Shown here one piece after another: positions 1 through 53,798 of a DNA stretch of 53,798 nucleotides (positions are counted from its first letter, which is position 1; each line of letters opens with the position of its first letter). Source of the DNA: an uncultured cyanobacterium (GTDB taxonomy: Bacteria > Cyanobacteriota > Cyanobacteriia > PCC-6307 > Cyanobiaceae). The notes below the pieces were generated by a model. That model saw only the letters and a list, made by a program, of their open reading frames with translations, was not told where the DNA came from and made no database searches. The translations under genes and the position numbers were made by a program. The stretch is from contig CAIOCZ010000100.1 in NCBI GenBank assembly GCA_903856805.1, positions 1-53,798 on the forward strand, given 5' to 3'.

Positions 1-2
1 AT

Positions 3-86
3 TTAGGGGGCGAGCGCTCCGACCCTCGCAGTTTCCACTGGAATGAATTGGAGCAGCGCCTGTCCGCCCTGGGCGTGCTCTGCTGA
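3..86 (+). CDS. C-terminal end of an unidentified protein (partial)
   Basis: An open frame enters from the left edge and ends at a TGA at 84-86, giving about 27 residues that finish in LSALGVLC. The codons look like those of neighbouring genes, and the stop sits one base before the end of the convergent gene, a tight packing common in this window. The fragment is too short to assign to a family. A chance open frame cannot be excluded. Confidence 0.4.
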   Translation, partial: LGGERSDPRSFHWNELEQRLSALGVLC

Positions 87-87
87 A

Positions 88-876
88 TCAGATCAAAGGC
101 CCAACTTCCGACTTCCTTTTGCCGTAAATCACCGCATGGAGAGCGGGGTTTTGCATGTAGCGCAGGATCCTGGCTGGATAGTCGAGTTTGCCATTGTGCA
201 GATAGGCCAGGGTGGCCAGGGCCTTGGCATCACGGGGCGAACGGCTGGCCATCATCACGTGATCATGGCGCCAACCGAGGAGCCGCCGCAGGCGGGCGAA
301 CTTGCCCACCAACAGCCGGATGTTGTGGTCCGGATCCAGCAATTGCAGCCGGGCGCTGGTGATTTCCTCGGTGGTGGCGGCCTCCGGCAGCAGCCCCTGT
401 TTCTCCATTTCTCCGAGGCTCAGCTGGGCGGGACCATGGGTGCTGAACAGGCCGGACGTGGCCGCCAGGGGGGTGTCCTCGCCGGGCTTGGCGTGCTGGA
501 TTTCATCGAACAAAACGGCCGCTACCAGCATCGGGTTGATGCCCTGGCGTTGGCTCTCACTCACGATCACCGGTTGCAGTTCCTCGATCCGACCGAGGGT
601 GTGGGCCCGGAGCGGTTCCAGCTGATCCAGCCCCTGGGTGAACAGCTGGGCCAGGCGCGGTTGGGGACCATGGACGCCGAAGCGTTGGCGCAGGCTGCGT
701 AGCTCCTCGGCACTGAAGTCGAGGGGATCGGGCCGCTGGCCCTCGATGGTGAAGCCCCGTGGGTCCGTGCTGTCGGGGCTGAGGGATCCGGCCAACGCCG
801 CAGCGCTGTTGGGATCGACGGCCCGAGGCGCCAGGCCCGTGGCCGCCAGCCCACCGCCCGCCAGCAAGCTGACCAC
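88..876 (-). CDS. Hypothetical protein with a lysozyme-fold-like region
   Basis: A protein of about 262 residues. The N terminus is hydrophobic and Ala/Gly-rich, compatible with a signal peptide or anchor. The start is uncertain: the GTG at 876 falls inside the hydrophobic stretch, so the true start may lie upstream. The middle holds an NPMLVAAVLFDEIQ segment followed by GPAQLSLGEM. This resembles the catalytic Glu helix and the G-x-Q segment of lytic-transglycosylase or DUF1402-type lysozyme folds. An acidic residue in the AVLFDE helix would be the catalytic candidate. A role in murein turnover is inference only. It is convergent with the fragment at the left edge and divergent from pgi. Confidence 0.6.
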   Translation of the reverse strand: MVSLLAGGGLAATGLAPRAVDPNSAAALAGSLSPDSTDPRGFTIEGQRPDPLDFSAEELRSLRQRFGVHGPQPRLAQLFTQGLDQLEPLRAHTLGRIEELQPVIVSESQRQGINPMLVAAVLFDEIQHAKPGEDTPLAATSGLFSTHGPAQLSLGEMEKQGLLPEAATTEEITSARLQLLDPDHNIRLLVGKFARLRRLLGWRHDHVMMASRSPRDAKALATLAYLHNGKLDYPARILRYMQNPALHAVIYGKRKSEVGPLI

Positions 877-1156
877 CAGTCCGATCTGGGCGGTCCGCCA
901 CCGAAAATTGGGCGTTGCCCAAGATCTGGAGCGATCAACGCAGTGGGGATCAGGGGGGGTCAGCGGCAGGACTCGATAGAAAAGTTTTCAAATTCTCGCT
1001 CTTTTCAGGCGAGCGGTCCTGGGTTAGGGGATCGGTCTGTGGGCTGGCCCACGCCTCGTTGCAGCCCCGCTCCACCCCAATTCACTACTTTGGCTTGCGG
1101 TTTTCCGACCCCCGTGGATACGGTCTGAGGGCCGCACCGGGCCGTTCACTGCTGCC

Positions 1157-2755
1157 ATGTCTTCGCTTGTGCCGTTGAACGGCCACGACTCCGTTTCGCT
1201 GTGGGACCGTTTCTGCAGTTTGCTTTGGTATCACGACGATCTCGGCTTCTGGCTGGATGCCAGCCGCATGGGGCTCCAACAGGACGATCTGGACCAGCTG
1301 GAGGAACCGTTTCAGCGGGCCTTTGCCGCCATGGCCGCCCTCGAGGCTGGCGCCATCGCCAACGCCGATGAGCAGCGGCAAGTGGGGCACTACTGGCTGC
1401 GCAACCCCTCCCTCGCTCCCGATCCGAACACCGCTGCCCACATCCAGTCGGAAATCGAGGCGATCGCCGGCTTCGGCGCCGCCGTCCTCGCTGGCAGCCT
1501 CGCCGCCCCCGACGGCCCCTTCACCGATGTGCTCTGGATTGGCATCGGCGGATCGGGCCTGGGGCCGCTGCTGATGATCCGGGCGCTCCAGCAGGAAGGG
1601 GCGGGCTTGCCGTTCCATTTCTTCGACAACGTCGATCCCCAGGGCATCAGCCGCACCCTGGCGGCCCTGGGCCCGCGGCTGCGCACCACCCTGGTGGTGG
1701 TGGTGAGCAAGTCCGGCGGCACCCCTGAGCCGCGTTTGGGCATGGAGCAGGCCCGCGCCCGCCTGGAGGCGGCCGGGGGCACCTGGGCTCGCCAGGCGGT
1801 GGCGGTCACCATGCTGGGCAGCGCCCTGGATCAGAAGGCGGAGGCCGAAGGCTGGTTGCGCCGCTTCGACATGTTCGATTGGGTGGGGGGCCGCACCAGC
1901 ATCACCAGCGCCGTGGGGCTTCTCCCCGCCGCCCTGATCGGGGCCGACGGCCAGGCCTTCCTGGAGGGGGCCGCCGCCATGGATGAGGCCACCCGCCGGG
2001 CCGAGGTGCTCGCCAATCCCGCCGCCCTGCTGGCCGCCTCCTGGTATGCCGCCGGGGGGGGCCAGGGCCGCCGCGACATGGTGGTGCTTCCCTACCGCGA
2101 CCGGCTGGAGGTGTTCAGCCGCTATCTCCAGCAGTTGGTGATGGAATCCTTGGGCAAGGCCCTTGACCGGGACGGCATGCCGGTGCACCAGGGCCTTGCC
2201 GTTTACGGCAACAAGGGGTCCACCGATCAGCACGCCTATGTGCAGCAGCTGCGGGACGGGCTCGATAACTTTTTCGTCACCTTCATCGAAGGTCTGGACG
2301 ACCCCGTCGATGTGGGCCCGATCAACGACGAGCATCCGGCGGACTTTCTGGAGGGCTTTCTGCAGGGCACCAGGGCGGCCCTGAGCGAAGGGGGACGCCA
2401 AAGCCTCACGATCACCCTGCGGCGCTTTGATGCCCGCTCCCTGGGGGCCCTGGTGGCCCTGTTTGAGCGGGCGGTGGGCCTCTACGGCGAACTGGTGAAT
2501 GTCAACGCCTATCACCAGCCTGGGGTGGAGGCCGGCAAGAAGGCCGCTGCGGTGATCCTGGCCCTGCAGGGCCGGCTGGAGGCGTTGCTGGCCGATGGCC
2601 GCGAATGGAGCCTCGAGGAGCTGCGGGCCCACTTGGAACTCGCCAGTCCGGAACCCCTGTTCTGGAGTTTGCGCCACCTGTGCGCCAACGGCCGGGGCTA
2701 CACCGCCAGCGGCCACTGGGGCCAGCCCAGCAGCCTGCGGGTGCGGCGCGGCTGA
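1157..2755 (+). CDS. pgi: Glucose-6-phosphate isomerase
   Basis: Interconverts glucose-6-phosphate and fructose-6-phosphate in the cytosol, linking glycolysis, the oxidative pentose phosphate route and glycogen metabolism. The 532-residue length fits cyanobacterial PGI. Visible family motifs are the phosphate-binding GIGGSGLGP, the VGGRTSITSA segment, the QLVMESLGK segment with the conserved Glu, and GNKGSTDQHAY with the conserved His. The ATG at 1157 is the first start after about 280 bases with no gene. It is convergent with leuS and leaves a single base between the two stop codons, so there is no room for a separate terminator. Confidence 0.97.
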   Translation: MSSLVPLNGHDSVSLWDRFCSLLWYHDDLGFWLDASRMGLQQDDLDQLEEPFQRAFAAMAALEAGAIANADEQRQVGHYWLRNPSLAPDPNTAAHIQSEIEAIAGFGAAVLAGSLAAPDGPFTDVLWIGIGGSGLGPLLMIRALQQEGAGLPFHFFDNVDPQGISRTLAALGPRLRTTLVVVVSKSGGTPEPRLGMEQARARLEAAGGTWARQAVAVTMLGSALDQKAEAEGWLRRFDMFDWVGGRTSITSAVGLLPAALIGADGQAFLEGAAAMDEATRRAEVLANPAALLAASWYAAGGGQGRRDMVVLPYRDRLEVFSRYLQQLVMESLGKALDRDGMPVHQGLAVYGNKGSTDQHAYVQQLRDGLDNFFVTFIEGLDDPVDVGPINDEHPADFLEGFLQGTRAALSEGGRQSLTITLRRFDARSLGALVALFERAVGLYGELVNVNAYHQPGVEAGKKAAAVILALQGRLEALLADGREWSLEELRAHLELASPEPLFWSLRHLCANGRGYTASGHWGQPSSLRVRRG

Positions 2756-2756
2756 G

Positions 2757-5381
2757 TCAGGGCACCAGATTCACCAGCTTCCCCGGCACGACGATCACGC
2801 GCCGGGGGGACTTGCCCTCCAGCCATTTCGCCGCCACATCGCTCTCCAGGGCGAGTTGTTCCAGGGTGGCGGCATCCGCATCGGCCGGCACCTCCAGGGT
2901 GCCGCGCATCTTGCCCTGCACCTGAATCACCAGGGGCAGGGTGGCGCGCACCAGGGCTGAGGCATCGGCCAGCGGCCAGGCTTGGTTGTGGAGACTGCTC
3001 TGACCGTCCGAATTGGCGCCCAGTTTCTGCCAGAGCTCCTCGGCCAGGTGGGGGGCGAAGGGGGCCAGCAGGATCAGCAGGGTGGCCAGGGCTTCCCGAG
3101 CCACCCCATCGCTGGCGCCCTCTAGGTGGTCGCCCATGGCATTGCTGAGTTTCATCAGTTCGGACACGGCGGTGTTGAACTGGTAGTCACCGTCGAGGTC
3201 GTCGCTGATGGCGGCGATCGCGGTGTGCACCGCCCGGCGCAGGTCCCGCTCGGCAGGGGTTAAACCTTCCCCGCCATTGACCGGCAGCCAGGAACCTGCG
3301 GCCGCATCGAGACGCAAGCCCCGGGCGTGGGCACTGTCCACCAGCCGCCAGAGGCGCTGCAGGAAGCGGAACTGGCCTTCCACGTCCGCGTCGTCCCATT
3401 CCAGATCTTTTTCCGGCGGCGCCTTGAACAGGATGAACATTCGAGCGGTGTCAGCGCCATAGCGATCAATCACCGCCGCCGGATCCACGCCGTTGAACTT
3501 CGATTTGGACATCTTTTCGTAGAACACCTCCAGCACCTGGCCGGTGATCGGATCGCGGGGATCACTGGGATCGGCCACATCGGCCGGGGCGATGTATTTG
3601 CCGCTGTGGGGATTTTTGTAGGTGATGCCCTGCACCATGCCCTGGGTGAGCAGGCGGGTGAAGGGTTCATCGAAGCCCAGCAGGCCCCGGTCCCGCAGCA
3701 CCTTGGTGAAGAACCGGGAGTAGAGCAGGTGCAGGATGGCGTGCTCAATTCCGCCCACGTACTGATCCACCGGCAACCAGCGGTCCACGGCCGCGCGGCT
3801 GAAGGGAAGCGACGTGTTGCCGGGGTCGCTGTAGCGCAGGTAATACCAGCTGGAACACATGAAGGTGTCCATGGTGTCGGTTTCCCGTCGGGCCTTTTGG
3901 GCGCAACACGGACAGGCCACGGTCACCCAATCCTCCAGCTGCGCCAGGGGGGAGGCCCCCTTGCCACTGAAGGCCACATCCCGGGGCAGCTCCACCGGCA
4001 ACTGGTCGGCCGGTACCGGCACCACGCCGCAGGTTTCGCAGTGGATCACCGGGATCGGGCAGCCCCAATAGCGCTGCCGGGAAATCAACCAGTCCCGCAG
4101 GCGGTACTGCACCTTGGCCTGGCCCCAGCCCTCGGCCTCGGCGGCGGCGGTGATCGCCCGTTTGGCCTCGCCATTGGGCAGGCCATCGAAGCGGCCGGAG
4201 TGGATCAGCACCCCCGACTCCGTCCAGGCGCCAGCTTCGTAGGCGTGCTCATCGCTGCCCTCCGGGATGATCACCTGCCGTACCGGTAAGGCGTACCGCC
4301 GGGCGAACTGGAAATCCCGATGGTCGTGGGCCGGCACGCCCATCACCGCGCCGGTGCCGTAGTCGGCCAACACGTAGTCGGCGATCCAGAGCGGGATCGG
4401 CTCGCCATTGGCCGGGTTGCGCACCAGGCTCCCCAGGGGAACCCCCCGTTTGGGCCGGTCGTCCGCCGTGCGCTCCTGCTCGCTCTCGTTCTTCACCAGG
4501 TCGCAGAAGGCCTCCACCACCAGCTGGTGCTCCGCCGTGGTGAGGGACGCCACCAGCGGATGTTCCGGCGCCAGAACCACATAGGACACCCCGAACAGGG
4601 TGTCGGGTCGCGTCGTGAACACGGTGATCTGCTCGCCCCTGGGCTGGCCCTCCCCATCGATCACCGCAAAGTGCAATTCGGCGCCGGTGGAGCGGCCAAT
4701 CCAGTTGGCCTGCATCGTGCGCACCCGTTCCGGCCAGCCCTCCAGCTGCGGCAGGTCATCCAGCAGTTGGTCGGCGTAGGCGGTGATCTTCAGGAACCAT
4801 TGGCGCAGTTTGCGCTTTTCCACGAGGGCCCCGGAACGCCAGGAGCGGCCCTCCCCATCCACCTGCTCATTAGCCAGCACCGTTTGGTCCACCGGATCCC
4901 AGTTCACCGTGGCGTCCTGCTGGTAGGCCAGACCGGCCTCCAGGAATTGCAGGAACAACCATTGGGTCCAGCGGTAGTAATCGCTGTGGCAGGTCGTCAC
5001 CTCCCGGCTCCAGTCGATCGACAGGCCAAGGCGCTGGAGCTGGCCCCGCATCTGGGCAATGTTGCGGTCGGTCCAGACGGTGGGGTCGACGCCGCGTTCA
5101 ATCGCCGCATTCTCCGCCGGTAGCCCGAAGGCATCCCATCCCATCGGATGCAGCACCCGCCGGCCGCGCAGGCGTTGGACCCGGGCGATCACGTCCGTGA
5201 TCACGTAGTTGCGCACATGGCCCATGTGCAGGGTTCCCGAGGGATAGGGAAACATCGACAGGGCGTAGTACGGCTCGCGGCCTTCCTCCTCGTCCTGGGT
5301 GGCGTGCTGGCCCAGTTGCTCCCAGCGCTGCTGCCACTGCGCTTCGATCTCCTGGGGCCGGTAACGGGAGGGGTCGGACAC
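2757..5381 (-). CDS. leuS: Leucyl-tRNA synthetase
   Basis: Class Ia synthetase that charges tRNA-Leu with leucine. The 874-residue protein shows the HIGH-type signature as HMGH within [12 protein letters not shown] near residue 50. It has the CP1 editing domain with TTRPDTLFG and GVPAHDHRD, a cysteine-rich zinc segment (CETCGVV, then CPCC), and the catalytic KMSKSKFNG loop. The C terminus carries the anticodon-binding and leucine-specific domains and ends in [12 protein letters not shown], typical of bacterial LeuRS. It lies 57 bases downstream of the Hfq-like gene on the same strand, so the two may share a transcript. Confidence 0.98.
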
Positions 5382-5438
5382 GGGCCTGAAGGAAGCGCTC
5401 CTGCGGATCGTGCCATAGCCCCAGGGTCCCCCTGCCGC

Positions 5439-5678
5439 TCAGCCCAGGCCCCGCAACAGCACCACGGCGTCCCGATTCAGCAACACCAACGGCGCGTTGG
5501 GATCCTGGCTGAGGGCCAGGAATTCACTGTCTTGCCACTTCAACGTTCCCTCCAGCTCCACCCCTCCCCGCATGCGCACGGTCACCACGGTGGCGGTGCG
5601 GATCAAATCCTGCAGATGGCGCACGCTGGGGAGTGAGGTGTCGAGCCGCGGTCCCCGTTTTTCAAAGTAACTCTGCAT
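5439..5678 (-). CDS. hfq: Hfq-like Sm-fold RNA-binding protein (cyanobacterial type)
   Basis: A 79-residue protein starting at the ATG at 5678. The order TSLPSVRHLQDLI, then RGGVELEGTLKWQD, then a terminal NRDAVVLL strand matches the short cyanobacterial Hfq family, which has SLPSVR near the N terminus and a WQD motif in Sm1. Cyanobacterial Hfq keeps the Sm fold and hexamer but has poorly conserved RNA-binding residues. In Synechocystis it acts in phototaxis and type IV pilus function. Its position next to dapF is the usual cyanobacterial neighbourhood and supports the call. The frame stays open far upstream across dapF, but only the portion from 5678 looks like a protein. Confidence 0.85.
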   Translation of the reverse strand: MQSYFEKRGPRLDTSLPSVRHLQDLIRTATVVTVRMRGGVELEGTLKWQDSEFLALSQDPNAPLVLLNRDAVVLLRGLG

Positions 5679-5708
5679 AAGATCGAGCCGTCGTGGCGCG
5701 TTGCGATT

Positions 5709-6860
5709 GTGCTGCAGTTCAGTAAATACCAGGGCCTGGGCAATGATTTCCTTCTGCTCGACGGCCGAGATCTGGCCGAGCCTGACCAGGCCTTCGGGCT
5801 CACCCCCGCGCTGGTGCAGCGGCTCTGCGACCGCCGCTTCGGCGTCGGCGGTGACGGCGTGATCCTGGCCCTGCCACCGCGGGAGGGGGGGGAGTTGCGC
5901 ATGCGCATCTTCAACGCCGATGGCAGTGAGCCGGAGATGTGTGGCAATGGCATCCGCTGCCTGGCCCGTTTCCTGGCCGATAGCGATGGCGACGAGCCCG
6001 GCCGTCGCTGGCAGATCGAAACCCTGGCGGGTCGGATCGTGCCGGAGCTGCAGGCCGATGGCCAGATCCGGGTGGACATGGGGACGCCGTTCCTCCAACC
6101 CGAGGCGGTGCCCACCACCCTGGCCGTCGGTCCGGAGGGCCTGCCCCAGGGGGAGCTGGAGGTGGGCGGTCAGCGCCTGGCCGTGGCCGCCGCCGGGATG
6201 GGCAACCCCCATGTGGTGATCCCCGTGGCAGACGTGGCGGCCATCGATCTGGCGACCCTCGGCGCCGCCCTGGAGGTGCATCCGGCCTTCCCCGCGCGCA
6301 CCAATGTCCATTTTGTCCAGGTCCTCTCCCCCACCCAGCTGGTGATGCGCGTCTGGGAGCGGGGGGCCGGCCCCACCCTGGCCTGCGGCACCGGGGCCTG
6401 CGCCACCCTCGTGGCCTGCCACCGCCTTGGCCTCTGCGAAGCAGCCGCTTGCCTGGACTTGCCCGGGGGGCCGCTCTGGATCCACTGGGACGCCGCCAGT
6501 GACCATGTGTTCATGACCGGTCCAGCCGAGGCGGTGTTCGATGCCGTGGTGGCTCCTTCTCTGCTGGGGGACATCACGGACGCCCCCGCGGAGGCCCCCC
6601 CTGAGGCTGGGCCCGGGGTCAGCCTCGAAGTCAAACCAGAAGCTGCCCCCAACGGCGCTGTTGATTGCGCGATCGACTGCGCTGTGGCCTGCGTGAACGG
6701 TTGCCTCCGACCGGAGGCCTGCGCCAGCGCCGAGGCCCGCGCCCGGGTGGCGGAGTTGCTCAGCGGCCATTCGCTCGATGACCTGCTGGCGATCGCCACC
6801 AACTCCCAGGACCAGCGGGCCCGGGCCCGCTCCGATCGGGATGGGGATCCGGCGCGCTGA
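5709..6860 (+). CDS. dapF: Diaminopimelate epimerase with a long cysteine-bearing C-terminal tail
   Basis: Converts LL- to meso-diaminopimelate for lysine and peptidoglycan synthesis. The start is a GTG at 5709. The two catalytic cysteines are visible: Cys78 in EMCGNGIRC and Cys226 in ACGTGAC. The epimerase fold is complete by about residue 283, the usual family length. About 100 extra residues follow. First comes an Ala/Pro/Glu-rich linker, then a segment with five cysteines at residues 320, 324, 328, 332 and 338, then a likely helix around LLSGHSLDDLLAIA, and a charged Arg/Asp end. The tail is in frame and uses the same codon style, so it is not an obvious frameshift. The gene is divergent from hfq, and the next gene starts one base after its stop. 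Confidence 0.93.
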   Translation: MLQFSKYQGLGNDFLLLDGRDLAEPDQAFGLTPALVQRLCDRRFGVGGDGVILALPPREGGELRMRIFNADGSEPEMCGNGIRCLARFLADSDGDEPGRRWQIETLAGRIVPELQADGQIRVDMGTPFLQPEAVPTTLAVGPEGLPQGELEVGGQRLAVAAAGMGNPHVVIPVADVAAIDLATLGAALEVHPAFPARTNVHFVQVLSPTQLVMRVWERGAGPTLACGTGACATLVACHRLGLCEAAACLDLPGGPLWIHWDAASDHVFMTGPAEAVFDAVVAPSLLGDITDAPAEAPPEAGPGVSLEVKPEAAPNGAVDCAIDCAVACVNGCLRPEACASAEARARVAELLSGHSLDDLLAIATNSQDQRARARSDRDGDPAR

Positions 6861-6861
6861 G

Positions 6862-8076
6862 ATGGCGCCGCCTCCCGGTTTGGCTCTCTCCGGCTACCTC
6901 GATGCCGCCGCCACCACTCCCCCGGCGGCCGCGGTGCTGGCGGCCATGGTCGAGGCCCAGGAGCTCGCCTGGGCCAATCCCTCCAGTACCCATGGCTTCG
7001 GTCTGGCGGCGGCCGAGGCCTTGGAGCGGAGTCGGGAGCGGATCGCGACCCTGCTCGGGACGGTGGCCGATCAGGTGATCCTGTGTTCCGGGGGCAGCGA
7101 AGCCATCCATCTGGCCCTGTTGGGGCTGGCTGCCGATCTGGAGCCAGGGCGCCTGGTGATCTCCACCGTGGAGCATCCCGCCACCCTGGCGGCGGCGGCC
7201 CAGTTGGAGCGCCGCGGTTGGGAGGTGGCTGCCGTGCCGGTGGATCGGCGTGGCGTGGTCGATCTCGCTGCCCTGCCCGCCCTGTTGCGGCCGCCCACCC
7301 GGCTGATGTCCGTGATCTGGGGTCAGAACGAGGTGGGCACCCTGCAACCGATCAACGCGATCGGTCGCCTCTGCCGTGAGGCCGGTGTGCTGCTCCATGT
7401 CGATGCGGTTCAGGTGGTGGGGCACCTGCCGGTGCGGCTGGATCAGCTCCCGGTGGACCTGCTCAGTTGTGCCGCCCACAAACTCCAGGGACCCCGGGGG
7501 ATCGGTGCCCTGCTGCTACGGCCGGGGCTGCGCCTGAGCCCCCTGATCGGCGGAGGAGGGCAGGAGGGGGGCCGACGGGGCGGCACGGAACCGGTGGTGC
7601 TGGCCGTCGGTTTTGCTCAGGCCCTGGCCCTTGCCCAGGAACGGCTCCAGGCCCACGACGGCCACGACCCCTTGGGCCCCCTGAGGGATGGGCTGCTGGA
7701 GCGGCTGCTGGCGATGGAGGGCATCCGCCTCAGTGGCCCTGCCGTGGACGACCCCTTGGGCCGCCTTCCCCATCACCTCAGCCTGCTGGTGTCAGGCGCC
7801 AGCGGCCAGCCGATGTCGGGCCGGCAGTTGGTGCGGGCGCTGTGGGGGGAGGGTTATGCCGTCAGCAGTGGCTCCGCCTGCAGCAGTGGGCGTGGCGCCG
7901 GCGCTGGCGGGCCTGCCCCCAGCCCAGTGTTGCTGGCCCTTGGCTACGGCGCGGCCGAGGCCGCCAGTGGTCTGCGTTTCAGCCTGGGGCCCTGGCTGGG
8001 CCCCAGCGACCTCGAGGGGGTGCCGGCGGCCCTGGCCCGGGCGCGGGACCGGCTGGGCCGCACCGGTGCTGGGTAG
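6862..8076 (+). CDS. Cysteine desulfurase (IscS/NifS family)
   Basis: PLP enzyme that removes sulfur from cysteine and holds it as a persulfide for Fe-S clusters and other thio-cofactors. It has about 404 residues from the ATG at 6862. The family order is present: YLDAAATTPP at the N terminus, NPSSTHGFG, the SGGSEAIHLAL substrate loop, the HVDAVQ aspartate, the PLP lysine in CAAHKLQGPRG, and the catalytic cysteine in SGSACSSGRG. The ATG lies one base after the dapF stop, so translation is probably coupled. Group I (IscS/NifS) rather than SufS is likely from the extended SACSSGRG loop. The exact paralogue is not certain. Confidence 0.92.
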   Translation: MAPPPGLALSGYLDAAATTPPAAAVLAAMVEAQELAWANPSSTHGFGLAAAEALERSRERIATLLGTVADQVILCSGGSEAIHLALLGLAADLEPGRLVISTVEHPATLAAAAQLERRGWEVAAVPVDRRGVVDLAALPALLRPPTRLMSVIWGQNEVGTLQPINAIGRLCREAGVLLHVDAVQVVGHLPVRLDQLPVDLLSCAAHKLQGPRGIGALLLRPGLRLSPLIGGGGQEGGRRGGTEPVVLAVGFAQALALAQERLQAHDGHDPLGPLRDGLLERLLAMEGIRLSGPAVDDPLGRLPHHLSLLVSGASGQPMSGRQLVRALWGEGYAVSSGSACSSGRGAGAGGPAPSPVLLALGYGAAEAASGLRFSLGPWLGPSDLEGVPAALARARDRLGRTGAG

Positions 8077-8105
8077 CGTCATCGCCCGTGCCACCCTCCC
8101 CCGCC

Positions 8106-8795
8106 ATGCTTCCTGCCGATCTGCGCAGCGCTGAACAGGAGACGCTCGTCGCCCTGCGTTCTGCTCTGGCGGCCGAGCCCCGTGGCCGCTGGACCGTGGA
8201 GCTCCGCTTTCAGGGATTGCGACTGTTACCGGTGGTGCTGCGGCTTGCCCAGGCCCTGGCGGCGGGGGATCTGGCGCCGCGGCTGCTGTTCGCCGACATG
8301 GGCGCCACGGCCCTGGCCCGTCGGGATGGCGCCGATTTGGCGGAGTCCATTGCCAGCTTCGGCGACCAGCGCCGGCTCCAGGCCGCCGGGCCCACGGAGG
8401 GGCTGCTGCTGCTGGTGGGGGCCAGTCAGGCGGAATACGAGCAGGTGGAGGCCCTCTGTGCGGACCATCGCGGTGCGGTGGTGCTGGTCAATCCCACCCT
8501 GGAGGACGCCACGGTGGGCATCGGCAGCGTGGCGCGCCAGCGGCGCCGGGGTTTTCTGGCCACCTGGCAGGCGGCCTATGCCCTGATTCCCCAGGTGGAT
8601 CGTGCCCTGCGGCGGGCCCACCCCGACCCCTGGGAGCTCTATCGGCTCGATGCCGATGGCTTTCGAGCAGTGGGCACCTGGGAGCAGAAACCGGATGCCG
8701 AGCAGCAGGAGCTGGGGCTCAGTGGGGGGGCCGCCCCAGGCATGGGGGCCAACCTGCGCTCGTTGAATGCCTTGATCGAGGGCTTACAGCGCTAA
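8106..8795 (+). CDS. DUF1995 family protein
   Basis: A 229-residue soluble protein from the ATG at 8106, 29 bases after the desulfurase gene. The pattern ELRFQGLRLLPVVLRLAQAL, LLFADMGATALARRD, then VVLVNPTLEDATVGIGSVARQRRR and later WELYRLD fits the DUF1995 domain shared by cyanobacteria and plastids. Plant relatives include LPA3, linked to photosystem II accumulation. That link is established for plants only, and any photosystem role here is inference. It is probably in one transcript with dapF and the desulfurase gene. Confidence 0.75.
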   Translation: MLPADLRSAEQETLVALRSALAAEPRGRWTVELRFQGLRLLPVVLRLAQALAAGDLAPRLLFADMGATALARRDGADLAESIASFGDQRRLQAAGPTEGLLLLVGASQAEYEQVEALCADHRGAVVLVNPTLEDATVGIGSVARQRRRGFLATWQAAYALIPQVDRALRRAHPDPWELYRLDADGFRAVGTWEQKPDAEQQELGLSGGAAPGMGANLRSLNALIEGLQR

Positions 8796-8852
8796 GTCTC
8801 AGCTGGTGCCAGCCCGGAACCCTGGGTAAACTTCGCCAACGCTCAGGTGCCC

Positions 8853-9377
8853 ATGACCGACCAACCGTCCGCCGCCCGTTCCTTCAACCTGGTGGATCTC
8901 GGCGCCGCCGTGGCTGTGCTGCTGGCCGTCGGTGGGGTGATCTGGAGTCCGAAGCTGAGCAGTGCCGTGGCTAGCGCCACGGGCAACGAACAGCTCGTCA
9001 CTGTGAGTGTGGATGTACGGGGTGAGCCCGCGGCCGATCCGGCTGCCCTCTTGGAAAGCGCCACCAAGGAAGGAAAGGTGGCCCTAGTGATCCGTAACCA
9101 GCCCCATGGTTCGGTGACCGTGGAGCGCATCATTCCCCTGCCCCGGCGCATTTCCACCCTCACCCCTGACGGAAAACTGGTGAGTGCTCCCGATCCCAAC
9201 CAGAAAAATTTCAGCACCTTCGACGGTCGCTACATCCTCCACGGCCAAGGCCGCAAGTCCGCGGGGGGGGTGGTGTTCGGCAACCAGACGATCAAGATTG
9301 GCGCCCCGGTGGAACTTGAAGGCAGCAACTACCGCTTCAACGGCACCGTGACCGACCTCAAGCTAGGAGCCTCCTGA
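8853..9377 (+). CDS. DUF4330 family protein
   Basis: About 174 residues from the ATG at 8853; a GTG two codons upstream at 8847 is the alternative start. The N terminus has one transmembrane segment (LVDLGAAVAVLLAVGGVIW) followed by a soluble region of alternating strands and glycines ending in FNGTVTDLKLG. This matches the DUF4330 family, whose function is unknown. One N-terminal anchor and a polar body suggest a periplasmic or thylakoid-lumen side location. Its stop lies one base before the carboxypeptidase ATG, so the two are probably co-translated. Confidence 0.75.
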   Translation: MTDQPSAARSFNLVDLGAAVAVLLAVGGVIWSPKLSSAVASATGNEQLVTVSVDVRGEPAADPAALLESATKEGKVALVIRNQPHGSVTVERIIPLPRRISTLTPDGKLVSAPDPNQKNFSTFDGRYILHGQGRKSAGGVVFGNQTIKIGAPVELEGSNYRFNGTVTDLKLGAS

Positions 9378-9378
9378 G

Positions 9379-10722
9379 ATGGGAGCCTCCCTGTCCCCCC
9401 GCCTGACGGCGGTCGCCCTTAGCGCCGGGCTACTGGGGGGCGGCCTGCTGGCCACGGGCCTGGCCCAGGCGGCCCGCGGCCAGATGGTTCCGGCTCTCCC
9501 CCCGAACACCGGACTCACCCCGCCCCGCACCGCCACCCTGCCCCTGCCGCCGACCCCGGTGGGGCTGCCCCAGCTCCAGAGCCAGGTGAGCTGCCCCACG
9601 TTGCAGCAGCGGATTGCCACCGCCGTCGGGGGCGAGGCCTCGGTGTGGAGCATCACCGTGGCCGATCCCAACGGGCGGTTGCTGGCTGATCTGAATGGTC
9701 AGCGCCCCCGGCTGCCGGCTTCCAATCAGAAGTTGATCAGCACGGCCTTTGCCCTGGATCGCCTCGGCCCCGACCATCGCCTGAGTACCCAGTTGTGGCG
9801 CCTGCCCGATGGCTCCCTGCGCTTAACGGGCCAGGGGGATCCGGATCTGGCCTTGCCCCAGTTGCAGCGCTTTGCCCAGGTGGCCCTGGCGACTGGCTCC
9901 GGGGCGCCGTTGCCTGGCTCGATGGTGCGGCTGCAATTGGCCGAGGAGCCTGTCCAGGCCTGGTGGCCCCAGGGCTGGCCGATGGGCGATCGGGCCTATG
10001 CCTATGGAGCGCCGATCACCCGTCTGGCCATCACCAGCAACGCCCTGGATGAGGCCGTCAGTGATCCCGCCGCCCGTCTGCAGCGGTTGATGGCCCGCAG
10101 CGTTGCCAAGCAGGGGGGTCAGGCGCAGTTGGTGATGGTGTCGTCCCGGGAGCCCCTCCCCCCGGAGGCGGTGTTGATGCATGAGGAGCCTTCGATTGAC
10201 ATGCATGGCCTGTTGAGCCTGGCCAACACCGAAAGCCATAACTTCACCGCCGAGGTGCTGCTCCGCACCGCCGCCGGCACCTGGGATGCGAACGAGGCTG
10301 CCCGGCGAGAAACCGCCTGGCTGTTCCAGCAGGGGTTGCCCCTGGAGGGGGTGCGCATCTACGACGGCAGTGGCCTGGACCGCTCCAATCGGGTGACCAG
10401 CCGTTTCCTGGCGGCGTTGCTGCTGCGCATGGATCACCACCCCTACAGCCGTGATTACGTGGGGTCGATGGCGATCGCCGGCCAGCGGGGCACCCTGCGT
10501 CATCTGTTCAATGGAACGCCCCTGGATGGCCGGCTCTATGCCAAAACCGGCACCCTCACGGGCGTGCGCGCCATCACCGGAGTCCTTCAGACCAGCGATG
10601 GCCCCCGCTATGTGAGTGCCATTTCCAATGGCGCCACAGTGCCGAACCAGACGATTGGCAGGGTGATGCTGCAGGTGCAGAACGTCGGGTTGTGCGGAGG
10701 CGGCCCTCAAGCCAGCCTCTGA
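9379..10722 (+). CDS. dacB: D-alanyl-D-alanine carboxypeptidase/endopeptidase (PBP4, DacB family)
   Basis: Periplasmic low-molecular-weight penicillin-binding protein of peptidase family S13, which trims or cleaves peptidoglycan cross-links. The 447-residue protein has a signal peptide at residues 1-30 ending near LAQAARG. The three active-site motifs are present: SxxK as SNQK near residue 115, SxN as SHN near 286, and KTG near 389. A Pro-rich stretch follows the signal peptide. It follows the DUF4330 gene by one base. It is convergent with the cdv3-like gene, and the intergenic bases carry a weak hairpin without a T-run. Confidence 0.93.
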   Translation: MGASLSPRLTAVALSAGLLGGGLLATGLAQAARGQMVPALPPNTGLTPPRTATLPLPPTPVGLPQLQSQVSCPTLQQRIATAVGGEASVWSITVADPNGRLLADLNGQRPRLPASNQKLISTAFALDRLGPDHRLSTQLWRLPDGSLRLTGQGDPDLALPQLQRFAQVALATGSGAPLPGSMVRLQLAEEPVQAWWPQGWPMGDRAYAYGAPITRLAITSNALDEAVSDPAARLQRLMARSVAKQGGQAQLVMVSSREPLPPEAVLMHEEPSIDMHGLLSLANTESHNFTAEVLLRTAAGTWDANEAARRETAWLFQQGLPLEGVRIYDGSGLDRSNRVTSRFLAALLLRMDHHPYSRDYVGSMAIAGQRGTLRHLFNGTPLDGRLYAKTGTLTGVRAITGVLQTSDGPRYVSAISNGATVPNQTIGRVMLQVQNVGLCGGGPQASL

Positions 10723-10752
10723 GGGTTGGATTGAGGGCTGGGGACAAACTGG

Positions 10753-11700
10753 TCAGCTGGCCAGTCCACGACTGGCGGCCTTGCGCAGCCGGTTGGCGGT
10801 CCGACGGGCGCGGCTGACGCCCTCCGCCTCGGGCAGCACGGCGGCCACCTCGCTGGGACGTACCAAACCAGGGTCCTTGCTCTGGAGCCGCACCAATTCC
10901 CGCCGACCCCCCAGAACCACCTGGCTTAGCTCCTTGAGGCGCACCTCCAGCTCCCCGAGCACCTGCTCGGCGTAGCGGTTGGCCCCTTCCTCGATCGCAC
11001 CGGCCTCCTGACGGCTGCGGCCGATCAGGGCATCCACCTGCTGCTGGGTCTGCTGGCGGAACTGGAGCGCGTCGCTGTGGAGCCGCTCGGCTTCGGCCTG
11101 ACTCTCCCGCTGGACCCGCAGGCCCTCTTGACGAATCGCTTCCAGCTCCTGCATCGCCTGCTGGCGGCTGCGCTCGTGCTGTTCCACCAAGAGCCGATTG
11201 CGCTCGTTGGCTTCCTGCTCCAGATGTTGACGGCGACCCTGGGATTCTTGCTCCAGCTGCTGGCGGCGGCTAGCGAATTGCTGTTCCATCTGGGCCAGAC
11301 GCGTCTGGTGCTCCTGCTCGGCTTGGGCCACCTGCTGGCGCGCCTGGAGGATCATCTGCTCGCACTGTTGGCGGGCCTGCTCGCGCAACTCATTCACCTG
11401 CCGCTCGGCCTCCTGGCGGATGGCAGCGGTATTGATCAGTTGCTCGCGCTCTCGCCGGGCCTGGTTAACGATTTCTTCGGCCTGCTGGCGGGCTTTGCCA
11501 ATGAAGTCCTCCCGTTGGCGGATCAGTTCGTCGGCCTGGGAAATCTGCTCCGGCAGGGCTTCCCGGAGGGCGTCCATCATTTCGATGGCGTCCTGCTCAT
11601 TCACCAGCCGCCCACCACTGAATGGAATGCGGCTGCCTTCCAGAACGATGTCCTCCAGCTGATCCAGCTGGTCAAGAACGGTGATGCGGACCTCTGCCAT
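10753..11700 (-). CDS. cdv3: Coiled-coil cell division protein, DivIVA/Cdv3-like
   Basis: A 315-residue protein dominated by a long Gln/Glu/Arg-rich coiled coil from about residue 50 to 240. It is preceded by a short ordered N terminus (VLDQLDQLEDIVLEGSRIPFSGG) and followed by a basic tail. The FSGGRLVNEQDAIEMMDAL region fits cyanobacterial DivIVA-like Cdv3 proteins, which act in septum placement with ZipN/Ftn2. Its start lies one base past the coaD stop, and cdv3-like genes sit beside coaD in other cyanobacteria as I recall, which supports the name. Any Gln-rich coiled-coil protein could look similar, so the family call rests on the N terminus and context. Confidence 0.65.
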   Translation of the reverse strand: MAEVRITVLDQLDQLEDIVLEGSRIPFSGGRLVNEQDAIEMMDALREALPEQISQADELIRQREDFIGKARQQAEEIVNQARREREQLINTAAIRQEAERQVNELREQARQQCEQMILQARQQVAQAEQEHQTRLAQMEQQFASRRQQLEQESQGRRQHLEQEANERNRLLVEQHERSRQQAMQELEAIRQEGLRVQRESQAEAERLHSDALQFRQQTQQQVDALIGRSRQEAGAIEEGANRYAEQVLGELEVRLKELSQVVLGGRRELVRLQSKDPGLVRPSEVAAVLPEAEGVSRARRTANRLRKAASRGLAS

Positions 11701-11701
11701 G

Positions 11702-12193
11702 TCAACCGTGGTGCGATGCCCGATTAAAGAGCCTCGCGAGGTCCACCGCCACTCCCGCCGGCACCATCGGCGTCACATCCCCCCCGAATCGCGCCACTTC
11801 CTTCACCACCGAGCTGCTGAGAAAGCTGTGGTGGGCAGCCGTGGCCAGGAAGAGGGTCTCCATCTGGGGATCCAGACTTTTATTGGTGTGGGCGATCTGC
11901 AGCTCGAATTCGAAGTCGCTCATCGCCCGCAGGCCGCGCAGGATCACCTGGGCGCCGCACAGCCGGGCGTAGTTCACGGTGAGACCATCGAAGCTGCCCA
12001 CCTCCACCCCCTCCAGATGGGCTGTGGCCTTCCGGATCTGCTCCAGTCGCTGCTCCAACGGAAAACAGGGTTGTTTGCCGGGGTTCTGAAGCACGGCCAC
12101 CACCAGGCCATCAAACAGGCGGGCGCTGCGTTCGATCAGATCCAGATGACCCAGGGTGAGGGGGTCGAAGCTGCCCGGGTACAGGGCGCGCAT
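11702..12193 (-). CDS. coaD: Phosphopantetheine adenylyltransferase
   Basis: Transfers AMP to 4'-phosphopantetheine, the penultimate step of coenzyme A synthesis. About 163 residues, as expected for bacterial PPAT. The nucleotidyltransferase signature is [16 protein letters not shown] at the N terminus, the [19 protein letters not shown] segment is present, and the C-terminal signature appears as [11 protein letters not shown]. The ATG at 12193 is preferred over a TTG at 12199 because [11 protein letters not shown] is the normal family start. It is followed by the cdv3-like gene on the same strand with one base between. Confidence 0.96.
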
Positions 12194-12258
12194 GGGCAAA
12201 GCGGCGCTGCGGCTCTGCCTTTCTAGAGTCTCCTCTGATCTGCTCCCGCCGCGCCGCC

Positions 12259-12744
12259 ATGTCCGAGCTCGATGTCGCCGCCAAGAAGACCCTGCTCCGC
12301 AAGATCCCCCACGGCGTGTTCATCTGTGGAGTGGCGGAGGGGGAGGACGTGAATGGGTTCACCGCCAGCTGGGTGACCCAGGGGTCCTTTGAGCCGCCGC
12401 TCGTGGTGATGGCGGTGCGGGCCGACTCCAGTAGTAACGGCATCATTCAGCGCACTGGCCGCTTTTCCCTCAACGTGCTTTCCGCCGATCAGAAGGACCT
12501 GGCGGCCGTGTTTTTCAAGCCCCAGAAGGCGATCGGCGGTCGCTTTGATGCCGCCCCCTTCCAACTGGGCAGTCTGGGGTTGCCGATCCTGGAGTCCGCC
12601 CTCGGCGCCCTGGAATGCGAGCTGGTGGGCCAGGTGGCGGCCGGCGACCACACCGTGTTCGTGGGTGAGGTGAAACAGGCGGTGCTCCATCGGGATGGGG
12701 CGGCCCTGGACCTGGCCAGCACCGGCTGGCAGTACGGCGGGTGA
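12259..12744 (+). CDS. Flavin reductase-like FMN-binding protein
   Basis: A 161-residue protein of the flavin reductase-like split-barrel family. It shows [13 protein letters not shown] at the N terminus, the [25 protein letters not shown]-binding pattern, FSLNVLS, and a late [10 protein letters not shown]. The family includes NAD(P)H:flavin reductases and the C-terminal domains of cyanobacterial flavodiiron proteins. This copy is a stand-alone domain, so its electron partner cannot be read from the sequence. Its stop overlaps the uvrC start (GTGA), suggesting translational coupling. It diverges from coaD. Confidence 0.85.
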
Positions 12745-14756
12745 GTCTTCCCGATGCACCAGGGGACGCAGCGCGCCCCCTGCTCCAGCAACCGGAACGG
12801 CTGAAACGGCGGCTGCGGGACGTGCCTGTGGAGCCCGGCTGTTATTTGATGCGAGATGCCGAGGATCGTATTCTTTATATTGGCAAGGCCAAGGTGCTGC
12901 GCAATCGGGTCCGCAGTTATTTCCAGAGTTCCCAAGGTCATAGCCCGCGCATCAGCCTGATGGTGCGTCAGGTGTGCGAGATCGAGTTCATCGTCACCGA
13001 CAACGAAGCCGAAGCACTGGCTCTGGAATCCAATCTGATCAAGAGCCATCAGCCCCACTTCAACGTGTTGCTGAAAGATGACAAAAAATATCCCTATCTT
13101 TGCATCACTTGGAGCGAAACCTACCCACGGATCTTTATCACCCGTCGTCGTCGTCAGCGCAGTCCCCTGGATCGTTTCTACGGTCCCTATGTGGACGTGG
13201 GCTTGCTGCGACGCACCCTGGCGGTGGTCAAGCGGGTGTTTCCGCTGCGCCAGCGTCCCCAGCCGCTCTATAAAGATCGCACCTGCCTGAACTACGCCAT
13301 CGCGCGTTGTCCTGGGGTCTGCCAAGAGAAGATCAGCTCGGAGGACTACCACCACACCCTGCGCCAGGTGGCGATGGTGTTTCAGGGCCGCAATGAAGAC
13401 CTGCTGGCCTTGCTGCGGGAGCAGATGGACCGCTATGCCGAACGGCTGGATTTCGAGTCGGCCGCCCGGGTGCGTGACCAGCTCCAGGGCCTCGATACCC
13501 TGACGGCCGACCAGAAGATGAGTCTGGGGGACAGCTCCGTCAGTCGCGATGTGCTGGCCCTGGCCGCCGATGGCCGGATTGCGGCCGTCCAGCTGTTTCA
13601 GATGCGTGCCGGCAAATTGGTGGGTCGGCTGGGCTTCACCGCCGACGCGGTGGGGATGGATGGCACCCCTGTCGAGGTCGGCCGGATCCTGCAACGGGTG
13701 GTCGAGGAGCATTACAGCCAGGTCGAATCGGTGGAGATTCCCCCGGAAGTGCTGCTGCAAGAGGGTCTCCCCCAGCAGGAGTTGATCGAGGCCTGGCTGG
13801 GGGAGCGCCGGGGCCGCCGGGTGCGGTTGGCGGTGCCCCAACGGCAGCAGAAGGCGGATCTGATCGAGCTGGTGGAACGCAACGCCGCCTACGAGCTGCA
13901 ACGGGCCCAGCGGGCCAGTGAGCAGAACCTGCTGGCCACCGAGGACCTGGCCCAGCTGCTCGACCTCGACCAGCCGCCCCGACGGATCGAGGGCTACGAC
14001 ATCAGCCACATCCAGGGCAGTGATGCGGTGGCCTCCCAGGTGGTGTTCATCGATGCCCTGCCCGCCAAGCAGCACTACCGCAAGTACCGGATCCAGAGCA
14101 GCAGCATCCGGGCAGGCCACTCCGACGACTTCATGGCGATGGCGGAGATCATGCGCCGTCGCTTCCGCCGCTGGTCGCAGGCCAAGGCCGCGGGGGGGGA
14201 TCTGGGGGAGCTGCGCCGCGCCGCGGGCAGTGCCCTGCACACCAACGGGCTCAACGATTGGCCCGATCTGGTGATGATTGATGGGGGGAAGGGACAGTTG
14301 TCGGCGGTGATGGAGGCCCTGCGCGAGCTCAATCTCCATGAGGATCTGGTGGTGTGTTCCCTGGCGAAACAACGGGAGGAGGTGTTCCTGCCCGGCAACA
14401 GCAAGCCCTTGGAGAGTGAACCCGACCAACTGGGGGTGGCCCTGTTGCGGCGTCTGCGGGACGAGGCCCACCGCTTCGCCCTCAGTTATCACCGTCAGCA
14501 GCGGGGGGAGCGGATGAAACGCTCACGGCTCAGCGACATCCCCGGCCTGGGGCCGAAACGGGTCAAGGACCTGCTCGCCCACTTCCGTTCCGTGGAGGCG
14601 ATTCAGTTGGCCAGCCCCGATCAGATTGCCCAGGTGGCCGGCGTCGGGCCCGCCCTGGCCCGTCAGGTGTGGGAGTACTTCCATCCCCAGGACCAGGACA
14701 CGGCCGTCAGCGCGGACCAGGACCCCTCCCTGGAGTTGGCTGGGGGAGCGGGATGA
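12741..14756 (+). CDS. uvrC: Excinuclease ABC subunit C
   Basis: Nuclease of nucleotide excision repair that makes both incisions around the lesion with UvrA and UvrB. The 671-residue protein has the GIY-YIG domain ([20 protein letters not shown]), the UVR/UvrB-interaction motif near [17 protein letters not shown], the RNase H-like domain ([29 protein letters not shown]), and C-terminal helix-hairpin-helix motifs ([22 protein letters not shown]). It starts with GTG inside the flavin reductase stop and ends in an ATGA overlap with the next gene, so it sits in the middle of an operon. Confidence 0.97.
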
Positions 14757-15061
14757 TCAGCCCCTTCAGGCCCTTCAGGCCCTGGCTGGCCCTGGTGCTG
14801 CTCCTCGCCCTGCTGTGGGGACCTGGAGTGGTTCAGGCGGCCCCTGGCCTCTGCCTGGGTCCAGTCTGCGCCGATCAGATCACCCGCAGCGTCGAGCATC
14901 CCTGGCAGTTGCGGGTGCGGGTCGACGATCAACAGGGCCACCGGGAACGGCTGGTGGTGGATTGCCGGGATGGCCGGCTCAGCCCGGCCCTGGGACCGGT
15001 GGAGCGGGGTCATGCCAGCGCCCTGGCCCGTCGGGCCTGCCGCCTGGCCGGCGAGGCCTGA
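14753..15061 (+). CDS. Small secreted protein of unknown function
   Basis: A 102-residue protein whose ATG overlaps the uvrC stop as ATGA. Residues 1-34 form a clear signal peptide: a basic start, a Leu-rich core and an Ala-x-Ala site near VVQAAPG. The mature part is short, contains a CLGPVC pair and two further cysteines (DCR, ACR), and is otherwise polar. Two disulfides are possible. I do not recognise a family. The position between uvrC and hemJ looks like operon membership, not a functional link. Confidence 0.6.
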
Positions 15062-15128
15062 TCGAGGGCCGTTGCCAAGGCCGCTGAGGGCCCGCTCCTA
15101 GGCTGGTGAACGACCAGCTCCAGCTTTC

Positions 15129-15776
15129 ATGCTTCTGGCCCCCCTTCTGGACCTGGCCCCGATCCCGGGCCGTGGGCCCCAGTTCAGCTGGCCACCGGAG
15201 GCCTACCTCTGGTTCAAGACCCTCCACATCGTGGGGGTGGTGGTGTGGTTTGCGGGCCTCTTTTATCTCGTGCGGCTCTTCATCTACCACCGCGAGGCCG
15301 AGGAGCTCGACCCGGTTTTAAGGCAAGCGTTTCAAGATCAGTACGCCCTGATGGAGCGGCGCCTGGCCAACATCATCACCACGCCGGGCCTGGTGGTGGC
15401 GGTGACGATGGCCGTCGGGCTGTTGACGGTCAACCCCGCCTGGTTGCACCAGGGTTGGATGCACGCCAAGCTGGCATTTGTGTTGGCTCTGCTGGCCTAT
15501 CACGCCTTCTGTTATCGGCTGATGGGTCAGCTGCAGCGAGGGGAGTGCCGCTGGAGCCCCAAGCAACTGCGGGCCCTGAACGAGCTGCCCACCCTGCTGT
15601 TGGTGGTGATCGTGATGCTGGTGGTGTTCAAGGCCCAGTTTCCAACGGGAGCCGCCACCTGGTTCCTCGTGGCCCTCGTGGTGGTCATGGCGGCGTCGAT
15701 TCAGTTCTATGCCCGTTGGCGACGATTACGGGCCGAGCGGCTCGCTGAGAAGGAGCAGGCAGGTGCTGCGGCCTGA
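15129..15776 (+). CDS. hemJ: Protoporphyrinogen IX oxidase, HemJ type
   Basis: Oxidises protoporphyrinogen IX to protoporphyrin IX, ahead of the haem and chlorophyll branch, in the membrane. The 215-residue protein has several hydrophobic helices. It shows the HemJ/UPF0093 features WFKTLHIVGVVVWFAGLFYLVRLFIYH near the N terminus, MERRLANIITTPG in the middle, and the basic FCYRLMGQLQRGECRWS segment, all typical of cyanobacterial HemJ. HemJ replaces HemY/HemG in most cyanobacteria. The following PHP gene starts inside its 3' end. Confidence 0.94.
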   Translation: MLLAPLLDLAPIPGRGPQFSWPPEAYLWFKTLHIVGVVVWFAGLFYLVRLFIYHREAEELDPVLRQAFQDQYALMERRLANIITTPGLVVAVTMAVGLLTVNPAWLHQGWMHAKLAFVLALLAYHAFCYRLMGQLQRGECRWSPKQLRALNELPTLLLVVIVMLVVFKAQFPTGAATWFLVALVVVMAASIQFYARWRRLRAERLAEKEQAGAAA

Positions 15777-16428
15777 CGCTGAAGCCCATCCCCTGACGGC
15801 GGTGCTGCGGCGGGTCAGCCCCGACAGCTGCCCTGGTCGGTTCAATTTCCACTGCCACACCACCTGCAGCGATGGCAGCCTGCGACCTGCCCAATTGGCC
15901 GACCAGGCCCTAGAGCTTGGCCTTGAGCACCTTGCCATCACCGATCACCATCGGCTAACGGCCTACGACCCGGCGGCCGAGGTCTTGGGATCTGCCCGGG
16001 CCGCTGGCCGCCAGGTGCCCACCCTATGGCGTGGGGTCGAGATCAGTTGCCTGTTGGAGGGATGTCTGGTCCATGTGTTGGGGCTGGGATTCAATGCCGA
16101 CCACCCGTCCCTGGAGCCCTATCTCCAGGGAGCCGCTGTGGTGGGACCGGCCCTGCGCTCCGAAGCGGTAGTGGCGGCGATCCAGGCCGCCGGGGGCCTG
16201 GCCCTGCTGGCCCATCCAGCCCGCTATCGCCTACCGGCCGAGGGGTTAATTGCGGCGGCCGCTGCCCTGGGGTTCGATGGCGCTGAGGCCTGGTACGACT
16301 ACGGGATGCAACCCCGCTGGCAGCCGACCCCAGGGGTGTGCGCGGCGATCGCCGCTGACCTTGCGGATCGTGGCCTTTTGATGAGTTGCGGCACCGATAC
16401 CCATGGTTTGGTCCTTCATGGTCGCTAG
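15763..16428 (+). CDS. PHP-domain metal-dependent phosphoesterase
   Basis: A 221-residue protein of the polymerase-and-histidinol-phosphatase family. Metal-binding motifs are present in order: FHCHTTCSDGS, ITDHH, EISC, LLAHPARY and CGTDTHG. This is the TrpH/YciV-like single-domain class, some of whose members are 5'-3' exonucleases or 3',5'-bisnucleotide phosphatases. The substrate cannot be told from sequence. The GTG at 15763 is chosen because the family normally has only a few dozen residues before FNFHCHT; it overlaps the hemJ end by 14 bases. A start further upstream at 15709 is possible but would extend the overlap. Confidence 0.85.
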   Translation: MLRPDAEAHPLTAVLRRVSPDSCPGRFNFHCHTTCSDGSLRPAQLADQALELGLEHLAITDHHRLTAYDPAAEVLGSARAAGRQVPTLWRGVEISCLLEGCLVHVLGLGFNADHPSLEPYLQGAAVVGPALRSEAVVAAIQAAGGLALLAHPARYRLPAEGLIAAAAALGFDGAEAWYDYGMQPRWQPTPGVCAAIAADLADRGLLMSCGTDTHGLVLHGR

Positions 16429-16458
16429 GGTCTGAACACACATGCCTCTCTTCCACCG

Positions 16459-16995
16459 ATGGGTCTGTTCGATCGTCTGCTCGGCAACCGCCCCTCAGGG
16501 GTAAAGATCGCCGGCCAGGAGCCCGCCAAGGCCAAGAAGGACACGGAAACCTTCTTTCTCGATGCCGATGCCTCCAGCACCCTCGGTGATGTGACGTTCA
16601 TGCGGCGTTCGAACACGATTCGTCGCACCTTTCCCGGCAATGCGGACAGCCCTGGTGATAAGGAAATGGTGGCCGAAGTGGCCTCGATGGAGTCCAAACT
16701 CGAAAAAATGACACCAGGCTTGGCCGGGATCAACCCTGATCAGGGCACCGAGGTGGATCTCACGGGGGGAATCCCCAAGGCCGTCAAAAAAACCTTTGCC
16801 CAGCCCCTGTCCCAGTCCCAGCTCGATCAGCGGATGAAGGGCGCCGCCGTGGCGGTCAATGCGGCCGGCACCGCCGGTCCCGCCCGCAAGTCCCCAGGCA
16901 CCGGCACAGACTCCCAGCCCACCATCACCAATCAGCCCGCCAAGCCCGGCGCCATCGATCCGTTCAAGGCGATGGCCAAGGACCTGAACGGCTGA
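16459..16995 (+). CDS. Conserved cyanobacterial hypothetical protein
   Basis: A 178-residue hydrophilic protein from the ATG at 16459. It has a short amphipathic N terminus (MGLFDRLLGNR), a middle with FFLDADASSTLGD, TFMRRSNTIRRTFPG and VASMESKLEKM, and a Pro/Thr/Gly-rich C-terminal tail ending in FKAMAKDLNG. There is no signal peptide or membrane segment. It looks like one of the conserved unknowns of picocyanobacteria, but I cannot assign a domain. It is convergent with cobN and lies 30 bases after the PHP gene. Confidence 0.65.
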   Translation: MGLFDRLLGNRPSGVKIAGQEPAKAKKDTETFFLDADASSTLGDVTFMRRSNTIRRTFPGNADSPGDKEMVAEVASMESKLEKMTPGLAGINPDQGTEVDLTGGIPKAVKKTFAQPLSQSQLDQRMKGAAVAVNAAGTAGPARKSPGTGTDSQPTITNQPAKPGAIDPFKAMAKDLNG

Positions 16996-17024
16996 GGGCG
17001 GCGCGGGGGTCTGTGGCGTCTCCG

Positions 17025-20000
17025 TCAGCCCCCCGCCTCCGACCCTGCGCCCCCTTCCACCAGGGCCTCGCTGCTGAGGACCAGGTCCTTCAACTCCGCC
17101 AGGGCCTCGGGGTCCGCCCCATCCCAGAGACCCCGGTGATGGGCTTCCAGCAATCGTTCGGCCATGTCCCGCAGGGCCCAGGGATTGGTGCGACGTAAAA
17201 ACTCCAGCACCTGGGGGTCCCCCAGCCATTGCCGTTGCAGGGCTGCGTAACTCCAATCCGGCACCTTGCCGGTACAGGCGTCATAGGCAAAGAGATAATC
17301 GAGGCTGGCGGCCATCTCAAAGCCACCCTTGTAGCCGTGGCCCCGCATGGCTTCGATCCAGCGGGGGTTTAACAGCCGGGATCGGATTACCTTGTCGAAC
17401 TCCCGTTCCAGGCGATGCATCCGCGGCCGCTGGCTGCGGGAGTGATCGCCGAACCACAGGGCCGGGGCCTTGCCGCCCACCCGTTCCACCGCCGCGCTGA
17501 GGCCGCCCTGGAACTGGTAATAGTCGTCGGAATCGAGCAGGTCATGCTCGCGATTGTCCTGGTTGTGCAGCACCACCTGGACCTGGCTGAGCCGTCGTTC
17601 CAGCCCGGCCCGATCGGCGCTGGCCTCGATGCCTCCGTGCCCCCCCGCCGGGTCCGTCGCTCCATACCGCCAGGAACTCCACTGGAGAAAGGCCTCCCCC
17701 AGGTCGGCGCGTTGTTCCCAGCTGCCGCTGTCGATCAACCCCTGGAGTCCCGCCCCGTAGGCGCCTGGGGCGGATCCGTAGATGCGCGCCGCCTGGCCCT
17801 CGCTGCGGGCCGCCGCCGCCAGCGGATTGTCAACCTCGGATTCCTCCAGGGCCGCCACCATCTTGGTGGCCCGCTCGAACCAGCCCACCAGCTGGGGGAA
17901 GGCGTCGCGGAACAGCCCGGAGATTCGCAGGGTCACATCCACCCTGGGGCGACCCAGCAGGCTGAGGGGGATCACCTCCAAATCCATCAGACGGCGGCTC
18001 GGTCCATCCCACACCGGCCGGACGCCCAGCAGGGCCAGGGCCTGGGCAATGTCCTCGCCGCCGTTGCGCATTGTGGCGGTCCCCCAGACGGACAGGGCCA
18101 GTCGTTGCAGGTCCTCGCCTTCGTCCTGACGGTGCAGATCCAAGAGCAACTCGGCGCTGCGGCGGCCCAGATCCCAGGCGGCTTCCGTGGGCAGGCCGCG
18201 GAGATCCACGCTGTAGAAATTACGCCCCGTGGGCAACAGATCGGGTCTGCCGCGGGTCGGGGCTCCGGAAGGGCCGGCGGCGATTCTCCCGCCGGCCAGC
18301 CCCGTGAGCAGGGCGCTCCGTTCCGCCGCGCCGCAGGCCAGCAGGGGGGGCAACAGGCGCTGGCGCAGGTGCTCCAGGGCGGCCAGGGTGGCCGGACCGG
18401 TGGGCGCCGCAGCGGGTTCGGGTGTCGTCGGCCCCGGGGACAGCGCGATGCCGGCCTCCGCTAAGGCCGCCCTGACCAAGGTCAGGGCCCGCTCCTCCAA
18501 CAGGGCCACCCCATCCCCCACCCGGCGCAGCGCTGGGCTTTCGGGGGGCAGGGCCACCAGGCGCCCCTGGTCCTCAGGCGACAGCGGGGCCTCCTCCCCA
18601 TCGCCCCAGGGATCCAGATCCAGGCCCAGATCCATCGCTAGGGCCTGGGTGAGCCCCGGCTGGCCGGGCTGGGGAGCACGGGCCAGGCAAAGCAGCAAAT
18701 CGGCCAGTTTGCCGGGGGGGGGCAGGGTGCCGAAGGTGTGGAGACCCAGCCGGATCTGGGCTTCCTTCAATTCACACAGATAGCCATCCACGGCCTCCAG
18801 CCGGCTCTCCAGATCGGACCCCTGGGCCGTGGGCGTTAGGGCCAGGCTCCGCAACTGTTGCTCCAGTTGATCGCGCAGCAGCTCGGCCCGTTGCCCCCCC
18901 AGTTGGCGCGCTTCCCAATACTCATCGAGTTGGGCCTCCAACCGCAGCAGGTCGCCATGGAGGCCGGCCCGGCCCAGGGGGGGGGTGAGGTGATCGAGGA
19001 TCACCGCCTGGGCCCGGCGCTTGGCCTGGCTGCCCTCTCCGGGGTCGTTGACGATGAAGGGATAGAGGTGGGGCAGGGGCCCGAGGGCCCAGTCCGGAAA
19101 GCACTGATCCGACAGCCCCACCCCCTTGCCGGGCAGCCATTCGAGGTTGCCGTGTTTGCCCACATGCACCACCACCTGGCTGGAGAAGCTCTCCCGCAAC
19201 CACAGGTATTGGGCCAGGTAGGCGTGGGTCGGCGGCAGGTCGGGACTGTGATAACTCAGGCTTGGATCCCGGGCGTAGCCGCGCTCCGGCTGGATCAGCA
19301 CCACGACCCGGCCGAAGCGCAGGCCCCGGATCGGAAAACCTGGCTCCGCCGGTGGTGGCCCCATCGGTTCCAGGCCCCCATCCTGGGGCGGTGCCCCCCA
19401 CACGGCCTCCAGCCTCTGCCGGCCGGCCAGCGGCAGGCCGTCATACCAGCGCTGGTAGGTGCTGAGGGGCAGAGAGTCCAGGGGGGGCAGGTGGGCTGAC
19501 TCGGCGTCGTTGCTGCGGCCGGCCAGCAGGCGCTGGATCAGGGCCTGCCCATCCCGGGGCAGCGCGTCCACCGCGCCCACCGCATACCCCGCCTCCGCCA
19601 GCCAGCCGAGCATCAGGGCCACGCTGGCGGGGGTATCCAGGCCCACCCCATTGGCCAGGCGGCTGTTGCGGGTGGGGTAGTTGGCCAGCACCAGCGCCAC
19701 CCGACGCTCCCCTGCGGCGGTTTGCCGGAGGGCCACCCAGCGGGCGGTGAGCTCGGCAATCCAGGCCAGCCGCTCCCGATCCGGTTGCTGGCGGGGGAGC
19801 GCCGTTGCCAGCTGAGCGCTGGCGCGATCGCTTTCCTTGAAGGACCCCACCCGGGTGATGATCCGCCCATCCAGCTCCGGCAGAGCCACCTGTAGGCAAA
19901 GATCCGTTGGACCCAGGCCGATGCTGCTGACCTGCCAGGCGGCCCGCGGCCGTCCACTCATCAGCAGCTGCAATACCGGGACCCCCAGCCGTTCCCAGAG

Positions 20001-20813
20001 GGGCGACCCCAGTCCGGCGTCCTCGAACTGCACCGAGGCGAAGCCGGTGCCACAGATCACCGCCTGCACGTCCTCCCTGGCCAGCAGATCCCCGACCCCC
20101 CGTTGGACCGCCGCCTCCCGCAGGCTGCTGACCCACAGCGCCCGAGGGCAGAGGCCCTGCTGGCGCAGGGTTCCAAGGCAGGCCTCCACCAGGGCCAGAT
20201 CCCCTGCCTGGCGCAGGGAGCGGTAGAGGATCACCCCCACCCGGGCACCTGGATCATTGCGCCAGTCGTGCTGGTGGGGATCCGGGGCGGTGTGCGGCTC
20301 CGGCGGCTCCGGCTCCTGACCCTTGAGCAGGCTGTTGAGGCTGGCCAGCAGCAGGCGCAGGTTGGCCGCTCCCCCTTCCCGTAGGCATGAGGCCAGGGCG
20401 ACGGCCAGGGGGGGGGACACCGTGCCCAGGCCGGCGAGGGCCCGATCCTCCTCGGGGGTGCCCGCCAGCACCAGCAGGTGACGCCCCGGTGCGCCGGCAG
20501 CCCACTGGCCGAGCCGATCCAAGCCGTAACTCCAGTGGCCCCGGCCCCCCAGCAGACGCACCACCACCAGGTGCGCTCGAGCCACGGAGTGCTGGAGATA
20601 GTGATCGATCACGGCGGGATGGGCCAGGGCCGCCAGGTTGAGGGCCCGCAAGGCGGCTCCAAGCAGGTGCGGTTCGCGCTCCAGCAGGCTGGCGATCGCC
20701 ACCAGATCGGTGTCGGCACTACTCAGGAGCAGGACCGGCGCCGCCGGTTGCTCCACATAGGCCAAGGCGCCGTCTTCTTCAAACGCGCCGGGGATCGCTG
20801 CCAGTCTGTGCAT
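17025..20813 (-). CDS. cobN: Cobaltochelatase subunit CobN
   Basis: Large subunit of the cobalt chelatase that inserts cobalt into the corrin ring; it is a homologue of the magnesium chelatase subunit ChlH. About 1262 residues, the usual CobN size. CobN/ChlH features include [49 protein letters not shown], and the C-terminal [25 protein letters not shown] block. The ATG at 20813 (MHRLAAIPG) matches the normal CobN start. An in-frame ATG at 20852 would add 13 residues of no typical sequence. It is divergent from ilvE with about 53 bases between. Together with cobU and metH it shows a corrinoid-using lifestyle. No cobalamin riboswitch is visible in the short upstream gap. Confidence 0.95.
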   Translation of the reverse strand: [1262 protein letters not shown]

Positions 20814-20866
20814 CGACTCATCCTGCTGTGCGCAGTGAGAAGATCGGGCCATCGTCTCCGCCGCTC

Positions 20867-21784
20867 ATGCATCAGTTCCTCCCCTATGCCTGGTTCGGCG
20901 GGAAATGTGTCCCCTTCGCTGAAGCCACCCTCTCCGTGGCCACCCATGCCCTCCACTACGGCACGGGGGCCTTCGGGGGCATGCGAGCCCTGCCGAATCC
21001 GGCGGATGGGGGCGAGATCCTGCTGTTTCGGGCTGATCGCCATGCCCGGCGCCTGAGCCAAAGTGCCCGCCTGCTGCTGGCCGAGCTGCAGGAGAGCACA
21101 ATTCATGAGGCCATCGGCCATTTCCTACGAGCCAATAAACCGACCTGCCCCATTTATCTACGGCCGTTTGTTTACACTAGCGATCTAGGTATTGCGCCAC
21201 GGCTTCATAATATCCAGACCGATTTTTTAATTTATGGGATCGAGATGGGTGACTATCTTTCGCCAGACGGTGTGAGTTGTCGAATCAGCAGCTGGTGCCG
21301 CCAGGAAGACCGATCTCTGCCGTTAAGGGGCAAGATCAGTGGGGCCTACATCACCAGCTCCCTCGCCAAGACCGAAGCGGTTCAAAGTGGTTTTGATGAG
21401 GCGATCCTGCTCAACAGTCGCGGCAAGGTCAGTGAGGCCAGTGGCATGAATCTGTTCATTGTTCGTGATGGCGTGCTTATCACCCCAGGGGTGGATCAGG
21501 ACATCCTGGAGGGCATCACCCGCGACAGCATCCTGGAGTTGGCAAGGGCCATGGATATCCCCACCCTGGAGCGGGCTGTGGACAAGACGGAGCTCAGCGT
21601 GGCCGACGAAGTCTTCCTCAGTGGCACCGCGGCACGGGTAACCCCGGTCCGGCGGATCGAGTCGGTTACCCTCCCCGCCGCACGACCGGTGATGGAACGG
21701 CTGAGAGACCGCCTAACGGCGATCACGGAAGGGCGTGATTCCGACTATGAACATTGGGTGACCCGGATCCGGATTGACGATTGA
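20867..21784 (+). CDS. ilvE: Branched-chain amino acid aminotransferase
   Basis: Class IV PLP aminotransferase catalysing the last step of valine, leucine and isoleucine synthesis. The start [17 protein letters not shown] is the normal cyanobacterial one; a GTG at 20828 would add 13 untypical residues. Family features are [16 protein letters not shown], the lysine in [13 protein letters not shown], and [12 protein letters not shown]. The segment around 21130-21290 is clearly richer in A/T than the rest of the gene but the frame is intact. The stop overlaps the metH start by one base (TGATG), so the two amino-acid genes are co-translated. Confidence 0.95.
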
Positions 21785-24700
21785 TGGTTGCCACCACTCC
21801 AGACCGCCCAACTCCGGAGCGACTGTCCAGCCAGAGGATTGATTTCCTCGCTTATCTCCATGGTCCAACACGGCCGGTGTTGGTGTTCGACGGAGCCACA
21901 GGCACGTCTCTCCAGCAGATGGACCTCAGCGCCGAGGATTTCGGCGGGGTGGCCCTGGAGGGCTGTAATGAGAATCTGGTGTTTACGCGACCTGACGCCG
22001 TCCAGGCCGTGCATCGCCAGTTTCTGGAGGTGGGCTGCGATGTGATCGAGACCGATACCTTCGGGGCCGCCTCGATCGTGCTCGCGGAATACGAACTGGA
22101 GGATCAGGCGTTCGCGATCAACCGGCGAGCTGCCGAACTGGCCCGGGAGGTGGCTGATGCATTCAGCACCAGCGAAAAACCCCGATTTGTGGCGGGCTCG
22201 ATGGGACCGACCACCAAGTTGCCCACCCTCGGCCACATCGACTTCGACACGATGAAGGCGTCCTATCGGGAGCAAGCTGAAGGGCTGCTGGCCGGTGACG
22301 TGGACCTCTTCATCGTTGAAACCTGTCAGGACGTTCTCCAGATCAAGGCTGCCCTTCAAGGCATCGAGGAGGCCTTTGCGGCCACGGGTCAACGCCGGGC
22401 CCTGATGGTGTCGGTGACGATGGAAACCACCGGGACGATGCTGGTGGGTTCGGATATTGCCGCCGTGGTGGCGATCCTGGAGCCTTTTCCGATTGATGTG
22501 CTCGGGCTGAACTGCGCCACGGGCCCGGAACAAATGAAGGAGCACGTGCGCTTCCTCAGTGAGCACAGCCCCTTTGTGGTGAGCTGCATTCCCAATGCCG
22601 GTCTTCCCGAAAACATCGGCGGCGTTGCGCACTACCGGCTGACTCCGCTGGAAATGAAATTGCAGCTGCTTCACTTCGTTGAAGACCTTGGTGTGCAGGT
22701 GATCGGTGGCTGTTGCGGCACCACCCCCGCCCATATCGGGGCCCTGGCTCAGCTGGCAGCTGAGCTGAAGCCAGGGAATCGCACAGTTCGACTTCCGGAT
22801 CAGCGCCGCGAGCGGCCCCTCCTGCGCTATGAACCCTCCGCCGCCTCGATCTATGGCGTCACCCCCTATCACCAAGACAACTCCTTCCTGATCATCGGCG
22901 AACGGTTGAATGCCAGTGGATCCAAGAAGGTGCGGGAGTTGCTCAATGCCGAGGACTGGGACGGTCTAGTGGCTGTGGCACGCAGCCAGGTGAAGGAGAA
23001 CGCCCATGTGCTCGACGTCAATGTCGATTATGTGGGGCGCAACGGAGAAGAAGATATGCATGCCCTTGTGAGTCGCCTGGTCACAAATGTGAACCTGCCT
23101 CTGATGCTCGATTCCACCGAGTGGCAGAAAATGGAGGCCGGCCTAAAGGTGGCAGGTGGCAAGTGCATTCTCAACTCCACGAACTACGAAGATGGAGATG
23201 AGCGCTTCTTCAAGGTACTGGAAATTGCCCGGACCTATGGCGCTGGCGTGGTGGTGGGCACGATCGACGAAGAGGGGATGGCGCGTAGTGCTGAGCGCAA
23301 ATTTGCGATTGCCCAGCGGGCCTATCGGGATGGCCTGGAGTTCGGGATCCCCGCCCACGAAATTTTCTATGACCCCCTAGCCCTGCCGATCTCCACGGGC
23401 ATTGAGGAGGATCGCAACAATGCGGCGGCCACGGTGGAGTCAATCCGGATGATCCGAGCCAACCTCCCCGGGGTTCATGTCCTCTTGGGGGTAAGCAATG
23501 TCAGCTTCGGCTTGTCTCCGGCCGCTCGAATTGTTCTCAATTCCGTATTTCTTCATGACTGCTGTGAAGCCGGGATGGATGCGGCCATTGTTAGTCCCGC
23601 AAAAATTCTTCCGCTCGCGAAGATCAGCCCCGAACATCAGCAAGTCTGCCGGGATTTGATCTACGACCGTCGTCGCTTTGAGAACGGGATCTGTGTTTAC
23701 GATCCTCTCACGGAACTCACGACGCTCTTCGAGGGCGTTTCGGCCAAAGAAGCCCGCTCCTCGGGTCCATCCTTGGCCGATCTGCCGGTGGAACAACGGC
23801 TGACACAACACATCATTGATGGTGAACGGATTGGTCTGGAGTCGTCCCTTTCGGAGGCGTTGCAGTCCTATCCCCCTCTACAAATCATCAACACCTTCTT
23901 GCTGGATGGCATGAAGGTGGTGGGGGAACTCTTCGGCTCCGGCCAAATGCAGCTTCCCTTTGTGCTCCAAAGTGCCGAAACCATGAAATCGGCGGTGGCC
24001 CATCTGGAGCCCTTCATGGAAAAAATCGAGGGTCAATCCAGTAGTAAGGGTAAGTTCCTCATTGCCACCGTCAAGGGAGATGTTCATGACATCGGCAAAA
24101 ATCTTGTGGACATTATTCTTACCAATAATGGCTATGAGGTGATCAATCTCGGCATCAAGCAGACCGTGGATCAGATCGTCGAGGCCCAGCAGCGCCATCA
24201 GGCGGACTGCATCGCCATGAGTGGATTGCTGGTGAAATCCACGGCGTTCATGAAGGACAACCTGGAGGCCTTCAATGCGGTGGGAATCGCCGTCCCTGTG
24301 ATCCTGGGTGGCGCCGCGCTCACGCCCCGTTTTGTCCATGGCGACTGCCGGGCGGCTTACCACGGGCAGGTGATCTATGGCCGCGATGCCTTTGCCGACC
24401 TTCGCTTCATGGATGCCTTGATGGCCGCCAAGGCCAACGGGCGCTGGGAGGACCTCGGCGGCTTCCTGGATGGCCCACCGCCTGGCCTGGGCCTGGGCGA
24501 TGGGGCTGAGCCCGCCGCCGCCGAAGCCCCTTCCCCAGCACCCTCCGAGGCGAACTCCGAGGCGAACTCCGCCGCCGAAGCGTCGCCCCTGTCTTCGATC
24601 GACTCCACCCCCATCGCGAGCGATGAACGCTCCGACATCGTGCCCGAGGAGCTGGCGATTCTGCCTCCCTTCTGGGGAGCCCAGGTGCTGCGGGAGGAGG

Positions 24701-25503
24701 CCATTGACCTGCGCGAGGTCTTCGCCTATCTGGATCGCAATGCTCTCTTCGCCGGCCAGTGGCAACTCCGCAAAACCCAGCAGCAAAGTCGGGAGGAGTA
24801 CGAGGCGATGCTGGCCGAAAAGGCGGAGCCTGTGTTGCAGCACTGGATGGGGCGCTGCCTGGAGGAGGGCCTGCTGACCCCTCGGGTCGCCTACGGCTAC
24901 TTCCCCTGCGGTCGGCTGGGTAACGCCGTGGTGGTGTTTGATCCCTCGACCTTGGCCCCGGGGGCGGATCCGGCCCTAGCCGGCGGCGAACTTGGTCGTT
25001 TCGCCTTGCCTCGGCAACGCAGCGGCAACCGCTATTGCATCGCTGATTTCTATCGCGACCTGCATCACGCTCCTGACGGCAGCCTGCGCCCGACAGATAC
25101 CTTGCCGATGCAGGCTGTCACCATGGGGGAACGGGCCACGGCCTTTGCCCAGCAATTGTTTGGGGCTGATCAGTACAGCGACTATCTCTACTTCCATGGC
25201 TTGGCAGTCCAATTGGCCGAGGCCCTCGCCGAATGGACCCATGCCCGCATTCGACGGGAGATGGGATTTGGGGCGGATGAACCGTCCCAGCTCAAGGAGG
25301 TGCTGGCCCAGCGATATCGCGGCAGTCGCTATTCCTTTGGCTATCCAGCCTGCCCGAATGTGGCGGATTCACGCCAGCAGTTGTTGTGGCTGGGCAGTGA
25401 GCGCATCGGCTTGACGATGGATGAAAGCGATCAGCTTGAACCTGAACAGAGCACCACGGCCTTGGTGGCCCTGCACCCAAAGGCCCGTTACTTCAGCGCT
25501 TGA
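21784..25503 (+). CDS. metH: Cobalamin-dependent methionine synthase
   Basis: Transfers a methyl group from methyltetrahydrofolate to homocysteine through methylcobalamin. About 1239 residues with all four modules. The homocysteine domain at about 20-330 has zinc cysteines in LNCATG and [10 protein letters not shown]. The pterin domain follows ([27 protein letters not shown]). The cobalamin domain has the axial histidine motif [11 protein letters not shown]. The C-terminal reactivation domain has [10 protein letters not shown]. Between the B12 and reactivation domains there is an unusually long Ala/Ser/Glu/Pro-rich linker at about residues 895-950, containing a 12-base tandem repeat at 24547-24570. 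The ATG at 21784 overlaps the ilvE stop. Confidence 0.97.
24547..24570 (+). repeat. 12-bp tandem repeat inside the metH linker
   Basis: Two exact head-to-tail copies of GAGGCGAACTCC, encoding part of a Ser-Glu-Ala-Asn repeat. The copies are in frame and lie in the low-complexity linker, where slippage-driven length change would be tolerated. Confidence 0.9.
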
Positions 25504-25555
25504 GACCAGCCCCTGGGGTCCATGGCAGGCTCTAGGGGTTTCAGCTTTCGTTCCC

Positions 25556-25828
25556 ATGGCCATCTCCGGACCCGATGGAGTCGATGCCGCCATTGCCGCC
25601 GGCCTCGATCTTGATGGAACTCCGATTCCCGATGAAATGCTGACGCTTTACCGCACGGTCATGGAGCTGGAAAGCCAGCGGGCGCGCAGCGGGGTGAAAA
25701 AGTCGATGCGCAATCGGGTGGTCAAAACCGGTTCCAAGCACTTCGACCAGGCCACCCTGGATGCCCGACTGAAGGCCGCCGGTTGGGAGGGACTCAAGCC
25801 CAAGGAGATCGCCTTCTTCTACGGCTGA
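25556..25828 (+). CDS. Small conserved hypothetical protein
   Basis: A 90-residue protein from the ATG at 25556, 52 bases after metH. It is soluble, with an acidic N-terminal half (PDGVDAAIAAGLDLDGTPIPDEML), a central helix MELESQRARSGVKKSMRNR, and a C terminus WEGLKPKEIAFFYG. Codon use matches the neighbours. I do not recognise the family. The basic centre suggests a binding role, but nothing specific can be claimed. Confidence 0.65.
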   Translation: MAISGPDGVDAAIAAGLDLDGTPIPDEMLTLYRTVMELESQRARSGVKKSMRNRVVKTGSKHFDQATLDARLKAAGWEGLKPKEIAFFYG

Positions 25829-25835
25829 GCTGGGT

Positions 25836-26063
25836 TCAGCTGCAAAGGTCCTCAAGGGCCTCGATGACCTCCTGCTGGAACTGCTCGAGGTCGTCGGAGT
25901 CGCTCAGATCAATGCCCTCACCTGCGGCATTCTGGGTGAGCTCCTGGAAGTGGAACGCGCCTTCGCCATGGGCAAGAAATTCCATGGCGGTGGGCTCACC
26001 GCTTTCCTTGAACGCATCGCAAAGGGCCATGAAGGCCGCGTCTTCGTTGAAATCCCAGCTCAT
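25836..26063 (-). CDS. Small acidic hypothetical protein
   Basis: A 75-residue protein if it starts at the ATG at 26063 (MSWDFNEDAAFMALCDAF). It is strongly acidic, with EGIDLSDSDDLEQFQQEVIEALEDL near the end, and shows no signal peptide. Further in-frame start codons upstream would lengthen it to as much as 100 residues with unconvincing sequence. It is convergent with the preceding small gene, 7 bases apart. The family is unknown. Confidence 0.6.
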   Translation of the reverse strand: MSWDFNEDAAFMALCDAFKESGEPTAMEFLAHGEGAFHFQELTQNAAGEGIDLSDSDDLEQFQQEVIEALEDLCS

Positions 26064-26203
26064 GAAGGGGGGGTGTGGCTGAAGGTTATTGGGGTGGTGC
26101 TGCATGACTCTTAACGCCTCCCCCCCGGAATTCGTCAACCTCCTGGCAGAACTTTGTGCCAGTCCTCCGGCAGACTCATCCCTTCGCCTCGCCCTGTCAG
26201 GCC

Positions 26204-26578
26204 GTGGTCGCCCCCCCCGCCCCAGCCCTCAACGTCCTGGGAGAACCCTTGCAGGAGTGCGGATGCCAGCCGGTGACCGGTTGGTTCCGTGATGGTTTCT
26301 GCCGCACCGATCCCGCCGACCTCGGCCTCCACACGGTCTGTTGTGTCGTCAACGAAGCCTTTCTCAGTTACACCCGAGCCCAGGGCAACGACCTCACCGC
26401 TCCTGCTCCGGCCTATGGCTTCCCGGGACTGCGCCCCGGGGACCACTGGTGCGTCTGCGCCGCCCGCTGGCTGGAGGCCTACGAGGACGGCATGGCTCCA
26501 CCGGTCCGGTTGGAGGCCTGTGAACGCACCTGCCTGGAGGTGATCCCCCTCGACCTGCTGCGGCAGGTGGCCGTCTGA
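26204..26578 (+). CDS. DUF2237 family protein
   Basis: About 124 residues from a GTG at 26204; an in-frame GTG at 26156 is the alternative. The pattern NVLGEPLQECGCQPVTGWFRDGFC, then HTVCCVVNEAFLSY, YGFPGLRPGDHWCVCAARW and a final LEVIPLDLL is characteristic of DUF2237. Several cysteines are conserved in this family, suggesting a metal or redox centre, but the function is unknown. It is convergent with the short-chain dehydrogenase gene with 4 bases between. Confidence 0.82.
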   Translation: MVAPPAPALNVLGEPLQECGCQPVTGWFRDGFCRTDPADLGLHTVCCVVNEAFLSYTRAQGNDLTAPAPAYGFPGLRPGDHWCVCAARWLEAYEDGMAPPVRLEACERTCLEVIPLDLLRQVAV

Positions 26579-26582
26579 GGCG

Positions 26583-27368
26583 TTACCAAGGGATGGTTTG
26601 GCCGTCCCAGGCCAGAAAGGCGCCGCTCTGCTCCGGCTGGCGCTTTTCCAACACGTCTAACAGCTGCTCTGCAGCCCGTTCCGGGCTGAACAGCTGCGCT
26701 GCTGCAAGGCCTTGGCTGAAGGGCGCGGACAGGGCGGTGGTCGTTGTGCCGGGGTGCAGCAGGGTCACGCAGACCCGCGGCAGTCGCCGTTGCCATTCCA
26801 GGGCGAGGGTCCGCAGCAGTTGGTTCTGGGCGGCCTTGGCCGCTCGGTAGGCGTACCACCCCCCCAGTCGGTTATCACCGATGCTCCCGACCCGGGCCGA
26901 CAAGCTGGCGAAATGCACCGTCTGATCCCGTGGCAATGCCGCCTCGAGGGCCTGGGCCAGCAGCAACGGGCCAAAGGCATTCACGGCAAAACTCCGCTCC
27001 AGGGCCCCCCGTTGCACCTGGCTGAGTCGCTTCTCCGGCTGGATCTGGCTGTCATGGAGCAAACCGGCGGTGCAGATCACCAACCGGAGTGGGGCTAGCT
27101 GCTCCTGAGCTCTGGCGGCCAGCCGGGCCAGGCTGGCGTCATCGGCAAGGTCGAGCTGGAGGTAATCCCCGTGATCTTCCGCTTGCCGCCCTGCGGACCA
27201 GATTCGTAACTGCGGTGCGCGGATCGGCAAGGCCTGCCTCAGCGCACGACCGATGCCCCCCAGGCCAACCACCAAGGCACTGCCCTGCCAGTCGCGCCAG
27301 GGGGAGGACGCGGAGGACGGCGGGATCGGGGGGGAGGGCACCATGGCGCCTGGGGGCGGATGGCGCAT
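26583..27368 (-). CDS. Short-chain dehydrogenase/reductase (SDR)
   Basis: About 261 residues. It has the Rossmann glycine motif in VVGLGGIGRAL, an NAFGPLL segment, and the catalytic triad with Ser in HFASLSARVGS and YxxxK as YRAAK. The NAD(P)-binding and active-site set is complete, so it is probably an active oxidoreductase; the substrate is unknown. The start is uncertain between ATGs at 27368 and 27344. The first residues are Pro/Ser-rich and probably not part of the fold. It is divergent from gpsA with a gap of only about 23-47 bases. Confidence 0.85.
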   Translation of the reverse strand: MRHPPPGAMVPSPPIPPSSASSPWRDWQGSALVVGLGGIGRALRQALPIRAPQLRIWSAGRQAEDHGDYLQLDLADDASLARLAARAQEQLAPLRLVICTAGLLHDSQIQPEKRLSQVQRGALERSFAVNAFGPLLLAQALEAALPRDQTVHFASLSARVGSIGDNRLGGWYAYRAAKAAQNQLLRTLALEWQRRLPRVCVTLLHPGTTTTALSAPFSQGLAAAQLFSPERAAEQLLDVLEKRQPEQSGAFLAWDGQTIPW

Positions 27369-27391
27369 GATGGCAGCGCCAGAACGGGTCC

Positions 27392-28312
27392 ATGGCACTG
27401 CGTATCACCATCCTTGGCCAAGGGGCCTGGGGATCCACCCTGAGGCGCCTCTGGGAATCCCAGGGCCATCAGGTCAGCGGCTGGTCCCGACGCGATGGCG
27501 GTTCCCCCCTACCCCTGCTCGACTCGAGTGAGCTGGTGGTCGCCGCCGTGTCCATGGCCGGGGTGAAGCCCCTGGCGAGCGACCTTGGCCCCCATTGGCC
27601 CGATGGACTGCCCTTATTGAGCTGCAGCAAGGGCCTGGACCTGGTCGGTCTGTGCACCGCCTCCCAGCTCTGGGGTCAACACCTCGGCCCCCAGCCCCTG
27701 GCGGTGCTGAGTGGGCCCAACCTCGCCGACGAGTTGGATCGGGGCCTGCCGGCGGCCAGCGTGGTCGCCAGTGAGGATGGCGAGCTTCGGCAGCGACTTC
27801 AGGCCGCCCTGGGTACCCCCAACCTGCGGCTCTACACCAACGCTGATCCGATTGGGACCGAAGCGGCCGGTGCGCTCAAAAATGTGATGGCCGTTGCTGC
27901 GGGCATCAGCGATGGGCTGGGGCTCGGAGCCAATGCCAAGGCGTCGCTTCTCTGCCGTGGGCTGGCGGAAATCGGTACGGTGCTGCGGGCCCTGGGGGGG
28001 CAACCCGCCACCCTCTATGGCCTCGCCGGCCTCGGAGACCTGCTGGCGACGGCCAACAGTCCCCTCAGTCGCAATTACCGCTTTGGGCTGCTGCTGGCGG
28101 AAGGCTGCGATGAATCCAGTGCTCTGGCGCGGATTGGAGCCACGGTGGAGGGCCCGCGCACGGCCAGGGCCAGCCTGGCCCTGGCCGTGCGCGAGGGGTG
28201 GCGCCTGCCGATCTGCGAACAAATCGTCGGCCTCCTGCCCGGGGGCGTGGAGGCCCGTGGGGTGGTGAGGGCGCTGATGGATCGGGACCCCAGGGCCGAG
28301 GCGGAGCCATGA
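27392..28312 (+). CDS. gpsA: Glycerol-3-phosphate dehydrogenase [NAD(P)+]
   Basis: Reduces dihydroxyacetone phosphate to sn-glycerol-3-phosphate, feeding phospholipid and glycolipid synthesis. At 306 residues it is slightly shorter than many bacterial enzymes. It shows the N-terminal dinucleotide motif ILGQGAWGSTL, SGPNLADEL, the catalytic lysine region ALKNVMAVAAGISDGLGLG and the LAGLGDLLAT motif. Its stop overlaps the start of the phzF-like gene (ATGA). Confidence 0.95.
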   Translation: MALRITILGQGAWGSTLRRLWESQGHQVSGWSRRDGGSPLPLLDSSELVVAAVSMAGVKPLASDLGPHWPDGLPLLSCSKGLDLVGLCTASQLWGQHLGPQPLAVLSGPNLADELDRGLPAASVVASEDGELRQRLQAALGTPNLRLYTNADPIGTEAAGALKNVMAVAAGISDGLGLGANAKASLLCRGLAEIGTVLRALGGQPATLYGLAGLGDLLATANSPLSRNYRFGLLLAEGCDESSALARIGATVEGPRTARASLALAVREGWRLPICEQIVGLLPGGVEARGVVRALMDRDPRAEAEP

Positions 28313-29346
28313 GCCCGGCCAGCCCTGGGGCGCCGTCGGCCCTGCTGATCGAAGCCTTCACCGAGAAGAACGGGGCCGGCAATGGCGCCGCGGTGGTGTG
28401 GTTGCAGGAACCCGCACCGGAGTCTTGGATGCAGGCCTTGGCCGGCAGCCTGCGCCAATCCGAAACGGCCTTCCTGCTGCGGCTCGGCGACGATTGGATC
28501 CTGCGCTGGTTTACCCCCACCTGTGAGGTGCCCCTCTGCGGCCACGCCACCCTGGCCAGTGTGCTGGCCCTCGGGCACTGGAGCCAGCTTGCGCCCGGCT
28601 CTGGTCTGAGCCTGCACACCCGCAGCGGACCGTTGCCGGTGCAATTGCTGCCAACGGATCCGGCTGATCCGGCTGGGGCCTTGGCGGGCGCGGGGGGCCT
28701 CGAGAGCCCATGGGCGGCAATTCAGCTGCCCGGGGGAGGGCTTCGGCCAGGCCCTGTCCCCAAGGCGCTCGAGAGCCTGATCAGCGCCAGGCTGGGGGTG
28801 GGTTGTGAACGGTTCTGGGAGTCGGCCCTCGGCTACAGCGTGGTGCTGCTGCCGGCCTCCGCGCCGCTGGCCCGCCTGGCGCCGATCGCCAGCGACCTCC
28901 GGGGGGAGCTGCGCCAGGGGTTAGTGGTGATGCAACCCACCGCTGGTGGCGCGATTTCGCCCCCTCTGCTGAACGGGGAGCCGGTGGATTACCAGCTGCG
29001 TTTTTTCGCTCCAGGACTGGGCATTGACGAAGATCCGGTGACGGGTTCCGCCCACGCCTTGGTGGCTCCCTGGTGGCAGCAGCAGCTGGGACGGGAGCGA
29101 GTTCTGGGCTGGCAATGCTCTGACCGTCCTGGGGGGATGGTCGCGGAGGCCGGGTCCTGCGGCATGATCCGGCTGATCGGTTCAGGAGTCCTGCTTTGGG
29201 ACGGCAGCTTGCGGATACAGCCCCAACCCCACCTCCCGGTGGCGTCCCGCGCCGGCTTGCCGTTTTCGGCCGACGGATCCGGGGACGCTGGAACCGCCAG
29301 CGTCAGCGGCTGGTCGGCCTGGCAGGCACTGCGACCGCAGGCCTGA
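28309..29346 (+). CDS. PhzF family epimerase/isomerase-like protein
   Basis: A 345-residue protein with the DapF-like double fold of the PhzF family. The N-terminal FTEKNGAGNGAAVV, the catalytic-glutamate region QSETAFLL, PTCEVPLCGHAT, and the C-terminal DEDPVTGSAHALVAPWW are all present. PhzF itself isomerises a phenazine precursor, but most bacterial members have unknown substrates. Nothing else here suggests phenazine synthesis. The last 40-50 residues, after LLWDGSLRIQP, look unstructured and overlap the start of the next gene in another frame. Confidence 0.88.
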   Translation: MSPASPGAPSALLIEAFTEKNGAGNGAAVVWLQEPAPESWMQALAGSLRQSETAFLLRLGDDWILRWFTPTCEVPLCGHATLASVLALGHWSQLAPGSGLSLHTRSGPLPVQLLPTDPADPAGALAGAGGLESPWAAIQLPGGGLRPGPVPKALESLISARLGVGCERFWESALGYSVVLLPASAPLARLAPIASDLRGELRQGLVVMQPTAGGAISPPLLNGEPVDYQLRFFAPGLGIDEDPVTGSAHALVAPWWQQQLGRERVLGWQCSDRPGGMVAEAGSCGMIRLIGSGVLLWDGSLRIQPQPHLPVASRAGLPFSADGSGDAGTASVSGWSAWQALRPQA

Positions 29347-30338
29347 CCCGCTCCCTGCGTCACTCCCCCCTGCTCGTCACGGCACCTCTGGGCCTATTGG
29401 CGGTGGGGGCGGGCTTCGGGGCCCAGTCCCTGCTGCGGCCAGCCGGGGTTCATCCAGACCACGATGTGCTCGAAGCCCTGATCGCGGCGCCGGCCCCCAC
29501 CCAGGTGACCGCTCCCCAGGCTGCAGCCACCGGGACCCCTTCGTCGGCACCCACCAGTGCCCCTACTGTTCGACGGGCCGCTCAGAAGGCCTCAGGGGAC
29601 GGCCTGGCGGAACCGGAGGCGGGGGCTGTGGTCGATATGGAAATCCGGGTTGCCCTGCTCAAGATCTCCGCCAATCCAACCCTCAGCGCCAGTGGCGCCT
29701 GGACCCTGCTGGACCGCGATGGCAAGGTGCTCCAGCAGGGTGGGCCCGGCCAGACCGCCGACCTCGGCGCGGCCCTGGCCTCCAGGCCTGAGGCGTGGCT
29801 TCAGACCGCTCCCGGCTCCCACCTCACGGCAGATGGCCAGCCCTATGACGGTCGCTTCCGGGTGTTGCGGGCCGCCAATGGGGTCCAGGTCGTCAACCAT
29901 CTCAGCCTCGAGCGCTACATCAGTTCGGTGGTGGGGGGTGAAATGCCCAGCGACTGGAACATCGAAGCCCTACGGGCTCAGGCCGTGGCCGCCCGCTCCT
30001 ACGCCATGGCCCACATGGCCCGTCCGGCCGATGCGCAGTGGCACCTGGGGGACACCACCCGCTGGCAGAACTACACCGGCCTCACCAGTGTGAATGGCCG
30101 CACCCGTGAAGCCACCAGCAGTACGGCCGGGGTGATTCTCAGCTATCAAGGCGGCATCGTGGAGAGCCTCTATGCCGCGACCCAGCAGATTGTGGAGGAA
30201 GCCCATGGAAGTCTGGGGGCCAGCATGAGTCAAACGGGAGCCCAGGAGCTTGCCCAGCAGGGCCTGCGCTACAACGAAATCCTTGGCCGTTACTACCAGG
30301 GGGCCTCACTGGCGCGCCTGCAGGCGGGTGCGGGCTGA
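29196..30338 (+). CDS. SpoIID/LytB domain protein
   Basis: About 380 residues if it starts at the TTG at 29196. The N terminus is basic, followed by a membrane segment near residues 58-80 (LLVTAPLGLLAVGAGFG), then a Pro/Thr/Ala-rich linker, then the SpoIID domain. The diagnostic part is LERYISSVVGGEMPSDWNIEALRAQAVAARSYA, which includes the conserved Glu. SpoIID-type proteins are lytic transglycosylases or amidase enhancers acting on peptidoglycan. A role in cell-wall turnover in this non-sporulating organism is inferred. The start is uncertain because it lies about 150 bases inside the phzF-like gene. Confidence 0.85.
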   Translation: MGRQLADTAPTPPPGGVPRRLAVFGRRIRGRWNRQRQRLVGLAGTATAGLTRSLRHSPLLVTAPLGLLAVGAGFGAQSLLRPAGVHPDHDVLEALIAAPAPTQVTAPQAAATGTPSSAPTSAPTVRRAAQKASGDGLAEPEAGAVVDMEIRVALLKISANPTLSASGAWTLLDRDGKVLQQGGPGQTADLGAALASRPEAWLQTAPGSHLTADGQPYDGRFRVLRAANGVQVVNHLSLERYISSVVGGEMPSDWNIEALRAQAVAARSYAMAHMARPADAQWHLGDTTRWQNYTGLTSVNGRTREATSSTAGVILSYQGGIVESLYAATQQIVEEAHGSLGASMSQTGAQELAQQGLRYNEILGRYYQGASLARLQAGAG

Positions 30339-31158
30339 ACACTACTGGCAACGGGCCCGCACGGTGTCGGCAGCGGCCCACATCAGCGGTGCCCTGGTGC
30401 CCCTGCAGACCCAGGTTCAACCGTTGCCTGGCGGCGAGCCGTTTTGTCTGCGGCGTCTGATGAGCTGGCCGCACCGCCCCCTCCAGGTGGTGGGACCACG
30501 GCCCAATCCCTTTCTTCCGTGGGATTCGCCGCTGGAGGTGGATCGCCTCGGGGACAGCCATGTCTTGATCCTGAATAAATTTCCCGTTCAGGAGGCTCAC
30601 CTGCTGTTAATCACCCAGCGCTGGCAACCGCAGAACGGCTGGTTGACCGACACGGATTTCCGCATGGTGGCCCAGGTGGCCGCCGACACTGGTGGCCTCT
30701 GGTTTTTCAACAGCTGTGGGGCGGCAGGGGCCAGCCAGCCCCACCGGCATCTGCAACTGCTGCCGCGCCTCCACCACGAACCCAGTTGCCCCTTGGCGAA
30801 TTCACTCCGTGCCCAAGTGGCCGGAGACGCCCCCTCCTGGCCCTGGGCCTATGCCCTCAGTCCGCGCCACGATGCCCTAGGGGGCGAGGATCTGGCCCCG
30901 CTCTATGCCCAGCACTGCCGTCAGTTGGGCCTGGGCACTTGTGATCAGGATCCAGTTCCGCTCCACCCCTACAACCTGCTCTTCGACGACCACTGGTTCA
31001 TGACGATCCGGCGGGTGAATGAACACTGTGCTGGTTTCAGTCTCAATGGTCTTGGTTTTGCGGGATACCTGTTGAGCACCGCCAACTCCGACGAGGCCTG
31101 GCTGCATCGGCACGGGCCGCTGGCTCTGTTGGCGGCGGTGGCGGCTCCGGCCCCGTGA
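30328..31158 (+). CDS. ATP adenylyltransferase (Ap4A phosphorylase) family protein
   Basis: A 276-residue protein from the GTG at 30328, overlapping the SpoIID-like gene by 11 bases. It fits the HIT-superfamily Ap4A phosphorylase class. NPFLPWD and the LNKFPVQEAHLLLIT strand precede the histidine motif in GASQPHRHLQLLP; the C-terminal domain has HPYNLLFDDHWFMTIRR. Such enzymes break Ap4A with phosphate into ATP and ADP. The catalytic pattern is intact. It ends about 100 bases before the sigma-factor gene. Confidence 0.88.
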   Translation: MRAEHYWQRARTVSAAAHISGALVPLQTQVQPLPGGEPFCLRRLMSWPHRPLQVVGPRPNPFLPWDSPLEVDRLGDSHVLILNKFPVQEAHLLLITQRWQPQNGWLTDTDFRMVAQVAADTGGLWFFNSCGAAGASQPHRHLQLLPRLHHEPSCPLANSLRAQVAGDAPSWPWAYALSPRHDALGGEDLAPLYAQHCRQLGLGTCDQDPVPLHPYNLLFDDHWFMTIRRVNEHCAGFSLNGLGFAGYLLSTANSDEAWLHRHGPLALLAAVAAPAP

Positions 31159-31171
31159 TTTGGGGGTCAAA

Positions 31172-31254
31172 GGCGAAAGTTCAGTGGTTTCACGGTTGCG
31201 GAACGTGGCGGAAAGGGGCTTTCTGGGAACAGGGCTCTAACACCCCCTTTCGCC
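31172..31254 (+). promoter_or_regulatory. Leader with inverted repeat before the sigma-factor gene
   Basis: GGCGAAAG at 31172-31179 is exactly complementary to CTTTCGCC at 31247-31254, which directly abuts the ATG at 31255. A second, smaller hairpin, GAAAG-GGG-CTTTC, lies between at 31211-31223. If both arms are in the mRNA, the initiation region would be paired. No strong Shine-Dalgarno sequence is visible. Regulation is inferred. Confidence 0.4.
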
Positions 31255-32043
31255 ATGATCACCACGCTGTCCCCCGAAGCCCCTTCCCTCCGTCCCCAGG
31301 TTGCTGGCCGCCGCGGCTGGGGCCCAACCCTCTCTCCACTCACCCTTGAGCGCAATCAACGGGTCGAGGCCTACCGCGAGCTTGTTCGTCCCATTGCCTT
31401 GCACTACGCCCGTTGCAGCCAGCAACCCAGCGACGACCTGATTCAGGTTGGTCTCTTGGGTCTGATCCGGGCGGCCGAACTCTTTGCGGCTGATCGTCAG
31501 ATCCCCTTCGGTGCCTTTGCCAGGCCCCATATCCGGGGGGCGATCCTCCATTATCTGCGGGACTGTGCTCCCAGTGTTCGCTTGCCGCGACGCCAGGCGG
31601 AATTGCAGGAATGTCTGCGCCGTTGTCCAACCCAGGACCATCGAGCCGCCACGGCTTGGCGTCAGCACCATGGTGTCAACGACGATCAATGGCACCTCCT
31701 GCTCCAGTCCCGCCAGCTCAACAGGCCCATGCCGTTGCTCCCGGACCTTGAGGAACGGCTGGCGGCTCCTGAGGAGCAGGAGACTCCACACGCCATGGAG
31801 TCCTCCGCTGCCATGGACGCCCTACTGGCCCGTTTGGAGCCTAAGGAGGAACGGGTGGTGCGGCAGGTGGTCCTGGCGGGCTGGAGCTATCGACGGCTGG
31901 CAGGGGCCATGGGGATCAGTCCCATGACCGTCAAGCGGTTGCTGTGTCGGGGTTTGGATCGGCTGCGCGAGCTGCTTGGGGAGCGCGATCTGAGCCCTCT
32001 GTCGGCTGCCGGTCCCGACGCATCTGCCCTTCCAGGGTGCTGA
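31255..32043 (+). CDS. Sigma-70 family RNA polymerase sigma factor (alternative)
   Basis: A 262-residue sigma factor. Region 2 is visible as DDLIQVGLLGLIRAAELFAADRQIPFGAFARPHIRGAILHYLRD. Region 4 is at the C-terminal side, with LARLEPKEERVVRQVVLAGWSYRRLAGAMGISPMTVKRLLCRGLDRLRE, a helix-turn-helix. The ALxYLRD form of region 2 resembles group 3 factors such as cyanobacterial SigF-like proteins rather than group 1/2. The region between the two conserved domains is divergent. No anti-sigma gene is adjacent. The leader carries an inverted repeat against the start codon. Confidence 0.9.
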   Translation: MITTLSPEAPSLRPQVAGRRGWGPTLSPLTLERNQRVEAYRELVRPIALHYARCSQQPSDDLIQVGLLGLIRAAELFAADRQIPFGAFARPHIRGAILHYLRDCAPSVRLPRRQAELQECLRRCPTQDHRAATAWRQHHGVNDDQWHLLLQSRQLNRPMPLLPDLEERLAAPEEQETPHAMESSAAMDALLARLEPKEERVVRQVVLAGWSYRRLAGAMGISPMTVKRLLCRGLDRLRELLGERDLSPLSAAGPDASALPGC

Positions 32044-32101
32044 TCGACGCATTCAAGGCGGCAAGCTGACGTTCCAGGCCATCGCGCCAGAACGTCAGCA
32101 T
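31931..32101 (-). CDS. Possible small protein overlapping the sigma-factor gene end
   Basis: A 56-residue open frame from the ATG at 32101, beginning MLTFWRDGLERQLAALNASIS and continuing as a likely amphipathic helix with heptad-like spacing, then a polar tail. Its 3' two-thirds are antisense to the last 113 bases of the sigma gene. The N-terminal half looks like a real small helical protein, but the rest may be forced by the opposite strand. Low certainty. Confidence 0.35.
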   Translation of the reverse strand: MLTFWRDGLERQLAALNASISTLEGQMRRDRQPTEGSDRAPQAARAADPNPDTATA

Positions 32102-32231
32102 GTGCAGCTTGCGTTCCTGGTGACGGCGTCGAAAATTCAGTCCGTCCTCCCTGGTGGGGCAGCAGCCGATCGGAGGGAGCATGGGAAAATGGAGCGAAGG
32201 TGAAGGTTCTAGCTGAAATGGGTTCCCAGGG

Positions 32232-34001
32232 GTGAGCGTCTGTCCCTCCAACCTGACCTGTTCAGGTGGCGGTGCCAGCGCACCAAGCACCGTCAAGGTG
32301 TCAGCTCATCCCCCTGCCAACGAGGCCATCGGCCTCGATCTCCATGCTCCCTGGCCAGCCGGCCCCAATCCCTCCAGTCCTTCTGCCAGATTTCATGTCA
32401 CCTCCCATGTCGACGCCGCCCCCGATTTGAGACCGGTTCGTCCTCCTGGAGCCATCGGCGCCGCCGTGCTGATGGGCCTCGTGGTGCTGGTTCCAGGCCA
32501 GGCCGGGGCGGCCTACGTTGCGCTGATGGCCGGCCAACGGGCAATTCCGTTACACGGAACATTCAATAATGTGCCCGTTCTTCATTCCAATCAGCCTGAA
32601 GAAGTCGAAGGACAGGGCATCCTCATCAACACTGCGCCCGGTGGTGCCATGGCTGAAAATGGCCAATGGTTGCGCAATGCCGAATTTACATTTAATGGCA
32701 ATTTCGGGATTCATATTCACCACAAATACAAGTCATCGGGTCCAGGAGCTAACGACTCAAGCGGCCGGCGCCGTGAGCTCACCCTGGCGGCGGTCCTGAT
32801 CAATCCAGGCCTTCGTCCCGTGCAACTGCACTTCAGCACGGGTGCTGTGCGCAACAGTTTTGAGGCCCCCTACCTGGCCAACAATCTGATGGGTGTCAAA
32901 CCGTTGGGACCCAGGCCTTGGAATACGGGTCCTGGCGATGCCACCGCCGTTCAGTTACTGCGGGGCAAGCTTGATCCCAAATTGGAGCGGACCATCACGA
33001 TCCCGGCCCGTAGCCGAATTGTGCTGTTCCAGACCCAGCTGCCAGCTCTAGGCATTGCCAATGCTTTGCTACGCGGCCAGAGTGATGGTCCCTTTCAGAT
33101 CGCCGTTGTGGCAGCTGGACCTCAGGCCTCTGACGGGGACATTCTGGCGACTTTGGATGGTGGACGACTCGCCCCAGGACGAGTTTACTTGAATCGAATC
33201 GCCGAAATCAACAATCGCAGTATTTTTTCGCGAGTCGGGGGGGTTGCCCTGGGCGATCACTACCAAGCCACACTCCGCCACGATCTGCAAACCCAGGGTC
33301 CACTGCATGTGCCCCTGACAAGCACCGTTCGCAATAACTTTGATACCAGGGAGATTCAGGTCAACCCGCTGGCCACCCGCATGATGGACTCCTCCCTCGA
33401 TAACGTGGGTACCTATGGCGTCCGCTTTGATATTGATCTGAACCTGCGTGGACAAGGGCCCTACCAACTGGTCATGAGTCACCCTTCGCCCACGGGTGGT
33501 CGCTCATTCACGGCCTTTCGTGGTTCACTTCAGATCCGCACGGCGCAGGGGCTACAGGAAGTCCATGTCGGCCTGCGCTCCGGCCAGAGCCTCGCCCTGA
33601 CGGAATTGCAGATCCTCCCCGGCAGCGACAATCCGATTCGCGTCAGCCTGGTGTATCCCGCCGATGCGACCCCAGGCCATTTGTTGAGTGTGGTGCCCTC
33701 CTCCCAACTGGCTCTGGTTCAACACCAGGAGCGCCAGCTGGAACTGGCCCGCCTGACCGCCCCCAAAGACCCTCAGGTGAAACAGCCGCCCCCCGCCCTT
33801 CCCACGCCCCGTCCGGCTCCGGCTTGGATGGGCCGACCTTTGCCACCACCACCTCCATCGCGGGGTCTGTTGTTGCCGGTGTATCCCAGTGCGCCGAGGC
33901 GCCTGGCCTCTCCAAGGAGCGCCGATCCCAGCCTGGTCGACCGCTACCGTCAGGCTATCGATGCCCAGCAGCAGTTCATCAATGGCTGGCGCGCCCCCTG
34001 A
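32232..34001 (+). CDS. DUF3370 family protein, exported
   Basis: A large protein of up to 589 residues. A hydrophobic segment, GAIGAAVLMGLVVLVPGQAGA, near residues 77-97 looks like a signal peptide core; the true start is therefore probably later than the GTG at 32232, but no convincing ATG is present. The body (GTFNNVPVLHSNQPEEVEGQGILINT, GGDHY-like segments, LDNVGTYGVRFDIDLNL) fits DUF3370, a cyanobacterial exported family without known function. The C terminus has a Pro-rich tract near residues 515-545, then a short helical end. Surface or periplasmic location is inferred. Confidence 0.8.
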   Translation: MSVCPSNLTCSGGGASAPSTVKVSAHPPANEAIGLDLHAPWPAGPNPSSPSARFHVTSHVDAAPDLRPVRPPGAIGAAVLMGLVVLVPGQAGAAYVALMAGQRAIPLHGTFNNVPVLHSNQPEEVEGQGILINTAPGGAMAENGQWLRNAEFTFNGNFGIHIHHKYKSSGPGANDSSGRRRELTLAAVLINPGLRPVQLHFSTGAVRNSFEAPYLANNLMGVKPLGPRPWNTGPGDATAVQLLRGKLDPKLERTITIPARSRIVLFQTQLPALGIANALLRGQSDGPFQIAVVAAGPQASDGDILATLDGGRLAPGRVYLNRIAEINNRSIFSRVGGVALGDHYQATLRHDLQTQGPLHVPLTSTVRNNFDTREIQVNPLATRMMDSSLDNVGTYGVRFDIDLNLRGQGPYQLVMSHPSPTGGRSFTAFRGSLQIRTAQGLQEVHVGLRSGQSLALTELQILPGSDNPIRVSLVYPADATPGHLLSVVPSSQLALVQHQERQLELARLTAPKDPQVKQPPPALPTPRPAPAWMGRPLPPPPPSRGLLLPVYPSAPRRLASPRSADPSLVDRYRQAIDAQQQFINGWRAP

Positions 34002-34025
34002 CGGCCGACTGGATGGAGTGCAGTT

Positions 34026-35072
34026 GTGGCTGAGATGGGCGGCGACACCAAACGGCGCATCACCCTGGAGCTTTCCCTCAGCCGGTTAGCTCAAATTGAT
34101 GCGCTGAAAAAGGAATGGGGGATCCGCAATCGTGGGGAAGCGCTGGAGCGCTTACTCGACGACCTCTTCAATCCCGGTGAAGGCGATGAAGAGCCCTCCG
34201 AGGCCGTGGTCGGGGCCGATGCGGGGGAGCGGGTGGACCCCGGGGATCGGGAGGAACTCGACGAACAAACCGCCTTGGTTCTCGTGAGTCGCAGCTCCAT
34301 CGACTTGATCGCCTCCGATTTTGAGCTGGAGCCCGATCCGGAACCCACACCGCGCGGACGAAGCTCGAGCAGTGGCGGCATCGATCTCCCTGGCTTTGTG
34401 CGTCGCAATTCCGATCAGATCCGTCGCAGCCTGCGCCAGCCCAGGGCGACCCCGGCGCCGATGGCCCTCCCCAAGCTGTCCACGGAACTGGTGCAGCAGG
34501 CCTTAGGAGAAGCTCGCGACCACTGGCTTTCGCTGTATGGGAAGGTCGCCAACGCCACGGTGCTAGAAGCGGCGATGCTTTGGCTAGGCCAGGACATCTG
34601 GCCCCAGTCGGATGCGAGCGAAGGCCGAAGGTTCACCTGGAGTGGGGCCTGCGTGGTGATGCGGGAACTCGTGCCGGATTGGGGGGAGGCCAGCCCAAAC
34701 TTTGAGCGGGTGATGGTGACGGCTGGAGTCCTTGAGGATCCGTTCAGCCCCGACACGTTGACGTTGCGGATTCCCACCCTGATTCGTCGCTTTGTCCATC
34801 GCTTCCGCAGCCGCCGCAAAGGAACGTCCTTCCAGACCCTCGAGCACACGATGACCCTCCAGGGGGCGATGAAACTGCTGGACCTGCCGACGGACCCTGG
34901 TCGCAAGGTGAGTCTTGCCCAGATTCGGGAGGCGTATCGCGAAATGGCCCTGCGGCACCACCCGGATTCCGGGGGCTCCCTGGAGGCGATGCGGCGGATC
35001 AACGAGGCCTACCAACTTCTCAAGGAGCTCTATCGGCCCCAAGCCAACCCAGCCCCAGAGGCAGCCGAATAA
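34026..35072 (+). CDS. Ribbon-helix-helix / J-domain fusion protein
   Basis: A 348-residue protein; GTG at 34026 or ATG at 34035 may be the start. Residues about 8-48 (KRRITLELSLSRLAQIDALKK, then RNRGEALERLLDDLF) look like a ribbon-helix-helix DNA-binding motif. A disordered acidic and Ser-rich stretch follows to about 150. A helical middle domain (LSTELVQQALGEARDHWLSLYG and onward) has no family I know. The C terminus at about 285-340 is a J domain with the HPD motif in MALRHHPDSGGS and the closing INEAYQLLKELYR helix. The HPD tripeptide predicts stimulation of a DnaK ATPase. A link between DNA binding and chaperone recruitment is inference. Confidence 0.8.
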   Translation: MAEMGGDTKRRITLELSLSRLAQIDALKKEWGIRNRGEALERLLDDLFNPGEGDEEPSEAVVGADAGERVDPGDREELDEQTALVLVSRSSIDLIASDFELEPDPEPTPRGRSSSSGGIDLPGFVRRNSDQIRRSLRQPRATPAPMALPKLSTELVQQALGEARDHWLSLYGKVANATVLEAAMLWLGQDIWPQSDASEGRRFTWSGACVVMRELVPDWGEASPNFERVMVTAGVLEDPFSPDTLTLRIPTLIRRFVHRFRSRRKGTSFQTLEHTMTLQGAMKLLDLPTDPGRKVSLAQIREAYREMALRHHPDSGGSLEAMRRINEAYQLLKELYRPQANPAPEAAE

Positions 35073-35426
35073 ACGCCTCAAGCATCTCGCCTGGGTCCCT
35101 TCACGAGACCAATTAGTAGACTGCTTCGAGACTAAAGAGACTGCTGGAGTCGTGCCCGCTGGCGCCTTCCCGCTGCGAGCAGTTCGGGGCAGGGGTGGCG
35201 AAGGGAGGGCCCGAGCCGAGGATCGCTCCACTTCCCGGCCCCCGGTCAGTCCGAACACCCATACTCCCCAACGGGCCCAGAAGTTCACGCTTGTCTCATG
35301 TAAGACTATTAATAAGTCCTTTGTCGAGTCTTGAATGGGAGTATGTCTACTGCCGGCCGGCTTGCTTTTGATGGGGCGGCATCGAAGGACGAGGCCTAGG
35401 GGTTGGGTGTGCGATTTCAACGGCTA

Positions 35427-35453
35427 TGTCCAAGAGGTCCAGAGGTTTGGACA
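35427..35453. repeat. 7-bp inverted repeat
   Basis: TGTCCAA at 35427-35433 is complementary to TTGGACA at 35447-35453, with 13 bases between. It lies about 40 bases before the stronger hairpin, so the two could be part of one folded transcript. Confidence 0.6.
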
Positions 35454-35490
35454 GACCCAAAATGCCGTTCCCAAGCCAGTTCTATTCCTC

Positions 35491-35519
35491 TGCGTATCTG
35501 CTTTAGACACAGATACGCA
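35491..35519. repeat. 10-bp perfect hairpin in the gene-free region
   Basis: TGCGTATCTG at 35491-35500 and CAGATACGCA at 35510-35519 pair without mismatch around a 9-base loop. No T-run follows on either strand, so it is not a standard rho-independent terminator. Confidence 0.75.
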
Positions 35520-36058
35520 ACCCTGGCGCGGCGTTGTGGACCGATCGGCCCACCTGGTTGGTCACCGACGCCCCATCCGGAACCAGTGATTCCCGGCCAT
35601 CTCATTCAAGACCCAGTCCTTGTCTCGTTTCGCGCCATGGATTAGACCTACGGGATGCGCTCGGGTTGTGTCTGGAACGTCGTCGATGTTGGGGGGCATG
35701 AGCGCCCCTCGCCTTGACCGGCTTGGTTTCGATCGTCGCTGGCCTTCCATCCAAGAGGGTGACGACAACTTGAACGCATCAGGCGCCGATGCACTGGAGT
35801 GACGGGGATCAAGGAGGTAAAAGGATCTGGCGTTAGGCGCAACCCAATAAATCTCAGTTGGTTCATGTGAGACTAGAAACAGGTCTAGGGATATGTCCCG
35901 TATGAGATTTCCGAATTCAAGGGAGTGCCGGCTCCCCGCTCGGGACGTCGAAGCACCACGACTTGATCTCACTTGTCTTGGTCGGGTCTAGTTAAAGGTC
36001 TCATGACTGGACTAGTCTTGGTCTTTTGAGAAATTCCTGCCTGCTCACTGGCCAAGCC

Positions 36059-36082
36059 AAAAAAAACGACCCTTGCGGGTCG
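36059..36082 (-). terminator. Rho-independent terminator of apcD
   Basis: Read on the minus strand, CGACCC-GCAA-GGGTCG forms a perfect 6-bp stem with a tetraloop and is followed by eight T residues. It lies about 25 bases after the apcD stop codon and ends the apcD transcript. Confidence 0.92.
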
Positions 36083-36106
36083 GGTTGGTTGGCTGGGGAC
36101 CCACGC

Positions 36107-36601
36107 TCACGTGGTGGTTTGCATGCCCTGGATCAGATAGTCGAAGTAGGGCCCTGCGACCGCGGCTTCTTCGGTGCCAAGCAGGGCAACGGCCGCCTCC
36201 TTCAGGGACCGCATCGCCTCCACCATGCCCGGCATGGGAACACCAAGGCTGTTGTACATCTCTCGAGCGCCCACCAAGCCAATCTGCTGAATCATTTCCG
36301 TGCTCCCCGCCATCACCCCGTAGGTGACCAACCGGAGGTACCAGCTGAAATCCCTCAGGCATTGGGCCCGTTGCCGCTGGCCGTAGGCATTGCCTCCGGG
36401 GGCTACGTAATCCGGTTTGCGGCTGAACAGCTGTTTGGCCGCTTCATCGACGATCTTTTTTTCACTGGCGGTGAGCACTTTCACCACGGCCACGCGCCGG
36501 GATCCGGTGCTAAGGAAGTCCACCATCGAGCGCAGCTCGCCACCGGTTGGATAGCGCAGCTGATCATCAGCCTGGAGGATCAGATCGCGAACGACGCTCA
36601 T
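36107..36601 (-). CDS. apcD: Allophycocyanin alpha-B subunit
   Basis: Terminal emitter subunit of the phycobilisome core, which passes excitation energy towards the photosystems. A 164-residue phycobiliprotein from the ATG at 36601 ([18 protein letters not shown]), the normal ApcD opening. The chromophore cysteine is Cys81 in [18 protein letters not shown], and GGNAYGQ and [12 protein letters not shown] are the usual phycobiliprotein segments. MSVV at the start, and the ending [10 protein letters not shown], favour ApcD over ApcA or ApcF. An in-frame extension upstream to 36730 is not protein-like. It has its own strong terminator and is divergent from rlmD. Confidence 0.92.
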
Positions 36602-36625
36602 TGCAGCGACCACAGACCGGGGCAT

Positions 36626-36710
36626 CCTATCGACCTTGTTCCCGCGATCCCGTTCCAACGTCGAAGGTGTAACGCCCCTTTGCACTGTCCCGACTCGGCT
36701 ACTCGATAGG
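36626..36710. repeat. 8-bp inverted repeat in the apcD/rlmD divergent region
   Basis: CCTATCGA at 36626-36633 is exactly complementary to TCGATAGG at 36703-36710, 69 bases apart, extendable by one wobble and one A-T pair. One arm lies near each divergent gene. It could be a pair of operator half-regions or a coincidence. Confidence 0.4.
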
Positions 36711-36733
36711 GTCGGTGCTGCGGTAGGCAAGCC

Positions 36734-38086
36734 ATGGCTGCGGTGGGCGAACAGCTGGAACTGGTGCTCTCAGATCTGGCGCGGGATGGCCAGGCGGTCG
36801 GGAGGCATCAGGGCCAAGTGGTGTTTGTGGATGGCGGCCTGCCGGGCGAAACCGTGCGGGCGCGGATCACCGGCGTGGCGCAACGCCATCTGCGGGCCCG
36901 ATTGGTGGCGGTTGTGAGCCCATCGCCCCAACGACGCCGGTCACCGTGCATCCTGGCAGACCATTGTGGGGGCTGCAGTCTTCAACCCCTCAGCGACGAC
37001 GGTCAACAGGTCTGGAAGCAACAACTGGTTGAGCAGACCCTGCAACGGATCGGTCAACAACAACTCCCGCTCAAGCCATTGCTGGCTAGTCCCACGGGGC
37101 TGGGCTATCGCAACCGGGCCGTCATCCCTCTGGAGCGCACCGAGACGGGCCAGTTGCGGGCGGGCTATTACCGCCGCGGCTCCCATCGGATTGTGAATAT
37201 GAACCGCTGTCCGGTGCTCGATCCCCGCCTCGACGCCTTGGTGGAGCCCCTGAAATCCGACCTGGAAGCCAGTGGTTGGCGGGTGGATCGCCACGGCCAA
37301 GCCGGCGGAGGATTGCGCCATCTGGCCCTGCGCCTTGGGGTGCACACCGGCCAGGTGCTGATCACCCTGATCGCCACCGACACCGATCTGCCCGGCTTGG
37401 ACGCGCTGGCGGCCCATTGGATGGAGCGCTGGCCCGAGGTGGTTGGGGTTGTCCTCAATCTTCAACCGGAGCCCTCCAATCTGCTGATGGGGCGGGACAC
37501 CCGCTTGATCCGGGGACAGGCCTGGCTGGACGAACGCTTTGCCGGCTTGAGCTTGCGCCTTGCCGCCGACACCTTCTTTCAGGTGAACACCCTGCAGGCC
37601 GAACGAGTGGTGCCGCTCTTGCTGCAAGGCTTGCCCACCCAGGCCGGACGGCTCGTGGACGCCTACTGCGGCATCGGAACGTTCTCGCTCCCCTTGGCCG
37701 ACGCGGGCTGGTCGGTGCTGGGGCTTGAACTCCACCCCGCCGCCGTGGCCCTGGCAAGGCACAACGCCGAGGCCAATGGGCTCAGCCAGCAGGCACGCTT
37801 CCTGCAGGCCGATGTGGCGGAAGCCCTGGGCGCTCACCTGGGCGAGGCCGATGCCCTGCTCCTCGATCCACCCCGCAAAGGTTTGGCGGCCCCGGTGTTG
37901 GAGGCAATTTTGGCGCAGCCTGTTCCCCGACTCCTCTATCTCAGTTGCGATCCAGCCACCCTGGCCCGCGACCTGGCCCAGTTGAGCGGCGTTGATGCCC
38001 CCTATGAGCTCGTGGCCGTTCAACCGATCGACCTGTTCCCCAACACCAGCCATGTGGAGGTGCTGGCCACCTTGGTGCTCCGCTGA
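36734..38086 (+). CDS. rlmD: 23S rRNA (uracil-5-)-methyltransferase, RlmD/RumA type
   Basis: Adds the C5 methyl group to a uridine of 23S rRNA using S-adenosylmethionine. The 450-residue protein has an N-terminal TRAM domain, the Fe-S cluster cysteines in [10 protein letters not shown] and RCPVLD, the SAM motif [15 protein letters not shown], the LDPPRKG motif, and the catalytic cysteine in [13 protein letters not shown]. The TrmA/RlmC/RlmD family is clear. RlmD is the likeliest member from the TRAM plus Fe-S arrangement, though RlmCD-type dual activity is possible. Convergent with pheT. Confidence 0.9.
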
Positions 38087-38112
38087 GTTTCAGCGTTGCG
38101 TTGGGGTGCCAC

Positions 38113-40569
38113 TCAGCTGCGCAACTGGGCCGAAAACTGGCTTTCCAGGGCCTTCCGGACCTTCTGGTGGGCCATCTCTACCTCCTCATCGGTGAGGGTG
38201 CGGCTCGGGTCGCGATAGCGCAGGCGGAACGCCTGGCTGCAGCATCCTTCAGCCACCTGATCGCCCGTGTAGCGGTCCACCAGATCCGCCTGCTCGAGTA
38301 AAGGTTTGCCGGCCTTTCGAATGGCCTTGAGCAGGGCACTCGCGGTGGTCTCCACCCCCACCACCAAGGCGAGATCGCGTTCGGAGGCCGGCACGGTGGC
38401 GAAGGGACGGAAGGTTGGCTGCCAGCGGTTGTGACGCGTGGTGGCGTCCAGGAGCGGAGCCAGGGCCAACTGGAACAGATAGGTGGAATCGGGCAAATCC
38501 AATTCCTCTGTCAGTGCGGGATGCAGCTGGCCAAACCAGCCCACCGCGCGCCCCTCCAGGGCCAGTTCGGCGGTTCGACCTGGATGCAGTAGCCCTTCTT
38601 GCGTTGGTTGATTGGGCTCTCGATCCTCAATCGGCAGTTGGAAGGGGGCAAGGGCGGCCTGAAGCACCCCGCGGGCTTCGTAGTAGTCGGGATGACGGGG
38701 CTTGCCATTGCTGCTCCAACGCTCGGAACGCCGTTCCCCCGCGATCACCCCCACCAGCAAGGTCTGCTCCTCCACGGCGTCGCCCTGACCCAGAAACACC
38801 CGGCCGATTTCAAAGGCCCAGAAGCCGGTTTGGGACGCCTGCAGGTTGCGGCGGGCGCTCTGCAGAAGCTCCTGATGCAAGTTGTCGCGTAAGTGGCCGT
38901 AATCGGCCAACAGCGGATTCGCCAGGGGGATTCGCCCTGGGGCCGCCGTCACCAGCGACAGGGCACAGGTTTCCTGCAAGCCTGCGGCGCAGAGGGCGCG
39001 GCGCAGGCGCCGTTCCGCCTGTTGCTCGGGGGTCAGGCCCCCCGGTTCGAGGGGATCGGGGAGATGGGCGGCGAACTGGTCGTAACCCACCAATCGGGCC
39101 ACCTCTTCGATGAGATCCACCGGTCGCTGCAGATCCCTGGCCCGGGCGGCCGGCACCTGCACCAGCCAACCATCCTCTGTGGGGCTGAGGGAGCAGCCCA
39201 GGGCCGTGAGGGTCTGTTCGATCCGCTCATCGCCGAGGTCCTCCGGCTCACCGGCCACCACCACGGGTCCCAGCAGGTTGTGCAGCGCATCGCGATCCAG
39301 GGCCAGGGGCTGGCGAGGCTCCGGCGACCGCTGATGCAGCCAACGCCCCTCCACCTCAGCGCCGGCCAGCTCCTGCAACAACTGCACCGCGCGATCCGCG
39401 GCAGTGAGGGTGGCTTCCCGGGGCAGTCCCTTCTCGAAGCGGCTGCTGGCTTCGCTGCGGAGGGCCACGCTGCGGGCCGAGCGCCGCACCGCCTGGGGCG
39501 AGAACACGGCCGCCTCCAGCCAGATCGCGGTGGTGTGGTTCTGCACCGCTTCCGCCGCTCCCCCCATCACCCCAGCCAGGGCGATCGGCTGGTCGGCGTA
39601 GGTAACCAGCAGGGCATCGTCGCTCAGGGAACGCTGCTCGCCGTCCAGGGTGACCAGCGATTCTCCCGTTCTCGCCTGACGCAGCCCTAGTTGGGCCGGA
39701 TCGCTCTGCCCCCCGGCCAGGCGAGCCAGGGCCTCCCGATCGAAGGCGTGCAGGGGTTGGCCCGTTTCAAGCATCACCAGGTTGGTGATATCCACCACGT
39801 TGTTGATCGGCCGCACCCCGGCCCGCTCCAGCCGTTGGCGCAGCCAGGGAGGAGAGGGCGCCACCGTCACTCGGGTCAGGGCGGTGACGCTGAACAGCCC
39901 CCCAGCCTCGATCGCCCGTTGGGCCTCGGCTGAAGCCGCCAGGGGCAGGGCGGCCATGGCGGCGGGAACGGCGGCGAAGCGGGTGGAGCCTCCACAGAGG
40001 GCCGCCACCTCGCGGGCAATGCCCTGCATGGAAAGACCGTCGGGGCGATTGGCGGTGATGGCCAACTCCAGCACCTGGTCGTCCAGGCCAAAGACGGGCC
40101 CCACGGGCGCGCCAGGGGGGGGCAACGCCGGGAGCACGTCATCGAGAATCGCGATGCCGTCGCTGTTGTCCGCCAGGCCCAGCTCCCGGAGGGAGCAGAT
40201 CATGCCGCTGCTGGCCACGCCGCGCAGTTCCGCCGGTTTGATGGTTAACCCCACCGCTGGCAGGGTGCTGCCCACCAGTGCCACCGGAACGTGAATTCCG
40301 GCGCGCACATTGGCGGCACCGCACACGATCTGGAGGGGCTCCCCCTGGCCGACGGCAACCCGGCAGACGCTCAATTTGTCCGCATTGGGGTGGGGTTGGC
40401 GGTCTTCCACGTATCCCACCACCACTCCGGCGGCGCGGGCGGCCAGATCCTCAATCGCTTCCACTTCAAAGCCGGCCATGGAGAGGCGTTCCGCCAGCTG
40501 CTGCGGTTCCAGGTCGGCCGGCTCCACCTGCACGAGCTCGCTGAGCCACTGGAGCGAAACCCGCATCAA
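38113..40569 (-). CDS. pheT: Phenylalanyl-tRNA synthetase beta subunit
   Basis: Beta chain of the alpha2-beta2 enzyme that charges tRNA-Phe and edits tyrosine. At 818 residues it has the expected length. The N-terminal tRNA-binding OB domain has PHPNADKLSVCRV and VCGAANVRAG. B3/B4 editing and B5 domains follow, then a catalytic-like core, and the C-terminal anticodon-binding FDX-ACB domain (PFATVPASERDLALVV, YTGDQVAEG). The alpha subunit gene (pheS) is not in the window, so the subunits are encoded apart, as in most cyanobacteria. Confidence 0.97.
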   Translation of the reverse strand: MMRVSLQWLSELVQVEPADLEPQQLAERLSMAGFEVEAIEDLAARAAGVVVGYVEDRQPHPNADKLSVCRVAVGQGEPLQIVCGAANVRAGIHVPVALVGSTLPAVGLTIKPAELRGVASSGMICSLRELGLADNSDGIAILDDVLPALPPPGAPVGPVFGLDDQVLELAITANRPDGLSMQGIAREVAALCGGSTRFAAVPAAMAALPLAASAEAQRAIEAGGLFSVTALTRVTVAPSPPWLRQRLERAGVRPINNVVDITNLVMLETGQPLHAFDREALARLAGGQSDPAQLGLRQARTGESLVTLDGEQRSLSDDALLVTYADQPIALAGVMGGAAEAVQNHTTAIWLEAAVFSPQAVRRSARSVALRSEASSRFEKGLPREATLTAADRAVQLLQELAGAEVEGRWLHQRSPEPRQPLALDRDALHNLLGPVVVAGEPEDLGDERIEQTLTALGCSLSPTEDGWLVQVPAARARDLQRPVDLIEEVARLVGYDQFAAHLPDPLEPGGLTPEQQAERRLRRALCAAGLQETCALSLVTAAPGRIPLANPLLADYGHLRDNLHQELLQSARRNLQASQTGFWAFEIGRVFLGQGDAVEEQTLLVGVIAGERRSERWSSNGKPRHPDYYEARGVLQAALAPFQLPIEDREPNQPTQEGLLHPGRTAELALEGRAVGWFGQLHPALTEELDLPDSTYLFQLALAPLLDATTRHNRWQPTFRPFATVPASERDLALVVGVETTASALLKAIRKAGKPLLEQADLVDRYTGDQVAEGCCSQAFRLRYRDPSRTLTDEEVEMAHQKVRKALESQFSAQLRS

Positions 40570-40721
40570 TCCGGAACCATCAGGATTCGATTCTAAGAAG
40601 TCATTGGGCCGACCACCCCTGCCTTGGGATTGGTAGGAGGTGTTGTCGGCTTCAGGGGAGGGTTGGGAGGTAAAGTGTCAGATTGTCACCTCGCTTCGCT
40701 CTCGCGGCGCAACGTCCTTCC

Positions 40722-40916
40722 ATGGCCAAAAACAAGGGCGTCCGGATCGTGATCACTCTTGAGTGCACGGAATGCCGGTCCAACCCCGCCAAGCGGTCCC
40801 CTGGCGTGTCTCGTTACACCTCCCAGAAAAACCGCCGCAACACCACCGAACGGCTCGAACTGAAAAAGTTCTGCCGCCACTGCAACGCCTCCACGGTGCA
40901 TAAGGAGATCAAGTGA
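40722..40916 (+). CDS. rpmG: 50S ribosomal protein L33
   Basis: A 64-residue ribosomal protein from the ATG at 40722. Family features are [25 protein letters not shown] and [20 protein letters not shown]. Both CxxC pairs (CTEC and CRHC) are kept, so this is the zinc-binding C+ form. It lies 154 bases before rpsR on the same strand, the common rpmG-rpsR order. It diverges from pheT. Confidence 0.97.
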
Positions 40917-41070
40917 ATTCGTCGGCCTGATCTTGAGGCCTTCGCACCCCGCACCGTGCTGCAGCGTTTGAGATCCAGCTCCTTGGAAGCCCCCCATCCG
41001 TTGGGACGCGGCCAGGATCAGGTTCAGCAGCTGAGCAGAGTTCTTTTTTCCTTCCGTTCCCCGTTCTCCC

Positions 41071-41292
41071 ATGTCAAGTTCTTTTTTCAAGAAGCGTCTT
41101 TCACCGATCAAACCCGGTGACCCGATCGACTACAAGGATGTCGATCTGCTCAAGAAATTCATCACTGAACGCGGCAAAATCCTGCCCCGTCGTCTCACGG
41201 GCCTCACCGCCAAGCAGCAGCGTGATCTGACCAATGCCGTCAAGCGGGCCCGGATCGTTGCCTTGCTTCCCTTCGTGAATCCCGAAGGCTGA
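41071..41292 (+). CDS. rpsR: 30S ribosomal protein S18
   Basis: A 73-residue S18 with the usual core [43 protein letters not shown]. It lacks cysteine pairs, normal for cyanobacterial S18. The 154-base gap after rpmG contains a short GGCCT/AGGCC inverted repeat but nothing that decides a regulatory role. The nuclease gene starts two bases after its stop. Confidence 0.97.
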
Positions 41293-41293
41293 G

Positions 41294-43372
41294 TTGCCCC
41301 CCTCCCCCCGAGCGATCGGTGTCGGCGATCTGGTCGGCCTGAACGACGCAAAGGGTCCCCAGCTGGCCCTGGTGCTGCAACTTCGCGGCACCAGGGCCGA
41401 TCTTGTTGTGGGCTACGAGGGCCGTGCCCAACAGGTGCCGCTGCGTCTCCTGGATCGTCTGGCCGCCGCTGGCGCCAGCGATGTGCAACGCCTCCATCAA
41501 GCCCCTTGGTGCCTTGAGTCGGTCACGGTGGCTGCGGCCTTGCCATCCCTGCGGGACCTTGCGGCCGCCTGGCTGTTGCTCCAGCCCGACAGCCCTGGCG
41601 CCACCCCGATACCGACCGAGCTGCCGGCCTTCGTTGAGTTGGTCTGTGGAGAGATCGTTCCCGCCAGGCTCGCCGCCTGCTGGCTTTGGTTACAGGGGCG
41701 TCAGACCCTGTTCCGTTGGCGGCAGGGCCAGGTGGAACCTCGCTCCCTCGCGGAGGTGCAGCGGCTCCGTCGTGAGCGACGCCAACTGCAGTTGATCGAG
41801 CAGCGCCGCCAGCAATGGCATGGGGCCCTGCGCCAACGGCGCCCCTTAGCCGTGGAATCCCTGGAGGCCGACCAGCTCCAGGATTTAGAGCTGTTGCGGC
41901 GCTGGGTCTGTGGTGACACCCAGGAGCCCCTGCCGCCGGAGTTACGGCGCGCTCTGCAGGGTTGCCACTGCGCCCCGGACGCCGCCGCCATTCGCCACCT
42001 GCTGGTGGACCTGGGCCAGTGGTCCCGTCACCACCTGCCCTCCCTGGAGGCCTCGATCTGGCAGTCCGGCTTCAGCCCTGCCCTCCAGCAGGAGACGGAG
42101 CGTTTGCTGGCCTTGGCCGCTAGCCCCTGCCCCGGTGATGAGCGTCGCCAGGACCTCACCGCTCTGCACACGGTGACCATCGATGACGAGGACACCCTCG
42201 ATATCGACGATGGTGTGGCCTTGGAATGGCTCGCGGATGGGAGGGAGCGCCTCTGGATCCACATCGCCGACCCCGGGCGCTTGGTGATGCCCGACAGCCC
42301 CCTCGACCTGGAGGCGCGACGGCGGGCCAGCAGCCTCTATCTGGCCCAGGGAAGCTTGCCGATGTTCCCGTTGGAGCTGGCCAACGGCGCCTTCAGCCTG
42401 CGCCAGGGGCAGCGCTGCGCCGCCTGGAGCCTGGCGGTGGACCTCGATGCCGATGGTGCAGTGGCCAGTTATCACCTCAGCCGTAGCTGGGTGAAGCCCA
42501 CCTACAAACTCTCCTATGGCGATGCCGATGAGCTGATCGAGCTGGCGCCCCCCCAGGAGCAGCTGCGGGCCATCCACGCCTTGATGGAACGCCGAAGGCA
42601 GTGGCGCCTCCGGCAGGGCGCCCTCGTCCTGGATCAAGCGGAGGGGCGGATCCGCTGCCGCCCGAACTCCGCCACGCTGCCGAACGAGCCAGGGGATCCC
42701 ATCGCCAGCCTGGAAATTACAGAGCCGAGCCCATCGCGCCTGATGGTGGCTGAGGCCATGATCCTGGCTGGGGCCGTCGTGGCAGCCCATGGACTGGAGC
42801 ATGGCTTGGCCCTGCCCTATCGCAGTCAACAGTCCGCTGTTCTGCCGCCCGAGGCGGAGCTTCAGGCGCTGCCCCCCGGCCCGGTTCGCCATGCCGCCCT
42901 CAAGCGCTGCCTCAGCAGGGGCCACATGGGCTGCACGGCGGCCCCCCATTTCAGCCTTGGCCTTGCCGCCTACGTGCAGGCCACGTCGCCGATCCGTCGC
43001 TATGCCGATCTGCTGGTGCAGCGTCAGTTGCAGGCGCTCCAGGACGACGTCCCCCCCCTGGATCAACCTGCCGTTTCAGCGCTGTTGCTGGCCTTAGAGA
43101 GTCCCCTGCGTCAGGGCATTCAGATCAGTCGCGACGACCAGAGGCACTGGCAACAGGTGTGGTTCGAGCACCATCCCCAAACCCAATGGCGCGCCCAGTT
43201 TCTGCGCTGGCTTCGTCCCCAAGACCACCTGGCTCTGGTCTATCTCGAAGACCTGGCCATGGAGCTCCCAGCGGAATGTCCGCCCCGCAGCCAACCTGGA
43301 GACGCTGTGCTGATACGGGTTCAACAGGTGGATTCCCTGGCCGATCAATTGCGCCTGCAAGCATCTGCATAG
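41294..43372 (+). CDS. RNase II/RNase R family exoribonuclease
   Basis: A 692-residue 3'-5' exoribonuclease. The RNB active-site motif is HTVTIDDEDTLDIDDG, followed by LWIHIADPGRLV and YVQATSPIRRYADLLVQRQL, so the catalytic aspartates are present. The N terminus has only weak cold-shock-like features. A short S1-like end (GDAVLIRVQQVDSLADQLRLQ) finishes the protein. The start is a TTG at 41294, accepted because it lies just after rpsR and no better start is near. RNase II rather than RNase R is favoured by length. Confidence 0.9.
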   Translation: MPPSPRAIGVGDLVGLNDAKGPQLALVLQLRGTRADLVVGYEGRAQQVPLRLLDRLAAAGASDVQRLHQAPWCLESVTVAAALPSLRDLAAAWLLLQPDSPGATPIPTELPAFVELVCGEIVPARLAACWLWLQGRQTLFRWRQGQVEPRSLAEVQRLRRERRQLQLIEQRRQQWHGALRQRRPLAVESLEADQLQDLELLRRWVCGDTQEPLPPELRRALQGCHCAPDAAAIRHLLVDLGQWSRHHLPSLEASIWQSGFSPALQQETERLLALAASPCPGDERRQDLTALHTVTIDDEDTLDIDDGVALEWLADGRERLWIHIADPGRLVMPDSPLDLEARRRASSLYLAQGSLPMFPLELANGAFSLRQGQRCAAWSLAVDLDADGAVASYHLSRSWVKPTYKLSYGDADELIELAPPQEQLRAIHALMERRRQWRLRQGALVLDQAEGRIRCRPNSATLPNEPGDPIASLEITEPSPSRLMVAEAMILAGAVVAAHGLEHGLALPYRSQQSAVLPPEAELQALPPGPVRHAALKRCLSRGHMGCTAAPHFSLGLAAYVQATSPIRRYADLLVQRQLQALQDDVPPLDQPAVSALLLALESPLRQGIQISRDDQRHWQQVWFEHHPQTQWRAQFLRWLRPQDHLALVYLEDLAMELPAECPPRSQPGDAVLIRVQQVDSLADQLRLQASA

Positions 43373-43438
43373 CTGCCTTATTTCGTCGACCTACGGGGTG
43401 GCTCTGCCTAGGCTCGGCCCGCGGTCCGTGCCCAACCT

Positions 43439-44140
43439 TTGACCTGGACCTCCTGTCCGCCCGATCCCCTCGCCTGGGTCACCTGGAGGGACCTGGCCCT
43501 GCACCTGCTGTCAACCCCGTGGCTGGCGTTGCCGCTAACGGGCCTTGGTCTGGGGTGTGGGCTGGGGTGGGTTGGCTTGCGCGGCTGGGGACGCCCGAGC
43601 TTGGTCCTTCTGGGGATGGTGGTGTTGGGCTTCCTGTACTCCCCGATCAGCACCGCCGCCCTCAGCCAATGGCTCGATCGCCAGCGGCCGATGGCCACCG
43701 CCCTCCCCACCTCCGTTGCCGTTCTGGTGGGCCGGGGCCCGCAGATTGCCCAGGCCACCACCACCCTGGCGGCCCGGCTCCAACGCGACGGGCTGGTGGA
43801 GCAGGTGTATGTCTCTGGAGACAGTCAGGCGACGGCGGATCAGCTGCTGCGCCTCGGGGTTCCCAGCGGGGAGGTGTTTGGCGATGACTGTGCCCGCACC
43901 ACCTGGGAGAACGCCACCCGCACGGCCAGCTGGCTGCGTCAACGGCAGCCCCCTGTCTTGGCGATCACCCTGATCACCGACCGCTGGCAGTTGCCCCGGG
44001 CGGCGCTGGCCTTCCAGCGCCAGGGCATCGCTGTCCGCCCCGTGGCAGTCCCCCTGCCCATCTCAGCGTCGGAGCAGAACCACCTGGCGCTCCGTGAAAC
44101 GGCAGCCACCCTGCTGTATTGGGTCCAAGGCCGGCTTTAA
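43439..44140 (+). CDS. YdcF/ElyC-like DUF218 membrane protein
   Basis: A 233-residue protein with a TTG start at 43439. Two N-terminal membrane segments (near residues 20-45 and 53-70) are followed by the DUF218 domain (AVLVGRGPQIAQATTTLAARL, EQVYVSGDSQAT, GDDCARTTWENATRTASWLR, LITDRWQLPRAALAFQRQGI). The domain occurs in ElyC/YdcF, tied to envelope integrity in E. coli. Function here is unproven. It is convergent with the FAD oxidoreductase gene, with 3 bases between stops. Confidence 0.85.
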   Translation: MTWTSCPPDPLAWVTWRDLALHLLSTPWLALPLTGLGLGCGLGWVGLRGWGRPSLVLLGMVVLGFLYSPISTAALSQWLDRQRPMATALPTSVAVLVGRGPQIAQATTTLAARLQRDGLVEQVYVSGDSQATADQLLRLGVPSGEVFGDDCARTTWENATRTASWLRQRQPPVLAITLITDRWQLPRAALAFQRQGIAVRPVAVPLPISASEQNHLALRETAATLLYWVQGRL

Positions 44141-44143
44141 CCC

Positions 44144-45976
44144 TCAGCTGGCCGCCAGCCGTGACACCCGCAGCCAGGGGCCCCAGGGGTTGGCACAGCC
44201 GATCAGGGCTACCGCCCTGCCCTCTCCCCCCTGCTGAAGCCAGTGATGAAGGGCCGGTTCCAGGGTGATCAAGGGCCAGGTCGCCCCATCGACGTCAAGG
44301 AAGTAACCAGTGGCCGCATCGCCCCGTAGCTGACCACGCCAGAGCTGTTCCCCCCGCTCCACCGGAGCCTGGTGTGGATCCAGCGCGATCGTATCCCCCG
44401 TCAGGCAGCCGTTTTGATCCAGGCGGGAGGGGTCATCGAGCACCGCCCGTTGGCGCTGTCGCCACTGCGGGTGGTGCCAGGGGGTATCCCAGAGGGGCAC
44501 CACGCCGGCCGGGGCCTGGGCGTCCTCGATCAGGGCCTGTTGCAACTGGCGCACCGGCAACTCGGCGGGCAGCCGTCCCGTTATCAGGCAGAGGGCCGCC
44601 GCCTGGCCAGCAGCCTGACCGAGGTTGAGCACGAGGGGCTGCAGACGGGTGGCCCCGTTGGCCATGTGACTCACACTGACGTTCTTATCGGCGGCCAAAA
44701 GGTTGACGACCGTTGCACTGACCAGGGCGCCATAAGGCACCGCAAAGGGAGTTCCGCTCCAGCGCCCCCCCCAAGGGCAGCTTTTGGGGGCCAGCGACCA
44801 GTCGGGGCCGGGATAGTGGTGATCGTTGGCGTAGTTCCCCACAGCGATCGCCGTGGTAGCCCCGGCGGCGTTCATGGGCAGGGCCGCGATCTGGGCGCCT
44901 GGCCCCTGGGGCAGCAGCTGCTGTTCCACCACCACCTCCAGTCCCACGAGCCGTCGACCCTCGCGCCAGTAGGGCATCAGCGCCAGGGCCTCCTGCCCCT
45001 GCAGCTGCCCCTGCAGGGCCTCAGCGGCGGTCGGGAAAGCGGCTCCCCGCACCAGCCATCCGTCACTGGCCGCCTCCAGGGCCGTCGCGAACTGGTCACT
45101 GTGGTCGCGCATCGCCGCCGCCAGGCTGGGGTCCAGGTCCTGCGGATCACCGACAAAGGCCCGAGCAAGACCGTGATGCCAGTCATTGCCGTGAAGGGGC
45201 CAGTTGAGCATCACCAGGCCTCCGGGGAGCCGTCCATAGGTGATCGTGCGGGCCAGGCCAAAGGCCTCGCTGGCGCCGCTGAAGGGTTCCGCCAAGACCG
45301 GCAGGTCCGAGCCTCGGGGGCTCTCTTGGTTGGGGGGTCTGTCCTGGGTGAGTTGCCCCACCACGACCCAGGTCGGTGACTGCACCGGCTGGGATTGAAA
45401 GAAGGGATCGTTGGCCAGGGCCACCTGGGGGGGTGCGCTGGGTTCCTGCCACTGCTCCCGGGCTTCCCAGCCGAGTCGGAAGGGGACGTCCGCGAGGGCC
45501 AGCAGGTCGCCCCGGTCGCTGCCATCAATCACCAGCTGGGGTTGCAGGGTGATGGCGTCCTCGCCTCGCTGCAGCAGCACCTCGGTGATCCGATCCCCCT
45601 GGCGGTGCACCGCCAGAAGCCGACAGCCGGGCCACCAGGTGAGGTTGGCTTCCGCCCCAAGCCAGCGCCGCAGGATCGCTTCCGCCCGCTCCGGTCGGTA
45701 GCCGAAGCAGCTCACCCAGTTGTGATCCAGGCCACCCGGTTGCTCTCGTTGCAGCTCCCGCAGCAGGGCGCCCCACAATCCGGTTTGCCAGGGGCTCAGT
45801 TCGTTGCCATCGGGACAGCAGACCCCCGCAGAACTCACCATCCCCCCCAGCCATCCGCCAGGGGTGAGCAGCAGGGTGGCGGCGCCACCCCGGGCCGCCT
45901 GCAGGGCCGCCGCGATCCCACCGGTGCCTCCGCCCCAGACGAGTACATCGGCAGAGAGGTTCGGGGGGGCGATCAT
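44144..45976 (-). CDS. FAD-dependent oxidoreductase of unknown substrate
   Basis: A 610-residue protein from the ATG at 45976. The N terminus has the FAD-binding Rossmann motif DVLVWGGGTGGIAAALQAARGG, then GGWLGGMVSSAGVCC and VIDGSDRGDLLALADV, the pattern of the FAD-dependent oxidoreductase class with xanthan-lyase-like relatives. The middle and C-terminal domains end with a beta-rich region (GYFDLVDG-like). The substrate is not known. It is divergent from metG, with a strong stem-loop in the gap. Confidence 0.8.
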   Translation of the reverse strand: MIAPPNLSADVLVWGGGTGGIAAALQAARGGAATLLLTPGGWLGGMVSSAGVCCPDGNELSPWQTGLWGALLRELQREQPGGLDHNWVSCFGYRPERAEAILRRWLGAEANLTWWPGCRLLAVHRQGDRITEVLLQRGEDAITLQPQLVIDGSDRGDLLALADVPFRLGWEAREQWQEPSAPPQVALANDPFFQSQPVQSPTWVVVGQLTQDRPPNQESPRGSDLPVLAEPFSGASEAFGLARTITYGRLPGGLVMLNWPLHGNDWHHGLARAFVGDPQDLDPSLAAAMRDHSDQFATALEAASDGWLVRGAAFPTAAEALQGQLQGQEALALMPYWREGRRLVGLEVVVEQQLLPQGPGAQIAALPMNAAGATTAIAVGNYANDHHYPGPDWSLAPKSCPWGGRWSGTPFAVPYGALVSATVVNLLAADKNVSVSHMANGATRLQPLVLNLGQAAGQAAALCLITGRLPAELPVRQLQQALIEDAQAPAGVVPLWDTPWHHPQWRQRQRAVLDDPSRLDQNGCLTGDTIALDPHQAPVERGEQLWRGQLRGDAATGYFLDVDGATWPLITLEPALHHWLQQGGEGRAVALIGCANPWGPWLRVSRLAAS

Positions 45977-46070
45977 CGAAGCGGAGCACACCAGGTGTCT
46001 GATCCTGCTTCGTCGCCTGGGCGATCGGTAAGATCCAGATCTGGGCTGTGCTGCCGGGGGTCATGGTGGG

Positions 46071-46103
46071 CAGCTTCCAGCGGCGTTAGCCGAATGGAAG
46101 CTG
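46071..46103. promoter_or_regulatory. Nested stem-loop upstream of metG
   Basis: Outer arms CAGCTTCCA (46071-46079) and TGGAAGCTG (46095-46103) pair perfectly. Inside them CGGC-GTTA-GCCG (46081-46092) forms a second stem with a tetraloop, leaving only one base bulged on one side and two on the other. It ends 64 bases before the metG ATG. Only TTTC follows on the plus strand, so a strong terminator is unlikely; a leader element is inferred. Confidence 0.55.
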
Positions 46104-46167
46104 TTTCAGCGCAACCTCGTCCCCACCTCCCCGATCTGCTCCCTGTCGTGGCCTCCGTCGTCCATCG

Positions 46168-47784
46168 ATGACTTACACGCTCACGACCCCCCTGTATTAC
46201 GTCAACGACAAGCCCCACCTAGGGAGTACCTACACCACGCTCGCCTGTGACGCCATCGCCCGCCACCGGCGGCTCTGCGGCGAGTCGGTCCGCTTCATCA
46301 CCGGCTGCGACGAGCATGGCCTCAAGATCCAACGGACCGCTGAAGCGGCCGGGTTGACGCCCCAGGCCCATTGCGATGCCGTCAGTGAGCGCTATCGCAG
46401 CCTTTGGCAGCGTTGGCAGATCACGAATGACCGCTTCATCCGCACCACCGACCCCCGCCATCGGGCGCTGGTGGAACAGTTTTTCGCCCGGGTGGAGGCC
46501 AAGGGCGACGTGGTGGAAGGTCGGCAGCAGGGCTGGTACTGCGTGGCCTGCGAGGAATTCAAGGATGACCCCGCCACTGCGGAGGAGCCGGTTTGTGGGA
46601 TTCATCGTCGCCCCCTGGAATGGCGGGATGAGCTCAACCTGTTTTTCCGATTATCGCGTTATCAGCAAGAGATCGAGGAGTTGGTGGCCAGGCCGGGCTT
46701 CATCGCCCCGCCATCGCGACAACGGGAGGTGATGAACTTTGTGGCTGGGGGTCTCAAGGATTTTTCGATTTCGAGGGTTGATCTTCCCTGGGGAATTCCC
46801 GTTCCAGGTCATGGGGGTCACACGTTTTATGTGTGGTTCGATGCCTTGCTTGGCTATCTTTCCGCTCTGCTGGACCCCGATGACCCAGCCGATTTGAATC
46901 TCGTGCAGCAGCGGGGCTGGCCCGCCAATCTTCATGTGATTGGCAAAGATATTCTACGGTTCCATGCGGTTTTTTGGCCGGCGATGTTGCTCTCGGCTGA
47001 TTTACCCTTGCCCGCCAAGGTGTTCGGCCATGGTTTTCTTACCCGCGAGGGTCAGAAGATGGGCAAGTCCCTGGGTAATGTGCTCGATCCCGAGGTCTTA
47101 CTTGAACGCTGCGGCCCGGATGCGGTGCGGTGGTATCTCCTGCGGGATATTCCCTTCGGTGAAGACGGTGATTTCCAACAGCAGCGCTTCAGCGATCTGG
47201 TGAACAATGATTTGGCCAACACGATCGGCAACCTGCTGAATCGCACCTCCTCCATGGCCCGCAAGTGGTTTGAGGGAGCTGTACCGCCGGCGGGCCCTGC
47301 CGGCAACACCGACCATCCTTTGGCCCAGCGCGGCCTGGACACGGCCGCCGCGTTCGATGCCGCCATGGACGTATTGGACTTTCGAGCCGCCGCCGAGTCC
47401 GTGCTCCAACTGGCGATCGAGGCCAATGGGTATCTCAATGAGCGGGCCCCCTGGAAACTGATCAAACAGGAGGGGGAACTATCCAATGTGGCGGCCGATC
47501 TCTATGCCGTCCTTGAGGCCAGCCGTTTGGTGGCGGTGCTGCTGACCCCCCTGGTTCCAGCCCTGGCGGCGCGGATGTTGGTGCAGCTTGATCAACCCGT
47601 GCTCGTCAGTGACGCTGAAATCGTCAGTGACGCTGAAAGCTTCGAACAAGAGCTAGTGAAGACATTTTCGAACGACCTTCTTCCTTGGACTCAGGCCCGT
47701 CAGTGGGGAAAGCTGACGCCGGGATCCCCCCTGCCCGAACCCCAGCCTGTGATGCAGCGACTGGAGCTGGACTCGCCCCTGTGA
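46168..47784 (+). CDS. metG: Methionyl-tRNA synthetase
   Basis: Class I synthetase charging initiator and elongator tRNA-Met. The 538-residue protein has the HIGH-type PHLGSTY near residue 15, a zinc knuckle (CVACEEF, then CGIH), the WFDAL active-site segment, and the KMSKS loop as KMGKSLGN, common in bacterial MetRS. The C-terminal anticodon domain has NLLNRTSSMARKWF and APWKLIKQEGE. There is no C-terminal tRNA-binding domain. Two near-identical short segments, DAEIVSD and DAESFE, occur near residues 479-491. The stop overlaps the lptC start (GTGA). Confidence 0.96.
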   Translation: MTYTLTTPLYYVNDKPHLGSTYTTLACDAIARHRRLCGESVRFITGCDEHGLKIQRTAEAAGLTPQAHCDAVSERYRSLWQRWQITNDRFIRTTDPRHRALVEQFFARVEAKGDVVEGRQQGWYCVACEEFKDDPATAEEPVCGIHRRPLEWRDELNLFFRLSRYQQEIEELVARPGFIAPPSRQREVMNFVAGGLKDFSISRVDLPWGIPVPGHGGHTFYVWFDALLGYLSALLDPDDPADLNLVQQRGWPANLHVIGKDILRFHAVFWPAMLLSADLPLPAKVFGHGFLTREGQKMGKSLGNVLDPEVLLERCGPDAVRWYLLRDIPFGEDGDFQQQRFSDLVNNDLANTIGNLLNRTSSMARKWFEGAVPPAGPAGNTDHPLAQRGLDTAAAFDAAMDVLDFRAAAESVLQLAIEANGYLNERAPWKLIKQEGELSNVAADLYAVLEASRLVAVLLTPLVPALAARMLVQLDQPVLVSDAEIVSDAESFEQELVKTFSNDLLPWTQARQWGKLTPGSPLPEPQPVMQRLELDSPL

Positions 47785-48980
47785 CCGTCTGCCTCGGCCG
47801 CCATTGCGGGCCGGGCGCAGGCCTCGCCGTTGCCCTGCTGGTCCTGATCACGGCCTGTGATCGCACCGCCAAGCTCCGCGAGGCCCCCAGTCCGCCCTTC
47901 GTCTTCCGCCGTCTCGACCTGCGCCAGCAGGATGCGGCCGGCCGGCCCACCTGGGAACTCACCAGCCCGGAAGCGCGCTACGACATCCGCAGGGGGTTGG
48001 CCCAGGCCCTGCAACCGCGCGGGATTGTCTATGCCAAGGGAGAACCGATCTATCGGCTGGAGGCGAGCAGTGGCGTGGTGCTCAACGACGGCGAGGTGAT
48101 TCAGCTGGAGGGTCGGATCCGCGTGACCCGCATGGGCCAGGAACCGTTGTTGATCGAAGCCAGCCAGGTGCGCTGGCTGCCTGCCCAGAAGCTGCTGGAG
48201 ATCGATCGCCATCCCCAGGCCTTTGATTCCCAGACCCGTCTCAGCGCCAGGCGGGCCCGATTCCTGCTGGATCGCAACCTGCTGGAGCTCCGCGGGGCTC
48301 CGCTGGTGCAACGGTGGCAGCAGCGGTTCGATCCCCTGCGCCACCTGCCCAGCACCCGACCGGAACTCTGGCTTCAGGTGGAGCAACTCGACTGGCAGCC
48401 CCTCAGCGGCGACCTCACGGGCCGGGGCCCCGTCCGCGGCGAGCGGCTGCCGCCCGGCGCCAAATCCGGCACCCCTGTGCAAACCCTGCGGGCCGGGGCG
48501 TTAGCCGGCAACAGTCAGCGCCAGGTGTTCAATCTCTCCGGTCCCGTGGTGCTGGACGATCCAGGCCAGGCGGCCCACCTACAAGCCGACTCCCTGGCGA
48601 TTGATCTGGCCCGCCAGCAGCTGTCGAGCCCCACGCCCTTCACCGCCCGGCGCCAGGGATTAAGGATCCAGGGACAGGCGTTCCGTCTGGACTGGGCCCA
48701 GCACCTCGTTTCGATTCCAGCGGGCTGCGAATTGCACCAACCGGGGGAATGGCTCCTCGCCGGAAGCTGTCGCTGGAACTGGCAGACCCAGGCGATCCAG
48801 GCCGACGGTGGAGTTTGGTTGCAGCGTCGCACCAACGCCCTGCAGACCCGGGCCACCAGCCTCAGTGGCCGGCTCGGGGAGGGGGGGGAGATCACCGCCC
48901 TGGCACCGGGTGGCCGCGTGGTCACTCAGTTTGTGGTGTCCCGCAAGCCTGGGCCTCGGCCTGCTGCAGATCGTCGCTGA
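47781..48980 (+). CDS. lptC: LPS export ABC transporter periplasmic protein LptC
   Basis: A 399-residue lipoprotein-like protein starting with a GTG that overlaps the metG stop. Residues about 12-28 are hydrophobic and end in LITAC, a lipobox with the lipid-anchored cysteine. The body is repetitive beta-strand (FVFRRLDLRQQDAAGRPTWELTSPEARYD, VVLNDGEVIQLEGRIRVTR, IEASQVRWLPAQKLLEI), the LptC/OstA-like jelly-roll pattern. It carries LPS from the inner-membrane LptBFG complex towards the outer membrane. At about 400 residues it is longer than enteric LptC, as is usual in cyanobacteria. Confidence 0.85.
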   Translation: MTVCLGRHCGPGAGLAVALLVLITACDRTAKLREAPSPPFVFRRLDLRQQDAAGRPTWELTSPEARYDIRRGLAQALQPRGIVYAKGEPIYRLEASSGVVLNDGEVIQLEGRIRVTRMGQEPLLIEASQVRWLPAQKLLEIDRHPQAFDSQTRLSARRARFLLDRNLLELRGAPLVQRWQQRFDPLRHLPSTRPELWLQVEQLDWQPLSGDLTGRGPVRGERLPPGAKSGTPVQTLRAGALAGNSQRQVFNLSGPVVLDDPGQAAHLQADSLAIDLARQQLSSPTPFTARRQGLRIQGQAFRLDWAQHLVSIPAGCELHQPGEWLLAGSCRWNWQTQAIQADGGVWLQRRTNALQTRATSLSGRLGEGGEITALAPGGRVVTQFVVSRKPGPRPAADRR

Positions 48981-49590
48981 GCCGCTGGGCCCAGCCTTCA
49001 ATCCACGCCAGATCGCTGCGGCTGAAACAGCGGGGCGACCAACCGCCGAGGACCAGCAAGCCTTTGAGGGCAAGGGGTTGAATCACGACGGCCGGCAAAT
49101 CAGGCAGCAGCCCCGTGAACTCGGCCCGACCGGGATAAAGCCGCAGATCCACCAGGGAAATCGCCTTGCCGGTGGAGAGACAACGCGCGCAGATCGGCCC
49201 AGGAGTCAGGACTCCCTCCCCCAGAAGCCCGCGGCGCAGCAGGGTGGTCTCCCCCCAGATCAGCTGTAACGTCGCAGCGGGGGTGGCGGTGAGCAACATG
49301 CGACTGCCCCAGGCCAGTTCGCGGGCCAGGGAGTCGGGTAGGCCAGGCGAAAGCTCCAGGCCCTCCGTGCCGACCAAGGCCACCCGCGCCGGGCTGTCCG
49401 GCTGGACCCGCGTCCACAGCACACCCACAAGCATCAAGAGCACGGCCAGGAGTCCAGCCAGAACACCAGCCCGCTGCAGGGCCGGTTCAACGTCAAGGGC
49501 GCTGGCCTGGTTGATCACCACCAGCCCCAGGGCGAAAGCTCCGATGGTCACCATCGCACGGGCCGTAGGGGGCAGGGGCGGGGCCGCCAT
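48922..49590 (-). CDS. Cofactor assembly of complex C, subunit B (CCB2/CCB4 type)
   Basis: A 222-residue membrane protein with two N-terminal helices (residues 15-30 and 42-60) and a soluble domain (VALVGTEGLELSPGLPDSLARELAWGS, LLLRRGLLG-type strands, SDLAWIEGWAQRLSDDL). This matches the CCB2/CCB4 family, which acts in attaching the haem c' of cytochrome b6f in system IV. The family call is by sequence pattern. Its 3' end overlaps the end of lptC by 59 bases on the opposite strand. Confidence 0.78.
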   Translation of the reverse strand: MAAPPLPPTARAMVTIGAFALGLVVINQASALDVEPALQRAGVLAGLLAVLLMLVGVLWTRVQPDSPARVALVGTEGLELSPGLPDSLARELAWGSRMLLTATPAATLQLIWGETTLLRRGLLGEGVLTPGPICARCLSTGKAISLVDLRLYPGRAEFTGLLPDLPAVVIQPLALKGLLVLGGWSPRCFSRSDLAWIEGWAQRLSDDLQQAEAQACGTPQTE

Positions 49591-49623
49591 GGCAACAAAT
49601 CATCGCGAATCACAGGGTCCAGG

Positions 49624-50082
49624 ATGCCGGAACGGGCTGGCCTGGCTGCAATGGAGAGGCCCCTTCCGTTGCCCATGACCCCTGCCGAAGCCTTCGCCGC
49701 TGTCGCCCTGGTGGCCGTTGCCTGTGATGGTGTGCTGGATCGTGAGGAGGCGCGAGCCCTGCGCGGCCAGTTGGAACCGCGAACTCCCTTCCGGGATCAG
49801 TCGGAATCGGTGATGGGAGAGCTCTTTGATGGCCTGCTCCGAACGCTGCGCACCAAGGGTGCCGATCCCCTTCTCGCGGAGGCCCTGGGTCACTTAACCC
49901 CCGACCAACAGGAAACGGCCCTCGCCATGGCGGCCCAACTTGTCCACGCCGATCGGGTCGTGGAGCCGGCGGAACGGGAGCTTCTTGAGCACATGGCCAA
50001 TCAACTGAGCGTTCCCGCCGAGCGCAGCCAACAAATTCTGGACGTGATTGCGGTGCTCAACCGCGACAGCTTGGCGCCCTGA
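49624..50082 (+). CDS. TerB-like tellurite-resistance family protein
   Basis: A protein of 135-152 residues; the likeliest start is the ATG at 49675 (MTPAEAFAAVALVAVACDG), with ATGs at 49624 and 49651 as alternatives. The all-helical pattern AFAAVALVAVACDGVLDREEAR, then ALAMAAQLVHADRVVEPAERELLEHMANQL fits the TerB fold, in which the two repeats bind metal through acidic residues. The family occurs in tellurite-resistance and stress clusters but stand-alone members have no proven function. No other ter genes are near. Confidence 0.75.
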   Translation: MPERAGLAAMERPLPLPMTPAEAFAAVALVAVACDGVLDREEARALRGQLEPRTPFRDQSESVMGELFDGLLRTLRTKGADPLLAEALGHLTPDQQETALAMAAQLVHADRVVEPAERELLEHMANQLSVPAERSQQILDVIAVLNRDSLAP

Positions 50083-50112
50083 GGTCAGAATGGACCCCAT
50101 CGCCAGAATGCC

Positions 50113-50850
50113 TTGTTGGACCCCCTGAATCCTCCCGCTCACCCGCCCAATCGGTTGATTTGCCCTGGAGTCGCCAGGAGACTGCCGCGCCTGTTGATCG
50201 GTTGGGCCGTGGTCCTGATGGTGCTGCTGATTCCCGTCACAGCGGCTCAAGCCTTCTCCGTGGAGAGCTTGCCGGACCAGCCGCCGGTAGCTCACGTGCT
50301 CGATCAGGCTGAGGTGCTCAGTCGTGCCAGTCGCACCGAAATTGACAACCAACTGGAGATCCTCACGGCCGACCGGGTCGATGCCCGTCTGATCACTGTC
50401 AACCATCTGGACTATGGCCTCAGTCTTGACCAATTGGGCGAGCAACTGCTGGGTCGCTGGTCGCCAGCGGGCGGATCGGATAGTCCGTCCCTGCTGTTAT
50501 TGCTGATCGACAGCCAGACCAAGGCCACCGCCATCGTGGCGTCTCCCAAGTTGGAGCGGCAACTGCCCTTAGATCTGTTGCGGAGTACGGCCCGCACCAC
50601 CATGGCCGCCCCGCTCCGCGCCGGTGATCGCTATCGCCAGGCCAGCCTCGATGCCCTCAGCCGGCTCACCTCCGTGCTCCGGGGCAGCGACGATCCCGGC
50701 GAACCCTTGATCGACACCGTCACCGCCCCAGTCAGCACGGTGCCAACCATGGAAGAAACCCGGGACAGCAATGCCTTCACCTGGGTAGTGGTGCTGCTGG
50801 TGGTGGGCACCGTGGTACCGATGCTCACCTGGTGGGTGTTCTCCCGCTGA
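50113..50850 (+). CDS. TPM-domain protein, Psb32/TLP18.3-like
   Basis: About 245 residues from a TTG at 50113; a TTG at 50152 is an alternative. A signal peptide-like region ends at VTAAQAFSVESLP. The TPM domain follows (VAHVLDQAEVLSRASRTEIDNQLEILTADRVDARLITVNHLD, SPSLLLLLIDSQT), then a C-terminal transmembrane segment (WVVVLLVVGTVVPMLTWW). Cyanobacterial Psb32 and plant TLP18.3 protect or repair photosystem II; membership here is from the domain and topology. It precedes pxcA by 31 bases. Confidence 0.82.
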   Translation: MLDPLNPPAHPPNRLICPGVARRLPRLLIGWAVVLMVLLIPVTAAQAFSVESLPDQPPVAHVLDQAEVLSRASRTEIDNQLEILTADRVDARLITVNHLDYGLSLDQLGEQLLGRWSPAGGSDSPSLLLLLIDSQTKATAIVASPKLERQLPLDLLRSTARTTMAAPLRAGDRYRQASLDALSRLTSVLRGSDDPGEPLIDTVTAPVSTVPTMEETRDSNAFTWVVVLLVVGTVVPMLTWWVFSR

Positions 50851-50881
50851 GTTCCGAATCCAATCCACTATTTTCGCTGCC

Positions 50882-52027
50882 ATGGGCCTGACCAACTGGA
50901 TGGGAGCCTTCGGACGAGCCGGTTCCCTCGACCTCTCCAGTGATCTGGAACGAGGTTATGAATCGGCTTTGCTGATTCAAAGCATTGAACTGGAGCATTA
51001 CAACGACCGTCCCGTTCGACCGGAACTTGAACTCAGCATTCCCCGTTCGGTGCAGGCCCAGGTGCTGCGGCGCTTCCGTGCTGCCTTGGAGGTCTGTCGC
51101 CAGTCCCTGGAGCGCATCAGGCCCTATCGCCAAGAGCTTTCGGGCCAGGAGCTACGCCAACTGCAGTTAATCGAAACAGTGGTTGGTCGTTACAACACAG
51201 GCCGCCAACCCTTGCCAACGATCAGTCGGGCCCCGGAGATCCTGCCACGCAGCTTGATTGGCGTGGTCGATCAGGTCCGCCGCCAACTCGACCCCGAGGC
51301 CGAAGCCAGCGTTGTGGCGGGCTTTCGCCGTCGGCGTGATTCCACGCTGGTGGCCCTGAGGATTCTGCTGCTGCTAATTCTGGTCCCCGTCCTTGTTCAA
51401 CAGGTGAGCAGGGTCTATGTGGTGTCACCCCTGGTGGATTCCCTTGGCCCCGATCACGTGGTGGTGTCCTATCCGAAACCCAGGCTGCAAGAACAGGCGG
51501 CACAAAAGCTACGCCAGTTCCAAGATCAGATTAATTACAACGCGGCACTGCAGGGGCTTCCTCTGCCAACGGGAGATGCCCTGCGGGATCAATTAAGTGA
51601 AAAGGCTAAGGAGCTGCAACTAGAAACGGAAGGGGAAGGAGGTCAAGCCATCAAGAATGTGATCGCGGATCTCTTTGGCTTGGTTGGATTTGTAATGGTT
51701 TGTTTTTTCGGGCAACGCGATATTCAGGTATTAAGAGGCTTGATTGACGAATTAGTCTATGGCTTAAGCGATAGCGCCAAGGCCTTTGCAATCATTCTGT
51801 TTACGGATATTTTCGTTGGCTTCCATAGCCCGGAGGGCTGGGAGGTGCTGTTGGATGGCGTGGCAGAACATTTCGGATTGCCGCCCAGCAAGCATTTCAT
51901 CATGCTATTCATCGCCACCTTTCCGGTGGTTTTGGCCACGATTTTCAAATACTGGATCTTCCGCTATCTCAACCGCGTTTCCCCCTCCTCAGTGGCCACC
52001 CTGCACAACATGAACGGTGGAGGTTGA
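50882..52027 (+). CDS. pxcA: Proton extrusion protein PxcA (CemA-like)
   Basis: A 381-residue membrane protein related to chloroplast CemA. The N-terminal half is soluble; the C-terminal CemA domain has a hydrophobic helix at ALRILLLLILVPVLVQQVSRVYVVSPLVD and later helices in VIADLFGLVGFVMVCFFGQRDI, AIILFTDIFVGFHSPEGWEVLLD and FIMLFIATFPVVLATIFKYWIFRYLNR. PxcA is needed for light-induced proton extrusion and pH handling in Synechocystis. The 3' portion (about 51500-51830) is A/T-richer than the rest. The cobU start overlaps its end by 11 bases. Confidence 0.93.
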   Translation: MGLTNWMGAFGRAGSLDLSSDLERGYESALLIQSIELEHYNDRPVRPELELSIPRSVQAQVLRRFRAALEVCRQSLERIRPYRQELSGQELRQLQLIETVVGRYNTGRQPLPTISRAPEILPRSLIGVVDQVRRQLDPEAEASVVAGFRRRRDSTLVALRILLLLILVPVLVQQVSRVYVVSPLVDSLGPDHVVVSYPKPRLQEQAAQKLRQFQDQINYNAALQGLPLPTGDALRDQLSEKAKELQLETEGEGGQAIKNVIADLFGLVGFVMVCFFGQRDIQVLRGLIDELVYGLSDSAKAFAIILFTDIFVGFHSPEGWEVLLDGVAEHFGLPPSKHFIMLFIATFPVVLATIFKYWIFRYLNRVSPSSVATLHNMNGGG

Positions 52028-52568
52028 ACCCTTGGGTCGACTCACGATGGTTAGCGGACCGGCCAGCAGCGGTAAAAGCCGATGGGCGGAGCACTTGGCG
52101 CAGATCAGCGGCCGGCCAATCACCTACCTGGCCACCGGCCCACTGCTCCCCGACGACAAGTCCTGGCAGGAGCGGCTGGAGCGCCATCGCCGTCGTCGTC
52201 CCGCCAGTTGGGGTCATCGGGAGGTTGCTGGCGACCTAGCTCAAGCTCTCGGCGAGCTCGCTGCTGATCACGTGGCACTTGTGGATTCCCTAGGCACTTG
52301 GGTGGCCTCCCTCCTGGAGCTGGAAGGCTCCACCTGGCAGGAGCAGATTGCAGAATTGCTGGCAGCGATCGAAAGCTGTCCAGCTTCCCTTGTGGTGGTC
52401 TGCGAAGAGACTGGCTGGGGAGTGGTGCCCAGCACGGCGAGCGGTGGCCGCTTTCGCGATCGCCTTGGGATCCTTCAACAACAGTTGATGGCTCGCAGTG
52501 ATCGTGCCTGGCTGGTGCTTCAGGGTCGGGCCATCGATCTGTTGCCGTCCAGCCTGCCTGTGCCTTGA
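52017..52568 (+). CDS. cobU: Adenosylcobinamide kinase / GTP:adenosylcobinamide-phosphate guanylyltransferase
   Basis: Late corrinoid enzyme that activates adenosylcobinamide phosphate for attaching the lower ligand. About 183 residues with the P-loop SGPASSGKSRWAEH at the N terminus, the HRRRRP segment with the guanylylated histidine, VDSLGTW in the middle, and EETGWGVVPSTASGGRFRDRLG near the end, all typical of CobU/CobP. The start is a GTG at 52017 inside pxcA; the ATG at 52047 (MVSGPASSGKS) is an alternative. With cobN and metH it completes the corrinoid theme of the window. Confidence 0.94.
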   Translation: MEVEPLGRLTMVSGPASSGKSRWAEHLAQISGRPITYLATGPLLPDDKSWQERLERHRRRRPASWGHREVAGDLAQALGELAADHVALVDSLGTWVASLLELEGSTWQEQIAELLAAIESCPASLVVVCEETGWGVVPSTASGGRFRDRLGILQQQLMARSDRAWLVLQGRAIDLLPSSLPVP

Positions 52569-52574
52569 CCCCTG

Positions 52575-53078
52575 ATGGTTCGGATCGTCCTGTTTCAACC
52601 GCAGATCCCTCCCAATACCGGCAATGTGGCCCGTACCTGCGCGGCCACAGGCAGCGAACTGCATCTGGTCGAACCCCTTGGGTTCGAGATCACTGATCGG
52701 CAGCTCAAGCGGGCTGGACTGGACTACTGGCCGTTGGTGCAGCTGCACCGCCATCCTGATCTGGAGGCCTTTCTGGCGGAACGGCAGCGGAGGGGAGGGC
52801 GGCTGTTGGCCTTAACTCGCCATGCAAGCCAGTCCTATGCCGAGATTCACTACGACCCCCAGGACTGGCTGCTGTTCGGACGTGAGAGCGATGGCCTGCC
52901 GGCGGAGCTCCGGCACAAAGCCGATGCCTGTCTGACCATCCCCATGCCCGCTTCCTCCACCACGGAAGCGGGGGGCGTCCGCAGTCTCAACCTCTCGGTG
53001 GCGGTGGGGGTGGTGCTGTATGAATCCCTGCGCCAGCAAGGGTTCTCATCGAGGCCAGGAGCTGAGCCCCCCCCCTAA
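52575..53078 (+). CDS. trmL: tRNA (cytidine/uridine-34-2'-O)-methyltransferase
   Basis: Methylates the ribose at the wobble base of certain leucine tRNAs. A 167-residue SPOUT-family protein with the opening VLFQPQIPPNTGNVARTCAATG, the LFGRESDGLP motif and the C-terminal knot IPMPASSTTEAGGVRSLNLSVAVGVVLYE. The length and motifs fit TrmL (YibK). It starts 6 bases after cobU. Roughly 110 bases without a gene follow. Confidence 0.95.
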   Translation: MVRIVLFQPQIPPNTGNVARTCAATGSELHLVEPLGFEITDRQLKRAGLDYWPLVQLHRHPDLEAFLAERQRRGGRLLALTRHASQSYAEIHYDPQDWLLFGRESDGLPAELRHKADACLTIPMPASSTTEAGGVRSLNLSVAVGVVLYESLRQQGFSSRPGAEPPP

Positions 53079-53192
53079 GCCCAGACCCAAGGAGGGAACC
53101 GGCCCTTGCCCCCCAAGGTTCACTGCGTTACTCTCTGCCGGACTCGTGGATGTCGGCTTCTCCACCGTGTCCTGTCCGTTGGGGTGAAACGC

Positions 53193-53798
53193 ATGAAGCC
53201 TTGCCAATTGATCCTGCCCACCTTGCTATCCATTCCTGTGGTGATGCCATTGGTGTCATCGTTGGCAAGTTTGGCGACTTCCAACGACGCAACGGAAGCT
53301 AAGCTGCAGGATGAGCTGAGAGTCGTCGATAGCGTTTCGAGTTCCCCTACAGCACTCTGGGTCAAGGTTCGTCAACCCATTAGCATCGAACAACTGTCCA
53401 GCGAGCTTCGGATTGATGAAAGCCGCTTAGCCCGGCTGAACCATGTGGACGAAGACCATCAGTTCGTCCTCGGAGACTGGTTGGCCTTGCCTTCCTCCCC
53501 GAAGCCCGAACTGAGTCGATTAGCCTCCCTAGAGGCAGGACCCTCCTCCTCCCCGAACGACCCTGAACCCACTCCGGTTCCAAGCGCTGAACGCCATGGC
53601 TTCAGGGGACAGGCCTTGGTGGGAAGCACGATCCGCATGGCCCAAGCCGCCCCGGTACGCACTCGGATGCTTCTGGGACTGAGCCCGTTGGGGAGTGGCG
53701 GTTTGAGTTGGCCTGACTTGCCCCCCCTGCAGCCTGTCACTCCCGGCCGTATTGGCGGCGACCGGTTAGGAGGAGACTGGATTTGGCCGGCCCATGGA
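53193..53798 (+). CDS. LysM / M23 peptidase-like protein (5' part, cut by window end)
   Basis: A frame opens at the ATG at 53193 and runs off the window without a stop, giving 202 residues. It begins with a signal peptide (residues 1-30, ending near SLASLA). About residues 58-100 resemble a LysM repeat: PISIEQLSSELRIDESRLARLN, then VLGDWLALP. A Pro/Ser-rich linker follows. The end DWIWPAHG is the usual first strand of an M23 peptidase domain, so the full gene is probably a LysM-linker-M23 murein hydrolase or NlpD-like amidase activator. The peptidase domain itself lies beyond the window. Confidence 0.75.
   Translation, partial: MKPCQLILPTLLSIPVVMPLVSSLASLATSNDATEAKLQDELRVVDSVSSSPTALWVKVRQPISIEQLSSELRIDESRLARLNHVDEDHQFVLGDWLALPSSPKPELSRLASLEAGPSSSPNDPEPTPVPSAERHGFRGQALVGSTIRMAQAAPVRTRMLLGLSPLGSGGLSWPDLPPLQPVTPGRIGGDRLGGDWIWPAHG

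Follow-up and report, generated by a model that had tools for sequence, protein, structure and literature searches.

The C-terminal tail of a cyanobacterial DapF matches a small four-cysteine protein encoded separately in most sampled genomes of its class

In DapF of Corynebacterium glutamicum a reversible disulfide between the two catalytic cysteines acts as a switch, according to the accessible part of the report (PMC5296763). This shows that thiols can in principle regulate DapF, but the switch described in that part consists of the catalytic cysteines and not of a tail such as the one carried by the DapF analyzed in this work. The DapF of Anabaena, as far as the available portion of its description goes (PMC12039745), has no tail and is a normal enzyme of about 280 residues. 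The DNA stretch of 53,798 nucleotides studied here (the window) encodes a DapF whose core gave a cyanobacterial DapF, 9mro, as the top Foldseek match. This Anabaena structure shares with the window protein the core fold and the positions of the catalytic cysteines, and the solved chain of 279 residues, as given in the accessible part of the source, ends near the start of the linker that precedes the tail in the window DapF.

The dapF ORF of the window (5709-6860, + strand) starts with GTG, comprises a coding part at 5709-6857 followed by the TGA stop codon at 6858-6860, and encodes 383 amino acids. The TIGR00652 model matched residues 3-281 with 275.4 bits, versus a cut-off of 114.65, and the match spans model positions 2-268 of 270. 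Since it stops at residue 281, the protein has a surplus of about 100 residues, in agreement with the first-pass annotation, which also listed cysteines at 320, 324, 328, 332 and 338; all five were found at these positions in the translated ORF. By family match the core is an intact epimerase, with predicted activity. C78 and C226, invariant among 55 aligned DapFs (alignment A5), are the expected catalytic pair and, judging from the motif context and the accessible part of PMC12039745, probably correspond to C75 and C224 of the Anabaena enzyme. The features of the locus are the following:

5439..5678, - strand: cyanobacterial Hfq, divergent to dapF (NF047718, 62.5 bits, cut-off 52; PF21979, 61 bits, cut-off 27)
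5709..6551, + strand: DapF catalytic core, residues 1-281 (TIGR00652, 275.4 bits; PF01678; Foldseek)
6552..6665, + strand: Ala/Pro-rich linker, residues 282-319, mostly predicted disordered (pLDDT below 50 at 297-321; low identity)
6666..6668, + strand: codon of C320, an extra, unconserved cysteine (2 of 136 distinct domains with the motif)
6672..6857, + strand: fused four-cysteine small-protein domain, residues 322-383 (profile A3 match, 1.6e-21)
6678..6722, + strand: C-x3-C-x3-C-x5-C signature, conserved in fused and separate domains
6678-6680, 6690-6692, 6702-6704 and 6720-6722, + strand: signature codons of C324, C328, C332 and C338, respectively
6729..6842, + strand: two predicted helices, residues 341-353 and 356-378 (AlphaFold2; kept in Cys-less relatives)
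6862..8076, + strand: NifS/IscS-type cysteine desulfurase (PF00266, 205.9 bits; TIGR03402, 292.3 bits; gene order)

The AlphaFold2 model, built on 55 aligned proteins, was confident for the core, had pLDDT below 50 at residues 297-321 of the linker region, and placed helices at 324-330, 341-353 and 356-378. The latter two account for the helix that had been expected behind the cysteines. The suggestion that the thiols would line up on one face of a helix was not supported: only a short helix opens the cysteine stretch, and the confidence of the models is low there (block pLDDT 57 and 73). No frameshift was apparent at the end of the epimerase domain, the tail being conserved in frame among relatives; an origin of the tail as a frameshift or read-through artefact was ruled out by this conservation together with the dN/dS pattern of the relatives.

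Amino acid identity and dN/dS were determined for 27 of 30 loci of the genus, with the window included and three loci being unparsable; the 351 pairs yielded 351, 325 and 351 usable dN/dS comparisons for the core, the linker and the tail domain, respectively. The core showed a mean identity of 0.82 and a median dN/dS of 0.18. For the linker, of 27-68 residues, the corresponding values were 0.34 and 0.71, and for the tail domain 0.71 and 0.35. The protein ends in a distinct conserved domain of approximately 60 residues, set behind a fast-evolving linker, and the median dN/dS of 0.35 indicates that in the window's genus this domain is under purifying selection.

Profile A3, constructed from 17 fused and separate sequences with the window tail among its rows, had matches in 234 of the 291 sampled genomes of the class, and a single query tail, from a record labelled Pseudanabaenaceae, in 227 of the 291. 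Independently of A3, the tail from another family matched the window at 9.1e-6. Separate short ORFs matched the fused tail with E values down to 3e-24 among the matches listed; outside the fused families the matches listed were short ORFs, and the separate form has about 65-80 amino acids. Its typical sequence is (I/V)NCAxxCxNGCxLGxxCP...SLDxML..A...PPxWVxPE, and the window domain carries both parts that define the family, the C-x3-C-x3-C-x5-C signature and the helical SLDxM-type stretch. The genome of the window gave a single profile match, within DapF, with no second copy among the matches listed. These sequence matches identify the tail as a fused version of a small protein with four cysteines, for which most sampled genomes of the class have a gene of its own. 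With this wide separate occurrence, an exclusive tie of the tail to DapF is not supported.

The search of the phylum gave matches in 86 of 244 genomes, all of them, among the matches listed, in the class of the window. The domain is present in the f13 genomes, which we take to be Gloeobacter, with a longer loop ahead of the fourth cysteine. It is absent from the four genomes of g51, presumably Synechocystis-like, which may explain why the protein has escaped study. Pfam, NCBIfam and PHROGs contained no family matching the domain (best E 0.02, 0.076 and 0.069, each in one of the members scanned), and a profile search of PDB gave at best E 0.62 to the U2AF splicing factor, taken as chance; no curated Fe-S scaffold, carrier or zinc-finger family matched in these four collections. 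The tail fold had no match in PDB and five in BFVD, all with E of 6.6 or worse. The domain was not found in the plasmids and phages searched, and the only match in viral contigs, 11 residues long, was taken as chance. Peptide strings of the family occurred in no paper, and word searches, judged by titles and the beginnings of abstracts, yielded nothing on the tail. It thus apparently exposes a cyanobacterial small-protein family, undescribed as far as the literature searches went. An odd tail becomes in this way a testable family, present in 234 of 291 class genomes and invisible to Pfam, NCBIfam and PHROGs.

The signature, in the form C-x3-C-x3-C-x5/6-C, was present in 90 of 102 distinct fused domains and in all 46 distinct separate domains, the latter coming from the best-scoring loci; it was also invariant in 53 aligned tails, which had been selected for its presence. 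The proposed conservation of all five cysteines was therefore borne out for C324, C328, C332 and C338 and not for C320, which is shared by just 2 of the 136 distinct sequences with the motif, the one from the window and L180. The fused domains contained four cysteines (n=86), five (4), three (1, with masked letters), one (3) or none (8). Except for the sequence with masked letters, the 12 fused domains lacking the motif are thus Cys-less versions with one cysteine or none, and these 11 still possess the helical part, SLDxM...L..RT. Cys-less tails and tails of freely varying length had been named in advance as evidence against a conserved tail. The linker does vary freely in length and the 11 relatives have lost the cysteines, but the length of the domain is steady. 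The tails concerned are those of L078, L080, L087, L091-L096, L257 and L258, several of them from marine Synechococcus and Ca. S. spongiarum.

Among weaker loci, 23 of 30 were returned (forward strand only), with three fused domains without the motif and 20 separate proteins, of which 16 had the standard motif, three had four cysteines with a longer loop and one was Cys-free. The last, L290 of G116, is a separate protein that has the helical part and no cysteines. Between the third and the fourth cysteine the loop comprises x5, x6 or x10, with the cysteines retained; in the Gloeobacter-like separate proteins L286, L287 and L289 it has ten or more residues, not five. The all-or-none pattern of the cysteines argues for one joint site and suggests that the four would act together, in metal binding or disulfide formation. 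From their joint loss and the variable loop we infer that a metal ion fits best, and paired disulfides next.

In f1, the family of the window, 80 of 151 sampled genomes matched the profile, and the best matches lay in frames of at least 328 codons, except in G428 (133 codons). The same tail was sought in fusions elsewhere and was found on DapF also in f10, in all four genomes with a match. In both f11 genomes, presumably S. elongatus (one contig of 2,696,255 bp), the domain is encoded by a small ORF whose ATG lies 12 nt past the dapF stop codon (TAG in one, TAA in the other) in the same frame; a TTG start immediately behind the dapF stop is also possible. The junctions lie at 5911-5928 of L146 and, on the minus strand, around 5200-5220 of L221.

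The gene following dapF in the window had been named a cysteine desulfurase one base away, and this is what was found: its ATG at 6862 is a single base past the TGA, and the product, a class-V aminotransferase, gives its top scores with NifS/DndA/IscS cysteine desulfurase models. The best of them, TIGR03402 (NifS), reached 292.3 bits, under its cut-off of 530.75; as the score stays under the cut-off for every cysteine desulfurase model shown, NCBIfam does not name the subfamily. A desulfurase gene follows the fused gene in all 27 f1 loci tested, drawn from 66, and in f11 it begins about 50 nt beyond the small ORF. In f10 it is the next gene in G086 and G122; in G051 the two genes are about 1.5 kb apart, and in G100 no such gene was found within 17 kb. 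Genes for DUF1995 and DUF4330 proteins are located downstream in the window and, named by eye, also in the f11 loci and in G051 of f10. An Hfq-like ORF occupies the equivalent place in f11 and also in three loci of f10.

In the RpoB tree f1 and f11 were joined with support of 99/96, and f1, f11 and f10 with 88/97, a node that was not starred. In a wider RpoB tree a split with SH-aLRT of 97 set f1, f11, f10 and G049 apart from the remaining 63 rows; G049, the sister of f10 in this tree, has a tail-less DapF (L247). The DapF trees give no preference for or against one origin of the linkage (p-AU 0.22-0.43) and group f1 with f11 at only 45/23. Because of the RpoB trees and the common gene order one ancestral juxtaposition is favoured, and the simplest account of these sequence data would be this juxtaposition followed by two fusions, or by one fusion and a split in f11. 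Three independent fusions had been considered as a strong Rosetta-stone argument, which was withdrawn, the RpoB trees and the common gene order being against it.

Outside this clade the gene order is different. Altogether 104 domain loci were surveyed, most with about 1.5 kb on each side and with some genomes counted repeatedly. dapF was present in 10 of them, all from f1, f10 and f11, and a desulfurase gene in eight, all from these DapF-linked families. Neighbours of the separate gene were lineage-specific, none recurring from one family to another; by eye, they included a bioF-like gene in f12 and dnaK/dnaJ-like genes mostly in f15.

The reading preferred here, to which we assign a probability of roughly 45 %, is that the tail would be a small adaptor with one joint cysteine site, fused to DapF and acting mainly elsewhere. 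The four-cysteine site would stand ahead of a helical hairpin contacting a partner, and would most likely bind a single metal ion, Zn being more probable than an Fe-S cluster; otherwise it may form a redox-switched pair of disulfides. Tethering would keep the adaptor on DapF, an enzyme with catalytic thiols that are sensitive to oxidation in a different species, or merely co-produce the two. Tolerated joint production is preferred because the other lineages examined have the protein in free form, encoded at a distance from dapF, and this free occurrence argues that the main target is not DapF. Contrary to this, the retention of the fusion in two lineages could reflect a real function in DapF.

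Such a function is the core of an alternative that we regard as unlikely, in which the tail would be a redox or thiol-protection module exchanging disulfides with, or signalling to, the catalytic cysteines of DapF, so that DAP supply follows the light-dark redox state. The four conserved cysteines, the fact that in three families the domain is fused to dapF or adjoins it in the same frame, and the disulfide switching of the C. glutamicum enzyme, as described in the accessible part of PMC5296763, would all be consistent with it. The restriction of dapF to 10 of the 104 domain loci, all in f1, f10 and f11, with no linkage elsewhere, argues against it, as do the Cys-free fused tails and the normal enzyme without a tail in Anabaena (available part of PMC12039745).

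Domain-less genomes include some that we take to be Prochlorococcus and an Acaryochloris-like genus, and for this reason the phycobilisome linker PF00427 was searched for. It was detected, with E up to 1e-10, in 270 of the 291 genomes, and among 14 control genomes S. elongatus was the sole match. The domain was absent from all 21 genomes without a linker match and from all seven with a single match, and it was present in 234 of the 263 genomes with two or more matches and missing in 29. The changes were then counted on the wider RpoB tree, which holds 85 genomes, the fragmentary G282, G300, G309 and G312 having been excluded from the 89 that were searched; genomes with a single linker match were also scored as lacking the phycobilisome. 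The antenna trait changed five times, one of the changes depending on G302, which is 74 % complete. Three to four independent pairs agreed with the domain, none disagreed and one to two were silent (sign test p 0.125-0.25). The domain itself changed 18 times, partly because the tree is enriched for domain-less genomes, and its rates are for the same reason not population rates. With the tree taken into account, an association of the domain with the phycobilisome antenna is suggestive only. In one f24 genus (G065 and G260) a single rluD-like gene separates the domain gene from cpcBA and rod linkers, all named by eye, in these neighbourhoods:

L325, 8178-11200: cpc neighbourhood of f24, names by eye
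L326, 1922-4958: cpc neighbourhood of f24, names by eye

It is rather improbable that the small protein is a phycobilisome helper acting on phycobiliproteins and present on DapF by an accident of gene order. The absence of the domain from all 28 genomes with at most one linker match, against its presence in 234 of the 263 others, and the cpc neighbourhood would speak for such a helper. On the other side stand the 29 domain-less genomes with two or more linker matches, the mere five trait changes and the origin of the idea after inspection of the profile; within the set of loci searched, the cpc neighbourhood turned up in a single genus, and it could be due to chance. The broader version, an ancient, nearly pan-cyanobacterial four-cysteine adaptor for phycobilisome assembly, repair or turnover, which the clade of the window has permanently tethered to DapF, a diaminopimelate epimerase serving lysine and cell-wall synthesis, is improbable; if true, it would couple the supply of DAP to the status of the antenna or of nitrogen via the tethered adaptor. 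The antenna profile nevertheless supplies a concrete first hypothesis on function.

A sulfur or Fe-S link to the neighbouring desulfurase, proposed from the window, also appears improbable. The domain would then accept sulfur from this enzyme or carry its cluster, an idea that fits the 27 of 27 f1 loci, G086 and G122 of f10, the 1.5-kb distance in G051 and the f11 order, in which the separate gene sits between dapF and the desulfurase gene. The conserved neighbourhood is thus real inside the clade, but it was absent elsewhere (8 of the 104 domain loci, exclusively in DapF-linked families) and within 17 kb in G100. The domain matches no scaffold or carrier family, and its Cys-less versions still adjoin the desulfurase gene (L277, L284 and L285). 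The sulfur-transfer proposal is weak. A neutral fusion, in which a neighbouring gene joined to dapF would have been kept by drift and be functionless in DapF, is very unlikely, since the purifying selection on the tail domain (median dN/dS 0.35 in the window's genus) and the all-or-none cysteines oppose it, in spite of the fast linker, the loss of cysteines in several lineages and the tails decayed or shortened in G108 and G281 (L254 and L255).

The preferred reading, a small adaptor acting mainly outside DapF, can be set beside two described small proteins, and the DapF fusion together with the in-frame separate ORF of the S. elongatus type provides natural constructs for probing the function of the domain. 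NblD (NsiR6), a protein of 66 amino acids involved in phycobilisome degradation, is like the domain small, cyanobacterial and equipped with four conserved cysteines, and was the first guess for its identity. Its cysteines form two pairs, the first being CPVC (CX2C) in the accessible part of PMC5126843, and the C-x3-C-x3-C-x5-C spacing of the window domain ruled this identity out, by motif comparison only. Membership in CP12 was rejected as well: the accessible part of PMC7760959 places two cysteines at each end of that protein, unlike the window domain, in which all four lie within 15 residues. As a small four-cysteine protein, CP12 still resembles the domain, and it illustrates what a small redox adaptor can look like.
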